This document shows positions 1 through 48,134 of a DNA stretch of 48,134 nt, piece by piece. Both the position numbers and the translations under genes were made by a program. The notes below the pieces were generated by a model that was not told where the DNA came from, ran no database searches, and was given only the letters and a program-made list of their open reading frames with translations. The stretch's first letter is position 1, and the number at the start of each line of letters is the position of its first letter. Location of the stretch: assembly GCA_902771735.1 (NCBI GenBank), contig CACXXO010000018.1, positions 1 through 48,134 of the forward strand, read 5' to 3'. This DNA comes from an uncultured Bacteroidota bacterium. GTDB lineage: Bacteria > Bacteroidota > Bacteroidia > Bacteroidales > P3.

Positions 1-20
1 CAACTGCCTGTCTTCCACTT

Positions 21-70
21 ACCAAGACCCTACCAACTCCTACCGCGGTAGGAGTTGGTAGGGCCTTGGT
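21..70. repeat. Dispersed palindrome, copy A
   Basis: A 50-base inverted repeat with 25-base arms meeting at position 45/46 and a single mismatched pair. The core ACCAACTCCTACC / GGTAGGAGTTGGT recurs at 10786-10843, 26057-26103 and 33518-33573. To its right, 11-base units continue (TTGGGGGTTGG, TTGGGCTATGG). It lies upstream of tamB. The gene on its left is outside the window. Confidence 0.9.
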
Positions 71-185
71 TGGGGGTTGGTTGGGCTATGGGAGCAAGAA
101 GAGGGCTTGAGGGGAAAGGCCAGAAAAGGCGAGGATAACAAAAGCTGACGATAAAATATTTTAATGTAAATATATAATAAAAGAA

Positions 186-193
186 TAATTTTG
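186..193 (+). promoter_or_regulatory. Possible -7 box for tamB
   Basis: TAATTTTG fits the Bacteroidota -7 consensus TAnnTTTG. No convincing -33 box is visible. The box ends only 8 bases before the tamB ATG, so a transcript from it would be almost leaderless. Confidence 0.35.
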
Positions 194-201
194 TAGTTAT
201 T

Positions 202-3200
202 ATGGCAGTGAAAAGGTTATGGAAGATAGTATCGAGAGTGCTGCTGACGCTGGGGTTGACAGTGTATGTCATTGTTGCTCTGGCCAATTATTCTATTGTA
301 CAGTCGTATGCCGGTGCGGCGGTGAGCAGTTATTTCTCGAAGGAGTGGGGTGGCAAACTGAGCATCGGTTCGCTGCACGCCATGCCTTTCGACCACCTGA
401 TTCTTGACAACATCCTTTGGATTTCCCCCACCAACGACACTATCTGCCAAGGAGAGTCGATACGGGTGAGTTTCAAGAAATTCCCATTCGATGGCAAAGG
501 TCTGGACCTCAATAATGTTCACCTGAGAAATGTGTACTACCACTTTCAAGTGAACGAGGATGGAATCAACCTGAAGTTCTTGATTGACTATTTCAAATCG
601 GACAAGAAAAAAAAGAAGAAGGAACACGAGCCGTTCTATGTGAAAGCCAAGACGTTGATACTCGACAACGTCCGCTACAGGATGGACCTGAAGGACCACC
701 GGCAGGCCATCTATCCCTATGGGGTGCAGATTCCGCACATGGAGTTTTCCCACATCAATGCGAAGATGAAGAATGTCAACGTGGTGGAAGACGATGTGAC
801 ATGCCGAATCGTTCGATTTGCCACTGTGGAGAAGAGTGGTTTTACACTGAAAGACATGCATGGCGATGTTCATGTGAGCCGTTATGGTATCCTGGCCAAG
901 AATATGGGTATCGAGACCGGGGCGAGCACCATCGAGCTTGATGCGGAACTGAAATACAACACTTGGAAAGGAATCAAAGGTTATGTGTCGACAGTGGAAC
1001 ATCAAACCACGCTGAGGGCTGGAACGAGAGTGTCGATGAGCGATGTGGCCTATTGGGCACCCGTGCTTTGGGGAATCGACGCCGTGGCGGAAGCCGAGGG
1101 AACAGCCTCGGGGACAATCGACTCGCTGACTACCGACATGATGGTGCGATGGGGAGCAAACTCGTCGGCGCTTGTTGCCGGCACCGTCGTAGGGTTGCCA
1201 AAGATTGACACAACGGTGTTCGATCTCAACGTAGAGCACCTGAGCACCAATGTAGAAGATCTTTCGCCGCTGATAAAGAAGCTGGATTCCAGCCCCTCCC
1301 TGACAAAGATTATTGAAGAGGTGGGCTATGTGAACCTCAGCGCCACAGTGAAAGGTGGAATTAAGGACAATGCTGCCGTCAACATGCTTATCGACAGCCG
1401 ACTGGGTCAGCTCCGCACCGATGCCACACTGCTTCATAAACCTGGGAGTTACCGATTCACCATCGATGCCGGCAGCGATGGACTGGGACTGGGATTGCTG
1501 AGGAGCGACTGGATTACACGCAGCGGATTCGACCTAAGCCTTGCCGGATTCTGGCAAGGGGACGTCAAAGACCTGAAACAGTGGAGCCGAAGACTCGACA
1601 TTGCCATCGACGGCCATCTTACCAACAGTATCGTGAAAGGGCATCCGCTGAGTGCGGCATCCATCGTTGGCGAACTAAAGCAAGGAGTGCTTACAGCCTC
1701 AGTGGAATCTACCGACAGCCTGGCCAACCTCAGTCTCATCATGCAAAGTAACCTGGGCGACAGTCTAAAAAGCTACCATGCCGACCTTGATATCCTCAAT
1801 CTCGACCTTGACATTCTCCCCCGCCCTCTCGCCACCTCGATGACCGCCGACCTCAACGGCAACACGCTGGACGAAATGGAAGGCACCGTGAGAGTCCGCT
1901 CTACGAGCTATGGAAATCTGACATTGAGGAACATCGCCTTAGACATCGAGACCGACCAACAGGGAAAAACCATCGAGTTGGAGAGCGACCTTGCCGACAT
2001 TGATATCCGCGGCCAATTCAACTACAGCGACTTGCCTCTCATTGTGCGCTACTTCGGCCAACTATATCTGCCGGAGATGTTCCAGTCGGAAAATATGATT
2101 GATAGTTCTTTGGCTTCGTCGCTGGTTGACAAGACGTTGTCATGCCAATTGAGATGGCATGACGACGGAACACAATTACACCGACTGGCCGAGGGTATCG
2201 GCATTGCTCGTGGTACACGCGCCGACATTTCATACAACTATGGAGAACAGATGAAGTTGGTGGTGAGGAGCGATTCTCTGAGCATTGGATCTATAAAGCT
2301 TGACAATGTCGGCATCACTGGACGTCCTATCGGCGAGCGTTACGTGCTACAACTTGAGTCACAGAGCCTCAACGTGGGGCGGCTGGAGTTGGTCGACCGG
2401 TTGCGCACCATACTCCACAGTTCGCAAGAACAGGCCACCGCCGAACTGACATGGGGCTCAATGGAGAGTCCTTCGCGTGGCGACCTGATGTTAGCCTTGG
2501 AGGGGCACAACATTCGGGTAATCAAGCCCGATTTTTACGTCGGAGAAAACCCCTGGGTGCTGGCCATTGAACAGATGGTCCTCACCAACAACGACCGGCT
2601 GGGCATTGTTTGCGACCGGCTGAGCGTGGAAAGCCAACAGCAGAAAATCAATGCGCGGCTGAGCCTACAAGGTCTTGAGGACGACTGCGTTGAAATGTTT
2701 TTCAACAAATTCAGGCTTGACCTATTGAGCGACCTGCTGCTACAAGATTCCCCCATCGATATTCATGGCAACATCAACGGCCGATTCTCTCTCTACGGAC
2801 TCAACTCAACGCCTTTCTTCAACACCAACCTCAGCATGGACAGCTGCGAAATCAACCAACAGTACCTCGGCGAACTGCAACTATCGAGCAACTGGAACGC
2901 CGAGCTCAATATGCTCGACATGCAGGTGCAGAGCCGTCAACTTGATGCCAACGGTTGGATTGAAATGGGCAAGAAAGACCCCGAGCTCACGCTCAATGCA
3001 GATTTTCGCGACTTCAGAATGGCAATGGCCGAGCCTTTGCTATCCTCGTTTTCGAGTCATTTCGACGGCAAACTGAACGGGAACCTCAGCATCAGTGGCA
3101 GCCTAAAAAAACCTTTAATCGTAGGCGATGCCATGGTGCAGGACGGAGAGTTGAAAGTGGACATCACCAATGTCACCTATCGTTTCTCCGACAGCCTGAT

Positions 3201-4581
3201 GTTCACCAACAACATCATCAGACTGAACGATTTCGACATTGTGGATCCATTAGGCAATATAGCCTATGCCAACGGAAGAATCGAGTTGGCCGACAGCCAC
3301 AGGATTGTGCTTGACTTGAACGTCAAAACCGACAATTTGCTCATTCTCGACCAAAAGAGCGGCGAGCAATTCTACGGGAAGCTTTTCGCCTCGGCCGACG
3401 GACAGGTGACGGGGCCTGTCAACAACCTCGACATCGCCGTGCGCGCCCGCACCAATCCAGGGTGCGAACTAACAGTGCCCATCAGTTACAAACAGAGTGT
3501 CAAATCGCAGAATTTCATCACTTTCGTTGGCGACGAGATGTCCGACGAGATTCTCACGGAGTCCCAAGAGCGTAAAAGCAATTTCAACCTGGAACTCGAT
3601 TTTTCCATCACCTCCGACATGAAGCTCAACCTGCCGATGGATTTCAAAGAAGTGGGGGCCAACGTCGGTGCCACGGGAGCCGGCGACCTCCATCTCAACA
3701 TCAACGGCAATGCAGCGCCTCAGGTCATCGGCAACTATGTCATCTCCACAGGACAGATGAAAGTGAGCCTTTTCTCGGTCTATGAGAAACGATTCACCAT
3801 CGAGAACGGCAGCAGCCTCAATTTCCAAGGAAATGTCCCCGACGCTCGTTTCGATATGAGAGCCGTCTACTCACAGCGAGTCAACCTGTCAACTCTCACA
3901 GGCAATCTCTCATCAATCGACAACACTCAGAAATACCTCCAGGTGGAGAACGTGATAGCCATTGCCGGGACCCTGCAGGACCCCAGTATCAGCTTCGATC
4001 TGTGCCTGCCCAATGCCGACCAAAGCGTGGAAGAAGAGGTCTTTGCTTACATCGATCGCAAAAGCGAGCGAGACATGCTGAACCAAACCCTTTCGCTGCT
4101 CATCAGCGGCAGTTTCTATAACGTCAACAGTGAAAACAGCCAAGGTGGCGGTGCCGACGCTTTGGGCATGGTAACCTCCTTTGTGGGCAACAGTTTGACC
4201 GATATGGTACAGTTTGTAGATGTGAACATCGACTATAAGTCGGGAAATGAATTCACCAACCAACAACTCGATGTAAACATCAGCAAAGACTGGGGCCGCT
4301 GGTACTTAGAGAGCACACTGGGCTACGGTGGCGAAAGTCGTGAACTGGAAGCCAGTTCAGTCAACGGTACCGTTATCGACGCTCTCATCGGATACCGCCT
4401 CAGTCCAATGTTCCACATTTTCGCCTACAACCGCACCAACACCAACGATTACACCCGCATGGACCTGCCCTACAAACAAGGGGCAGGGTTGAAACTCACC
4501 AAAGACTTCGACCGTTGGAGCGACCTGTTCAAAAGCAAAAAATCCCCAAAGTCAAAAAATCAAAAAGAAAAGAAGAAATGA
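202..4581 (+). CDS. tamB: TamB-like translocation/assembly module protein
   Basis: 1459-residue AsmA/TamB-type protein, expected to span the periplasm from an N-terminal inner-membrane anchor (about residues 10-30) to the outer membrane, where TamB works with a TamA-like barrel or in lipid transport. The body is long and beta-rich with no enzyme motif, as expected for a lipid-groove protein. The C-terminal 350 or so residues resemble the DUF490/TamB domain and end in a barrel-like stretch. The tail is very lysine-rich (KKSPKSKNQKEKKK). Length fits Bacteroidota TamB proteins. The stop overlaps the start of the next gene in ATGA (4578-4581), so the two are probably translationally coupled. The start at 202 gives a good membrane anchor. 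A palindromic repeat lies upstream. Confidence 0.88.
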   Translation: MAVKRLWKIVSRVLLTLGLTVYVIVALANYSIVQSYAGAAVSSYFSKEWGGKLSIGSLHAMPFDHLILDNILWISPTNDTICQGESIRVSFKKFPFDGKGLDLNNVHLRNVYYHFQVNEDGINLKFLIDYFKSDKKKKKKEHEPFYVKAKTLILDNVRYRMDLKDHRQAIYPYGVQIPHMEFSHINAKMKNVNVVEDDVTCRIVRFATVEKSGFTLKDMHGDVHVSRYGILAKNMGIETGASTIELDAELKYNTWKGIKGYVSTVEHQTTLRAGTRVSMSDVAYWAPVLWGIDAVAEAEGTASGTIDSLTTDMMVRWGANSSALVAGTVVGLPKIDTTVFDLNVEHLSTNVEDLSPLIKKLDSSPSLTKIIEEVGYVNLSATVKGGIKDNAAVNMLIDSRLGQLRTDATLLHKPGSYRFTIDAGSDGLGLGLLRSDWITRSGFDLSLAGFWQGDVKDLKQWSRRLDIAIDGHLTNSIVKGHPLSAASIVGELKQGVLTASVESTDSLANLSLIMQSNLGDSLKSYHADLDILNLDLDILPRPLATSMTADLNGNTLDEMEGTVRVRSTSYGNLTLRNIALDIETDQQGKTIELESDLADIDIRGQFNYSDLPLIVRYFGQLYLPEMFQSENMIDSSLASSLVDKTLSCQLRWHDDGTQLHRLAEGIGIARGTRADISYNYGEQMKLVVRSDSLSIGSIKLDNVGITGRPIGERYVLQLESQSLNVGRLELVDRLRTILHSSQEQATAELTWGSMESPSRGDLMLALEGHNIRVIKPDFYVGENPWVLAIEQMVLTNNDRLGIVCDRLSVESQQQKINARLSLQGLEDDCVEMFFNKFRLDLLSDLLLQDSPIDIHGNINGRFSLYGLNSTPFFNTNLSMDSCEINQQYLGELQLSSNWNAELNMLDMQVQSRQLDANGWIEMGKKDPELTLNADFRDFRMAMAEPLLSSFSSHFDGKLNGNLSISGSLKKPLIVGDAMVQDGELKVDITNVTYRFSDSLMFTNNIIRLNDFDIVDPLGNIAYANGRIELADSHRIVLDLNVKTDNLLILDQKSGEQFYGKLFASADGQVTGPVNNLDIAVRARTNPGCELTVPISYKQSVKSQNFITFVGDEMSDEILTESQERKSNFNLELDFSITSDMKLNLPMDFKEVGANVGATGAGDLHLNINGNAAPQVIGNYVISTGQMKVSLFSVYEKRFTIENGSSLNFQGNVPDARFDMRAVYSQRVNLSTLTGNLSSIDNTQKYLQVENVIAIAGTLQDPSISFDLCLPNADQSVEEEVFAYIDRKSERDMLNQTLSLLISGSFYNVNSENSQGGGADALGMVTSFVGNSLTDMVQFVDVNIDYKSGNEFTNQQLDVNISKDWGRWYLESTLGYGGESRELEASSVNGTVIDALIGYRLSPMFHIFAYNRTNTNDYTRMDLPYKQGAGLKLTKDFDRWSDLFKSKKSPKSKNQKEKKK

Positions 4582-5438
4582 AAAAGATGCTTCTATCGAT
4601 AGTTTTAACGGCTTGGGGGCTCCTGGCATGCTCGCAGGTGGACTATAGCAACGACTCGCTCCGCGTAACCAACGCCGAATGGCGCATCGACAGTCTTGAC
4701 GGATTTGTTTTCAAGAGCTACCACTTCGGCGAAGGAGAACTGTTCTGCTCAGCCCAACATCTATTTGTCCTCGAAATCCCGCAAGACTCGCCTCGGCGAC
4801 TGGCCTTCGCCTACGACTCGGTGCTTACCCATGTATCTACCCTCTCGGAGCGGTGCGAAGCATTTGCCGCCGTCAATGGCTCATTCTTCGACATGGGACA
4901 AGGTAATCCTGTGTGTTACCTCCGTATCGATGGCATCCAACGAGGAGAGAACACTCCCAGGCAGAACGACTCCGTGAACCGAAAATATTATCAATATGCG
5001 ACCATGGCGCTTCGTCGCGGACGTCCTTGCCTGTCGGTACCTGACAGCAACCGTCTGAGTGAAGAGCAAATGAAAGAAAAAAACATCATGACTGCCGGTC
5101 CGATGCTACTGCAAGCAGGCGAGATGGTCCCACAACGCGACGACCGCACTTTCGTCACCAAACGCCACAACCGCACCGCAGTGGGCGTTCGTCCCGACGG
5201 CACAACTCTTTTGGTAGTGGCCGACGGACGCTTCAAACACCAAGCCGAAGGGCTTTCTCTCTTTGAACTGGAACGGGTGATGAGATGGTTGGGGTGCACT
5301 GAAGCCATTAACCTCGACGGCGGAGGCTCAAGCACCATGTACATCAAAGAGTTCGGAGTGGTAAACTATCCATCCGACAACGGCCTGCACGACCACGAAG
5401 GAGAGCGTCCGGTCTCCAACGCCATCCTGTTGTTGTAA
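4578..5438 (+). CDS. Phosphodiester glycosidase (NAGPA/DUF2233) lipoprotein
   Basis: 286-residue predicted lipoprotein; I chose the ATG at 4578, which overlaps the tamB stop, because it begins a signal peptide ending in lipobox LLAC (Cys18). The rest matches the NAGPA family, related to the enzyme that uncovers mannose-6-phosphate by removing N-acetylglucosamine: AAVNGSFFD near the middle, AVGVRPDGTTLLVV, and the hallmark NLDGGGSSTMYI close to the C terminus. Family members cleave glycosidic phosphodiesters; the substrate here is unknown. Overlap with tamB suggests an envelope role. It ends 6 bases from the convergent lipoprotein gene. Confidence 0.85.
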   Translation: MKKMLLSIVLTAWGLLACSQVDYSNDSLRVTNAEWRIDSLDGFVFKSYHFGEGELFCSAQHLFVLEIPQDSPRRLAFAYDSVLTHVSTLSERCEAFAAVNGSFFDMGQGNPVCYLRIDGIQRGENTPRQNDSVNRKYYQYATMALRRGRPCLSVPDSNRLSEEQMKEKNIMTAGPMLLQAGEMVPQRDDRTFVTKRHNRTAVGVRPDGTTLLVVADGRFKHQAEGLSLFELERVMRWLGCTEAINLDGGGSSTMYIKEFGVVNYPSDNGLHDHEGERPVSNAILLL

Positions 5439-5444
5439 AAAAAG

Positions 5445-5657
5445 CTACTTCTTTGCCGTCTGGCCAGGATCCATGCGTTCGTAGCTTTCCACACATCCAC
5501 GCTCACCACGGGTCATCGAGTTACAAGGGGTATCACTGTCGACATAGACAACCTGTTCCATGCCATTCTCATAGCAATAGCATAGTTTGGTGTCGCACGA
5601 TGAGCAACAGAGCACTGTGATAACAAATGCAGCGGGGATTATGAGACGTTTCTTCAT
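5445..5657 (-). CDS. Small Cys-rich (CxC) lipoprotein
   Basis: 70-residue predicted lipoprotein. The signal segment ends in CCSSC (lipid Cys probably Cys21), followed by CDTKLCYCY, giving lipid Cys, four residues, then C-x-C. Two later Cys occur in TPCNSM and RGCVESY. The same plan is found in three other small proteins here (36157-36357, 43686-43946, 43943-44185). It lies 15 bases downstream of the GH92 gene on the same strand, so it is probably the last gene of the ROK-GH92 operon. I recognise no named family; the even number of Cys after the lipid anchor suggests disulfides or metal binding. Confidence 0.8.
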   Translation of the reverse strand: MKKRLIIPAAFVITVLCCSSCDTKLCYCYENGMEQVVYVDSDTPCNSMTRGERGCVESYERMDPGQTAKK

Positions 5658-5672
5658 ATTCGATTTCTTTTA

Positions 5673-8333
5673 TTACATTATAACAAGTTCATCAGCAAAG
5701 AGCCAAGCCTGTTCGCCTGCGCTGATGTGCCAGTCGGGCAGCTTGCCGTAGTTCTCGGCCGTGATTTTGAAGTATTTTGCACGGACACTCTTCTTCACCG
5801 CGAAGAGATGCGTGGTGCTCTCCTCCTGCCGTTGCTGCGCACTCTTCTCTCCGGGGGCTTCCACCAGCTCACCCAGCGTTCCGTAGGGCTGCCAGTTCTT
5901 GCCGTCGGCGCTGTATTCTATCTTCACACTCTTCGGGTAGAATATCCAGCTGCGCATATTCTCCAGACAGTTCACACCCACTATCGAGACCTTCTGCTCC
6001 TGATCGAGTTCGACCACGGCCACCAAGTCGCCCTGCCAGCCCTGCCAGCCGCCGATGCGGTAGTTGGTGGTGCCGTAGATGCGGTCGACCATACCCTCAG
6101 GGCCGTTCTCGATGTACTGAGGAGCGGGCTGCGTGAGGTAGGTGACATGCTTGTCGGTCGAGGTCTTCACCTCCACGTGGCGCACCGTCTGCGAACGAAG
6201 CCTACCCTTCCACTGCGCCGTGGTGTCGGTCACCTTGTCGCGGTCGCTCTGCATACGCCAGTCGGCAAAGACCGGGCAAGGGGTGATGCGAAGGTCCTCG
6301 TTGAATGGAGCCTCGACAAGTAAATCTCTTCCAGTAAACGTCAAATCATTTGGATCATCAGGGAGCGTGAAGATGGGTTTGGTCTTCACCCACTCGTAGC
6401 TACCCGGACAAACCTTATATCTTCCCAACGACGCCAGCACATACCAAGCGCTCATCTGGCCGCAATCCTCGTTGCCGCAGAGGCCATCGGGCTTGCTGGA
6501 ATAAAGTTCGTTGAGAATCTTATGCACATACTTCTCCGTCTTTTCGGGTTGTCCAAGAAGGGTGTAGAGCCAGGCAGCATGGTGCGACGGCTCGTTGCCG
6601 TGGGCATACATGCCGATAAGGCCCGTGACGTCGGCCTGGTCGCGGCCACTCATCGTGTTGTGACCCTCGAAGAGGCTATCCAGGAAGGCGATGGCTTTGT
6701 CCTTGCCACCTATATGCTTGACCCACGCATCGATGTCGTGCGGCACATAGGTGCTATACTGCCAGCTGTTGGCCTCGGTGAAGTGGTTGTTGACCTCCGT
6801 GGGGTCGAAGGGCGTGACCCATGCACCGTTACGCTTGGGATGAGCAAAGCCGTTGCTGTCTATAATGTTCTGCCAGCTCTGGCAACGAATCCAATATTCG
6901 GCAGCGATAGCGCTGTCATCCGCAAATTCGGCCATCTGGGCGATACACCAGTCGTCGTAGGCGTATTCGAGGGTCTTACTCACGCTCTCGTTGTCAATCT
7001 CCGACGAGAGGTAACCTTGCGCGGCGTATGCACGATGGGCCTCGGTGCGGTTGCTGGTGGCCACCATAGCGTCGAGCAATTGCTTCGGCGTGTATCCCGC
7101 CAGCGTGCTGTCCGGTTTCACCAGTTGCGTATAAGCTTCGAATATCATCGGGATGGCGTGATAGCCTATCATGCAATGCGTCTCGTGCGAAGCCAGTTCC
7201 CACATGGGCAGCTCGCCGCCCTGCTCGAAGTTTTTCATGGCGGTATAGACGAAGTCGACGGTGCGCTCGGGTTCTATGCGTGTCAGCAGCGGATGCAGGG
7301 CGCGGTAGGTGTCCCACAGCGAGAAGACGGTGTAAACCTCGCGGCCGCTGTCGGCCACATGAATCTCGTTGTCGGTGCCGCGGTAGCGTCCGTCGACATC
7401 GCTCCAGAGGTAGGGCGACGTCATGCAGTGGTACAAGGCGGTATAGAAGCAGCGTTTCTGCTCCTTCGTGCCACCCTCCACCTTCAGTTTGCCGAGGGCG
7501 GCCTCCCAGGTGCTGTCGGCCCCCTGGCGGGCACTCTCGAAGTCCTCATATTCGGCAGTGTTGAGGTTGGCAATGGCACCATCGATGTCCACACCGCTGA
7601 TGGCCACCTGAAGTTCAACCGCTTGGGTACGAGGCAGCAACACACAGGCCTGCGTGGAATCGGGACTGATTTTGACCTCTTTGAACGGCACATTGGCGCA
7701 AATGACAAAATACAGATGCTGGTCGGGGTTCCATGCCGAACTGTGTCGGTGTCCCACAATAAGGCCGTCGTCGGTGAGACTGATGTTGCCGTCAAGAAGC
7801 ACATCGCGGTGTCTCAGGTCGATAACGAACGCGTTGTAGCCTTCCGCCATATAGGTGTAGCGGTGATAGGCCACGCGGCGGTCGGCGGTAAGCTCCACCG
7901 TGGTGCCGGGAAAACCGTTTTCGTCGAGCGTCACCTTGTAGTAACCCGCCTGGGCGGTCTCATTCTCGTGCATGAAATGACGCTTATAGCTGTCACGCAT
8001 ATCGGATTCCCACAATTTCAATTCGCGAATCTGCAGCTCGTCTACCGGCATCAGCAGCACGTCGCCGTAGTCCTCGCAGCCGGTGCCGCTGAGGTGCGTG
8101 TGGCTGAAGCCATAGATGGTGTCGTCCGAATAGTGGTAGCCGCTGCACCCGTCCCAGCCCTCGAGACGAGTATCGGGCGACGGCTGAATCATGCCAAACG
8201 GCACAATGGCCCCGGGGAACGTGTGCCCATGTCCGTCGGTGCCCACCATGGGGTTAACATACGAGGTCAACGGCTTCTCGCTGCACGAAGCGAAAAAGAT
8301 CGCCGCCATTACAATAAGGCTAATTTTTTTCAT
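5673..8333 (-). CDS. GH92 alpha-mannosidase lipoprotein
   Basis: 886-residue glycoside hydrolase family 92 enzyme, a calcium-dependent exo-alpha-mannosidase family that trims mannose-rich glycans. Start chosen at 8333 because it opens a signal peptide with lipobox FASC (Cys17); a longer in-frame start at 8372 adds an untypical leader. Family motifs seen: SYVNPMVGTDGHGHTFPGA near the N terminus, GFSHTHLSGTGC, SLWDTYRALHPLLT, MIGYHAIPM and GLCGNEDCGQMSAWYV. After the GH92 core, about residues 730-885 look like an F5/8-type (CBM32-like) carbohydrate-binding domain (VKIEYSADGKNWQPYG, ARYFKIT-like strand), which explains the extra length. It follows a ROK sugar kinase gene and precedes a small lipoprotein gene. 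Confidence 0.93.
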   Translation of the reverse strand: MKKISLIVMAAIFFASCSEKPLTSYVNPMVGTDGHGHTFPGAIVPFGMIQPSPDTRLEGWDGCSGYHYSDDTIYGFSHTHLSGTGCEDYGDVLLMPVDELQIRELKLWESDMRDSYKRHFMHENETAQAGYYKVTLDENGFPGTTVELTADRRVAYHRYTYMAEGYNAFVIDLRHRDVLLDGNISLTDDGLIVGHRHSSAWNPDQHLYFVICANVPFKEVKISPDSTQACVLLPRTQAVELQVAISGVDIDGAIANLNTAEYEDFESARQGADSTWEAALGKLKVEGGTKEQKRCFYTALYHCMTSPYLWSDVDGRYRGTDNEIHVADSGREVYTVFSLWDTYRALHPLLTRIEPERTVDFVYTAMKNFEQGGELPMWELASHETHCMIGYHAIPMIFEAYTQLVKPDSTLAGYTPKQLLDAMVATSNRTEAHRAYAAQGYLSSEIDNESVSKTLEYAYDDWCIAQMAEFADDSAIAAEYWIRCQSWQNIIDSNGFAHPKRNGAWVTPFDPTEVNNHFTEANSWQYSTYVPHDIDAWVKHIGGKDKAIAFLDSLFEGHNTMSGRDQADVTGLIGMYAHGNEPSHHAAWLYTLLGQPEKTEKYVHKILNELYSSKPDGLCGNEDCGQMSAWYVLASLGRYKVCPGSYEWVKTKPIFTLPDDPNDLTFTGRDLLVEAPFNEDLRITPCPVFADWRMQSDRDKVTDTTAQWKGRLRSQTVRHVEVKTSTDKHVTYLTQPAPQYIENGPEGMVDRIYGTTNYRIGGWQGWQGDLVAVVELDQEQKVSIVGVNCLENMRSWIFYPKSVKIEYSADGKNWQPYGTLGELVEAPGEKSAQQRQEESTTHLFAVKKSVRAKYFKITAENYGKLPDWHISAGEQAWLFADELVIM

Positions 8334-8384
8334 AAGGCTTTTTATTTGAATGGGGTTCGACATGATCTTCAAAATACATGATTT

Positions 8385-9320
8385 TCAAAGTTTCATCTTG
8401 ATCAGAGCCGCAGCTCCGAGGATAGCCACCTCGTTGGCCTTCAGCTCGCTCATGCGGATGGTGCACGAACCCTGGAAGATATTGAGCAGGTACTTGTCGA
8501 AGGCCTCGCGCAGGGGCTTCAGCAGGGGCTCTCCCACCTGCGCGGGACCGCCCATGAGGAAGATGGCCTCGGGAGCCGAGAAGGTGACGGCGTTGGCCAT
8601 CGCCAATCCCAGCTGGTCGCCTACGGTGGCCCAGGTCTTCAACGCCACAGGGTCGCCCTGATGAGCCAGCTCGCCAATCATCTTGCTGGTGACGTCAGCG
8701 CTCACGGGGATGCCCTTCAATTCGCAATAGGTCTGCACGATGCCGCGTGCCGAGGTGTAGGTCTCCAGGCAGCCCTCGCGGCCGCAGGAGCATTTGCGCC
8801 CGTGATGGTACAGTATGGCATGTCCCAGCTCGCCGGCGGCACCCGTCGAACCATGCACCAGCTTGCCATCCACCACGATGCCGCTGCCCACTCCGGTACC
8901 CAAGGTGAACATGATGAAATGCTTCATGCCCTTGGCGCCGCCGTAGACATATTCGCCGTAGGCCGCCGCGTTGGCATCGTTGCTCAACACCACAGGCACA
9001 TCGCGATATTTATGAATCTCCTTGCCAAAATCCAGCACACCCTTCATCGTCAGGTTGGGGGCATTGTCCACACAGCCGGTATAGAAGTTGCCGTTGGGAG
9101 CACCCACGCCGATACCGTCCAGATGCACGGCCTCGCCGTCGATGGTGCGCTGTGCCTCGAGCATCTCGTCCACCACCTTCATCATATCCTTGATATACGG
9201 CTCGAACTGCGTATAGGCATTCGTCGGCAGGTTGCGACGCTGCACAATATTACCATTTTCGGTCACCAAACCCAGATCCGTGTTGGTGCCGCCCATATCC
9301 ACTCCGATAGAATATTTCAT
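8385..9320 (-). CDS. ROK-family sugar kinase
   Basis: 311-residue ROK protein, a cytoplasmic ATP-dependent hexose kinase. Visible motifs are the N-terminal phosphate loop GVDMGGTNTDLGLV, the second phosphate motif TLGTGVGSGIVVDG, GELGHAILYHHGRKCSCG and the zinc-binding ROK signature CSCGREGCLE. There is no DNA-binding helix-turn-helix in front, so it is a kinase rather than a NagC-type repressor. First gene of an operon with the GH92 mannosidase 51 bases downstream, so mannose or glucose released from glycans is a plausible substrate, but sequence alone does not fix specificity. Confidence 0.9.
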   Translation of the reverse strand: MKYSIGVDMGGTNTDLGLVTENGNIVQRRNLPTNAYTQFEPYIKDMMKVVDEMLEAQRTIDGEAVHLDGIGVGAPNGNFYTGCVDNAPNLTMKGVLDFGKEIHKYRDVPVVLSNDANAAAYGEYVYGGAKGMKHFIMFTLGTGVGSGIVVDGKLVHGSTGAAGELGHAILYHHGRKCSCGREGCLETYTSARGIVQTYCELKGIPVSADVTSKMIGELAHQGDPVALKTWATVGDQLGLAMANAVTFSAPEAIFLMGGPAQVGEPLLKPLREAFDKYLLNIFQGSCTIRMSELKANEVAILGAAALIKMKL

Positions 9321-9350
9321 AATTTTTAATGTACATTAATAATTAAAATG

Positions 9351-9381
9351 CAAAAATACAAACTTTTTCCCACATGACAAA
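9351..9381 (-). promoter_or_regulatory. Promoter of the ROK-GH92 operon
   Basis: On the minus strand a TTTG (-33, 9378-9381) is followed after 19 bases by TATTTTTG (-7, 9351-9358), matching the Bacteroidota sigma-AB pattern. The ROK start lies about 30 bases downstream. Confidence 0.65.
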
Positions 9382-9385
9382 AAAA

Positions 9386-9411
9386 AATTGCCCCCATATT
9401 CGGAGGCAATT
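9386..9411 (-). terminator. Terminator after the 9434-9913 gene
   Basis: Minus-strand hairpin with arms AATTGCC / GGCAATT and a short loop, followed on the minus strand by a long run of T. It lies just after the stop of the barrel protein gene and overlaps the region of the next promoter. Confidence 0.7.
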
Positions 9412-9433
9412 CTTAATCATTGTCTTTCAATGT

Positions 9434-9913
9434 TTAGAAGCGATAACGAATGCCGAGGGCAATGTCACCCCAATGGAACTTGTCACTCACATCGGGAATC
9501 AGCCAGAAGTTGGGGCGGATGTCGAGGGACAGCTGGAAGGGGATGGCGTCGAAGTTGTATTCGATACCGGCCTGGCCGACAAGAGCCAGAGCGAAGTCGG
9601 TGTCATGGTCTTTGTAGCCTTTTTCCCAGCTCCAGAAAGCAGCGCGGGCACCGATACCGGCATACCAGCCGAAGCCGCTTCCAAGATCGCCAGTCCACTG
9701 ATAGACACCTACAAGGCTGAATGAACCGTGGTGGTCGTGATTGGCCCAGCCAAGGTCGGTTTCAAGTCGATTGCCACCCAGACCCCACATGGCAGAGAGT
9801 TCTGCACCATAACCCTGGCCACCACCCACGCGGACACCGAGGTCTTTAATCTGAGCATTGGCCATTGTACTCATGGCAAAAACGGCAACCAAAGCTAAAA
9901 AAATCTTTTTCAT
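9434..9913 (-). CDS. Small outer-membrane beta-barrel protein
   Basis: 159 residues with a clear signal peptide ending MANAQ. The mature part is a series of short amphipathic strands rich in Gly, Trp and Tyr (SMWGLGGNRLETDLGW, GFGWYAGIGARAAFW), ending ALGIRYRF with the terminal Phe typical of outer-membrane barrels. About 140 mature residues would make a barrel of roughly eight strands. No functional motif recognised. Its signal peptide is almost the same as that of the next gene upstream (10064-10525). Own promoter (9968-9999) and terminator (9386-9411) suggest a single-gene transcript. Confidence 0.8.
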   Translation of the reverse strand: MKKIFLALVAVFAMSTMANAQIKDLGVRVGGGQGYGAELSAMWGLGGNRLETDLGWANHDHHGSFSLVGVYQWTGDLGSGFGWYAGIGARAAFWSWEKGYKDHDTDFALALVGQAGIEYNFDAIPFQLSLDIRPNFWLIPDVSDKFHWGDIALGIRYRF

Positions 9914-9967
9914 TTTTTCAATTGATTTTTAAATTGTTATTTAGTTATTTTGAATCCATTTGACTTT

Positions 9968-9999
9968 GCAAAGATATACTTTTTTCTCCATACGCCAAA
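9968..9999 (-). promoter_or_regulatory. Promoter of the 9434-9913 gene
   Basis: Minus-strand TTTG (9996-9999), 20-base spacer and TATCTTTG (9968-9975), a good match to the Bacteroidota primary promoter. Confidence 0.65.
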
Positions 10000-10022
10000 C
10001 AGAAATCTTCTATATACAAAAA

Positions 10023-10046
10023 AAAATACCCTCGCGAGGGTATTTT
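10023..10046 (-). terminator. Terminator after the TM2 gene
   Basis: A perfect 24-base palindrome, AAAATACCCTCG / CGAGGGTATTTT, centred at 10034/10035. It lies just beyond the TM2 stop codon and is followed by T-rich sequence on the minus strand. Confidence 0.8.
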
Positions 10047-10063
10047 AAAACTGATGGTATCGA

Positions 10064-10525
10064 TTAGATAATACCGCCAAAGAGAGGTTTGGGGAACGAA
10101 CCCGGATCAACGAGCCAGATGATACCCTCGATGAAACCAATCAGACCGGGGATGCCGCACCAGAAGAAAACAAGGTGCAGGATACCGTCCTTGGTGTCAC
10201 CGGTGTAGAAATGATGGATACCGAAGTCGCCGAGGAAGATGGCGAGGATGGCTCCAACAACGCGGTCACCACCTTTAACCTTGTCAAGCGACACGGTGGA
10301 AAGAGCACCGGTCTCGGTGGCAAACGAAACATCCTTCAGCTCGGAGAGGTCGAAATCGCCGATGGTCTCCATGGCCTCGAAATCGGCCTTGTTGAAGCTG
10401 AAATCAGCCTTGTTGACAGACACCTTGAGGGTGTTGTTGTCGAAAGTCATTTCGACAGCGTCCTGGGCAATGGCCATGGTGCTCATAGCAAAAACGGCCA
10501 CAACAGCTAATAAAATCTTTTTCAT
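10064..10525 (-). CDS. TM2-domain protein with signal peptide
   Basis: 153 residues. A signal peptide ending MAIAQ is followed by about 70 residues with repeated KADF motifs (SVNKADFSFNKADFEAM) of unknown fold. A TM2 domain comes next: GDRVVGAILAIFLGDFGIHH, FYTGDTKDGILHLVFFW and GIIWLVDPG, giving two membrane helices and the family's conserved Asp and Gly positions. TM2 proteins are common in Bacteroidota and mostly uncharacterised. The presence of a cleavable-looking signal before the TM2 unit is worth noting. Single-gene transcript with its own promoter and terminator. Confidence 0.85.
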   Translation of the reverse strand: MKKILLAVVAVFAMSTMAIAQDAVEMTFDNNTLKVSVNKADFSFNKADFEAMETIGDFDLSELKDVSFATETGALSTVSLDKVKGGDRVVGAILAIFLGDFGIHHFYTGDTKDGILHLVFFWCGIPGLIGFIEGIIWLVDPGSFPKPLFGGII

Positions 10526-10588
10526 AGAGTGTTGATTTTTTGTTGGTTATTAAAATTTGTTAAATATTTTCACATATCTATAATTTTG

Positions 10589-10620
10589 CAAATATAAACA
10601 AAATTTCTTAACAAACCAAA
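10589..10620 (-). promoter_or_regulatory. Promoter of the TM2 gene
   Basis: Minus-strand TTTG (10617-10620), 20-base spacer, then TATATTTG (10589-10596). The start codon lies about 64 bases downstream. Confidence 0.6.
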
Positions 10621-10785
10621 AAAAAATATCCTTTGTCAGGAAAAAAAAACGTCAAAACCACTATTTCCGGTTAATTTCCAAACGGCGGTTCATAACACTT
10701 TTTAACTTAACAAAACAGTAAAAAACGCCCCAAAACACTCCAAAAGTAGACTTAACACCAACTACCTATAAACCAGTTACTAACT

Positions 10786-10843
10786 CCCTACCAACACCCT
10801 ACCAACTCCTACCGTGGTAGGAGTTGGTAGGGTGTTGGTAGGG
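10786..10843. repeat. Dispersed palindrome, copy B
   Basis: 58-base inverted repeat: 28-base perfect arms around one central G-T mismatch at 10814/10815. The core is shared with copies A, C and D. Right of it the units TAGGGTCTTCG and TAGGGGTGTCG extend the 11-base pattern. It sits between the divergent TM2 and tsaD promoters. Confidence 0.92.
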
Positions 10844-10895
10844 TCTTCGTAGGGGTGTCGGCGCTACCGGGCACTTAGCGGATATGAATATTTTT

Positions 10896-10925
10896 TTGTC
10901 ATTTCGACGATTCTTCGTATCTTTG
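10896..10925 (+). promoter_or_regulatory. Promoter of tsaD
   Basis: TTTG (10896-10899), 18-base spacer and TATCTTTG (10918-10925). The tsaD start is 24 bases after the -7 box. Confidence 0.7.
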
Positions 10926-10949
10926 CATTTTATTTTGGAATCAATATTT

Positions 10950-11948
10950 ATGAGTATCATATTAGCGATAGAATCGAGTTGCGACGACACATCGGCGGCG
11001 GTGCTGCGCGACGATATGCTGCTGAGCAATGTCATTGCCAGCCAGAAGGTCCACGAGCAGTATGGTGGCGTCGTTCCCGAACTGGCTTCGCGCGCACATG
11101 AGCAAAACATTATCCCGGTGGTCGACGGCGCCATCCGCGAAGCGGGCATCAGAAAGGAAGAGATTGATGCCGTGGCCTTTACTCGCGGCCCTGGGCTGAT
11201 GGGGAGTCTGATGGTGGGTGTTAGTTTCGCCAAGAGTTTTGCCCAAGCTTTGGGGAAGCCTCTGGTGGAAGTCAACCACCTTCAGGCCCATGTACTTAGC
11301 CACTTCATCAACCGCGGCGAACCCATCCCGCAGTTTCCCTTCATCTGCCTGCTGGTCTCAGGCGGCCACACCCAGATATTGCTGCTCAAGAGCCATTTCG
11401 AGATGGAAATCCTTGGTCAGACAATCGACGACGCCGCCGGCGAGGCTATCGACAAGGCAGCCAAAATCATGGACCTCGGCTACCCCGGCGGCCCCATCAT
11501 CGACCGCCTGGCCAAGGAGGGCAATGCCGACGCCTTCAAGTTTGCCACTCCACAGATTGCAGGATACGACTACTCGTTCTCCGGCATCAAGACATCCTTC
11601 CTCTACTTCCTGAGAGACAGGCTAAAAGAGGACCCTGAATTCATCGAGAAGCACAAGGCCGACCTTTGCGCCTCGATCCAGAAGACTATTGTGGGTTTCC
11701 TTATGAAGAAAACCGAGCGGGCCGCCATCGACCGCCGTGTGCGACAGGTGGCCATTGCCGGTGGCGTGAGTGCCAACAGCCTGCTGCGTAGCGAGTTGCA
11801 GCGCATCTGCGACAAACACCATTGGCAAGCTTTCATCCCGCCTTTCAAATTCTGCACCGACAATGCCGCCATGGTGGGCATCGCCGGCTATTTCAAGTAT
11901 CTAAAGGGAGAATTCGCAGATATCAGCCTGCCTCCCTACACAAGGTAG
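10950..11948 (+). CDS. tsaD: tRNA N6-threonylcarbamoyladenosine transferase TsaD
   Basis: 332-residue TsaD (Kae1/Qri7 family), the catalytic subunit that moves threonylcarbamoyl to A37 of tRNAs reading ANN codons, together with TsaB and TsaE. Start set at ATG 10950 (MSIILAIESSCDDTSAAV), the normal family N terminus; the longer in-frame start would place coding sequence across the promoter. Metal-binding and active-site motifs are present: VVPELASRAHEQNI, VNHLQAHVLSH, LLVSGGHTQ and FCTDNAAMVG. Length is normal. Palindrome copy B lies upstream. In many Bacteroidota, as I recall, tsaD is divergent from tamB; here tamB is about 10 kb away on the same strand. Confidence 0.96.
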   Translation: MSIILAIESSCDDTSAAVLRDDMLLSNVIASQKVHEQYGGVVPELASRAHEQNIIPVVDGAIREAGIRKEEIDAVAFTRGPGLMGSLMVGVSFAKSFAQALGKPLVEVNHLQAHVLSHFINRGEPIPQFPFICLLVSGGHTQILLLKSHFEMEILGQTIDDAAGEAIDKAAKIMDLGYPGGPIIDRLAKEGNADAFKFATPQIAGYDYSFSGIKTSFLYFLRDRLKEDPEFIEKHKADLCASIQKTIVGFLMKKTERAAIDRRVRQVAIAGGVSANSLLRSELQRICDKHHWQAFIPPFKFCTDNAAMVGIAGYFKYLKGEFADISLPPYTR

Positions 11949-11955
11949 AACAAAA

Positions 11956-12990
11956 ATGGCTTATTCTACGACAACAAAGACAACACGAAAATCGAACATC
12001 GCCATGTTTCTCCGGCGCATGTGTGCCGGGTTGTTGTTAGTGTTGTCGCTGCTGTCGTCGTCAAATGCGCAGGACATCCATTTCTCGATGCTTGACCTCG
12101 ACCCGCTGCTGTTCAATCCGGCCTATAGCGGTTTCTTTGCCGACCAGGCGAGATTCGGGGCGGTATATCGCAACCAATGGGCCTCGGTAACCACGCCGTT
12201 TCAAACTTTCAGCGCCACAGCCGAAATGAGTATCCTGCGCAGCAAGCGCAACGGCAACGGCCTCAGCGCGGGCCTGTGGGTGAGCAACGACCGCGCCGGC
12301 GAGTTGAGCTACGGCTCGACGTCGGCCAGCGCCATCGTCTCCTATTTCCAAGCTTTGGGCAATGGCAACAATCTGGTTTCCATAGCCCTCGAAGGGGGCG
12401 TAGGTCAGGTGGGCTTCAATCCCGAACACCTCAACATGACCGACGGCACAGAAACCTTCGTGCGCGAAAAGGCCCTCTACCCCACCCTCGGCGCCGGCGT
12501 GGCATGGTTTTGCCAGGTGAGCGACGTGCTCTATACCAAGGTGGGTTTCTCAATGAGGAACATCAACGAACCCGACATTTCCTATTTAGGCCTGAGCGAC
12601 ACTCGTTTGAGCCGTCGCTGGAATCTCTACACCCGCGCCGAGTGGCGTTTCCACCCGCAGTGGAGCCTGCTGCCGGTGGCTGGCTACCAGCACCAGAAAT
12701 CGTTCAGTGAGTTGGTCTACGGCTGCGACGTGAAGTACTATGTCAGCGAGCGGGCGCGCAACTATCTGGCCTTCAGCGCCGGACTGTTGGGACGCCACGG
12801 CGACGCCATGGCGGTGAATCTGGCGGTGGAATGGACGCAGTGGATTTTCGCCTTCAGCTATGACGCCAACCTCTCCACCCTCGCCGAAGCCAGCCACACG
12901 CTGGGAGCCTTCGAGGTGGGTGTGATTTACAAAATAGGCAAACGGGACGACGGCCTCCACCGCGGTGCGCTGCCGTGCCCCATCATTTAA
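11956..12990 (+). CDS. PorP/SprF family outer-membrane protein
   Basis: 344 residues. The N-terminal part carries a signal peptide ending SSSNAQ; ATG 12004 would give a shorter, more typical signal, while 11956 lies 7 bases after tsaD. The mature start QDIHFSMLDLDPLLFNPAYS and the following RFGAVYRNQWASVTTPFQTF are diagnostic of the PorP/SprF family, outer-membrane barrels linked to type IX secretion and attached to secreted or gliding proteins. The C-terminal half is barrel-like. It overlaps the next gene, a PD40/OmpA-like protein, a pairing commonly seen for this family. Confidence 0.9.
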   Translation: MAYSTTTKTTRKSNIAMFLRRMCAGLLLVLSLLSSSNAQDIHFSMLDLDPLLFNPAYSGFFADQARFGAVYRNQWASVTTPFQTFSATAEMSILRSKRNGNGLSAGLWVSNDRAGELSYGSTSASAIVSYFQALGNGNNLVSIALEGGVGQVGFNPEHLNMTDGTETFVREKALYPTLGAGVAWFCQVSDVLYTKVGFSMRNINEPDISYLGLSDTRLSRRWNLYTRAEWRFHPQWSLLPVAGYQHQKSFSELVYGCDVKYYVSERARNYLAFSAGLLGRHGDAMAVNLAVEWTQWIFAFSYDANLSTLAEASHTLGAFEVGVIYKIGKRDDGLHRGALPCPII

Positions 12991-14576
12991 TTGAAAACCG
13001 AAAATTGAAATTATTGAAGCTCATACCAACCAAGATTATGCTCGCCGTTTGTGCAAGCATAATATTCAATTGCCAATTTCCAATTTTCAATTCAGCGTCG
13101 GCACAGTACCGCGTGGTGCACATGGAGAAGCCCGTCAACACACCGGGGAGCGAGACCGGAGCGCTGCGCGTGGGCGACACAGTGCTGGTCTTTTCGTCGA
13201 TGCCGCCTACGGTAAGGACCAACAGCCAGTTTGACTTTGGAGGAAGTGTAATGCAGGTCTATCAATCCCGCATCGCCAAGAATGGCAAGATCGCCCGTCC
13301 GAAACTCGACCGTTGGGGACTCAACAGCAAGCGTGACCACACAGGCAACCTCGCCCTCGACCCCTGGACAAAAGACATCTACTTCACACGCGGCGACGTG
13401 GAGACGCTGAACTGCGAGATATACTTTGCCAAGAAGAAGAAAAAACGCGGATGGGAAAAGCCAGTGAAACTCAAGGGGCCTGTCAACCTCAAGGGCACCA
13501 CATCGACGCATCCCGCCGTGGGACGGCTGAAAGACAGCACAGTGATACTCTACTTCGTGAGCGACCGCGAAGGCGGCCTTGGCGGCAACGACATCTGGTA
13601 CAGCCTCATCAAGAACGGCAAGAGCACCGAGTGTGTCAACCTCGGCCCGATGGTCAACTCGCCGGCCGACGAGTTGACTCCTTTCTACGACCAGCGTAAC
13701 GGCGTGCTTTATTTCTCGTCAGACCGCGAGGGCGGCAAGGGAGGCCACGACATCTACTGTGCCGTAGGCCAAAGAAACACCTGGCAAAAGGCCGAGGCGG
13801 TATGCGGATGTTTGAACAGCAAGCAAAACGACCTCTACTATAACATCACCGACTACGACAGCGTCACAGGGCGTCCGCTGGGAGGTTTCCTGTCATCGAA
13901 CCGCATCGACAGCTATTTCCTCACCGATTCCACCTGCTGCAACGACATCTACCGATGGGGGCTGGATTCAGCCTTCGTCGAAGAAGTCGTGGTGAAGATG
14001 GACACCGTAGAGAGCATCGACACCATCCAGCAGCGTGTGCGGCGCTTCATGTTCCCGCTGTTCCTCTATTTCCACAACGACGACCCCGACCCGCAGAGTC
14101 GCGAAGTGGTAACCACAACCACCTATCCCGATTGCCAGCGGCGCTATGCCTCCCTGCGCAACGAGTATATCGCCAAACAGCAGAACGCTGACGACTCGGC
14201 CATGATGGCGCTCTTTTTCGACACCTGTGTGGTGGGCAACTACAATCGCGTGGAAGAACTGCTCGACTATGTGGAGAGCCTGCTCGACGCCGGCAACCGC
14301 ATCACCATCACCATTGCAGGCTTCGCCAGCCCGGTCTACAAGACCGACTACAACCTCAACCTCTCGCGACGCAGGATTGGCTCCTTTATTAATATGATAC
14401 GCGCATGGAGAGACGGAGTATTCGAGGACGCCCTCGACGACGGACGGCTCTTCATCTCGCAAAAACCTCATGGTGCCGTGGAGCCCACCACCGAAAGCCA
14501 GTCGCAGGACCCCGTCTACGGCCTGCCGGCGGCCATTGCACGCCGCATCGAGATTCTCGGCTGCGAGATTAGATGA
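12975..14576 (+). CDS. PD40 / OmpA-like envelope protein (type IX secretion-associated)
   Basis: 533 residues with an N-terminal secretion signal. PD40 beta-propeller repeats are visible in the middle: YFVSDREGGLGGNDIWY and YFSSDREGGKGGHDIYC, about 50 residues apart. The C-terminal 130 residues resemble an OmpA-type peptidoglycan-binding domain (ITIAGFASPVYKTDYNLNLS followed by RRRIGSFINMI). Such PD40-OmpA proteins pair with PorP/SprF barrels, and the genes overlap by 16 bases here. The start is uncertain: ATG 12975, TTG 13014 or ATG 13038. TTG 13014 would give a compact signal, whereas 13038 lacks basic residues. The signal-peptide DNA (13061-13094) is a simple CAATT-type repeat. Confidence 0.82.
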   Translation: MPHHLIENRKLKLLKLIPTKIMLAVCASIIFNCQFPIFNSASAQYRVVHMEKPVNTPGSETGALRVGDTVLVFSSMPPTVRTNSQFDFGGSVMQVYQSRIAKNGKIARPKLDRWGLNSKRDHTGNLALDPWTKDIYFTRGDVETLNCEIYFAKKKKKRGWEKPVKLKGPVNLKGTTSTHPAVGRLKDSTVILYFVSDREGGLGGNDIWYSLIKNGKSTECVNLGPMVNSPADELTPFYDQRNGVLYFSSDREGGKGGHDIYCAVGQRNTWQKAEAVCGCLNSKQNDLYYNITDYDSVTGRPLGGFLSSNRIDSYFLTDSTCCNDIYRWGLDSAFVEEVVVKMDTVESIDTIQQRVRRFMFPLFLYFHNDDPDPQSREVVTTTTYPDCQRRYASLRNEYIAKQQNADDSAMMALFFDTCVVGNYNRVEELLDYVESLLDAGNRITITIAGFASPVYKTDYNLNLSRRRIGSFINMIRAWRDGVFEDALDDGRLFISQKPHGAVEPTTESQSQDPVYGLPAAIARRIEILGCEIR

Positions 14577-14594
14577 AATTTTTTTCATTTTTTT

Positions 14595-14622
14595 TGTAAG
14601 ATTTTTGCACTTCTTGCGTCAA
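14595..14622 (+). promoter_or_regulatory. ECF-type promoter of cassette 1
   Basis: TGTAAG (14595-14600), exactly 16 bases, then CGTCAA (14617-14622), behind a T-run. The same arrangement is seen at 17118-17145 before the second sigma gene. TGTAA/CGTC boxes fit promoters read by ECF sigma factors, which suggests self-activation. Confidence 0.65.
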
Positions 14623-14647
14623 TAGGGCAAAACAACAGAAACTCGAA

Positions 14648-15136
14648 ATGGCACAAGAAACTCTCCTCGACACCCTGATGGCCCTCCAGCCAGCCCTGCA
14701 GCTCACCGCCGAGAAGCTGCTGCACTCGGAGGCCGACGCCGAGGATGCCGTGCAGGAAGCCATCATCAACCTCTGGCAGCGCCGCAACGAGCTGGAGCAT
14801 GTGCGCGACCTCCGCGCCTACGCCATGCAGAGCCTCAAGAACCGCTGCATCTCCTTCCTCCGCAAAAGTCGCGACATCGCCACCGACAAGATTGAACTCC
14901 TCGACGCCGTCGACGACGAGGCCATCCGCGAAGAGGTGGCCCTCACCGAGGAGCGTTCCGCACGATTGGACGGCATGATAACCCAACTGCCTGAACGCCA
15001 ACGCGAAGCGGTGACGATGAAATACATCGAGGGCGTCAGCCACGAGGAGATGCAACGCCGCTTGGGCATGACCAGCACCAACGTCTACGCCACCCTTTCG
15101 AGGGCCATGAATACACTTAAATCGATGATTAAATGA
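14648..15136 (+). CDS. ECF sigma factor, cassette 1
   Basis: 162-residue RNA polymerase sigma factor of the extracytoplasmic-function type. Region 2 is at about residues 10-75 (SEADAEDAVQEAIINLWQRR and AYAMQSLKNRCISFLRK) and region 4 at about 110-160 (LPERQREAVTMKYIEGVSHE, then LGMTSTNVYATLSRAMNTLK). It overlaps the next gene in ATGA, so it is coupled with its putative membrane partner. It is clearly paralogous to 17175-17666. Expected to redirect RNA polymerase on an envelope signal; the targets probably include its own promoter. Confidence 0.95.
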   Translation: MAQETLLDTLMALQPALQLTAEKLLHSEADAEDAVQEAIINLWQRRNELEHVRDLRAYAMQSLKNRCISFLRKSRDIATDKIELLDAVDDEAIREEVALTEERSARLDGMITQLPERQREAVTMKYIEGVSHEEMQRRLGMTSTNVYATLSRAMNTLKSMIK

Positions 15137-15774
15137 ACAAAGATATGGAAAACAAAGAATTGCAAGAACTCTTCGCCGCCAAGCGCACCACCGAGGCCAA
15201 CCGCCGCCGTCAGGAGGAGCTGCGCCGGAAGCTCGAGGCATCGGCAGCCCCCGCCGCACCGGCGAAGAGCCGCCGCTTGTGGCCCGTGTGGGCTGGCGCC
15301 GCCGCCGCCAGCATCGCCCTGCTGATAGTTACACTTCCCTTGCTCTTCACCAACAGCAAGACCGCTTCCATGCCGATAGCCAAAGCCGACATGCCTGCAG
15401 TAGTGGTGCCCGCAGAGGACAGCGAAACCCCTGCACCCGCCATGGTCAAGGAACCCGTAAGGACCATTAAGCCCACAAGAATCCGCCCCATCGAGACGGC
15501 ACCGGTTGCCGAAATGGTGGCCACCGCCGGAGAGCCCATTGCCCAACCCGAGGAAGAACCCCTTGCTGAAGCCCCCGTCATCGACCTTGCCGAGTACGCA
15601 GAACCGACAACCACCATAGATACCCCCTCCCCGCGCATCCACCGCCGCACCAGCACCCGCATGGTCAACATCCCCGAAGAGGCTCGCCGCGAAAGCTTCG
15701 ACATGAGTTGGCTGGCCGATGCTTTTGGCAACGAAGATGCCACACCCCTCAACCTGAGCACCATCAAAATGTAA
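15133..15774 (+). CDS. Single-pass membrane anti-sigma-like protein, cassette 1
   Basis: 213 residues. The cytoplasmic N terminus is helical and charged (KELQELFAAKRTTEANRRR), followed by one membrane helix at about residues 53-73 and a Pro/Ala/Glu-rich periplasmic part. Near the end is a conserved patch, PRIHRRTSTRMVNIPEEAR, that is shared with the cassette 2 partner (PRVHTRRSHRLANVEKTPE). It has no zinc-binding HxxxCxxC and no FecR domain. Position directly after an ECF sigma gene with overlapping stop and start argues for an anti-sigma role. That function is inferred from context and topology, not from a known family. Confidence 0.75.
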   Translation: MNKDMENKELQELFAAKRTTEANRRRQEELRRKLEASAAPAAPAKSRRLWPVWAGAAAASIALLIVTLPLLFTNSKTASMPIAKADMPAVVVPAEDSETPAPAMVKEPVRTIKPTRIRPIETAPVAEMVATAGEPIAQPEEEPLAEAPVIDLAEYAEPTTTIDTPSPRIHRRTSTRMVNIPEEARRESFDMSWLADAFGNEDATPLNLSTIKM

Positions 15775-15797
15775 TCACCATCAAAAAAAATACCATC

Positions 15798-17063
15798 ATG
15801 AAAAAGATAACATCTGTCCTTGGCGACATCCTCAAAATCTCCTTCCTGCTTCTCATCGTCGGCAGCGGCATCGTGGCCACCGCCCACGCGCAGGACCTTT
15901 ACCAGATAGAGCAGACCTTCGACCACGACTTCGACATCAGCGACCTGAAGATAAACCGTGGGTGGGACGTACACCTGCGCCAGGCGCCGAAAGGCAGCGT
16001 GACGCGTGTGGTGGTGACCACACCCTGCGCCAACTTCTTCGAGGAAGGCGAGGAACCCGACCTGATAAAGGTACACAAATACACCAAGCGCTACGGCGGC
16101 TACGAGGTGTTGACCAACCAATCCATGCCGCGCAGCACCCGGGTGGACATCATTACGTCCCAACCCATCCATCGTATCGAGGTGTATAGTGGTGCCCGCC
16201 TCACCATCGACCGCTGGGTCAGCGACTCTGTCCACTTCGACTTCAACATTGACAGCGGTGCCGTAGTGGTGATCGATTCGATGGTCAACCCCGGCACCAC
16301 CACCTTCATGGTTTACGATGCCACCCTCGACCTGCGCCACTTCCGCGGCAATCGACTCTACATCTGGAACTACCGAAATAGCCGCGTGTCCGAAGGCGAC
16401 GTGCAGACCACCGTCCCCCGCACCCACGAGCCTGCCAAAGAGCACAAACTGCACTACTTTAGCCTCAACTTTGGCATCGACCTGGCCCAGCCGATGCTGA
16501 ACGACAGCCGCTACGGCTCGCCCTACAACACCAATTATGGCCTCACAGGCCACATACGGATGACTTCCAACGACATGTCCCTCAGCCGCCACTTCGCCTG
16601 GAACTTCGGCCTCGACGTCAGCTTCAGCACCTTGCAACTCGACAACGCGGTGAAGGTCGACGGCAGCAGCCTTGTGCTCGACCCCAGCTATGGCGCCACG
16701 CCGCCGCGTCAGAGCCTCTACTGGTGGTCCATCGGGCTGCCTGTCACTCTGAAGTTCGGATTCGGCAAGTGGAGCTACACCCACTTAGGCGGCCCCTTCC
16801 TCGGCCTCTATGCCACCCTCACCCCCACGCTCAACTTCAAGCCACGCCTCGTGACCAAAAGCCTCGACGAGGACAGCCACTGGAACACCGACCGCGAGCG
16901 GGTCGACATCCTCAGCCGCTTCAACATCCGCGCAGCCATAGGCCTCAACTGCTCCATAGGAGGCCTGGACAAAGTGGAGTTCTACATCGACCTGCTGCCT
17001 TCCTTCCGCTCCTCGGCCAACGCACCGCAGACACGCATGTTCGGTCTCAGTTTCGTCTTCTGA
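15798..17063 (+). CDS. Exported adhesin-head-like / beta-barrel protein, cassette 1
   Basis: 421 residues; start at ATG 15798, which opens a signal peptide ending ATAHAQ. The first half is beta-rich and resembles the GIN/DUF2807 auto-transporter adhesin head region (VTTPCANFFEEGEEPDLIKV, RVDIITSQPIHRIEVYSGAR). The second half is strand-rich and barrel-like, ending DLLPSFRSSANAP and a terminal FGLSFVF. It aligns along most of its length with 18256-19491 (TPCA-x(2)-F-x-EG-x-EP, DLLP-[ST]-[FY]-R). It lies 23 bases after the anti-sigma gene and is followed by a terminator. It may be the sensor, target or output of the cassette; this is inferred. Confidence 0.75.
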   Translation: MKKITSVLGDILKISFLLLIVGSGIVATAHAQDLYQIEQTFDHDFDISDLKINRGWDVHLRQAPKGSVTRVVVTTPCANFFEEGEEPDLIKVHKYTKRYGGYEVLTNQSMPRSTRVDIITSQPIHRIEVYSGARLTIDRWVSDSVHFDFNIDSGAVVVIDSMVNPGTTTFMVYDATLDLRHFRGNRLYIWNYRNSRVSEGDVQTTVPRTHEPAKEHKLHYFSLNFGIDLAQPMLNDSRYGSPYNTNYGLTGHIRMTSNDMSLSRHFAWNFGLDVSFSTLQLDNAVKVDGSSLVLDPSYGATPPRQSLYWWSIGLPVTLKFGFGKWSYTHLGGPFLGLYATLTPTLNFKPRLVTKSLDEDSHWNTDRERVDILSRFNIRAAIGLNCSIGGLDKVEFYIDLLPSFRSSANAPQTRMFGLSFVF

Positions 17064-17081
17064 ATACACATCCAACAGCAC

Positions 17082-17118
17082 AAATCGGGCACTTTTTTTC
17101 AGGGTGCCCGATTTTTTT
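17082..17118 (+). terminator. Terminator between the two ECF cassettes
   Basis: Stem AAATCGGGCAC (17082-17092) pairs perfectly with GTGCCCGATTT (17104-17114), followed by a T-run to 17118. The T-run merges directly into the next ECF promoter. Confidence 0.9.
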
Positions 17119-17145
17119 GTAAGATTTCGACAACTTTTGCGTTAT
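17118..17145 (+). promoter_or_regulatory. ECF-type promoter of cassette 2
   Basis: TGTAAG (17118-17123), 16 bases, then CGTTAT (17140-17145). Spacing and the -35-like box are the same as in the cassette 1 promoter, and the sequence TTTTTTTGTAAGATTT is shared. Confidence 0.65.
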
Positions 17146-17174
17146 ATAGATGTAGAACCTCAGCACCACAGACG

Positions 17175-17666
17175 ATGACCCAACGCCGATTCCTCGACAC
17201 CCTCCTGCCCCTGCAGCCCACCATGCGAATGGTGGCGGAGCGCCTGCTGGGCGACAAGGAGGAGGCTGCGGACGCCGTGCAGGAGACCTACACCCGTCTG
17301 TGGGAGCAACGCCAGAAGGTTGCCAAACATGTAGCCCCCGAAGCCTACGCCATGCAGACGCTGAAGAACCTATGCATCAGCATGCTCCGCCAGCGGCGCC
17401 CCATTGAGCCCGTTGAACAGCTGCCGGAGGTGAGCGACGAGGATGTCCGCCACGAGACCGAGGTGCTGGAAGAACGCGCCGCCACCTTCGACCGCCTCAT
17501 GGCGCGGTTGCCCGAGGTGCAGAGCAAGGCCATCCGCATGAAATACATCCAACAGATGAGCCACGAGGAGATGCAGCAGGCGCTGGGAATGACCTCCACC
17601 AACGTCTACACCACCCTCTCGCGTGCCGTCGCCAATCTGAAACAAATGATACACCATGGAAGATAA
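17175..17666 (+). CDS. ECF sigma factor, cassette 2
   Basis: 163-residue ECF sigma factor, paralogue of 14648-15136. Shared blocks include AYAMQ(ST)LKN-x-CIS near the end of region 2, and MKYI, SHEEMQ and LGMTSTNVY-x-TLSRA in region 4. Region 4 is the better conserved, including the recognition helix, so the two factors may read the same or overlapping promoters. It overlaps the next gene by 11 bases. Length and domain layout are normal for a compact Bacteroidota ECF factor. Confidence 0.95.
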   Translation: MTQRRFLDTLLPLQPTMRMVAERLLGDKEEAADAVQETYTRLWEQRQKVAKHVAPEAYAMQTLKNLCISMLRQRRPIEPVEQLPEVSDEDVRHETEVLEERAATFDRLMARLPEVQSKAIRMKYIQQMSHEEMQQALGMTSTNVYTTLSRAVANLKQMIHHGR

Positions 17667-18246
17667 AGAATTACAAGAACTTATTGATGCTAAGCGTTGG
17701 CAGCTGGAGAACCAGCAGCAGCAGGAAGAGATAGCATCGCGGATAGGCAGCAGAAGAATTGTCTGGCCGTGGTGGGTAGGTTCGGCCGCAGCAGCCGCCA
17801 TCCTCGCCTTCCTGCTTCTGTCACCGGCACTTTTCGGTGGCAAGGGAGAATTGGTCGCCAAGGCAGAAAGGATAGAAGAGATAAAAGAAATAGTAGAAGT
17901 GGAAGAAAATGAAGCGCAAGAAGAGGTGGAAACGATAGTAAGAATAGAGGCGACAGAGAAGGTTCCCGCAAAAGGGGTATCCACAACACTCCCGTCTGTT
18001 GAAGCAATTGCCGCTGTCGAGCCCATCCCCGCCGTCGAGCCTCTCCCTGTTGTTGAACCCATCCCCACACCTCCCGATATGGATTCCACCCCGTCTGCCC
18101 CCCGTGTCCATACACGCCGCAGCCACCGTCTGGCCAATGTTGAAAAAACTCCCGAAATGCCAAGGGTACCTGCACTTATCGCCCACTACATCAACATCCC
18201 CGACAGCATTCTCTTCACAAACGACATCGTCATCAACCTCAAATAA
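17656..18246 (+). CDS. Single-pass membrane anti-sigma-like protein, cassette 2
   Basis: 196 residues. N terminus MEDKELQELIDAKRWQLE mirrors the cassette 1 protein (MENKELQELFAAKRTTEA). One membrane helix lies at about residues 35-57, followed by a Glu-rich stretch and a Pro/Val/Glu-rich repeat (AVEPIPAVEPLPVVEPIP) that could span peptidoglycan. The conserved PRVHTRRSHRLANVEK patch follows. The last 25 residues (PALIAHYINIPDSILFTNDI) differ from cassette 1. Anti-sigma function is inferred from coupling to the sigma gene. Confidence 0.72.
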   Translation: MEDKELQELIDAKRWQLENQQQQEEIASRIGSRRIVWPWWVGSAAAAAILAFLLLSPALFGGKGELVAKAERIEEIKEIVEVEENEAQEEVETIVRIEATEKVPAKGVSTTLPSVEAIAAVEPIPAVEPLPVVEPIPTPPDMDSTPSAPRVHTRRSHRLANVEKTPEMPRVPALIAHYINIPDSILFTNDIVINLK

Positions 18247-18255
18247 ATAAGCCCT

Positions 18256-19491
18256 ATGAAAAAGATTCTCATCACCTTGTTCCTCTTTTCTCCTCTCGTG
18301 TCCTTCCTTTCACCCTGCTTTTCGCAGGAGGATGTTTATCGCATCGAGCAGTCCTTCCCCGTGGCCATCCGCCAGTTGACCCTCGTCGAAGGTTGGACCC
18401 TCCATCTCGTCTATACCCCGGGCGAGGACTCGACGCACGTCGCCGTTGTCACCCCTTGTGCCTACTACTTCGCCGAGGGCAAGGAACCCACCATCGTCAA
18501 GCTCGATGGCGACAAACTCCATATTATGGCCAACCGCACCATGCCCCCGGGCACGCTGGTCGAGGTGCGCTACCCCAAACCGATAGAATCTGTCATTGCC
18601 ACGGGCTACGTCCAACTGGACACCCTCCACATGCTACTTCGCAGCGAGGGCCCTCGCGCCGCCGCCGTCATGTCGGCGGGTCGCAACTCCAAGTTGAAAA
18701 TCAACTGTCTCATATCCGACGGCGACATTGGTGTGGAGTGCCGTGACGAAGGATCCAAGGTGGAGATTGGCACTGTGCGCTGCCGCCAGCTCTTTGTCGA
18801 CGAGCGGCAACAGCAGCGCGTTAAAACAGAGCGCATGGAATCCGACAAACTCGTAGTAGTGCCGCATCATTGGTGGGACGACATCAACTGGAACAATAAT
18901 ATTATCATCTTAGACCTCAAGATGGGCGCTGCCAGCCTGATGAGTCGCGAGTCCACCCCCTACAGTTCCACCATGATAATGTCCTACGATATAAAGGGGC
19001 GTTTGCTCGAAATCCCCCTGCCTCACCGCTGGCGTTTCAAAGCTGAATTTGGCTCAGGGTTCGAATACAAGATGCTGTCCTACGACGTGTTGCTCGACGG
19101 CAACCGCCTCGTATTCAACCCCAACCATGCCGTCGACCACCCGTTGACCTTCATCGGGCAATGCTATCTCTCCCTGCCCCTCAAACTAGAATACCGACCG
19201 AAGAAACTCCGCATGTTATCCAACTACCTCTCCTTTCGTCTCACTCCGATGCTCAATCTGGGTGGCGATGTGTCGGGCTACCGCGACGGCAGTTTCTTCA
19301 GCAAGAACACCAACCTCTTCAGCCGTTTCCAGCTGCGCCTGGGGGTGAGCAACACCTTTTTGGCTTCCGTCAGGGGAGACGTCGTCTCTGATGGCATTTC
19401 ATGGGAACTCTTCGTCGACCTCCTGCCCACCTACCGTCCCTCGGCCGGCGCTCGCGGCCTACACCAGATAGGATTCGTCTTCCACCTCTGA
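18256..19491 (+). CDS. Exported adhesin-head-like / beta-barrel protein, cassette 2
   Basis: 411 residues with a signal peptide ending PCFSQ. It is the paralogue of 15798-17063: VVTPCAYYFAEGKEPTIVKL matches the TPCA/EG/EP block, RTMPPGTLVEVRYPKPIESV matches the following strands, and the C-terminal DLLPTYRPSAGARG region ends FVFHL as an outer-membrane protein would. The middle has more unrelated sequence (WWDDINWNNNIIIL). It is 9 bases after the anti-sigma gene and is the last gene of the cassette. An 11-base tandem repeat array begins 38 bases downstream. Confidence 0.74.
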   Translation: MKKILITLFLFSPLVSFLSPCFSQEDVYRIEQSFPVAIRQLTLVEGWTLHLVYTPGEDSTHVAVVTPCAYYFAEGKEPTIVKLDGDKLHIMANRTMPPGTLVEVRYPKPIESVIATGYVQLDTLHMLLRSEGPRAAAVMSAGRNSKLKINCLISDGDIGVECRDEGSKVEIGTVRCRQLFVDERQQQRVKTERMESDKLVVVPHHWWDDINWNNNIIILDLKMGAASLMSRESTPYSSTMIMSYDIKGRLLEIPLPHRWRFKAEFGSGFEYKMLSYDVLLDGNRLVFNPNHAVDHPLTFIGQCYLSLPLKLEYRPKKLRMLSNYLSFRLTPMLNLGGDVSGYRDGSFFSKNTNLFSRFQLRLGVSNTFLASVRGDVVSDGISWELFVDLLPTYRPSAGARGLHQIGFVFHL

Positions 19492-19528
19492 CTTGCTCCT
19501 CCATTTCTAATCTCTTACAAAAAATATA

Positions 19529-19572
19529 GGGGAGTAAGGGAGGAGTAAGAGAGGAGTAAGAGGGGAGTAAGA
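19529..19572. repeat. Tandem array of four 11-base units
   Basis: Four back-to-back 11-base units: GGGGAGTAAGG, GAGGAGTAAGA, GAGGAGTAAGA, GGGGAGTAAGA. They lie in the convergent spacer between cassette 2 and the exonuclease gene. A related degenerate array on the other strand is at 47793-47836. Confidence 0.9.
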
Positions 19573-19638
19573 CTTGGTACCTGCAGCGTATTGATTTACA
19601 GCTGTTTATAAATTATACAATTATTTATAAAAGAATGA

Positions 19639-19670
19639 AATGGCACTTAATCAGATGATTAAGTGCCATT
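19639..19670 (-). terminator. Terminator of the exonuclease operon
   Basis: Perfect 14-base stem AATGGCACTTAATC / GATTAAGTGCCATT with loop AGAT. On the minus strand it is followed by T-rich sequence, so it should end transcription from the kdsA-exonuclease operon. Confidence 0.8.
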
Positions 19671-19703
19671 CTACGCTTGTAACTTATTGATTTCCAAATT
19701 TGG

Positions 19704-20564
19704 CTATTTGCTGCCGAAGTGGAGCTTCAGCTCATCGAGTTTGCGCTGTTTTTTCCGTTCCCAGATCTGGGTGATGAGCTTCTTGGTGGAGAGGGGGAAG
19801 TCGGACTTCATCATCCAGTCATAGTAGGAGGGTTCCTGTTCGAAGATTTCCTCGACGGTCTTGCCCTTGTGCTTGCCGAAGTTGAACACCTCGTGGTGAT
19901 GGGCGTCGAAGCCTATGTGCCCTGCGAGGTCAGCCCATTGGCGGTTGGCAGTGAAGTCGCTGAGGGCGGCCATATCGTTGACCACGGGCTGGCTGACCTT
20001 ACCGGAGCGGTCCTTGTAGTCGACGCCCTGATAGCGGTCGAGCTGGGCTTTGAGCACCTCGTAGGTGGCGATGGTGTCGGCGGCGGCGCTGTGGGCGTTC
20101 TCAAGGTCTTTCTGGCAATAGAACTTATAGGCGGCCACGAGGGTGCGCTGCTCCATCTGGTGGAAAATATTCTGCACGTCGACACAGTGGCGGCACTTGA
20201 GGTCGAAGTCGAAGCCGGCACGAAGGAATTCCTCGACAAGGAGTGGGATGTCGAACTTGTTGCTGTTGTAGCCCGCGAGGTCGGCGTCGCCGATGTATTC
20301 GAGGAGGCTGGGAGCCAGCTCGCGGAAGGTGGGCTTGTCGGCCACGTCGGCGTCGGTGATGCCGTGGACGGCGGTGGTTATTTCCGGGATATGGACAGTC
20401 TTGCCGTCGGCATCGACGGGACGGACGCGTTCGACTCGTGTTTCGGTGGCACCGCCGGGCATCACTTTGTGGAGGCATATTTCGACAATATGGTCGTGGC
20501 CGACGGTGACACCGGTGGTCTCAAGGTCGAAGAAGACGATGGGTTTGGTGAGGTTGAGTTCCAT
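19704..20564 (-). CDS. DEDDh 3'-5' exonuclease (DNA polymerase III epsilon-like)
   Basis: 286 residues. The exonuclease domain (about 1-180) has ExoI FFDLETTGVTVGHDHIVEI, ExoII near LAGYNSNKFDIPLL, and ExoIII HSAAADTIATYEVL, which supply the acidic residues and His of the DEDDh class. The C-terminal part (NFGKHKGKTVEEIF, EPSYYDWMMKSDFP) matches the DUF3820-like module often attached to such exonucleases in Bacteroidota. Likely a stand-alone proofreading or repair nuclease rather than the replicative epsilon subunit. Last gene of the kdsA operon, 23 bases after kdsA. Confidence 0.9.
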   Translation of the reverse strand: MELNLTKPIVFFDLETTGVTVGHDHIVEICLHKVMPGGATETRVERVRPVDADGKTVHIPEITTAVHGITDADVADKPTFRELAPSLLEYIGDADLAGYNSNKFDIPLLVEEFLRAGFDFDLKCRHCVDVQNIFHQMEQRTLVAAYKFYCQKDLENAHSAAADTIATYEVLKAQLDRYQGVDYKDRSGKVSQPVVNDMAALSDFTANRQWADLAGHIGFDAHHHEVFNFGKHKGKTVEEIFEQEPSYYDWMMKSDFPLSTKKLITQIWERKKQRKLDELKLHFGSK

Positions 20565-20587
20565 GGTTATCTAATAAGACAAAAATC

Positions 20588-21406
20588 CTATAGTTCGTTT
20601 ATTGTTTTCCTGATAGCCGTCAGGTGCCCGAGGAGTTTTTCTGCCAGATCGAGGCGCAGCATGTTGGCACCGTCGCTCTTGGCACGGGCAGGCTCAGGAT
20701 GGGTTTCCATGAAGATGCCGTCGGCACCTACGGCGATGGCGGCACGGCCGATGGTCTCAATCATGTCGGGACGCCCGCCGGTGACACCGGCCGTCTGGTT
20801 GGGCTGCTGGAGCGAGTGGGTGATGTCGACCACCACGGGTACGCGGTTGTGCTGCATGGTGGGCACGCCGCGGAAGTCAACCACCAGGTCCTGGTAGCCG
20901 AAGGTGGTACCGCGCTCTGTGAGCATGAAATTCTCGCAGCCAAAGGCACGCATCTTGTCGGACACCTGTTTCATGGCCTCGGGCGAAAGGAACTGGCCTT
21001 TCTTGACGTTGACACACTTGCCGGTCTCGGCGGCAGCACGAAGCAATTCGGTTTGGCGGCAAAGGAAGGCGGGAATCTGCAGCACGTCGACATAGTCGGC
21101 AGCCATCACAGCCTCGGTCTCACTGTGGATGTCGGTGACGACGGGCACGCGGTAGCGCTCGCGGATGGCGGCGAGGATCTCCAAACCCTCTCGGTCGCCG
21201 ATGCCGGTGAAAGAGTTAACGCTCGAGCGGTTGGCTTTGCGGTAGGAGGCCTTGAAGGCGAATGGGATTTGCAGCCGGTTGGTGATATCGACCAAACGTT
21301 CGCAAACCTCGAAAGGATTCTCGTGGTCCTCTATAACACACGGACCGGCAATTAGGAAGAAATTGCCGGTCTCGGTGTAGTTCAAATATGGTAAATTGGG
21401 ATACAT
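20588..21406 (-). CDS. kdsA: 3-deoxy-8-phosphooctulonate synthase KdsA
   Basis: 272-residue cytoplasmic enzyme that condenses phosphoenolpyruvate with arabinose-5-phosphate to give Kdo-8-phosphate for lipid A-core synthesis. Motifs: FLIAGPCVIEDHE, FKASYRKANRSS, QIPAFLCRQTELL, VNVKKGQFLSPE, ENFMLTERGTTFGY and GADGIFMETHPEPA. Length is typical. It sits 9 bases after the four-helix bundle gene and before the exonuclease gene, in one minus-strand operon. Confidence 0.96.
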   Translation of the reverse strand: MYPNLPYLNYTETGNFFLIAGPCVIEDHENPFEVCERLVDITNRLQIPFAFKASYRKANRSSVNSFTGIGDREGLEILAAIRERYRVPVVTDIHSETEAVMAADYVDVLQIPAFLCRQTELLRAAAETGKCVNVKKGQFLSPEAMKQVSDKMRAFGCENFMLTERGTTFGYQDLVVDFRGVPTMQHNRVPVVVDITHSLQQPNQTAGVTGGRPDMIETIGRAAIAVGADGIFMETHPEPARAKSDGANMLRLDLAEKLLGHLTAIRKTINEL

Positions 21407-21415
21407 GCAATCTTA

Positions 21416-21865
21416 TTAATAGGACATGTCGTTGGCATAGGGGTCGCCCTGCTCTTCCTCGGCTTGCTCGCTGCGGCGTTCGGCCGAGCGCTGGAGGGAG
21501 ATTATGAGAGCGCCGAGCATGCGGGTGAGTTCCATGAGGTACTCGCGCGACTGGGTATACTGTTCCTCGTTCATGAGGCTCAAGTTGTGGGCCACTTCGG
21601 TGTACACCACGCATTCGCGGATGGCTGTTTTGGCAATTTTCAGGTAGTGGTCGAACTGGCTTTTGCTGCGGCTCGAACCCTCGGCGATGTTGAGGGCTAT
21701 GTCAAAAGCAGAGTGGCAGAACGAAGAGGCAAGGGTTTTCTCGCTTTCGTTGCGAGGTGCGCCCATCTGGTTGGTCACCCAAGTGGCATAGTCGGTGGCC
21801 TTGGCGTAGACACGCAGGTCCTCGAAACGGAAAAAGCTGACGGTTCTTTCTTCTTGCTGGTCCAT
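21416..21865 (-). CDS. Four-helix bundle protein (23S rRNA IVP-like)
   Basis: 149 residues matching the four-helix bundle family first noticed as proteins encoded in 23S rRNA intervening sequences: RFEDLRVYAKATDYA near the N terminus, FDIALNIAEGSSRSKSQFDH in the second helix, IAKTAIRECVVYTEVAHNL in the third. The C-terminal extension is charged (ERRSEQAEEEQGDP). Function is unknown; structures in the family are oligomeric bundles. Unlike rRNA-borne copies it lies inside a metabolic operon between the DHOD-like gene and kdsA. Confidence 0.85.
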   Translation of the reverse strand: MDQQEERTVSFFRFEDLRVYAKATDYATWVTNQMGAPRNESEKTLASSFCHSAFDIALNIAEGSSRSKSQFDHYLKIAKTAIRECVVYTEVAHNLSLMNEEQYTQSREYLMELTRMLGALIISLQRSAERRSEQAEEEQGDPYANDMSY

Positions 21866-21901
21866 AATTTTGTAATTTTGGTTTAATGTATTTTCTGTTT
21901 T

Positions 21902-22885
21902 TTAGACAATTTCAGCGAAGTATTTCATAAACTGTGTACGCATAGCGACAGAGGACTTGTCGCTGGGCTGCACGGCGAGTTTGCCACGGAACTTGTCGAT
22001 GCTCTCGTAGCCCTTCTTCTGCATCCAGGCAGCGAGGCCATCGTTGAGTTGGCGCAGCGTGTCGATGCCGTTCTTGTAGAGGCAGCTCACCACCTGCACG
22101 GTCGAGGCGCCGGCCAGCAGCATCTTGACCACATCGTCGGCAGTGAAGACACCTGTCGAGGCACTCAGGTCACAACGCATCTTCTTGCTCAGGATGGCCA
22201 CCCAACGCAGCGTGTTGTAGATGTCGGTGGGCATCGACAGGAAGGAGGCGTTCTTCAAAGTTTCGCTCTCGATGTCGATATCAACCTGCACGCTCTTGTT
22301 GAACATCGTAACGCCCTGGATACCCATCCAGCTGAGTTGCTGCATCTGCTTGGCCATGTCGGTGAAATAGGGGCCAACCTTGATGCTGATGGGGATGGTG
22401 ACCGATTTGCGCAGGGTGTTGACGATCTGAGTGAAGGTGCGCTCCACATCGTCGGCCGACATCGAAGTTTCATAGGGCAGGATAGCCATGTTTAGCTCCA
22501 GCGCGTCGCAACCGGCCTCCTGGAACTTGATGGCATAGGTGAGCCAGTTCTCATAGGAGAAGCAGTTGATGCTGCCAATCACAGGAATGGTCAGCTTCTG
22601 CTTGGCCTCGCGAATCATCTGGAAGTGCTTGTTGAGGGAATCGTCGGCCACATGCATGGCAATATACTCGTAGCTGTCGCCATAGTTGTCGGTCGGAGCC
22701 ACAACATGGGTGTTGCGCTTGATATCATAGATAATCTGCTCCTCGAAAACCGACTTGAGCACCACGGCACCTGCTCCGCCCTTCTCCATTTGAACCATCT
22801 TCTCTACGTCGGAGGTTAGTCCGCAACTGCCGACAATAATCGGACTTTTCAGCTCGAGACCCAAATATTTGGTTTTAGTATTCAT
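21902..22885 (-). CDS. Dihydroorotate dehydrogenase-like flavoprotein
   Basis: 327-residue TIM-barrel flavoprotein of the dihydroorotate dehydrogenase superfamily. Visible: YLGLELKSPIIVGSCGLTSD at the N terminus, EKGGAGAVVLKSVFEEQI, GSINCFSYENWLTYA, AGCDALELNMAILP, a likely FMN-phosphate region LLAGASTVQVVSCLYKNG. It belongs to the DHOD-like group common in Bacteroidota, in addition to true PyrD, so its substrate is not settled. First gene of the operon with the four-helix protein, kdsA and the exonuclease. A -7 box lies at 22957-22964. Confidence 0.85.
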   Translation of the reverse strand: MNTKTKYLGLELKSPIIVGSCGLTSDVEKMVQMEKGGAGAVVLKSVFEEQIIYDIKRNTHVVAPTDNYGDSYEYIAMHVADDSLNKHFQMIREAKQKLTIPVIGSINCFSYENWLTYAIKFQEAGCDALELNMAILPYETSMSADDVERTFTQIVNTLRKSVTIPISIKVGPYFTDMAKQMQQLSWMGIQGVTMFNKSVQVDIDIESETLKNASFLSMPTDIYNTLRWVAILSKKMRCDLSASTGVFTADDVVKMLLAGASTVQVVSCLYKNGIDTLRQLNDGLAAWMQKKGYESIDKFRGKLAVQPSDKSSVAMRTQFMKYFAEIV

Positions 22886-22956
22886 TGTATTTCCTTTTAT
22901 TTTTTTCCGTTAATATTACACTTTTTCTCAATTCCATACGCACATTTTTCAACTTG

Positions 22957-22964
22957 CAAAGATA
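22957..22964 (-). promoter_or_regulatory. -7 box for the DHOD-kdsA operon
   Basis: TATCTTTG on the minus strand, about 71 bases before the start codon. The expected -33 TTTG at the right distance is not clear in the A/T-rich sequence. Confidence 0.5.
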
Positions 22965-23122
22965 TGTAAAATATATTTACGAAAAAAATTTTTCTTCACT
23001 TTTTTTAACAAAAAACATATAAGCAATTGATTTACAAGAATATTTTTTTTTATTTTAAAGTACTTCCGTGTCTTTTTGTGGTAATTCTTTCAACTTTTAG
23101 GCCATAATTCATAAAAAATTTG

Positions 23123-23130
23123 TATTTTTG
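23123..23130 (+). promoter_or_regulatory. -7 box for the TPR gene
   Basis: TATTTTTG on the plus strand, 42 bases before the start at 23173. A weak -33-like TTTT lies near 23095. Confidence 0.5.
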
Positions 23131-23172
23131 CAACCCGAAATTTATCAAAAAGAAACAAAAAAGTTACACATA

Positions 23173-23841
23173 ATGAAAGAGCAATTAGAAGAAAAAAACA
23201 CCGAGATGACGAGTGTCATCAACCGTACCGAAGAATTTATCCAGAAGAACCAGAAGAAAATCATCATCATCGCCGTTGCCATTATCGCCGTGGCTTTGAT
23301 CATCTTCTGCTATTTCAAATTCTACAAGGCTCCTCGTGAGAACAGAGCTGCTGAAGCCAGCTTCTATGCCGAGAACTATTTCGCCAATGGCGACTACCAG
23401 ACCGCTCTCGACGGCGATGGCACCAACCCCGGCTTCCTGTCCGTCATCGACAACTACGGTAGCACCAAAGCCGGCAAACTGGCCAAACTCTATGCCGGCA
23501 TCGCCAATCTGCGTCTTGAGAAGTATCCCGAGGCCGCCAAGTTCTTCAGCGACTACAGCGGAAAAGATCTCTACACCAAGCCTCTTGCCCTCATGTGTGA
23601 AGCCGACGCCCTCGCCGAGCAGCAGAAGTTCGACGAAGCCGCCAAACTCTACATCAAGGCCGCCGAAACCAACGAGAACGAGCTCACCTCTCCTGCCGCC
23701 CTCCTGAAGGCCGGTCTCTGCTACCTCGGCACCGACAATGCCAAAGCTATCGAGCTCCTCAAGAAGGTCAAGACCCTGTATCCCTTCAGCACCGAGGCTC
23801 CCGAAGTGGACAAATACCTCGGCCTTGCCGAAGCCAAATAA
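23173..23841 (+). CDS. Membrane-anchored tetratricopeptide-repeat protein
   Basis: 222 residues; start at ATG 23173 because the longer in-frame start lies on the promoter -7 box. A cytoplasmic N terminus (NRTEEFIQKNQKK) precedes one membrane helix (IIIIAVAIIAVALIIFCYF, about residues 30-48). The rest, probably periplasmic, contains TPR-like pairs: AKLYAGIANLRLEKYPEAAK, ADALAEQQKFDEAAKLYIKA and AGLCYLGTDNAKAIELLKKV. The layout resembles YfgM-like tetratricopeptide proteins of Bacteroidota. Its partners are unknown. Single gene with its own promoter and a shared terminator. Confidence 0.8.
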   Translation: MKEQLEEKNTEMTSVINRTEEFIQKNQKKIIIIAVAIIAVALIIFCYFKFYKAPRENRAAEASFYAENYFANGDYQTALDGDGTNPGFLSVIDNYGSTKAGKLAKLYAGIANLRLEKYPEAAKFFSDYSGKDLYTKPLALMCEADALAEQQKFDEAAKLYIKAAETNENELTSPAALLKAGLCYLGTDNAKAIELLKKVKTLYPFSTEAPEVDKYLGLAEAK

Positions 23842-23860
23842 GAGTCAGCTCTTGAACAAA

Positions 23861-23888
23861 AAAAGCCCTCGCGTTTGCGAGGGCTTTT
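23861..23888. terminator. Bidirectional terminator between the TPR gene and elbB
   Basis: Stem AAAAGCCCTCGC (23861-23872) and GCGAGGGCTTTT (23877-23888) around loop GTTT, with A-run on the left and T-run on the right. It can serve both convergent genes. Confidence 0.92.
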
Positions 23889-23907
23889 TTTTCGTGCCGT
23901 TAGACTG

Positions 23908-24597
23908 TCAAATCATCTTGGCCAGTTCGGCAACGAGGTTGGCGGCGCCGTCGAATATCTCACTGATATGAGTGGCGGCCATGTAGGCGGGGGTGGTGAG
24001 CACCTTGTGCTCGGTATCGACACAGACGTCAGTGGGGCCGCAGACCGCCACCTTGCAGCCGAAGCCTTTGGCCACGCCAGCAGGGGTGTTGGGTGCCGAG
24101 CCATCGCCGGGGCCAAGGGTGAGTTCCACCTCATAGCGTCCCAGCACCTTGGCCACCACCATGGGTGCTATGCACATGGCCACGACGGGCTTGCCGATGC
24201 GGTAGGTCTCGAGGATGGCGTCGGCCACGCTGTCGACCACTTCCATCCGCGGGCCGTCAAAGGCAAAGGTGCTCAGGTTGCGTGCAGCGCCCATTCCGCC
24301 GGGCAGGGCCAGGGCGTCGTAGTCGGCAGGCTTGTATTCCTCAATGGGCAGCAGGTTGCCGCGGGCGATGCGTGCGCTCTCCACAAAGATGTCGCGCTGC
24401 TCCATGTCGAGCACGGTGCCTTCCTCCTCGGTGTCCTCGACATCGATGTGGGGCACCACCTCGAAAAATCCTTCGGGTGCAAAACACTGGTATTGCCAAC
24501 CCTGTCGGTCGATGGCCAGCAAAAGGCCCAACGATTCCTGCAGCTCGCTGCCGTCGCGGTTGCCGCAGCCACTGAGAATAACTGCTATCTTTTTCAT
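23908..24597 (-). CDS. elbB: ElbB-type DJ-1/PfpI glyoxalase-like protein
   Basis: 229 residues; start at ATG 24597 (MKKIAVILSGCGNRDGSELQ), the usual family N terminus. Class I glutamine-amidotransferase fold of the DJ-1/PfpI type with the nucleophile Cys in VVAMCIAPMVVAKVL, ALALPGGMGAARNLSTFAF, and EVELTLGPGD. ElbB was linked to isoprenoid production in E. coli and has weak glyoxalase activity; its real role is open. It lies downstream of the methionine gamma-lyase-like gene, separated by a hairpin-forming spacer. Confidence 0.92.
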   Translation of the reverse strand: MKKIAVILSGCGNRDGSELQESLGLLLAIDRQGWQYQCFAPEGFFEVVPHIDVEDTEEEGTVLDMEQRDIFVESARIARGNLLPIEEYKPADYDALALPGGMGAARNLSTFAFDGPRMEVVDSVADAILETYRIGKPVVAMCIAPMVVAKVLGRYEVELTLGPGDGSAPNTPAGVAKGFGCKVAVCGPTDVCVDTEHKVLTTPAYMAATHISEIFDGAANLVAELAKMI

Positions 24598-24620
24598 GAT
24601 TACTTCGGGGTTAATGGGAA

Positions 24621-24674
24621 GAATGGGTTTAACAGGCAGCAAGCAGATGCTCACTAAACCCATTAAACCCATTC
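24621..24674 (-). terminator. Inverted repeat between the gamma-lyase gene and elbB
   Basis: GAATGGGTTTAA (24621-24632) pairs perfectly with TTAAACCCATTC (24663-24674) across a 30-base loop. It follows the stop of the lyase gene. No strong T-run is seen, so it may attenuate rather than fully stop transcription into elbB. Confidence 0.5.
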
Positions 24675-24689
24675 AACCTATCCAAATTC

Positions 24690-25895
24690 TTACTTGTTGA
24701 AAGCGTCGACGCTCTCTTTGATGAGCTGGAAGGTAGCCTCGATGTCGTTGTCGAGACCCATGGAGAAGCGGATCAAGCCTTCGCTCATACCCATTTCCTT
24801 CTGGATGTCCTCGGGGACCTCGCTCGAGGTGCTCTTGCCGCTATTGCTGAAGAGGGTCTTGAAGTAGCCCAGCGAAACGGCCAGATAGCCGACACCCTTC
24901 TGCTGCATGAGCTCCATGATCTTGCTGGCGCGGTCGGCAGTGCCCATGTCGATGCTGATCATGCCGCCGAAGCCGTAGCCCTCATTCATCATGCTGCAGA
25001 ACAGCTCGTAGTCGGGATGTTCGGGCAAACCGGGATAGTTGTATTTGAATCCCACCTCTTTGAAGCGCTTGGCGAGGTACATGGCGTTCTCGCCGTGTTT
25101 CTTCATGCGGATGTGGAGGGTGTGGAGGTTCTTGTTGATGGAGGCGCTGCGCATAGGATCCAGCACGGGGCCGAGGAGCATGCAGGTACCGTTGTTCACA
25201 TCGATCAGGCTGCCGATGTACTCGGCGCTGCCACAGATGGCACCGGCCACGCAGTCGTTCGTACCGTTGATGTACTTGGTCATCGAGTACACGGTGACGT
25301 CGGCACCCAGACGGCAGGGGCTGAAAATCATGGGGGTGAAGGTGTTGTCGACGATGAGTTTGGCACCGGCGGCATGGGCCATCTTGCTCAGCTCGGGGAT
25401 ATTGGCGATGCGGAGCAGGGGGTTGTTCATGGTCTCGGTGTAGACGACCTTGGTGTTGGGATGCTCGGCGAGGGCTTTCTTCACGCTCTCGAGGTTCTGC
25501 ATATTCACAAAGGTGCAGCTGACGTTGAACTTCTTCAGGTAGTTGGCCATGAAGGCGAAGGTGCCACCGTAGGTGGTCATGCTGGCCACGATGTGGTCGC
25601 CGGCGTTCACTTCGTGCAGCAAGGCGCAGGTGATGGCGGCAAGGCCGGAACCGGTAACCCAAGCAGCCTCAGTACCTTCCATGGCAGCCAGGCGCTGGCA
25701 GAGGGCGAGATTCGAGGGGTTCCAGTGGCGGCTGTAGAGGAAGTAGCCCTCGGTTTCGCCGTGGAAAGTCTCGGTCATGAGATGTGCCTCGGGGAAGGTG
25801 AAGGTGGCGCTGTCGCAGATTGCGGGGTTCACACCACGGTTGGCGTCGCGGCCATCGATGCGCTGGATGGCGGTTGCGGGATCAAATTTCGTCAT
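24690..25895 (-). CDS. Methionine gamma-lyase-like PLP enzyme
   Basis: 401-residue Cys/Met metabolism PLP-dependent enzyme. Start at ATG 25895 (MTKFDPATAIQRIDGRD). Motifs: YSRHWNPSNLALCQRLAAME, VTGSGLAAITCALLHEVNAG, the Asp region KLIVDNTFTPMIFSPCRLGA, the PLP Lys in VTVYSMTKYINGTND, and the C-terminal IRFSMGLDNDIEATFQLI. Members perform alpha,gamma- or beta-eliminations on methionine, cystathionine or cysteine. Sequence points to methionine gamma-lyase or cystathionine lyase, but I cannot settle which. It has its own promoter in the divergent spacer with the WG-repeat gene. Confidence 0.88.
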   Translation of the reverse strand: MTKFDPATAIQRIDGRDANRGVNPAICDSATFTFPEAHLMTETFHGETEGYFLYSRHWNPSNLALCQRLAAMEGTEAAWVTGSGLAAITCALLHEVNAGDHIVASMTTYGGTFAFMANYLKKFNVSCTFVNMQNLESVKKALAEHPNTKVVYTETMNNPLLRIANIPELSKMAHAAGAKLIVDNTFTPMIFSPCRLGADVTVYSMTKYINGTNDCVAGAICGSAEYIGSLIDVNNGTCMLLGPVLDPMRSASINKNLHTLHIRMKKHGENAMYLAKRFKEVGFKYNYPGLPEHPDYELFCSMMNEGYGFGGMISIDMGTADRASKIMELMQQKGVGYLAVSLGYFKTLFSNSGKSTSSEVPEDIQKEMGMSEGLIRFSMGLDNDIEATFQLIKESVDAFNK

Positions 25896-25936
25896 AGGTA
25901 TAAATTGTTTAATTGTTTTTGTTAATTTTGAAAATG

Positions 25937-25968
25937 CAAAAATACACATTTTGCCCGACACCACCAAA
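25937..25968 (-). promoter_or_regulatory. Promoter of the gamma-lyase gene
   Basis: Minus-strand TTTG (25965-25968), 20 bases, TATTTTTG (25937-25944). The start is 41 bases downstream. Confidence 0.65.
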
Positions 25969-26056
25969 TTTTTTTTTCAACCGCCATTTCCCAAACCCGT
26001 GCCAACAGAGGCCAAACTATGTTAACAAACGTTAAAAGACCCTTTTTCCGCCCTTC

Positions 26057-26103
26057 CAACGCCCTACCAAATCCCACTGTGGTAGGAGTTGGTAAGGAGA
26101 TGG
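26057..26103. repeat. Dispersed palindrome, degenerate copy C
   Basis: Same centre and right arm as copies B and D (GTGGTAGGAGTTGGTA), but the left arm is changed (CCAACGCCCTACCAAATCCC). About two thirds of the pairs in the arms still match. On the right the units TAAGGAGATGG and TAGGCAGTTGG keep the 11-base step. Confidence 0.8.
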
Positions 26104-26167
26104 TAGGCAGTTGGTAGGTACAAAGTACGGGTTTGACTCCAATCGGAGACCGACTAAAAATCTTTTT

Positions 26168-26198
26168 TTTGCCATGTCCGAAAAAGTACGTATCTTTG
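26168..26198 (+). promoter_or_regulatory. Promoter of the WG-repeat gene
   Basis: TTTG (26168-26171), 19 bases, TATCTTTG (26191-26198), 27 bases before the start at 26226. Confidence 0.7.
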
Positions 26199-26225
26199 CA
26201 TTTTGAAATAGAAACATTATATATA

Positions 26226-27578
26226 ATGAAACGCGGTTTATATATAGTTCTCGGAGTGCTCCTCGCCGCTTCCGGTGTAGATGCACAAAAGCTTGTATAT
26301 GAGAGTTCTACACAGAGCTTTGGATATAAGAACGACAACGGCACGTGGAAAATAGCGCCGATGTATCAACGTGCGGGCGAGTTTGAAGGCGGAGCCCGAA
26401 AATGGGCTCCCGTGAAACTCGACGGCCGCTGGGGCTGCATCGACGTGGACGGCAACATGATTTGTCGCAACCTCTTTCCCACCAAGGAGGTGGCGCGCGA
26501 GGCGGGCCACGAATGGGAGATTATGAGCGAACCGGGCAAATGGGTTTATCCCGCCCGCAACCAAGCCGACGGCCGCTGGGGGTTTGTCGACTACTACGGC
26601 CGCTGGAAATACCAGCCTATCTATGAGAAAGCCAATCCCCACCAAGGCAAGGACCCGAAGAGTTATGCCTCGGTGAAGAAAGAAGGACGCTGGGGCTGCA
26701 TTGACGGCCGCGGAGTGCTGGTTATCAACAACATCTTCCTCACCGCCGAGCAGGCCGAAGAGGCCGGCGCGCAGTGGGCCATCGGACGCAACTACTACAA
26801 ATGGCGCATCGCCGTGACCCACCCCACCACGGGCCTGTGGGGCTTTGTGGACTATCTGGGCCGATGGGCCGTACAGCCGCTGTATTCCGACAAGGTGCCC
26901 TTCGGCGAGGACAACTGCTACGAGTTTACGCAGGTGAAGCAGGAAGGCCGCTGGGGCAACATCAACCGCAACGGCGAGGTGGTTTCAACCCCCATCTTCT
27001 TCACCTCGGAAGACGCAGCCTACGCCCTGCGTCAGTATGAACACGGACGCACGCTGGAAGGGTGGCGCCTGCCGGTGTCCAATCCTAAGGACGGCAAATG
27101 GGGTTGGGTCGACTGGAGCGGCGAATGGCGCATCCAGCCCATCTTCGAGGATGTGTCGCACTTTGCCAATGACACGGGAATGTTTGCCACCGCCAAGTTC
27201 GACGGCTACTGGATGGTCATCAGCGACACTGGCGAATATCTTTCGCGCAACGTCTTCACCCTGAGTCGCGAAGCCTGGCTGGCCGGCAACGAGTGGGACA
27301 CCCAGCAGGAGCTTGGCCACTGGCTCTACCCCATCATGGATCCCGGCACTCAGGCCTGGGGCTATGTCGACTACCGTGGCGAATGGGTTATCAAACCCAC
27401 CCTCGAAGATGCCAAACTCTTCATCAATGTTTGGAACGACCGCGTGGCACCCGCCAAGATGGACGGCAAATGGGGCTGCATCGACCATACAGGCCAGTTT
27501 GTGGTGAAAAACCAGTTCAACACCTCGGCCGACGCCCAGACCGCCGGACGCCGCTGGGCCGAAGGGAAAAGATTCTAA
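26226..27578 (+). CDS. Exported WG-repeat protein with 87-residue supermodules
   Basis: 450 residues; start at ATG 26226 giving a signal peptide ending SGVDAQ. From about residue 68 the protein is built of four units of 86-87 residues (68-154, 155-241, 242-327, 328-414) and a final half unit. Each has a first WG repeat (DGRWGCIDVDG), a helical-looking motif F-x-T-x(3)-A-x(2)-AG-x(2)-W, then a second WG repeat (GRWGFVDYYGRW) and a Q/KP segment. WG-repeat proteins are widespread and uncharacterised, probably binding or scaffold modules. Unit 3 and unit 4 are the most divergent. Followed 35 bases later by pyrC. Confidence 0.88.
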   Translation: MKRGLYIVLGVLLAASGVDAQKLVYESSTQSFGYKNDNGTWKIAPMYQRAGEFEGGARKWAPVKLDGRWGCIDVDGNMICRNLFPTKEVAREAGHEWEIMSEPGKWVYPARNQADGRWGFVDYYGRWKYQPIYEKANPHQGKDPKSYASVKKEGRWGCIDGRGVLVINNIFLTAEQAEEAGAQWAIGRNYYKWRIAVTHPTTGLWGFVDYLGRWAVQPLYSDKVPFGEDNCYEFTQVKQEGRWGNINRNGEVVSTPIFFTSEDAAYALRQYEHGRTLEGWRLPVSNPKDGKWGWVDWSGEWRIQPIFEDVSHFANDTGMFATAKFDGYWMVISDTGEYLSRNVFTLSREAWLAGNEWDTQQELGHWLYPIMDPGTQAWGYVDYRGEWVIKPTLEDAKLFINVWNDRVAPAKMDGKWGCIDHTGQFVVKNQFNTSADAQTAGRRWAEGKRF

Positions 27579-27613
27579 ACGAATCACAAGTTAGGAATTA
27601 AGAATTAATAATT

Positions 27614-28942
27614 TTGAAAACGCTGATTCATAATGCGACCATCGTCAACGAGGGTCGCATTTTTGTTGGTTCGGTCGTCATCGACGACGACAGGATTGCC
27701 GAGATTTCGGAGAACCCGGAATACTCTGGAAAGACCGATTATTCGGAAATAATTGACGCGAAAGGGCTTTTGCTTTTGCCCGGGGTGATTGATACCCATG
27801 TCCATTTCCGCGACGGCGGCCAGAGCGAGAACCCCGCAGGCACGTTCTATTCTGAATCAAGGGCAGCCCGCGCCGGTGGCGTGACCTCGGTCGTCGACAT
27901 GCCCAACACCAAACCGCAGACCACCACGATGGAGGCTCTCGAGGCCAAAGAAACTCTGGCAGCACGCGACTCCGCCGTCAACTACGGTTTCATGCTCGGC
28001 GCCACCAACGACAACATCGACACCCTGCTGGCCATCGACCCACGGCGCTATGCCGCCATCAAGCTCTTCCTCGGCTCCTCGACAGGCAACATGCTGGTGA
28101 ACAACCCAGAGCAACTGGACCACCTGTTCCGCGACGCACAGAAACTCATCGTGGCACACTGCGAGCAGGAGGAGGTCATCCAGGCCAACCTTATGAACGC
28201 CAAACGCGAATTCCAAGGCACCGAGGGCGAAACCACAGCCCTGCACCCCAAGATACGCAACAACGAGGCCTGCTTCCTCAGCACCTACCACGCCATCGAG
28301 CGAGCCCGCAAATACGGTACACGATTCCATGTGGCACACATCTCGACGGCCACGGAGCTCTCGCTACTCTCCAATTTCGACCTCGAGAAAAAGAGCATCA
28401 CCGCCGAGGTGTCGCCCAACCACCTGTGGTTCGACGACCGCGACTACGCCGAACTGGGCAATAAAATCAAGTGCAACCCCGCCATCAAAACCAATGAGGA
28501 CCGCCTCGCACTGTGGGCGGCCTTGGAAGACGACCTCATCGACACCATCGCCACCGACCATGCCCCCCACCCTCTCGAAGCCAAGATGAGACCCTACTTC
28601 GACGCCCCGAGCGGCATCCCTTCCATCCAGCACTCGCTGCAGATGATGCTCGAGGCCGCCATCAACGACGACGCATTGCTGACGATGATAGTACAGAAGA
28701 TGTGCCACAATCCAGCCTTGCTTTTCGGTATCGAGGGGCGTGGTTTCATCCGCAAAGGCTACAAAGCCGACCTGGTGTTGGTGCATCCGGGAGTGGAAGA
28801 GACCGTCGCGCGCGAATCATTATTATATAAGTGCGGCTGGAGTCCCCTCGAAGGCCAAACCTTCCACACCCGTATCGAACGCGTGTGGGTCAACGGAAAC
28901 TCCGCGGTCGCCACAGGCGAACCATTGACATTCAGCAAATAA
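27614..28942 (+). CDS. pyrC: Dihydroorotase
   Basis: 442-residue zinc amidohydrolase converting N-carbamoyl-aspartate to dihydroorotate in pyrimidine synthesis. Metal and active-site motifs: GVIDTHVHFRDGG, the Lys to be carboxylated in AAIKLFLGSSTGNMLV, AHCEQEE, FHVAHISTATEL and IDTIATDHAPH. The start must be TTG at 27614: an in-frame stop lies at 27599-27601 and the next ATG falls inside the catalytic domain. The DNA before the start is a simple AATTAAG repeat. Length is normal for the class I enzyme of Bacteroidota. It may be co-transcribed with the WG-repeat gene. Confidence 0.94.
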   Translation: MKTLIHNATIVNEGRIFVGSVVIDDDRIAEISENPEYSGKTDYSEIIDAKGLLLLPGVIDTHVHFRDGGQSENPAGTFYSESRAARAGGVTSVVDMPNTKPQTTTMEALEAKETLAARDSAVNYGFMLGATNDNIDTLLAIDPRRYAAIKLFLGSSTGNMLVNNPEQLDHLFRDAQKLIVAHCEQEEVIQANLMNAKREFQGTEGETTALHPKIRNNEACFLSTYHAIERARKYGTRFHVAHISTATELSLLSNFDLEKKSITAEVSPNHLWFDDRDYAELGNKIKCNPAIKTNEDRLALWAALEDDLIDTIATDHAPHPLEAKMRPYFDAPSGIPSIQHSLQMMLEAAINDDALLTMIVQKMCHNPALLFGIEGRGFIRKGYKADLVLVHPGVEETVARESLLYKCGWSPLEGQTFHTRIERVWVNGNSAVATGEPLTFSK

Positions 28943-28994
28943 ATTTCTGATTTCCATCAGCAATCCTCGCCACCACCATGCTGAGAAACAAGAA

Positions 28995-29023
28995 AAGCCC
29001 CGGGCGTTCAACGCCCGGGGCTT
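28995..29023. terminator. Bidirectional terminator after pyrC
   Basis: Perfect 13-base GC-rich stem AAGCCCCGGGCGT / ACGCCCGGGGCTT with loop TCA, between convergent genes, with A-rich left and T-rich right flanks. Confidence 0.9.
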
Positions 29024-29049
29024 ATAATTTCTTTTCGTGAAGAACACTA

Positions 29050-29676
29050 TCAATCCATGTGGCCGAGGCTCACACCGACTCCCGCAAAGAGGGTGCTGCC
29101 TTCCCATGCCTTCTTCACCGACTCCTTGTTGGCCAGGGAGAAATCCTCGCGGTCGATGAGGCCGATGTTGTAGCCAGCGAAAAAGCGGAAACGGTAAATC
29201 TGGATACCGGCGCCAACGGTTCCGCCCATATCAAAGTGGGCGTCCATCTGGGTGGCAACATTCTTATAGTTGGCCAGCGTGGAGAGTCCTACGTTGAACA
29301 CCGGGCCACCGAATACCAACAAGTCGGCACTCGCACTCAAAGGTATCTTGAAATTCAGATAGAACGGTATCTTGATGTTGATATTGGAGGTGCTGAAGTT
29401 GATGGTGTCGGAGAGGGTCTGCTTGGCCGAAGCAAAACTGAGATAGGCTCCCGGAGCAAGTCCTACACTGCCGAAGAGTTCCGTATTGAGAGACAGACCA
29501 ATCATGCCGCCGTTCAAATAATCGGCATTATTGAACAATCCATCGGCAAGGTCTTTCTGATAATAGAACGTGTGATGCTGATGGATGTAGGCCGCATTGA
29601 TGCTTAGCTGGGCCGAGGATTCGCCGGCAAACGACAAAGCTACCAGCAGACAAACCGTTGACAATAACTTTTTCAT
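29050..29676 (-). CDS. Outer-membrane beta-barrel protein (PorT-like)
   Basis: 208 residues; start at ATG 29676 giving a signal peptide ending GESSAQ. The mature protein alternates hydrophobic and polar residues in strands typical of the PorT/OMP_b-brl family: GMIGLSLNTELFGSVGLAPG, NINIKIPFYLNFKIPLSASA, LVFGGPVFNVGLS and IYRFRFFAGYNIGLIDREDF. The last strand is STLFAGVGVSLGHMD, so the C-terminal aromatic is missing. Function unknown. It lies downstream of the acyl-CoA synthetase gene with a hairpin between them. Confidence 0.82.
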   Translation of the reverse strand: MKKLLSTVCLLVALSFAGESSAQLSINAAYIHQHHTFYYQKDLADGLFNNADYLNGGMIGLSLNTELFGSVGLAPGAYLSFASAKQTLSDTINFSTSNINIKIPFYLNFKIPLSASADLLVFGGPVFNVGLSTLANYKNVATQMDAHFDMGGTVGAGIQIYRFRFFAGYNIGLIDREDFSLANKESVKKAWEGSTLFAGVGVSLGHMD

Positions 29677-29695
29677 GGCTACTTGTTTAAAAGGA

Positions 29696-29748
29696 AGGAC
29701 AAGAAAGGGCAAGCAAGACCCAATGTCTTTTTTGTCCTTTCTTGTCTT
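29696..29748 (-). terminator. Long hairpin after the acyl-CoA synthetase gene
   Basis: 17-base stem (29696-29712 with 29732-29748) containing two G-T pairs and a 19-base loop, built around ACAAGAAAGG / CCTTTCTTGT. It sits between the synthetase stop and the barrel protein start, so it may be a terminator or a leader structure. Confidence 0.5.
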
Positions 29749-29756
29749 ATAAAAAT

Positions 29757-31829
29757 TTACTTTTCGAGGCGGATGCGGGCGTCGACGGCGGTGACGTAGC
29801 GCGGGTTGCCGAGCAGGGGGTTGAGGTCCATCTCGGCAATCTCGGGAGCAGCCTGCACGAGGGCACTCACGCGAGCCACCTGGTCGGCATAGAGGTCGAG
29901 GTTCACACCCTCCTGGCCACGCACACCCTGAAGGATCTTGTAGCCCTTGAGCTTGGTGAGCATCTCCTTGGCCTCGGCGGCGGTGATGGGGGCGAGGGCG
30001 CTCTGCACATCCTTCAGCACCTCGATGAAAATACCACCCAGACCGAAGAAAATCTGATGACCGAACTTCGGGTCGCGGATAGCGCCGATGTAGACGTCGA
30101 TACCATCAAGCATGGGATACATCTCCACTGCATAGGTCTCGGGGATGACGATGAGGCGGTCGAACTCCTTGGCCACAGTGTCGAGGTCCTTCACACCGAG
30201 GGTCACGCCACCCACGTCGCTCTTGTGCAGGGGGCCGACGACCTTCATCACGAGGGGCACATCCTTCGAGCAGCCCACCTCCTTGGCGAAGGCCAGGGCA
30301 TCCTCTTTCTTGCTCACCTCGACGCTCTTCTTGCGGCTGATGCCGGCGGCGTCGAGCAGCTCGTTGTAGTCGGCAATCTCCATGTAGCCGTCCTTGCAAC
30401 GCTCCACAGTTTTGCGGATGCGGGCCACGTCAATCTTGGGCAGCTCGACGTTCTCGGGCTGGGGCTTGGGAGTATGGTAAACCTTCACGAGGGCGTTACC
30501 GAGCACGCACTCCTCGGGGAAGTTGATATTGCCTTTAGCGATGAAGTCCTCAATCTCGCTCTTGACGTTGATAATCGAAGGCAGCACGGGGAAGATGGGT
30601 TTCTTGCAGGTACGCATCTTCTGGTCGAGCAGGTCGTAGACCTCCTTGTTGCTGAACAGTCCCGGCGAACCGAAGATAACCACGGAAAAGTCGATGTCGG
30701 TGTATTCGTTCTCGACGGTGTCGAGGATATAGCCAAGCTGTTCGGCGGTGCCGGTGGCGAGGAAGTCGATGGGGTTACCCACCGAGGAGCCGCCGAAGAG
30801 TTTCTCGAGCAGGGCAGGGCTGGCGGGATGGTCTTTCAAGCTGGGGACCTCCATGCCGCCGTTCGACAGCACGTCGGTGAGCATCACGGCGGGGCCGCCG
30901 GCGTGGGTGACAATGGCACAACGCTTGCCCTTCAATTCGGGATACATGAAAACGGCGCAGACGGTGGTCAGCTCCTGACGGTTCTGGCAGCGCACGATGC
31001 CGGCCTTGCGGAAGAGGGCATCGACGGCGGCGTCGTTGGTGGCCAGGGCGCCGGTGTGGCTCGAGGCGGCACGGATGCCGGCGGCACTGCCACCGCTCTT
31101 GATGGCGGCGATGTGGCATCCCTTGTTGATGAGGCTGCGGCTGTGCTTGAGGAGACGCTGCGGGTCGCCGATCTTCTCCATATAAAGCATGATAACATGA
31201 CTCGAGGTCTCGGGGTTGAAGGTCTCGTCGAGGTGCTCCAGCACGTCCTCGATACCCAGCTGGGCGCTGTTACCCACGGCCCACACGCTATTGAACTTGA
31301 GGCCGTTGCTCATACCGTACTCCTTGATGAACACGGCGGTGGCACCGCTACCGGTGATGAAGTCCACACCCTTGGGGTCCAGCGGAGGAATGGGGGTGTC
31401 GAAGCAGCCGGCATAGTTCACGTTGAGGAAGCCGGTGCAGTTGGGGCCGATGAGCGAACCGCCGACGCTGTTGATGGTGTCGACAATGTGCTTCTCGATT
31501 TCGGCACCCTCGTGGCTCTCCTCCGAGAAACCGGCACTGACAATGATGAAGCCCTTGCAGCCCTTCTCCTTGGCCAGGACGTCGACCGTCTGGGCGCAGA
31601 ACTTGGCGGCAATGCAGAGGATGGCGCAGTCCACCTGAGGCAGGTCCTCGACCTTGGCGTAGCATTTCACGCCCTGCACTTCGGTTTCTTTGGGGTTCAC
31701 GGCGTAGACCTGACCCTTGAAGGGACTCTCGAGGAGGTTCTTCAGCGACTTGCCGCCGGGTTTATGTACATCACTGGAAGCACCGCAGATAACGATGCTG
31801 CGGGGATTGAGTAATTCTTTTGCTATCAT
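29757..31829 (-). CDS. ADP-forming acetate/acyl-CoA synthetase (fused subunits)
   Basis: 690-residue NDP-forming acyl-CoA synthetase that makes acetate (or another acid) and ATP from acyl-CoA, ADP and phosphate. The N-terminal CoA-binding domain has LNPRSIVICGASSDVHKPGG; the next part has GPNCTGFLNV and FITGSGATAVFIKEYG. The phospho-His region is ASSHTGALATNDAAVDALF. The C-terminal ATP-grasp domain (about 470-690) has DVPLVMKVVGPLHKSDVGGV and GGIFIEVLKDV. Alpha and beta parts are fused, as in many anaerobes. It fits a fermentative lifestyle. Its promoter is at 31865-31895. Confidence 0.93.
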   Translation of the reverse strand: MIAKELLNPRSIVICGASSDVHKPGGKSLKNLLESPFKGQVYAVNPKETEVQGVKCYAKVEDLPQVDCAILCIAAKFCAQTVDVLAKEKGCKGFIIVSAGFSEESHEGAEIEKHIVDTINSVGGSLIGPNCTGFLNVNYAGCFDTPIPPLDPKGVDFITGSGATAVFIKEYGMSNGLKFNSVWAVGNSAQLGIEDVLEHLDETFNPETSSHVIMLYMEKIGDPQRLLKHSRSLINKGCHIAAIKSGGSAAGIRAASSHTGALATNDAAVDALFRKAGIVRCQNRQELTTVCAVFMYPELKGKRCAIVTHAGGPAVMLTDVLSNGGMEVPSLKDHPASPALLEKLFGGSSVGNPIDFLATGTAEQLGYILDTVENEYTDIDFSVVIFGSPGLFSNKEVYDLLDQKMRTCKKPIFPVLPSIINVKSEIEDFIAKGNINFPEECVLGNALVKVYHTPKPQPENVELPKIDVARIRKTVERCKDGYMEIADYNELLDAAGISRKKSVEVSKKEDALAFAKEVGCSKDVPLVMKVVGPLHKSDVGGVTLGVKDLDTVAKEFDRLIVIPETYAVEMYPMLDGIDVYIGAIRDPKFGHQIFFGLGGIFIEVLKDVQSALAPITAAEAKEMLTKLKGYKILQGVRGQEGVNLDLYADQVARVSALVQAAPEIAEMDLNPLLGNPRYVTAVDARIRLEK

Positions 31830-31864
31830 ATCATTTATCGTTTTTACTTATTTCTAATAAAATG

Positions 31865-31895
31865 CAAAGATACGAAATGTTTTCCAATCGGCAAA
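31865..31895 (-). promoter_or_regulatory. Promoter of the acyl-CoA synthetase gene
   Basis: Minus-strand TTTG (31892-31895), 19 bases, TATCTTTG (31865-31872), about 35 bases before the start codon. Confidence 0.65.
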
Positions 31896-31928
31896 ATCTT
31901 TTTTCCAATTCCGCTTCACAGAAAAAAT

Positions 31929-33407
31929 TCATCCGCGCAACCTTCCCACAACCTTCCTCACCAACTCGCGCTCGCTCCAGAGGAGGGCGCCGACAAAAAT
32001 CCCCAACAGCAACGTGTTGTAGGCCAGTCGGAGCCAGAGGTTGTCGATATGAACCAGAGTGCTGGCGGCATACAATGCAAGGGCGAGGGCGAACCAGCCG
32101 AGGATGGCCGGCACAGGATAGGGCACGTGGTAGTGGCGCTGGCCGATGAAGTAGCTGAGCAACACGCAGGTACCATAGCCTGCCAAGCCGCCCCAAGCGC
32201 AGGCCATGTAGCCAATCCCCGGAACAAAAATCACATTGACAAGCACCAGTACAGCGCAGCCGATGGCACTCATGATGGCTCCCCAGTAGGTCTTGGCCGT
32301 CAATTTGTACCAGAACGAGAGGTTGAAATAGACACCCATCAGTATCTCGGCCATCATCACGATGGGCACGGCGCGCAAACCCGCCCAGTAGTCGCTCTTG
32401 ATGATGTACTTGAAAACATCCATGTAGCACACCACCACCATGAAGGCCAACAAGGTGAACATCACAAAATATTTCATCACAACAGCCTGGCTCTCCTTCG
32501 ATTCCTTCCCTTTGCCGCCGGCAAACACAAAAGGCTCGTAGGCGTAGCGAAACGCCTGTGTAATCATGGCCATGATCATCGCAATCTTCACGCAGGCACC
32601 ATAGATACCCAGCTGCGCCTGCATGTCCTCGCCGGGATAGAGGAACGGAAACAATATCTTGTCAAGTACCTGATTCAGAATACCTACAATACCAAACACC
32701 AACAGCGGCCAGGCGTACTTGAGCATTGGTCTCAAAATTCGAAAATCGAAACTCGAAAATCGGAACCCGCGCAGTTCGCGCCAGAATCCGAAGGTCACCA
32801 AGGCAGTGCATATCAGGTTGATGTAGAAGATATAACCCACATTGTTCTGCTCGTCGTACCACTGCATGAACCCCAGGTGCTGCCACCGCGGCGCCACAAG
32901 GAAGACAAAGAGGTTGAGCCCGATGTTGAGCACAATGAACGCCAGCTTGAGTGCTGCAAATTTCCACGCCTTGTTCTCAAACCGCAAGCGGGCAAACAGT
33001 ATCGCCTGGAAAGCGTCGAGCGCCACCACGATAGCCATCACGGCAATGTACTCGGGATGTGCCTCGTAGCCCATGGCCACAGAGATGGGACCCAGCAACG
33101 CCAGCACCATCAACACGAAGATTCCTCCAACCGACCCCACTGCCCCCAAGGCGGTGGAAAACACCGACTTGGAATCAGAACCCTCCTTGTTGGCAAAATA
33201 GAAAAAAGTCGTCTCCATGCCAAAGGTCAGGATTACCAACAGGAGAGCCGTGTAGGCGTAGACATTGGTCACCACCCCGTAGCCTCCCGAGGCGGCGGAG
33301 ATGTGGTAAGTGTAGAGCGGAACGAGCAAATAGTTCAAAAATCTGCCCACAATGCTACTCAGTCCATAGACGACCGAGTCGGAAAAGAGTTTTTTCAACG
33401 ATGCCAT
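31929..33407 (-). CDS. Polysaccharide/lipid flippase (Wzx/MATE-like)
   Basis: 492 residues; start at ATG 33407 (MASLKKLFSDSVVYGLSSIV). About 12-14 hydrophobic helices are spread over the whole length, with the N-terminal family pattern GRFLNYLLVPLYT-x-HIS and a MVxxYMDVFKYIIK stretch. It belongs to the polysaccharide-biosynthesis/MVF-like superfamily that flips lipid-linked sugars across the inner membrane. No glycan-synthesis genes sit beside it. A cytoplasmic loop (GFRFSSFDFRILRP) is encoded by a simple CGAAAAT-type repeat at 32733-32765, probably a recent expansion. Divergent from the GH20-like gene. Confidence 0.87.
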   Translation of the reverse strand: MASLKKLFSDSVVYGLSSIVGRFLNYLLVPLYTYHISAASGGYGVVTNVYAYTALLLVILTFGMETTFFYFANKEGSDSKSVFSTALGAVGSVGGIFVLMVLALLGPISVAMGYEAHPEYIAVMAIVVALDAFQAILFARLRFENKAWKFAALKLAFIVLNIGLNLFVFLVAPRWQHLGFMQWYDEQNNVGYIFYINLICTALVTFGFWRELRGFRFSSFDFRILRPMLKYAWPLLVFGIVGILNQVLDKILFPFLYPGEDMQAQLGIYGACVKIAMIMAMITQAFRYAYEPFVFAGGKGKESKESQAVVMKYFVMFTLLAFMVVVCYMDVFKYIIKSDYWAGLRAVPIVMMAEILMGVYFNLSFWYKLTAKTYWGAIMSAIGCAVLVLVNVIFVPGIGYMACAWGGLAGYGTCVLLSYFIGQRHYHVPYPVPAILGWFALALALYAASTLVHIDNLWLRLAYNTLLLGIFVGALLWSERELVRKVVGRLRG

Positions 33408-33517
33408 AATGTTAAAATAACGTCTCGAAACGTCAAATATTGCCCTCCACCGAAAAATACCTCCAAAATGCAACATAACGCACTACCAAACAGTAAGGTA
33501 GAACGCCTTACCAACTA

Positions 33518-33573
33518 CCTACCAACACCCTACCAACTCCTACCGTGGTAGGAGTTGGTAGGGTGTTGGTAGG
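33518..33573. repeat. Dispersed palindrome, copy D
   Basis: 56-base inverted repeat with 27-base perfect arms around a central G-T mismatch at 33545/33546. It is nearly identical to copy B over the core. On the left the unit TACCAACTACC extends the 11-base rhythm. It lies between the divergent flippase and GH20-like genes. Confidence 0.92.
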
Positions 33574-33666
33574 GCATTGACAGGTAGTTTATCCTAACAA
33601 TTTGGCAAGGAAATATAATAAAAAAAGAATGGCGACGTTACTATTATGTTTTAATATAAAAACACA

Positions 33667-35130
33667 ATGTCGTTCAAAAACCATCTCCTCTTCTTAGCCT
33701 CCGCCGCCCTCCTCGCGGCTTGCGGACGCACCGCCACCGTCACGCAGATAGACATCATCCCCGAACCAGTCTTCCAGATGCAGAAAGAGGGCTCCTACAC
33801 CCTCGACCGCTCCATCGCCGTGTCCACTCAAGGCCTCGGCCAAAACTCCCCCACTGCGAAATACATCATGAACTCGCTGCGTCACGCCCATTTCCGCCCC
33901 TCCCTCGTGGCGCGGTCGGAGGAGAGCGATATCGACTTGATTATCAACGACACCATCAATCCCGAACTCGGCGACGAAGGCTACCTGCTCGAAGTGCGCC
34001 AAACGGGCATCCGTCTCTCGGCCAACACGGAGACTGGCCTCTTCTACGCCTATCAAACCTTCTCACAGATGGTTCCGTCGGACGTACTGGAACACACCTA
34101 CAGTTCCATCACCCTTCCCGAGTGCACCATCCTCGACTATCCGCGCTTTGCCTGGCGCGGTGCCCATCTCGACGCCTCAACACACCATTTCCCCGTGAAA
34201 TTCATCAAGAAATACCTCGACCTGATGGCCACCTACAAAATGAACCGCTTCCACTGGGGACTGGGCGACAGCGATGCGTCCACCCTCTCCCCCGAATCCA
34301 TTTCCGACACCACCGACAGCATTGTATATGAAGACCTTGATAGCAGATATACCGAAGAGGAGATTGCCGAGGTGGTGGAATATGCCGCCTCGCTGGGCAT
34401 CACTGTAGTGCCCGAGGAAGGCATGGAGCTGGTGTGGGACGATGAATACAGCGTGACTCGTCCTGGCGAGGAGCTGAAACGCATCGTGGCTGCTCGCACC
34501 TCCCTGCAGGCAGGCCAGCAGGCCGCCCGCGCAGGCTGCCGCGTGGTGATGTGCCCCGACGAATGGTGCCGCCTCGACTTCTACCAGGCCGACCGCCGCT
34601 ACCAACCCCGTGCCACCGATGGCCAAATCACCCTGGCCAAAGCCTATGAGTTCGACCCTGCACCGCAAGGCACAAACAAATATGTGGAACAATGCATCCT
34701 GGGTGGGCAGTGCAACCTCTGGACCGAATTCATCGAGACTCCCTCTCAAGCCGAATACATGCTGCTCCCCCGCCTGCTGGCCATCAGCGAAAGCCTGTGG
34801 AGCCCTCGCGACGCCAAAAACTGGAACCATTTCCGCAAAAAAGTGGAGCTGCAAAAGAGCCGACTCGACAGTAAGGGCTACTCCTACTGCGAAGGCTCGT
34901 TCACACCGCTCTTCAGGGTCACCCGTGTCGACGACCACACCATGAACATCGCCATCGAGACCGAAGTGCCGAGCACCTACATCTTCTACACCACCGACAG
35001 CACTACACCCACACGACATTCGCAGGTCTACCTGGGACCTATCAACCTGCGCCGCGGCACCCACATCAAGATACAGCCCGTGTACAAGGACACGGAGAGA
35101 GATTCTGTGTATGAATTTGTAATCAAATAA
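33667..35130 (+). CDS. GH20-like lipoprotein lacking the catalytic segment
   Basis: 487 residues, lipobox LAACG (Cys19). An N-terminal GH20b-type domain is followed by DYPRFAWRGAHLDASTHHFP and FIKKYLDLMATYKMNRFHW, clearly the GH20 hexosaminidase barrel. The usual HLTDDQGWR that follows is replaced by GLGDSDAS, and after ITVVPEEGME (about residue 250) the sequence jumps to a stretch resembling the family's GWDEIL region. The 100-150 residues in between, including the catalytic HxGGDE, are absent. The later barrel (GGQCNLWTEFIETPSQAEYM) and a C-terminal CHB_HEX-like domain (YIFYTTDSTTPTRHSQVY) are kept. The frame is intact, so it may be a pseudoenzyme, for example a glycan-binding protein. Confidence 0.85.
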   Translation: MSFKNHLLFLASAALLAACGRTATVTQIDIIPEPVFQMQKEGSYTLDRSIAVSTQGLGQNSPTAKYIMNSLRHAHFRPSLVARSEESDIDLIINDTINPELGDEGYLLEVRQTGIRLSANTETGLFYAYQTFSQMVPSDVLEHTYSSITLPECTILDYPRFAWRGAHLDASTHHFPVKFIKKYLDLMATYKMNRFHWGLGDSDASTLSPESISDTTDSIVYEDLDSRYTEEEIAEVVEYAASLGITVVPEEGMELVWDDEYSVTRPGEELKRIVAARTSLQAGQQAARAGCRVVMCPDEWCRLDFYQADRRYQPRATDGQITLAKAYEFDPAPQGTNKYVEQCILGGQCNLWTEFIETPSQAEYMLLPRLLAISESLWSPRDAKNWNHFRKKVELQKSRLDSKGYSYCEGSFTPLFRVTRVDDHTMNIAIETEVPSTYIFYTTDSTTPTRHSQVYLGPINLRRGTHIKIQPVYKDTERDSVYEFVIK

Positions 35131-35138
35131 TTTACAGA

Positions 35139-36137
35139 TTGAATAACGCTATAGACATCGAGCATCTGCTGACGACGAGCGATCCGACAGCGATAGACGA
35201 ACTGTTTGCCGAGGCCTGCCGCGTGAGGGACAAGGTCTACGGGCGCCGTGTGTTCATGCGCGGACTCATCGAGATAACCAATCACTGCAAGAACAACTGC
35301 CGCTACTGCGGCATCAGATACGACGTCAGAACACAGCGCTACCGCCTGACAAAAGAGCAGATCATGGACTGCTGCCGCACAGGCAACGAGCTGGGATTCC
35401 GCACCTTTGTGCTGCAAGGCGGTGAGGACGGATGGTTTACCGACGAGGTAGTGTGCGACATCGTGAAGTCGATAAAAAGCGAATTCCCCGATAGCGCCGT
35501 CACACTGTCGCTTGGCGAGCGCGGAAGAGAAAGCTTTGCCCGGCTGCGCGAAGCCGGCGCCGACCGCTACCTGCTGCGCCACGAAACTGCCGATGCCACC
35601 CACTATGCCTTCCTCCACCCCGCCGAGATGCGCTTCGAGCACCGCATGCAGTGCCTTCGCGACTTGCGCGACCTGGGCTATCAGGTGGGCGCTGGATTCA
35701 TGGTTGGTTCGCCGGGGCAAACCATCGAGACGCTGAAGAAAGACCTCCTGTTCATCGACGAGTTCCGTCCCGAGATGGTAGGTATAGGGCCCTTCATCCC
35801 CGCCGCCGGCACCCCCTTCGAGAACGAGCGTGCCGGCAGTGTAGAGCTGACGCTGAGACTGTTGGCCATCATACGCATCATTCACCCCCATGTGCTGCTG
35901 CCGGCCACCACGGCCCTCGGCACCCTGCACCCCACAGGGCGAGAACGCGCCGTAATGGCAGGAGCCAACGTGGTGATGCCCAACCTCTCGCCCCAGGACA
36001 CCCGGGCGCTCTACAGCATCTACAACAACAAACTTTCCACCGGCAGCGAAGCCGCCGAAAGCGCCGCCGACATACGCCTGCGCATGAAAGCCATCGGCAT
36101 GGAAGTGCCCGACGACCGGGGAGACTATGTGAATTAA
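35139..36137 (+). CDS. hydE: [FeFe]-hydrogenase maturase HydE
   Basis: 332-residue radical SAM enzyme that helps build the diiron subcluster of [FeFe]-hydrogenase, working with HydF and HydG. The SAM cluster motif is CKNNCRYCGIR within IEITNHC; other HydE blocks are FVLQGGEDGWF, LSLGERGRESF, ADRYLLRHETAD, GAGFMVGSPGQT, MVGIGPFIPAAGTPF and LPATTALGTLHP. The start is taken as TTG 35139, 8 bases after the GH20-like gene; the next ATG (about 35255) would remove conserved N-terminal sequence. No HydF, HydG or hydrogenase is in the window. Implies hydrogen metabolism. Confidence 0.92.
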   Translation: MNNAIDIEHLLTTSDPTAIDELFAEACRVRDKVYGRRVFMRGLIEITNHCKNNCRYCGIRYDVRTQRYRLTKEQIMDCCRTGNELGFRTFVLQGGEDGWFTDEVVCDIVKSIKSEFPDSAVTLSLGERGRESFARLREAGADRYLLRHETADATHYAFLHPAEMRFEHRMQCLRDLRDLGYQVGAGFMVGSPGQTIETLKKDLLFIDEFRPEMVGIGPFIPAAGTPFENERAGSVELTLRLLAIIRIIHPHVLLPATTALGTLHPTGRERAVMAGANVVMPNLSPQDTRALYSIYNNKLSTGSEAAESAADIRLRMKAIGMEVPDDRGDYVN

Positions 36138-36156
36138 GAATTAAGTGTTAAACGTT

Positions 36157-36357
36157 ATGAAATATATTAAAATCGCAGGTTCCCTATTGTTGCTGACAAT
36201 GCTACTGGGCTCGTGCCACAAGACCTGCACCTGCACCCGCTACGATGGTGCCATAGTGAACTACAGCGCAGACGAGGTCGACGACCGCGGTACAACATGT
36301 GCCAACATGGTTTTCCAGTCTGGAGTGCGATACTACTCAATATGCGAATGGGATTAA
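36157..36357 (+). CDS. Small Cys-rich (CxC) lipoprotein
   Basis: 66 residues; ATG 36157 preferred over GTG 36145. Lipobox LLGSC (Cys20) is followed by HKTCTCTRYDG, giving C-x3-C-x-C. Later Cys occur in GTTCANM and at the end SICEWD. Same plan as 5445-5657, 43686-43946 and 43943-44185. It lies between hydE and a radical SAM gene in a plus-strand operon. The spacer before it is an AATTAAG simple repeat. Function unknown. Confidence 0.78.
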   Translation: MKYIKIAGSLLLLTMLLGSCHKTCTCTRYDGAIVNYSADEVDDRGTTCANMVFQSGVRYYSICEWD

Positions 36358-36387
36358 CACGGAGTGAAGGATTATTGGTTTTAGGCT

Positions 36388-37278
36388 ATGGAATGTCGGA
36401 TTTGTCCAAGGGGCTGCTCTGTTGACCGGAGCCACACTATGGGATTCTGCGGTGCCCCCGAAGCACTGGAGGTCTCAGCCATCTGTGTGCACACCGGCGA
36501 AGAGCCGCCACTCAATCCCATTGTCAATGTGTTCTTTTCACATTGCAACCTGCATTGCATTTACTGCCAGAACCACGACATCTCAACCGCTGCTGTCAAC
36601 ACCGGATTCGTTCACTACCGCACTGCTGACGAAGTGGCCGACCGTATAGGCCAACTGCTGCCACAGACAGGCGGCCTGTTGGGATTCGTCACCGCCACCC
36701 ACTACGTCAAACATCTGCCAACCATTGTGGAAGCCGTCCGCAAGCGTGGTTTTTCCCCTACTATAGTATACAATTCAAGCGGTTACGAAAGCATCGAGAC
36801 CTTGCAAATGCTCGACGGCCTGGTGGACATCTACCTGCCCGACCTCAAATATCTCGACCCCGAAGTGGCCCTGAGCTACAGCCACGCCAGGGACTATCCA
36901 GAGGTGTCCACACAAGCCATCCTGGAAATGAAACGGCAGGTGGGCGCCGGACTGAAATGCGACGAGGAGGGGGTGGCCTTCCGCGGATTGATTATCCGCC
37001 ACTTGGTGCTTCCGGGACATGTGGACAATTCACTAAAAGTGCTCGACTGGATTGCCGACAACCTGCCGTCATTCACCATCCATGTGTCGCTCATGGCACA
37101 ATATTTTCCTCCGCAAACCGACCTTCCCGCACCTATCAACCGCACCCTCACCGAGACCGAATACCGCCAGGTAGCCGACAAATACGAGGCGTTGGGATTC
37201 GACGGATGGTTGCAGGAACTGGCCTCGGAACACCACTACCGCCCTGATTTTTCAAAGAAAGACAACCCATTCGTTTAG
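36388..37278 (+). CDS. PflA-like radical SAM activating enzyme (PflX/COG1313 type)
   Basis: 296 residues. N-terminal Cys cluster MECRICPRGCSVDRSHTMGF and FCGAPE suggests an auxiliary iron-sulfur site, followed by the SAM cluster motif HCNLHCIYCQNHDIS. Further family features are GFVTATHYVKHLPTIVEAV, IVYNSSGYESIETLQML, VDIYLPDLKY, and HLVLPGHVDNS. It resembles the group annotated as pyruvate formate-lyase 3 activating enzyme; the target glycyl-radical enzyme is not in the window, and other roles are possible. Tightly followed by the next gene (3 bases). Confidence 0.87.
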   Translation: MECRICPRGCSVDRSHTMGFCGAPEALEVSAICVHTGEEPPLNPIVNVFFSHCNLHCIYCQNHDISTAAVNTGFVHYRTADEVADRIGQLLPQTGGLLGFVTATHYVKHLPTIVEAVRKRGFSPTIVYNSSGYESIETLQMLDGLVDIYLPDLKYLDPEVALSYSHARDYPEVSTQAILEMKRQVGAGLKCDEEGVAFRGLIIRHLVLPGHVDNSLKVLDWIADNLPSFTIHVSLMAQYFPPQTDLPAPINRTLTETEYRQVADKYEALGFDGWLQELASEHHYRPDFSKKDNPFV

Positions 37279-37281
37279 ACC

Positions 37282-37836
37282 ATGAAAAAACAAGTGCTCA
37301 AACTGGACCTCGACGATTTTGGCGACGACAACGAAGACCTCGCCTACCTCTTCTTCCACACTGCCTGCCCGGGCTACGTCTTCGTCGACGACCTGAACCA
37401 TCTCTACGACCTCGCGCTCAGCCGAGAAAACGATTTGGACCTGAACGAACAAAGTTGGCCTCTCTACAGCTACCACGACAACCTCCGGCAACTGGACTAC
37501 TATCTCATCGAACGTCCCACTGTCGGCAGTGGAGTGGCCTCGCATTGGGCCCCAGGCCATAAAATGATGATTCTTAAAGGGGAGAATGCCGCCGAGACCG
37601 CCGAAGTCATCAGCAACGATTTCGGCACTCCCCCACCCCAGCCCGACACCTGCAATCCTGCCGAAATGGAACGATACGACATCCTCACCTCCTACCAACA
37701 GGCATTCACACCAGTCAATATCTACGACATCCATGCCCCCGTTTCGACGTCGAAGAAAACACTCAAAGAACGCACCGAACTGGAGAATCTCTTCAATACC
37801 ATACTCGACCTTTTGGACCTCTCGGGCATCGAATAG
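37282..37836 (+). CDS. Uncharacterised cytoplasmic acidic protein
   Basis: 184 residues, no signal peptide, rich in Asp, Glu, Leu and Tyr. The start (KKQVLKLDLDDFGDD) and middle (YSYHDNLRQLDYYLIERP) recall the IPExxxVDY family of Bacteroidota, but the naming motif is not seen, so this is only a loose resemblance. The second half (TCNPAEMERYDILTSYQQAF, KKTLKERTELENLFNTILDL) has helical character. Located 3 bases after the radical SAM gene and before pepD, which has its own promoter. Confidence 0.65.
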   Translation: MKKQVLKLDLDDFGDDNEDLAYLFFHTACPGYVFVDDLNHLYDLALSRENDLDLNEQSWPLYSYHDNLRQLDYYLIERPTVGSGVASHWAPGHKMMILKGENAAETAEVISNDFGTPPPQPDTCNPAEMERYDILTSYQQAFTPVNIYDIHAPVSTSKKTLKERTELENLFNTILDLLDLSGIE

Positions 37837-37847
37837 AAAAAAAAATA

Positions 37848-37879
37848 TTTGCACGACTCAAATTATTTTTGTATATTTG
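37848..37879 (+). promoter_or_regulatory. Promoter of pepD
   Basis: TTTG (37848-37851), 20 bases, TATATTTG (37872-37879), 47 bases before the pepD start. Confidence 0.7.
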
Positions 37880-37926
37880 CACTCTGTATCGGAAACAAAA
37901 ACAATTCACAATAAACCATTTCAATC

Positions 37927-39384
37927 ATGACAATTAAAGACCTCGAACCCAAAGAATTGTGGAGCAATTTCGATGCTCTTACCAAATGTCCGCGCCCCTC
38001 GAAGCACGAAGAAATCGTCCGCGATTTCCTGGTGAACTGGGCCAAAAAGAACAAAATTCAGTGCCGTGTTGACAAGGTTGGCAACGTCATCCTCGCCAAA
38101 CCCGCCACGAAAGGCATGGAGAAAGTCCACCCCGTGGTGCTGCAGGCCCACATGGACATGGTTCCCCAGGCCCGTGCCGGCAAAAAGCACGACTTCCTGA
38201 AGGATCCCATCAAAACCAAGATTGTGGGCGAATGGGTCTATGCCGACGACACCACCCTGGGTGCCGACGACGGTATGGGCGTGGCCGCCATTATGGCTGT
38301 CTTTACTTCAAAGACCATCAAACACGGTCCGCTCGAGGCCCTTATCACCACCGACGAAGAGACCGGCATGACCGGCGCTTTCGGCCTGAAGAAAGGCGAG
38401 TTGCATGGCGACTACCTGCTGAACCTCGACTCCGAGACCGAGGGCGAACTCTACGTGGGTTGTGCCGGCGGTATCGATGCAGCCTTGAGCATCCCCTATA
38501 ACACAGAAAAAGCCCCCAAGGGTATGGTGGCATACAAGGTAACCATCGGTGGATTGAAGGGCGGCCACTCCGGTATGGAAATCAACACCGGCCGCGCCAA
38601 CGCAAACAAACTGATGTTCCGTCACCTCCGCTGGGTTGCCGAATGCGGCATCCGCCTCATCAGCATGGAAGGTGGCAATATGCGCAACGCCATCCCGCGC
38701 GACGCAGAAGCTGTTATCGCCATGCCCAAGGAACATGAGGAATGCATACTGAAAGAATTTGACAAAGTGGCTGGTTGGGTGAAGAAAGAACTTGGCAAAG
38801 TGGAGCCCGACTTCTTCATGAAATATGAGAAAGTGCGCATGAGTCCCACCGTCATCACGGAAGAAGGCACACAGAAGATCATCAACCTCATGATGGTGGC
38901 TCCCAACGGTGTCATCCGCATGAGCAAAGACATGGAAGGCCTTGTGGAGACCTCGCTCAATCTGGCCATTGCAAAGACCACGGCCAGCAAGAAGTTCGTT
39001 GTCTACGCCCTGCTGCGTTCTTCGGTCGACACCGCCAAGGAGGCCCTCGCCGAGCGCCTCGTCTGCCTGGCCGAACTGGCCGGCGGCAAATGCCAGCTTA
39101 GCGGTGCCTATCCAGGATGGAAGCCCAACATGGACAGCCAGTTGCTCAAGACCATGAAGAGCACCTACAAGAAACTCTACAAGAAAGAGCCCGCCGTGAT
39201 GGCTATCCATGCCGGTCTGGAGTGCGGTCTGCTCGGTGGCAAGTATCCCGACATGGAGATGATCTCCTTCGGCCCGACGCTTCAGAGCCCCCACAGTCCC
39301 GACGAGCGCTGCAACATCCCCAGCAGCAAAAAGTTCTACGACTATCTGGTGGCTACCCTTGAGGCCATCCCCGTGAAGAAATAA
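37927..39384 (+). CDS. pepD: Aminoacyl-histidine dipeptidase PepD
   Basis: 485-residue cytosolic zinc dipeptidase (M20C) that cleaves dipeptides such as Xaa-His (carnosine-like). Metal ligands are visible in VLQAHMDMVPQ, TLGADDGMGVAAIMAV, TTDEETGMTGAFGL and, near the C terminus, SFGPTLQSPHSPDER. GLKGGHSGMEINTGRANANK marks the dimerisation/lid region. Length is normal. Own promoter and terminator suggest a single-gene transcript. Peptide use fits a gut Bacteroidales. Confidence 0.96.
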   Translation: MTIKDLEPKELWSNFDALTKCPRPSKHEEIVRDFLVNWAKKNKIQCRVDKVGNVILAKPATKGMEKVHPVVLQAHMDMVPQARAGKKHDFLKDPIKTKIVGEWVYADDTTLGADDGMGVAAIMAVFTSKTIKHGPLEALITTDEETGMTGAFGLKKGELHGDYLLNLDSETEGELYVGCAGGIDAALSIPYNTEKAPKGMVAYKVTIGGLKGGHSGMEINTGRANANKLMFRHLRWVAECGIRLISMEGGNMRNAIPRDAEAVIAMPKEHEECILKEFDKVAGWVKKELGKVEPDFFMKYEKVRMSPTVITEEGTQKIINLMMVAPNGVIRMSKDMEGLVETSLNLAIAKTTASKKFVVYALLRSSVDTAKEALAERLVCLAELAGGKCQLSGAYPGWKPNMDSQLLKTMKSTYKKLYKKEPAVMAIHAGLECGLLGGKYPDMEMISFGPTLQSPHSPDERCNIPSSKKFYDYLVATLEAIPVKK

Positions 39385-39401
39385 AATAATCTTTCGGAAA
39401 C

Positions 39402-39437
39402 AAAAAGAGGGGCATCCGCACGGATGCCCCTCTTTTT
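39402..39437. terminator. Bidirectional terminator after pepD
   Basis: Stem AAAAAGAGGGGCATCC / GGATGCCCCTCTTTTT with loop GCAC, between convergent genes. A-run left, T-run right. Confidence 0.92.
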
Positions 39438-39450
39438 TATGATTCCTTCC

Positions 39451-41283
39451 TCATTTCAGACCAACAGCGGCCTTGATTCTTTCGATGTCAGTCTCACGCT
39501 TGAGCTGCATATCTGTACTCGAAGCAATGTCGCTCTCCAAGAGCTTCTGGAAAGCCTGCTGCATCTCGATAACACCGTCGCACTGACGGTCGTAACGGTG
39601 CAAATCATCATTGTTCTCTATATCGCCAAAGTCATCGTAGACTTTCAGCATGCGCGAATAGGCTTTGCTGATGTTACGGAACGAAGAACTGAGGTTGGAT
39701 ATCCTGTCATCATTCGATTCGATGGTGCGACGCTTTTGCATGATATGAAGGCAAAGTTTCTGCATTTCGATGTGCGAATTGAGCATATCGAGGAAACTAA
39801 GTCCACGCTCAAGAGTGGAGAACGACGGCTGCAAATCGGCCTGCTTGCGAAAAAGGCGATAGCCATTGTAGACCCTGCGGTCCACCTTGCGCATCGACAT
39901 CAAGGAATCGTCGTTGCGTTCTATCACATTGCGCTGCTTGATAACCTGCATGTAGCACTGCTGCACCTTTACCACATCGGCCAACTGTTCCTCATAGCGC
40001 GTAGCCTCAGCGGGGCTTTTGAACGAGGGCACCGGTACCAACGATGATTTCACGTCGCGGTAAGCACTCATCACATCGCGGAACTTGTTTTCCCTTCCAT
40101 TGAGTATCGAATCGGAACGCCGGCTGATATCTTCCAGGAGTATGTAGTCGTCCAAATAGCGCTGCTGTGCAGAGATGAACTCCTCGAGATTGTAGATAAA
40201 GTTGATGCTTTCGGATTTGTTGGTGAAAGCAGGCACTTTGTCCAACGAGTTTTCAACCTCTTTGTACGCATTTACCACCTCACGATATTTCTTGCCATAG
40301 AGCTGGACAATCTGATCGGTGCCAGCTTTGATGGAGGCCCTGAGATCCAACGTCTGCAAATAGCGGTTCTGAACACTTATAATGTTCTGCAATTTGTCGA
40401 TATAGTTGCCATATTCCGTCACATCGGCAAACGAGATGGGGACATTGTTCTGCTGCTTGAAAACGCGTGAATAGCTGCGGAAGACATCGCTGTTGTCTTT
40501 CCCGCAACGCACTTTCAGGATATTCTTGAAATTATCAATCTGCGAAGGGAAAGAGTTGGGGCCGAGTACGCTCTCGAGAAGGTCGTTCTGGAAACTGTTG
40601 AGTTCGTCAAGTTGCGCTATCGATTCGGGCGTGGCATGGCCTGTGGAGAGGTCGTATTTGTTATACACCATCAAATAGGAGTAATACAAATCCTTCAGCC
40701 ATTTGAGACGATTCTTATCCTTTTCTCCAGTGCCGTCACAAGCCTTGATAATGGCGCGATGGTGAAGGTCGATGTTTTCGCGCAAACCGGTAGCTTCCTT
40801 GTCGCGGGCCTCTTGCTGACGACGGGCTTCTTCGATGGCGCGCTGGCGGGCAGCCTCCTTCTCGGCCTCGACACGTTGCTGCTCCAAACGGCTATAGCGG
40901 ATACTCATGCGACCCATCAAGTCGGCCAAACGACGTAGACGATACTCATAAATCGAATAATCCGACAGAACGGTATTCGAGTCAATCCAGATAATGCTGT
41001 CCTGATGGAGATAGTCATTCTCGATGGAGTTGATAGTCTCGAGCACCTTCATGCGAATTTCGACACAATAGTTTGTCAGGGCGACATAGTCTTGAGGGCG
41101 ACTGGCAAGATCGCCGAGGACGGCAGAAGTGTCGTTGACCATCGTCGTATCCAACCCATAGTTGGGCAGAATGTCGGCCACAGAGACCAGCGTCGGCTGT
41201 TTCTTGGGTGTCGTCTTAGGCTTCTGGGCCTGAGCGACGCACAAGGGAAGTAGACATAGCAGTATGAGCAGCAGTTTCTTCAT
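39451..41283 (-). CDS. Exported coiled-coil protein with five ~66-residue repeats
   Basis: 610 residues; start at ATG 41283 with signal peptide ending CVAQAQ. Residues 130-165 are a charged coiled coil (RLEQQRVEAEKEAARQRAIE). From about 266 to 590 five helical repeats begin at about 267, 333, 401, 471 and 535. Each has an aromatic-rich start (FRDVMSAYRDVKSSL), a VPSF-like turn, a Y-x(3)-L-x(3)-I-x(2)-Q-x(2)-Y stretch and a basic end followed by DD/SD. No known domain recognised; probably a periplasmic helical scaffold. Directly downstream (17 bases) of the PurF-like gene. Confidence 0.75.
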   Translation of the reverse strand: MKKLLLILLCLLPLCVAQAQKPKTTPKKQPTLVSVADILPNYGLDTTMVNDTSAVLGDLASRPQDYVALTNYCVEIRMKVLETINSIENDYLHQDSIIWIDSNTVLSDYSIYEYRLRRLADLMGRMSIRYSRLEQQRVEAEKEAARQRAIEEARRQQEARDKEATGLRENIDLHHRAIIKACDGTGEKDKNRLKWLKDLYYSYLMVYNKYDLSTGHATPESIAQLDELNSFQNDLLESVLGPNSFPSQIDNFKNILKVRCGKDNSDVFRSYSRVFKQQNNVPISFADVTEYGNYIDKLQNIISVQNRYLQTLDLRASIKAGTDQIVQLYGKKYREVVNAYKEVENSLDKVPAFTNKSESINFIYNLEEFISAQQRYLDDYILLEDISRRSDSILNGRENKFRDVMSAYRDVKSSLVPVPSFKSPAEATRYEEQLADVVKVQQCYMQVIKQRNVIERNDDSLMSMRKVDRRVYNGYRLFRKQADLQPSFSTLERGLSFLDMLNSHIEMQKLCLHIMQKRRTIESNDDRISNLSSSFRNISKAYSRMLKVYDDFGDIENNDDLHRYDRQCDGVIEMQQAFQKLLESDIASSTDMQLKRETDIERIKAAVGLK

Positions 41284-41300
41284 ATCATTGCATCCACTTT

Positions 41301-42710
41301 TCAATCGCCATACGAACTTGCATCGAAACAGTGCAGGCACACTCTTTCTTTCGGAAGCCCGATGGCTTGACACACATCCTCCACAGTGTTAAACTTCAGT
41401 GTATCGACGCCTACATGCTGGCGAATCACTTCGACCATCTTGGCATACTCCTTCGTGGAGGAGTCGTGGTAAGCCTCAAGATTGCGCACCTGACCGCCCT
41501 CGAGTTCCTCGATGACACGACGGGTAATCAGTTCCCGGTCGGTCTTCGACTCGGAGAAATTGAGGAAAGTGCAACCATGGACCAACGGGGGACAGCTGAT
41601 ACGCACGTGCACCTTCTTGGCACCATAGTCATAAAGCATCTTCACGTTGTCGCGAAGCTGGGTGCCGCGGACGATGGAGTCATCGCAGAAAACCACCTCC
41701 TTACCTGCCAGCATGGCACGGCTGGGGATGAGTTTCATGCGGGCCACCAAGAATCGGTCGGCCTGGCTCACAGGCATGAAGGAGCGGCTCCACGTGGGGG
41801 TATATTTCAGCAAGCCACGCTTGTAGGGAATCTGACGTCCATTGCTGTAGCCCAGCGCCATGCCGATACCGCTGTCGGGGATTGGGCTGACAAAGTCGGG
41901 TGTGATATCGTCGCGCTGACCCATAATGCGTCCCAAATTATAACGCACTTCTTCGGCGTTGATGCCTTCATATTCGGTGCAAGGATAGCCATAGTAAATC
42001 CACAGGAAGGAGCAAATCTGCAACTTCTCTTCAGCCTGACGCAGCACCTTGATGCCACCTTCGGTGGTCACCTTCAGCACCTCGCCAGGTCCAACAAAGC
42101 GGCAAGTCTCGTAACCCATGTTGACATACGAGTGGCTCTCGCTGGCAAGGGCATAGTCATTGCCCCTCCGTCCGATGACAATGGGCGTGCGTCCATAACG
42201 GTCGCGAGCGGCGATGACACCGTCGGGCGTGAGAATCAACATCGAGCAACTGCCCTTCACCTTGCGATACACATTCTCGATTCCATCCACGAAATCCTTG
42301 CCCTGGGAGATAAGCAGGGCGACAAGCTCGGTAGGATTGGTCTTGCCTCTCGACAGGTCGGTGAATTGCTGGTGCTGCTGAAGGCACTCTTGCTCCAACT
42401 CTTCGATGTTGTTAATCTTGCTCACCGTGCAAATGGCCCAACGGCCCAAATGCGAATTGACCATCACGGGCTGAGCCTCTGTGTCGCTGATAACGCCAAT
42501 ACCCACGTTTCCCTTCATCTCGTCCAAATCCTTGGCAAACTTCGGACGGAAATGGGAGTTCTGGATGTTGTGAATGTTTTGATGGGCTTGACCATTGTCA
42601 AAAGTAGCCATGCCGGCACGCTTGGTGCCCAGATGCGAATGATAATCCGTCCCATAGAACAGATCGGAGATACATGGTTGTTCAGAAACAACACCAAAAA
42701 AACCACTCAT
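41301..42710 (-). CDS. PurF-like amidophosphoribosyltransferase without the N-terminal Cys
   Basis: 469 residues. It has the full PurF layout: an Ntn-type glutaminase domain (FYGTDYHSHLGTKRAGMATF, VMVNSHLGRWAICTVSKINN) and a phosphoribosyltransferase domain with PRPP motif EVVFCDDSIVRGTQ (about residues 336-349) and SPIPDSGIGMALGYS. However, the N terminus is MSGFFGVV where PurF has MCGIFG, so the glutaminase nucleophile Cys is replaced by Ser. Cys at about 233, 378, 458 and 461 (QICSFLW, HGCTFLN, CLHC) match the iron-sulfur ligands of Bacillus-type PurF. I recall such Cys-less paralogues in Bacteroidota. It may use ammonia or have another role. Confidence 0.88.
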   Translation of the reverse strand: MSGFFGVVSEQPCISDLFYGTDYHSHLGTKRAGMATFDNGQAHQNIHNIQNSHFRPKFAKDLDEMKGNVGIGVISDTEAQPVMVNSHLGRWAICTVSKINNIEELEQECLQQHQQFTDLSRGKTNPTELVALLISQGKDFVDGIENVYRKVKGSCSMLILTPDGVIAARDRYGRTPIVIGRRGNDYALASESHSYVNMGYETCRFVGPGEVLKVTTEGGIKVLRQAEEKLQICSFLWIYYGYPCTEYEGINAEEVRYNLGRIMGQRDDITPDFVSPIPDSGIGMALGYSNGRQIPYKRGLLKYTPTWSRSFMPVSQADRFLVARMKLIPSRAMLAGKEVVFCDDSIVRGTQLRDNVKMLYDYGAKKVHVRISCPPLVHGCTFLNFSESKTDRELITRRVIEELEGGQVRNLEAYHDSSTKEYAKMVEVIRQHVGVDTLKFNTVEDVCQAIGLPKERVCLHCFDASSYGD

Positions 42711-42799
42711 AGTCTCTTTTCTTTTTTTAAATTACAAAATATATATAATAGATTAATACTTAATAAATAATATCTGTTTCACAACTTCTTTTGAAACTG

Positions 42800-42832
42800 C
42801 AAAGATACAAAAAAAACGTAAACTGCAACAAA
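42800..42832 (-). promoter_or_regulatory. Promoter of the PurF-like gene
   Basis: Minus-strand TTTG (42829-42832), 21 bases, TATCTTTG (42800-42807). Gives a leader of about 85 bases; no purine riboswitch fold was recognised in it. Confidence 0.55.
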
Positions 42833-42850
42833 AAAGTTGCCAACAACCAA

Positions 42851-43696
42851 TCACCTCAGAAACTCGGCCACTTCCTCCTCGTCCACATTGCGCAGATGAT
42901 AGGTCGCCTTCACCTCCTGCCCGTCCATCAGCAACATCAGCGGTCTTGCTCCGTAGGTAATCTCTACCCACAGCGACTCCCCGATATCCGTTGGCTCTAC
43001 ATACACCACACTCTCATCCTTCAAACCGTGTCTTTTCACCATGCTGTCGAGCTTCTTTCTCGCCAATTTGCAATAGGGGCATCTGGGCGTAACAAAAGCC
43101 ACCAGCCTCCTACCCTCTCCCACTCCCATCTTCAACAACGCGCCCTCTTCTCCGGTCGCTGCCTTCAGCGACTCTTCCCCGTAAGGCTCGTCGAAGGGAC
43201 CGAAGCCCCAGCTGTCGGGCACACTCACAACAAACGGCGTCGCCATCAGTAGCACCCCGACAACCACTCCGACCACCGTCTTCCATCTCTTTCTATCACT
43301 TCTGCCGTTTCCATGATAGCCCATCAGCGTCAGCACTATCAGCACACCGTTCTTCAGCAAACTCACTCCTGGGCTCAACTCAACCAGCCGGCCCATGCAC
43401 TCGCACGACTCGTTCCGTCCAATCAAAGCCGCATAGCACAGAAACAGCGAAAAGCCCACCAGTGTCAGCAACGTCGCCGTCCTTGTGCAACGTTTCCACC
43501 ATCCCGTCAGCAGCAGCCCGCCAAGCACCATCTCCCATCCGATGCACAAACGCGCCACCACATAGCTCACGCTCAACGGCAGCCATCCGTAGGAATAAAT
43601 ATAAAGTTCGAAATCGTCGATAGCCACCAATTTGGCCACCGCCGACACACAGAATATCACCCCCACCAGAATCCTCAGCACTATCCTAATCGCCAT
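42851..43696 (-). CDS. MauE/DoxX-like membrane domain fused to a thioredoxin-like domain
   Basis: 281 residues. N-terminal half has four or so membrane helices with the MauE-type motif ESCECMGR (Cys98, Cys100); a further helix lies at about 139-158. The C-terminal part (about 180-281) is a thioredoxin-like domain with active site FVTPRCPYCKLARKKLD (Cys206, Cys209) and RPLMLLMDG near the cis-Pro position. This layout suggests electrons pass through the membrane domain to a periplasmic thioredoxin, as in DsbD- or MauE-linked pathways. It overlaps the upstream Cys-rich lipoprotein gene by 11 bases, so those proteins are plausible substrates; that link is inferred. Confidence 0.83.
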   Translation of the reverse strand: MAIRIVLRILVGVIFCVSAVAKLVAIDDFELYIYSYGWLPLSVSYVVARLCIGWEMVLGGLLLTGWWKRCTRTATLLTLVGFSLFLCYAALIGRNESCECMGRLVELSPGVSLLKNGVLIVLTLMGYHGNGRSDRKRWKTVVGVVVGVLLMATPFVVSVPDSWGFGPFDEPYGEESLKAATGEEGALLKMGVGEGRRLVAFVTPRCPYCKLARKKLDSMVKRHGLKDESVVYVEPTDIGESLWVEITYGARPLMLLMDGQEVKATYHLRNVDEEEVAEFLR

Positions 43697-43946
43697 AATC
43701 GCGACACTTCACCTTGTGCACATCAACCCTTCGAAGCGTCGTTCCTCCCTCCACCGACACATGCTCCTCAAACGCCATCTCGGTGATATTGTCACACGAT
43801 ATTGCGCCATCAAGCACAAACACCATGTTCAACTCCGACACATCGTCGGGGGCATCCACCTTCTCGCACTTGCACTGGTGTTCTTTGCTGCATCCCACCA
43901 GCATCATCACGCTGGCCACCGCCAGCACACTTAACACCTTTTTCAT
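43686..43946 (-). CDS. Small Cys-rich (CxC) lipoprotein
   Basis: 86 residues. Lipobox LVGC (Cys19), then SKEHQCKCEKVD (C-x5-C-x-C), later Cys in GAISCDNITEM and near the end VKCRDYGD. Its ATG overlaps the stop of the preceding lipoprotein gene in ATGA (43943-43946), and its end overlaps the MauE-thioredoxin start. Same family plan as 43943-44185, with low identity outside the Cys, so they are divergent paralogues. Confidence 0.82.
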   Translation of the reverse strand: MKKVLSVLAVASVMMLVGCSKEHQCKCEKVDAPDDVSELNMVFVLDGAISCDNITEMAFEEHVSVEGGTTLRRVDVHKVKCRDYGD

Positions 43947-44185
43947 AAATCTGCGTCAATTTTAAATTCATAATCCGTACACAACAGCGAATCCACTTTC
44001 AGGGAATCGAGTGCCGTGTGGTAGCGAAACAGCTTCAGGTCCTCACAGTTGCCTTTCGTGATAGTGATAATTCTCACCTTCGACGAATGCAACACGGCGC
44101 AGCGACACTTCTTCTCCTTCCCGCAACTCACCGCCCCTATCGTCAGCAGTGCCGCCAGACCCAATAACAAATACTTTTTCTTCAT
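43943..44185 (-). CDS. Small Cys-rich (CxC) lipoprotein
   Basis: 80 residues. Lipobox GAVSC (Cys21), then GKEKKCRCAVL (C-x5-C-x-C), later Cys in KGNCEDLKL and LLCTDYEF. First of three overlapping genes ending with the MauE-thioredoxin fusion, and 23 bases downstream of ftsK, so it may be part of the ftsK transcript. The spacer before it carries an AATTCTTAATTC simple repeat. Function unknown. Confidence 0.82.
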   Translation of the reverse strand: MKKKYLLLGLAALLTIGAVSCGKEKKCRCAVLHSSKVRIITITKGNCEDLKLFRYHTALDSLKVDSLLCTDYEFKIDADL

Positions 44186-44208
44186 ATCTTTGATTCTAAA
44201 TTCTTAAT

Positions 44209-46770
44209 TCATAACTGCCTCAGCAATTCTTCCAGGCTCACTTCGTCATGCACCAGCACGTCTCTCGGTTTCGAGCCGTTTGAGGGACCGACAATTCCCG
44301 CGGCTTCCAGCTGGTCGATGATTCTGCCGGCCCGGTTGTACCCCAACTGCAACTTGCGCTGGAGGAGCGACGTGCTGCCAAACTGGCTGCTCACCACCAA
44401 CCGTGCTGCATCCTCGAAAAACTCGTCCTTGCTCTTGGCGTCGAATTCCTTGTTCGGCTCCTCGTTTTCATCCAGATACTCCGGCAGTTCGAAACCTTCG
44501 GGATAGCCTCGCTGGTCGCCAATGAACTTCACCAGCTTTTCAATCTCGGGCGTATCGATAAGGGCGCACTGCAATCTTATCATATCCTTGCCGGCCAGCG
44601 AGATGAGCATGTCTCCGCGTCCTATCAGCTGCTGTGCTCCGCCGGTGTCGAGGATGGTCTTCGAGTCGATGCCGCTCGTCACGCGGAAAGCCACGCGAGC
44701 CGGGAAGTTGGCCTTGATGGTGCCGGTGATGATGTTCGTCGTCGGGCGCTGGGTGGCGATAATCAGGTGGATGCCCACGGCACGTGCCAGCTGCGCCAGT
44801 CGCGCTATCGGCAGTTCCACCTCCTTGCCGGCCGTCATGATAAGGTCGCCAAACTCGTCGATAACCACCACGATATACGGCAGATAGCGGTGCCCGTTGT
44901 TGGGATTGAGCATCCGTTTGCAGAACTTTTCGTTATATTCGGTGATTTTCCTCACCTTGGCTTGTTTCAGCAGGTCGTAGCGGCTGTCCATCTCGATGCA
45001 CAGCGAGTTCAGCGTGCGCACCACCTTCTTCACGTCGGTGATCACCCCTTCCTCCTCGTCGGGCATCTTGGCCAGGTAGTGGCGCTCCAAAGCCGAATAG
45101 AGGCTGAACTCCACCTTCTTCGGGTCCACCAGCACCAGTTTCAGCTCGCTGGGATGCTTGGTATAGAGCAAACTCGCCAGCACGGCGTTCAATCCCACCG
45201 ATTTACCTGTGCCCGTGGCTCCGGCCATCAGCAGGTGCGGCATCTTGGCCAGGTCGGTGACGAAACATTCGTTCGAGATGGTCTTTCCGAACGCTATCGG
45301 CAGTTCCATCTTCCCCTTGGCTTTCTCGAAAGCCTCGCTTTCCAGCATCGTCTTCATGGCCACAATCTGCGGCTTGGCGTTCGGCACCTCGATGCCCACA
45401 TTGCTCTCGCCGGGGATGGGGGCGATGATGCGGATACCCAACGCCGCCAGGCTCAGGGCGATATCGTCCTCAAGGTTCTTGATCTTGCTTATCCTCACAC
45501 CCGGGGCGGGCTTGATTTTGTAGAGGGTCACCGTGGGACCCGGAATGGCACTGATGTCGGTAATCTCGATGCCATAGTCCTTCAGCGTCTGCACGATGCG
45601 GTCCTTGTTGGCCACCAGCTCCTCTTTGGTCACCTTGGTGTTGGCCACCTCCCAGTCCTCCAGTATACCCGTCTCGGGCATCACATAGTCGCCCAGGTCC
45701 AAGTGGGGGTCGTAGGGCTCGTCAAGCCCATAGTGGCGACGGTAGTCGTCATCGGCAAGTTCTTCTTCCGCCTCTTCCTGGTCGTCGGTGGTTCCCTGAC
45801 TCTCCGCCTCCGGTTCAACCTCTGCGGCATCCTGGTTTTCCGACGCTTCGTCCATCCCTTCGATGGTAAACGTCACCTCATCGTTCTTTTCCTGTGCTTT
45901 GGCATTTACGCGGGCAAACTCCTCGTCGATGTCAAACTCCACCGTCTCCCCTTCTTGTGGTGCCGGAGTCTCGCCGCCGGCATCAGCCGCTTCGGCTTTA
46001 TCATCCTGGGTGGCGATGGGGTGGGCTTTGAAGAGCTCCATCGCAGCCTCTTCAAACTCGGCGCCCTCGTCTTCTTCCTGCTGTTGCTCGGCAAAGTCGA
46101 TGAAACCCTTCTCCACATTCTTCTCCTTCTTGGCATCCGACGGCTCCTCTTTCTCAATTTCTTCCACCACCTTCTTCAGGTCGACCTTGGGCATGTGGAC
46201 TTCAGGCAGTTCCATCTTGTGAACCATCACGAGCACAGCCACTGCCACTGCCACCAGCAGCACCAGCGTCCACCAGCCCATGAAATTCTCGAGAGGTTCG
46301 GCCAGCATGACACCGATACCGGCATACTGTTCGAACCCCACGCCGTCTTCAATCCACTTGACGGCGATGTAGCCCAGCGTCACGCTCAGCCACGCCATCC
46401 AGAAGACGGTGCTGCCGAAGGTTTTCCACCACGGCATCACGCTCACCTTCCACAGCCTCATGCCGTAGACAAAGAAGAGCAGGGCAAATCCCAGGCTGCC
46501 GATGCCGAAGAGGTTCACGGCGAAAAACTCCGCCGTGGCGAATCCCATGGCCTTGAGCCAGTGGCGCGTGGGGTCGCAACCCGTGGCGTAATAGCTCGCG
46601 AGCGACAGCAGGAGGAAAAAGGCAAACAGCACATACACCGCTCCGCGGATATGCGCGAAACGCTCACTCTTCACAAACGCGACAAAAGCCCCCCAACGGT
46701 TCTTCCTCTTCGGGGTGCTTTTGCCTTTGCCTTTCGGCTTCGATGTCGGTTTCTTCTTTCCTGCTGCCAC
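44209..46770 (-). CDS. ftsK: DNA translocase FtsK
   Basis: 853-residue septal DNA pump that moves and resolves chromosome termini at division. The N terminus is basic (KPTSKPKGKGKSTPKRKNR), followed by about four membrane helices to residue ~190, then an acidic linker (about 200-345). The motor domain has Walker A LLMAGATGTGKSVGLNAVL (about 515), LVLVDPKKVEFSLYSAL, Walker B IVVVIDEFGDLIMT and IIATQRPTTNIITG. The C-terminal gamma domain (FGSTSLLQRKLQLGYNRAG) should read KOPS sites. It follows a DUF4412-like gene by 32 bases. Confidence 0.96.
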   Translation of the reverse strand: MAAGKKKPTSKPKGKGKSTPKRKNRWGAFVAFVKSERFAHIRGAVYVLFAFFLLLSLASYYATGCDPTRHWLKAMGFATAEFFAVNLFGIGSLGFALLFFVYGMRLWKVSVMPWWKTFGSTVFWMAWLSVTLGYIAVKWIEDGVGFEQYAGIGVMLAEPLENFMGWWTLVLLVAVAVAVLVMVHKMELPEVHMPKVDLKKVVEEIEKEEPSDAKKEKNVEKGFIDFAEQQQEEDEGAEFEEAAMELFKAHPIATQDDKAEAADAGGETPAPQEGETVEFDIDEEFARVNAKAQEKNDEVTFTIEGMDEASENQDAAEVEPEAESQGTTDDQEEAEEELADDDYRRHYGLDEPYDPHLDLGDYVMPETGILEDWEVANTKVTKEELVANKDRIVQTLKDYGIEITDISAIPGPTVTLYKIKPAPGVRISKIKNLEDDIALSLAALGIRIIAPIPGESNVGIEVPNAKPQIVAMKTMLESEAFEKAKGKMELPIAFGKTISNECFVTDLAKMPHLLMAGATGTGKSVGLNAVLASLLYTKHPSELKLVLVDPKKVEFSLYSALERHYLAKMPDEEEGVITDVKKVVRTLNSLCIEMDSRYDLLKQAKVRKITEYNEKFCKRMLNPNNGHRYLPYIVVVIDEFGDLIMTAGKEVELPIARLAQLARAVGIHLIIATQRPTTNIITGTIKANFPARVAFRVTSGIDSKTILDTGGAQQLIGRGDMLISLAGKDMIRLQCALIDTPEIEKLVKFIGDQRGYPEGFELPEYLDENEEPNKEFDAKSKDEFFEDAARLVVSSQFGSTSLLQRKLQLGYNRAGRIIDQLEAAGIVGPSNGSKPRDVLVHDEVSLEELLRQL

Positions 46771-46802
46771 TGTATTCTTTAACCTTTAACCTTTATACTT
46801 TA

Positions 46803-47558
46803 TTATTCACCCTGCAGAAGCTCGAGCTCTTCCTTGAGCTGTTCGCCGAGCTCTTCCATCTCCTCGTCGGAGAGGGTCTCATAGCCGTCGGGCAGGAGGA
46901 AGTCGACTTCCTTCACCTTGCCTTTCACCACCTCGGTGGCGGTGTAAGTGATGGCGCGGCCTTCACCGATTTCGACGGTGCACTCGAGGGGCATGCCCTT
47001 GAGGCCGCCGAAGAGGACGTTGGGACGCGGGCCGATTTCGTCGGAGTACCACATCACCTGGGGATGGTCGACACCTTCCTCGTCATACATGTGGCGGATG
47101 AGTTTTTTGGCGGTCACACCGGCAATCTGCTTGGTCTCGCCGGCAGCATACTCAAAATAGAAATGGCCGGGTTCGGTATCCTTGATCTCCAACGAGTCGA
47201 AACTGCTGGCTTCGTGGGTCTCCTTGATGATGAGCTTGCCGGCACCCTGGTAGGTGAACTCGGAGCCCTGCGAACGGAGGTAGCCGAGGAGACCGCTGAG
47301 ATCATTGCAGCTGGTGGAGGTGAGGCCATTGACGAGGATGCACTCGGCGCCCATGCCGGAAAGGAAGATGGGGCTCTTGGTGAACATGTAGTTGCCGTCG
47401 ACTTTGATTTCGGCCGTTGCGGCCTCGTCGGGGATGTTGAACGACACGGTGCCGGTGGACTCCACTTTGTATTTCACGATACCCTTGAAGGTGTTCTGGG
47501 CCATGAGGGGGGCCACGCTGAGCAGCAATGCGGCTGCGACAAGAAATGCTTTCTTCAT
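46803..47558 (-). CDS. Exported DUF4412-like protein
   Basis: 251 residues; start at ATG 47558 giving a signal peptide ending APLMAQ. The mature protein begins NTFKGIVKYKVESTG and has the beta-rich pattern of DUF4412/LolA-like periplasmic proteins (KVDGNYMFTKSPIFLSGMGA, GVTAKKLIRHMYDEEGVDHP, VMWYSDEIGPRPN). In many Bacteroidota a LolA-like lipoprotein carrier gene lies next to ftsK; the position here is the same, though I cannot confirm LolA function. The end is acidic and helical (EELGEQLKEELELLQ). Confidence 0.7.
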   Translation of the reverse strand: MKKAFLVAAALLLSVAPLMAQNTFKGIVKYKVESTGTVSFNIPDEAATAEIKVDGNYMFTKSPIFLSGMGAECILVNGLTSTSCNDLSGLLGYLRSQGSEFTYQGAGKLIIKETHEASSFDSLEIKDTEPGHFYFEYAAGETKQIAGVTAKKLIRHMYDEEGVDHPQVMWYSDEIGPRPNVLFGGLKGMPLECTVEIGEGRAITYTATEVVKGKVKEVDFLLPDGYETLSDEEMEELGEQLKEELELLQGE

Positions 47559-47935
47559 TGTTATAATTCTTTTAATTGTTTTCGATATTATTAGTACAAA
47601 TTTTATACAATAACTTGCAAACCGAAAAAATATTGTGTCCCCTTCGAAAAAAAAATCACCAGAAAGCCCCCCCCAAAAAAAAATGCGGCGAAGTACACCT
47701 TTTTTACGGCGGATATTACGCACAATTCTTTTTTGAAACCCTTTTCTCCACCTCTCCAAGCTACTGTAAACCAGGGCCAAGCAGATACCCTCTCTTACTC
47801 CTCTCTTTCTCTCCTCTTTATCCCCTCCTTATCCTTTTTTAGTTTTGTAGGCAATAAATAGGCGAGGATAACGTTATTGTGATTGGAAAATTAATTGTTG
47901 AACTTACGTTGATATAACCTAAATACCTGATTATT
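47559..47935. other. Divergent spacer before the DUF6266 gene
   Basis: 377 bases without a complete gene. Holds an AT-rich leader of the DUF4412-like gene, a C8 then A9 homopolymer (47667-47683), the degenerate 11-base array (47793-47836), and a short AT-rich region with GGCGAGGATAAC (47861-47872), which is also found at 129-140. No clear -7/-33 pair was found for either flanking gene. Confidence 0.6.
47793..47836. repeat. Degenerate tandem array of 11-base units
   Basis: Four consecutive 11-base units, TCTTACTCCTC, TCTTTCTCTCC, TCTTTATCCCC and TCCTTATCCTT. The first is the exact reverse complement of the unit GAGGAGTAAGA found at 19540-19561. Lies in the divergent spacer upstream of the DUF6266 gene. 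Confidence 0.75.
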
Positions 47936-48134
47936 ATGGCGAAGCAGACGAATGGAACCCTCGGGGGATTTGTCGGGAAGCTGGGGCCCGTGGTGGGCTA
48001 CCGGTGGAAGAATGTGTGGTGCGTGCGGTCGCAGACGAGGATTGTGAACAACCCGCGCACGGAGGCGCAGCAGGAGCACCGCTCGCTCTTCAAGCAGGAG
48101 GTGCAGCTGGCGGGCCGCATGCGGTGGGCCGTCA
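47936..48134 (+). CDS. DUF6266-family protein, 3' end outside the window
   Basis: First 66 residues of a gene running off the right edge. Begins MAKQTNGTLGGFVGKLGPVV and continues GYRWKNVWCVRSQTRIVNNP, which fits the DUF6266 family of Bacteroidota (NG-x-LGGF-x-GK-x-G-x-VVGYRWK). The next stretch RTEAQQEHRSLFKQE is also typical. Function of the family is unknown; no signal peptide. The full family length is usually over 200 residues, so most of it is missing here. Confidence 0.8.
   Translation, partial: MAKQTNGTLGGFVGKLGPVVGYRWKNVWCVRSQTRIVNNPRTEAQQEHRSLFKQEVQLAGRMRWAV

Follow-up and report, generated by a model that had tools for sequence, protein, structure and literature searches.

In the mau cluster, a MauE membrane domain is found together with a thioredoxin-like partner, MauD, and with a cysteine-rich exported protein. 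VKOR-thioredoxin fusions, such as the VKOR homologue 3kp9, consist of a helical membrane domain, a fifth helix and a thioredoxin domain. Proteins of the BT_3928 family (NF045576), which have a MauE domain with a CxC motif, are near universal in Bacteroidales, with matches in 115 of 119 genomes and scores over the family cut-off in 111 of the 119. In the accessible part of one study, disulfide formation in methylamine dehydrogenase is 'speculated' to be the task of MauE, and precursors with at least 8 cysteines have mauE homologues beside them in Streptomyces (PMC7794033). Bacteroidetocin loci encode a 4-Cys peptide, a thiol oxidoreductase and a five-TM protein; according to the portion of the report that is available, deletion of either of the two proteins attenuates toxin activity, the authors think that the disulfides of the peptide are made by products of the locus, and peptides made synthetically without disulfide formation are still potent (PMC6671954). 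The same portion states that general disulfide-formation machinery is absent from Bacteroides (PMC6671954, citing Dutton 2008). Finally, the open part of another report credits the B. fragilis thioredoxin TrxP with both oxidase and reductase activity (PMC6158253).

Here we describe an operon of an uncultured Bacteroidota bacterium (Bacteroidales; P3) that encodes a MauE-thioredoxin fusion behind two small CxC lipoproteins. It lies in a stretch of 48,134 nucleotides that we call the window (GCA_902771735.1, contig CACXXO010000018.1, positions 1-48,134), and the features discussed below are the following.

43943..44185, minus strand: LipoB, small lipoprotein of 80 aa, first gene of the unit
43686..43946, minus strand: LipoA, small lipoprotein of 86 aa
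42851..43696, minus strand: MauE-thioredoxin fusion, 281 aa
36157..36357, plus strand: LipoC, third CxC lipoprotein, 66 aa (SCHKTCTC...C...C), 6.5 kb from the operon on the opposite strand
44209..46770, minus strand: gene for an FtsK-like DNA translocase that precedes LipoB; shown for context and not counted in the system

Like the mau cluster, this locus combines a MauE membrane domain, a thioredoxin-like partner (here the CPYC domain of the same chain) and a cysteine-rich exported protein. It differs from it in that MauE and thioredoxin form one chain and that the partners are small CxC lipoproteins; furthermore, no methylamine dehydrogenase genes were found among the four neighbour genes scanned (one FtsK-like, one PurF-like and two without a match). 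With bacteroidetocin loci, as they are presented in the available portion of PMC6671954, it shares the setting in Bacteroidales and a small exported 4-Cys protein whose companions are a membrane protein and a thiol oxidoreductase, the five-TM protein being compared by description. Those loci, however, have a double-glycine leader and an ABC peptidase, whereas the signal peptides here carry a lipobox and none of the four neighbours scanned is an ABC peptidase. The operon was not found described in the literature searched, in which subscription papers were mostly out of reach and many returns were unrelated. Our results show that it is a real and conserved type of operon built from known parts.

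Layout of the operon and its conservation within the genus

The minus-strand gene order is FtsK-like, LipoB, LipoA, MauE-thioredoxin fusion, PurF-like. A preliminary description of this DNA had the two lipoprotein genes overlapping each other by 4 bases and the fusion gene by 11. The first overlap is exact (43943-43946); the second is correct for LipoA (43686-43696), which is the only one of the two to overlap the fusion. The ORFs of LipoA, LipoB and the fusion are under purifying selection, with pN/pS of 0.21-0.40 in 9 comparisons, a range that rules out spurious ORFs. Such selection, and the persistence of the operon throughout the genus, show that it is more than a product of chance. Chance pairing of a lipobox with CxC is likewise ruled out by its rarity in control DNA: over 400 kb from other parts of the genome the lipoprotein scan gave one match, which did not resemble a real lipoprotein, and over 126.7 kb of control loci it gave none. 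In the window, the same scan gave two matches outside the operon, at 36157 (LipoC) and at 5445. The latter (5445..5657, minus strand) is a fourth small CxC lipoprotein, SCDTKLCYCY..., which has a gene of glycosyl hydrolase family 92 as its neighbour and no Pfam match.

Matches at E <= 0.001 were obtained in 117 of 120 genus genomes for the fusion, in 113 for LipoB and in 86 for LipoA, the last count coming from a single-sequence search. The matches listed for the fusion cover 114 of these 117 genomes; among them, 112 of the 113 LipoB-bearing genomes have their best fusion match on the strand of LipoB, 243-527 bp downstream of it. Loss of the neighbourhood in relatives had been put forward as the observation that would speak against coupling of these genes; among the matches listed the neighbourhood of LipoB and the fusion is kept in all but one of the LipoB-bearing genus genomes, and a CxC lipoprotein is also close by at 24 of the 57 loci of the order described below. 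In the sole exception (G003), the LipoB copy is interrupted by an in-frame stop and the fusion is on a different contig. One other genome (G004) has a strong fusion match and no LipoB match.

In the exceptional genome, which belongs to Candidatus Colimorpha pelethequi (L113/L227, L131), the gene that precedes the fusion encodes another CxC lipoprotein, SCKKQCTCT. LipoA, LipoC and the LipoB copy with the in-frame stop are together on another contig, with no fusion within the 5.5 kb read.

The nearest named match is a Prevotella sp. MAG (L163), at 99% over residues 76-281 of the fusion, and the other named relatives are uncultured, mainly rumen or hindgut Bacteroidales, including Candidatus Colimorpha species. 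A CxC lipoprotein is found within 900 bp at 77 of 78 named loci, which largely repeat the genus genomes and are hence not independent of the sample of 120. Upstream of LipoB, 75 named loci have FtsK (47), a second gene (8) or others (20); the unit therefore stays together in changing surroundings. The overlaps are more variable. With starts assigned by a first-ATG rule, and at the 68 named loci where both lipoproteins score above 50 bits, LipoA overlaps the fusion in 46, is separated from it by 0-30 bp in 8 and by a larger gap in 14, and LipoB overlaps LipoA in only 7. No plasmid relative of the fusion was found at E <= 1e-3.

The fusion protein and its lipoproteins

Residues 5-126 of the fusion match the Pfam MauE domain (PF07291) at 75.4 bits, against a gathering cut-off of 27, and the protein hence belongs to this family. 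The structural model (pLDDT 93.9, pTM 0.87) has long helices at 2-24, 41-64, 68-91, 109-125 and 137-157, the fifth being followed by a thioredoxin-like domain that starts at about residue 195. As first described, CEC is in the MauE domain and CPYC in the thioredoxin-like domain. CEC (C98/C100) lies in the loop between the third and fourth long helices, a position that we take to be a mark of the MauE family. CPYC corresponds to C206/C209; the domain that carries it scores under every Pfam cut-off, yet it is modelled with confidence. These four cysteines are invariant in 47 of 47 fusions, and the other four cysteines of the protein vary. In a set of 15 fusions, 41 columns are invariant, including G249, R251 and P252, presumably the cis-proline loop of the thioredoxin-like domain. 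The N-terminus and the loops 63-70 and 126-138 are richer in positive charges than the CEC loop and the stretch that follows the fifth helix. Applied to the model, the positive-inside rule thus probably places both the CEC loop and the thioredoxin domain in the periplasm. The fusion is best read as a fused MauE/MauD-like thiol oxidoreductase.

The layout of a helical membrane domain, a fifth helix and a thioredoxin domain is that of VKOR-thioredoxin fusions. On the other hand, the VKOR domain (PF07884) is absent from the Pfam matches of the fusion at E up to 1, and 3kp9, the sole whole-length match among the 50 PDB matches listed, aligns over 301 columns with a TM score of only 0.30 and an rmsd of 11.9, too weak for a shared fold; these proteins are thus not supported as true structural relatives. 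The best PDB matches of the model are thioredoxins (best E 5.2e-3), none of them at E <= 0.001.

Both lipoproteins show exactly the pattern first reported for them, that is, a lipid-bearing Cys, CxC and two further cysteines: C21, CRC 27-29, C47 and C69 in LipoB, and C19, CKC 25-27, C51 and C81 in LipoA. All five cysteines are invariant in the first alignments (21 of 21 LipoB and 23 of 23 LipoA sequences), C69 of LipoB being merely nearly invariant in a wider set of 42. Conservation outside the cysteines is moderate, with a mean column identity of 43% for LipoB and 36% for LipoA. Profile comparison indicates that the two are paralogues (98.8% probability, E 6.8e-17). No known lipoprotein family could be assigned to either, as Pfam and NCBIfam gave solely weak matches below cut-off, and the LipoC family likewise has no match above cut-off in them. 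Searches of PDB with the LipoB model (pLDDT 81.0, pTM 0.55) gave no convincing fold match (best E 0.72). Because their cysteines are invariant both in the lipoproteins and in the fusion, the sequences suggest that LipoB and LipoA partner with the fusion through them.

The lipoprotein set is larger than the two operon genes that had been reported correctly, LipoC having been missed together with the spread of the system in the order. LipoC-like genes lie directly downstream of the fusion at six loci (L226, L228, L233, L236, L237 and L241), and an alignment of these six with the window copy has matches in 116 of 120 genus genomes at E <= 1e-4, of which the ones with weak E-values may represent CxC lipoproteins of another kind. 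Taking the first match listed in each of 112 of these 116 genomes, 63 have LipoC downstream of the fusion, on its strand and no more than 1.5 kb away, the distance being measured from the fusion match, which stops before the protein end in longer homologues. It is elsewhere on the contig of the fusion in 25 (22 on the opposite strand, and 3 on the strand of the fusion at 1.7-2.2 kb) and on other contigs in 23; one genome has no fusion among the matches listed. Of the 22 with LipoC on the opposite strand, 17, the window's own genome included, have it at 6.4-6.8 kb from the fusion. In the window, the LipoC gene is immediately preceded by a HydE gene and followed by a further radical SAM gene.

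Distribution in the order and phylum

Close MauE-thioredoxin proteins (E <= 1e-20) are present in 59 of 392 genomes of the order, representing 35 of 204 genera. Of 57 such loci outside the genus, 24, from 16 families as counted by hand, carry a small CxC lipoprotein on the same strand no more than 900 bp away, and the other 33 have none; a strict scan had given 22 of 57, and the lipobox was loosened after two missed cases. The lipoproteins found in this position in other families look unlike those of the operon except for the Cys pattern. At two loci (L298 and L300), the MauE-thioredoxin gene is followed by a gene for a small lipoprotein-like protein that is not of the CxC type and has 9-10 cysteines. 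At another (L308), the upstream gene resembles by eye a secreted methionine sulfoxide reductase fusion.

The BT_3928 family served as a control. Its members share with the fusion a MauE domain with CxC and the same phylum. The fusion falls well outside the family, scoring 45.2 bits against a cut-off of 250 over profile positions 2-142 of 358, and the family protein of the window's own genome has a gap where CPYC aligns. No CxC lipoprotein was found, loose scan included, beside any of 31 BT_3928 loci, namely the 30 best-scoring ones and that of the own genome, a set that is not family-matched to the 57.

In a quick tree of 67 sequences, built without a shuffled control and including 10 extra linked loci chosen because they are linked, linked and unlinked states changed at least 9 times, with linked loci on several deep branches. 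This tree is compatible with gain as well as with loss of the lipoprotein linkage. A search of the phylum gave MauE-thioredoxin matches in 27 of 392 genomes. Outside the order, a CxC lipoprotein is linked at one of 26 loci and absent from the other 25, which speaks against a general spread of the lipoprotein coupling beyond the order.

Redox setting and possible function

DsbB was found in none of 60 genus genomes, nor in the window's own genome. VKOR was found in one of the 60 and not in the window's own genome, in which a DsbD-type protein and a BT_3928-family MauE protein are present. With a DsbD-type protein present and the DsbB and VKOR models silent, the organism likely has a reductive route and no DsbB or VKOR detectable by these models. 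The one genome with VKOR (G004; L130, L342, L343) has two copies in long frames and is also the one with a fusion and no LipoB match, a single case.

The combination of a membrane redox protein, a thioredoxin and a small multi-Cys exported protein fits, by analogy, a dedicated disulfide-forming system with clients. We give an even chance to the reading that the products of the operon are a membrane thiol-disulfide oxidoreductase and its dedicated exported lipoprotein clients, which would most likely be given disulfides by the fusion. The MauE domain would sit in the inner membrane with the CEC loop facing the periplasm, and the fifth helix would carry the CPYC domain into the periplasm. Electrons would then pass from the lipoprotein cysteines to CPYC, from there to CEC, and on to a membrane acceptor, for example menaquinone. 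Two disulfides could be closed per small lipoprotein, between CxC and the two further cysteines, soon after export. Such a system would resemble the MauE/MauD pair maturing a cysteine-rich exported protein, here with a single chain and two or three CxC lipoproteins. We infer the direction of oxidation, the quinone acceptor, the client role and the disulfide pairing. In favour of this reading are the gene order kept in differing surroundings, the frequent overlap of LipoA with the fusion, the invariant cysteines, the contrast between 24 of 57 order loci and none of 31 BT_3928 loci, the lack of DsbB and near lack of VKOR matches in the genus, and the mau and bacteroidetocin precedents. Weighing against it are the 33 order loci and the 25 loci beyond the order at which no such lipoprotein was seen, the less strict conservation of C69 in LipoB, the weak match to 3kp9, and the potency of bacteroidetocin peptides made without disulfides.

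That the lipoproteins are coupled to the fusion, as initially proposed, is borne out by the neighbourhood kept in relatives; they may be its substrates or its carriers. As carriers, they would form a tethered thiol relay, with CxC handing on disulfides or electrons from the fusion to other proteins of the envelope or the reverse. This is in line with the position of CxC, which in all three families is only four to six residues away from the lipid anchor, and with the presence of two or three lipoproteins per set, and a lipoprotein carrier could fill a gap in a genus where DsbB was found in none and VKOR in one of 60 genomes. It agrees less well with the moderate conservation outside the cysteines and with the two outer cysteines, whose conservation nearly equals that of CxC, as structural disulfides would lead one to expect. 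Moreover, the lipoproteins that occupy this place in other families are otherwise unlike, which favours clients over a common carrier, and we hence regard a relay as rather unlikely.

The four conserved cysteines, CxC...C...C, could also bind a metal, the fusion keeping or making them reduced for metal loading. DoxX-type HvfX proteins accompany Cys-rich metal-binding peptides and offer an analogy, but the fusion itself fails the cut-off of the NCBIfam HvfX family (16.3 bits against 80) and the four neighbour genes scanned include neither a recognisable metal transporter nor an MNIO enzyme, so that metal handling appears quite improbable. A last reading reverses the electron flow: the fusion would supply electrons to the lipoproteins for repair or activation, in the style of DsbD partners. 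The DsbD-type protein in the window's genome agrees with it, and the putative methionine sulfoxide reductase described above would need a reductant. The latter is a single case, however, and the accessible part of PMC7794033 has MauE of the mau system speculated to form disulfides and not to reduce them; we consider this reading very doubtful. More broadly, the DsbD-type protein, the BT_3928-family MauE protein and B. fragilis TrxP make reduction, or a division of labour between redox proteins, possible.

Extending the disulfide-forming reading with lipoproteins as carriers instead of clients, MauE-thioredoxin proteins and CxC lipoproteins might constitute a disulfide-generating machine of Bacteroidales without DsbB or VKOR, in which the fusion would use membrane quinone without oxygen and lipid-anchored CxC proteins would carry disulfides to other envelope proteins, a speculation that we hold to be unlikely. 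The analysis brings to notice three lipoprotein families without a Pfam or NCBIfam match above cut-off, and the named cysteines of the fusion and of the lipoproteins are available for mutation. The operon is a concrete candidate for envelope disulfide handling in gut anaerobes without DsbB or VKOR matches.
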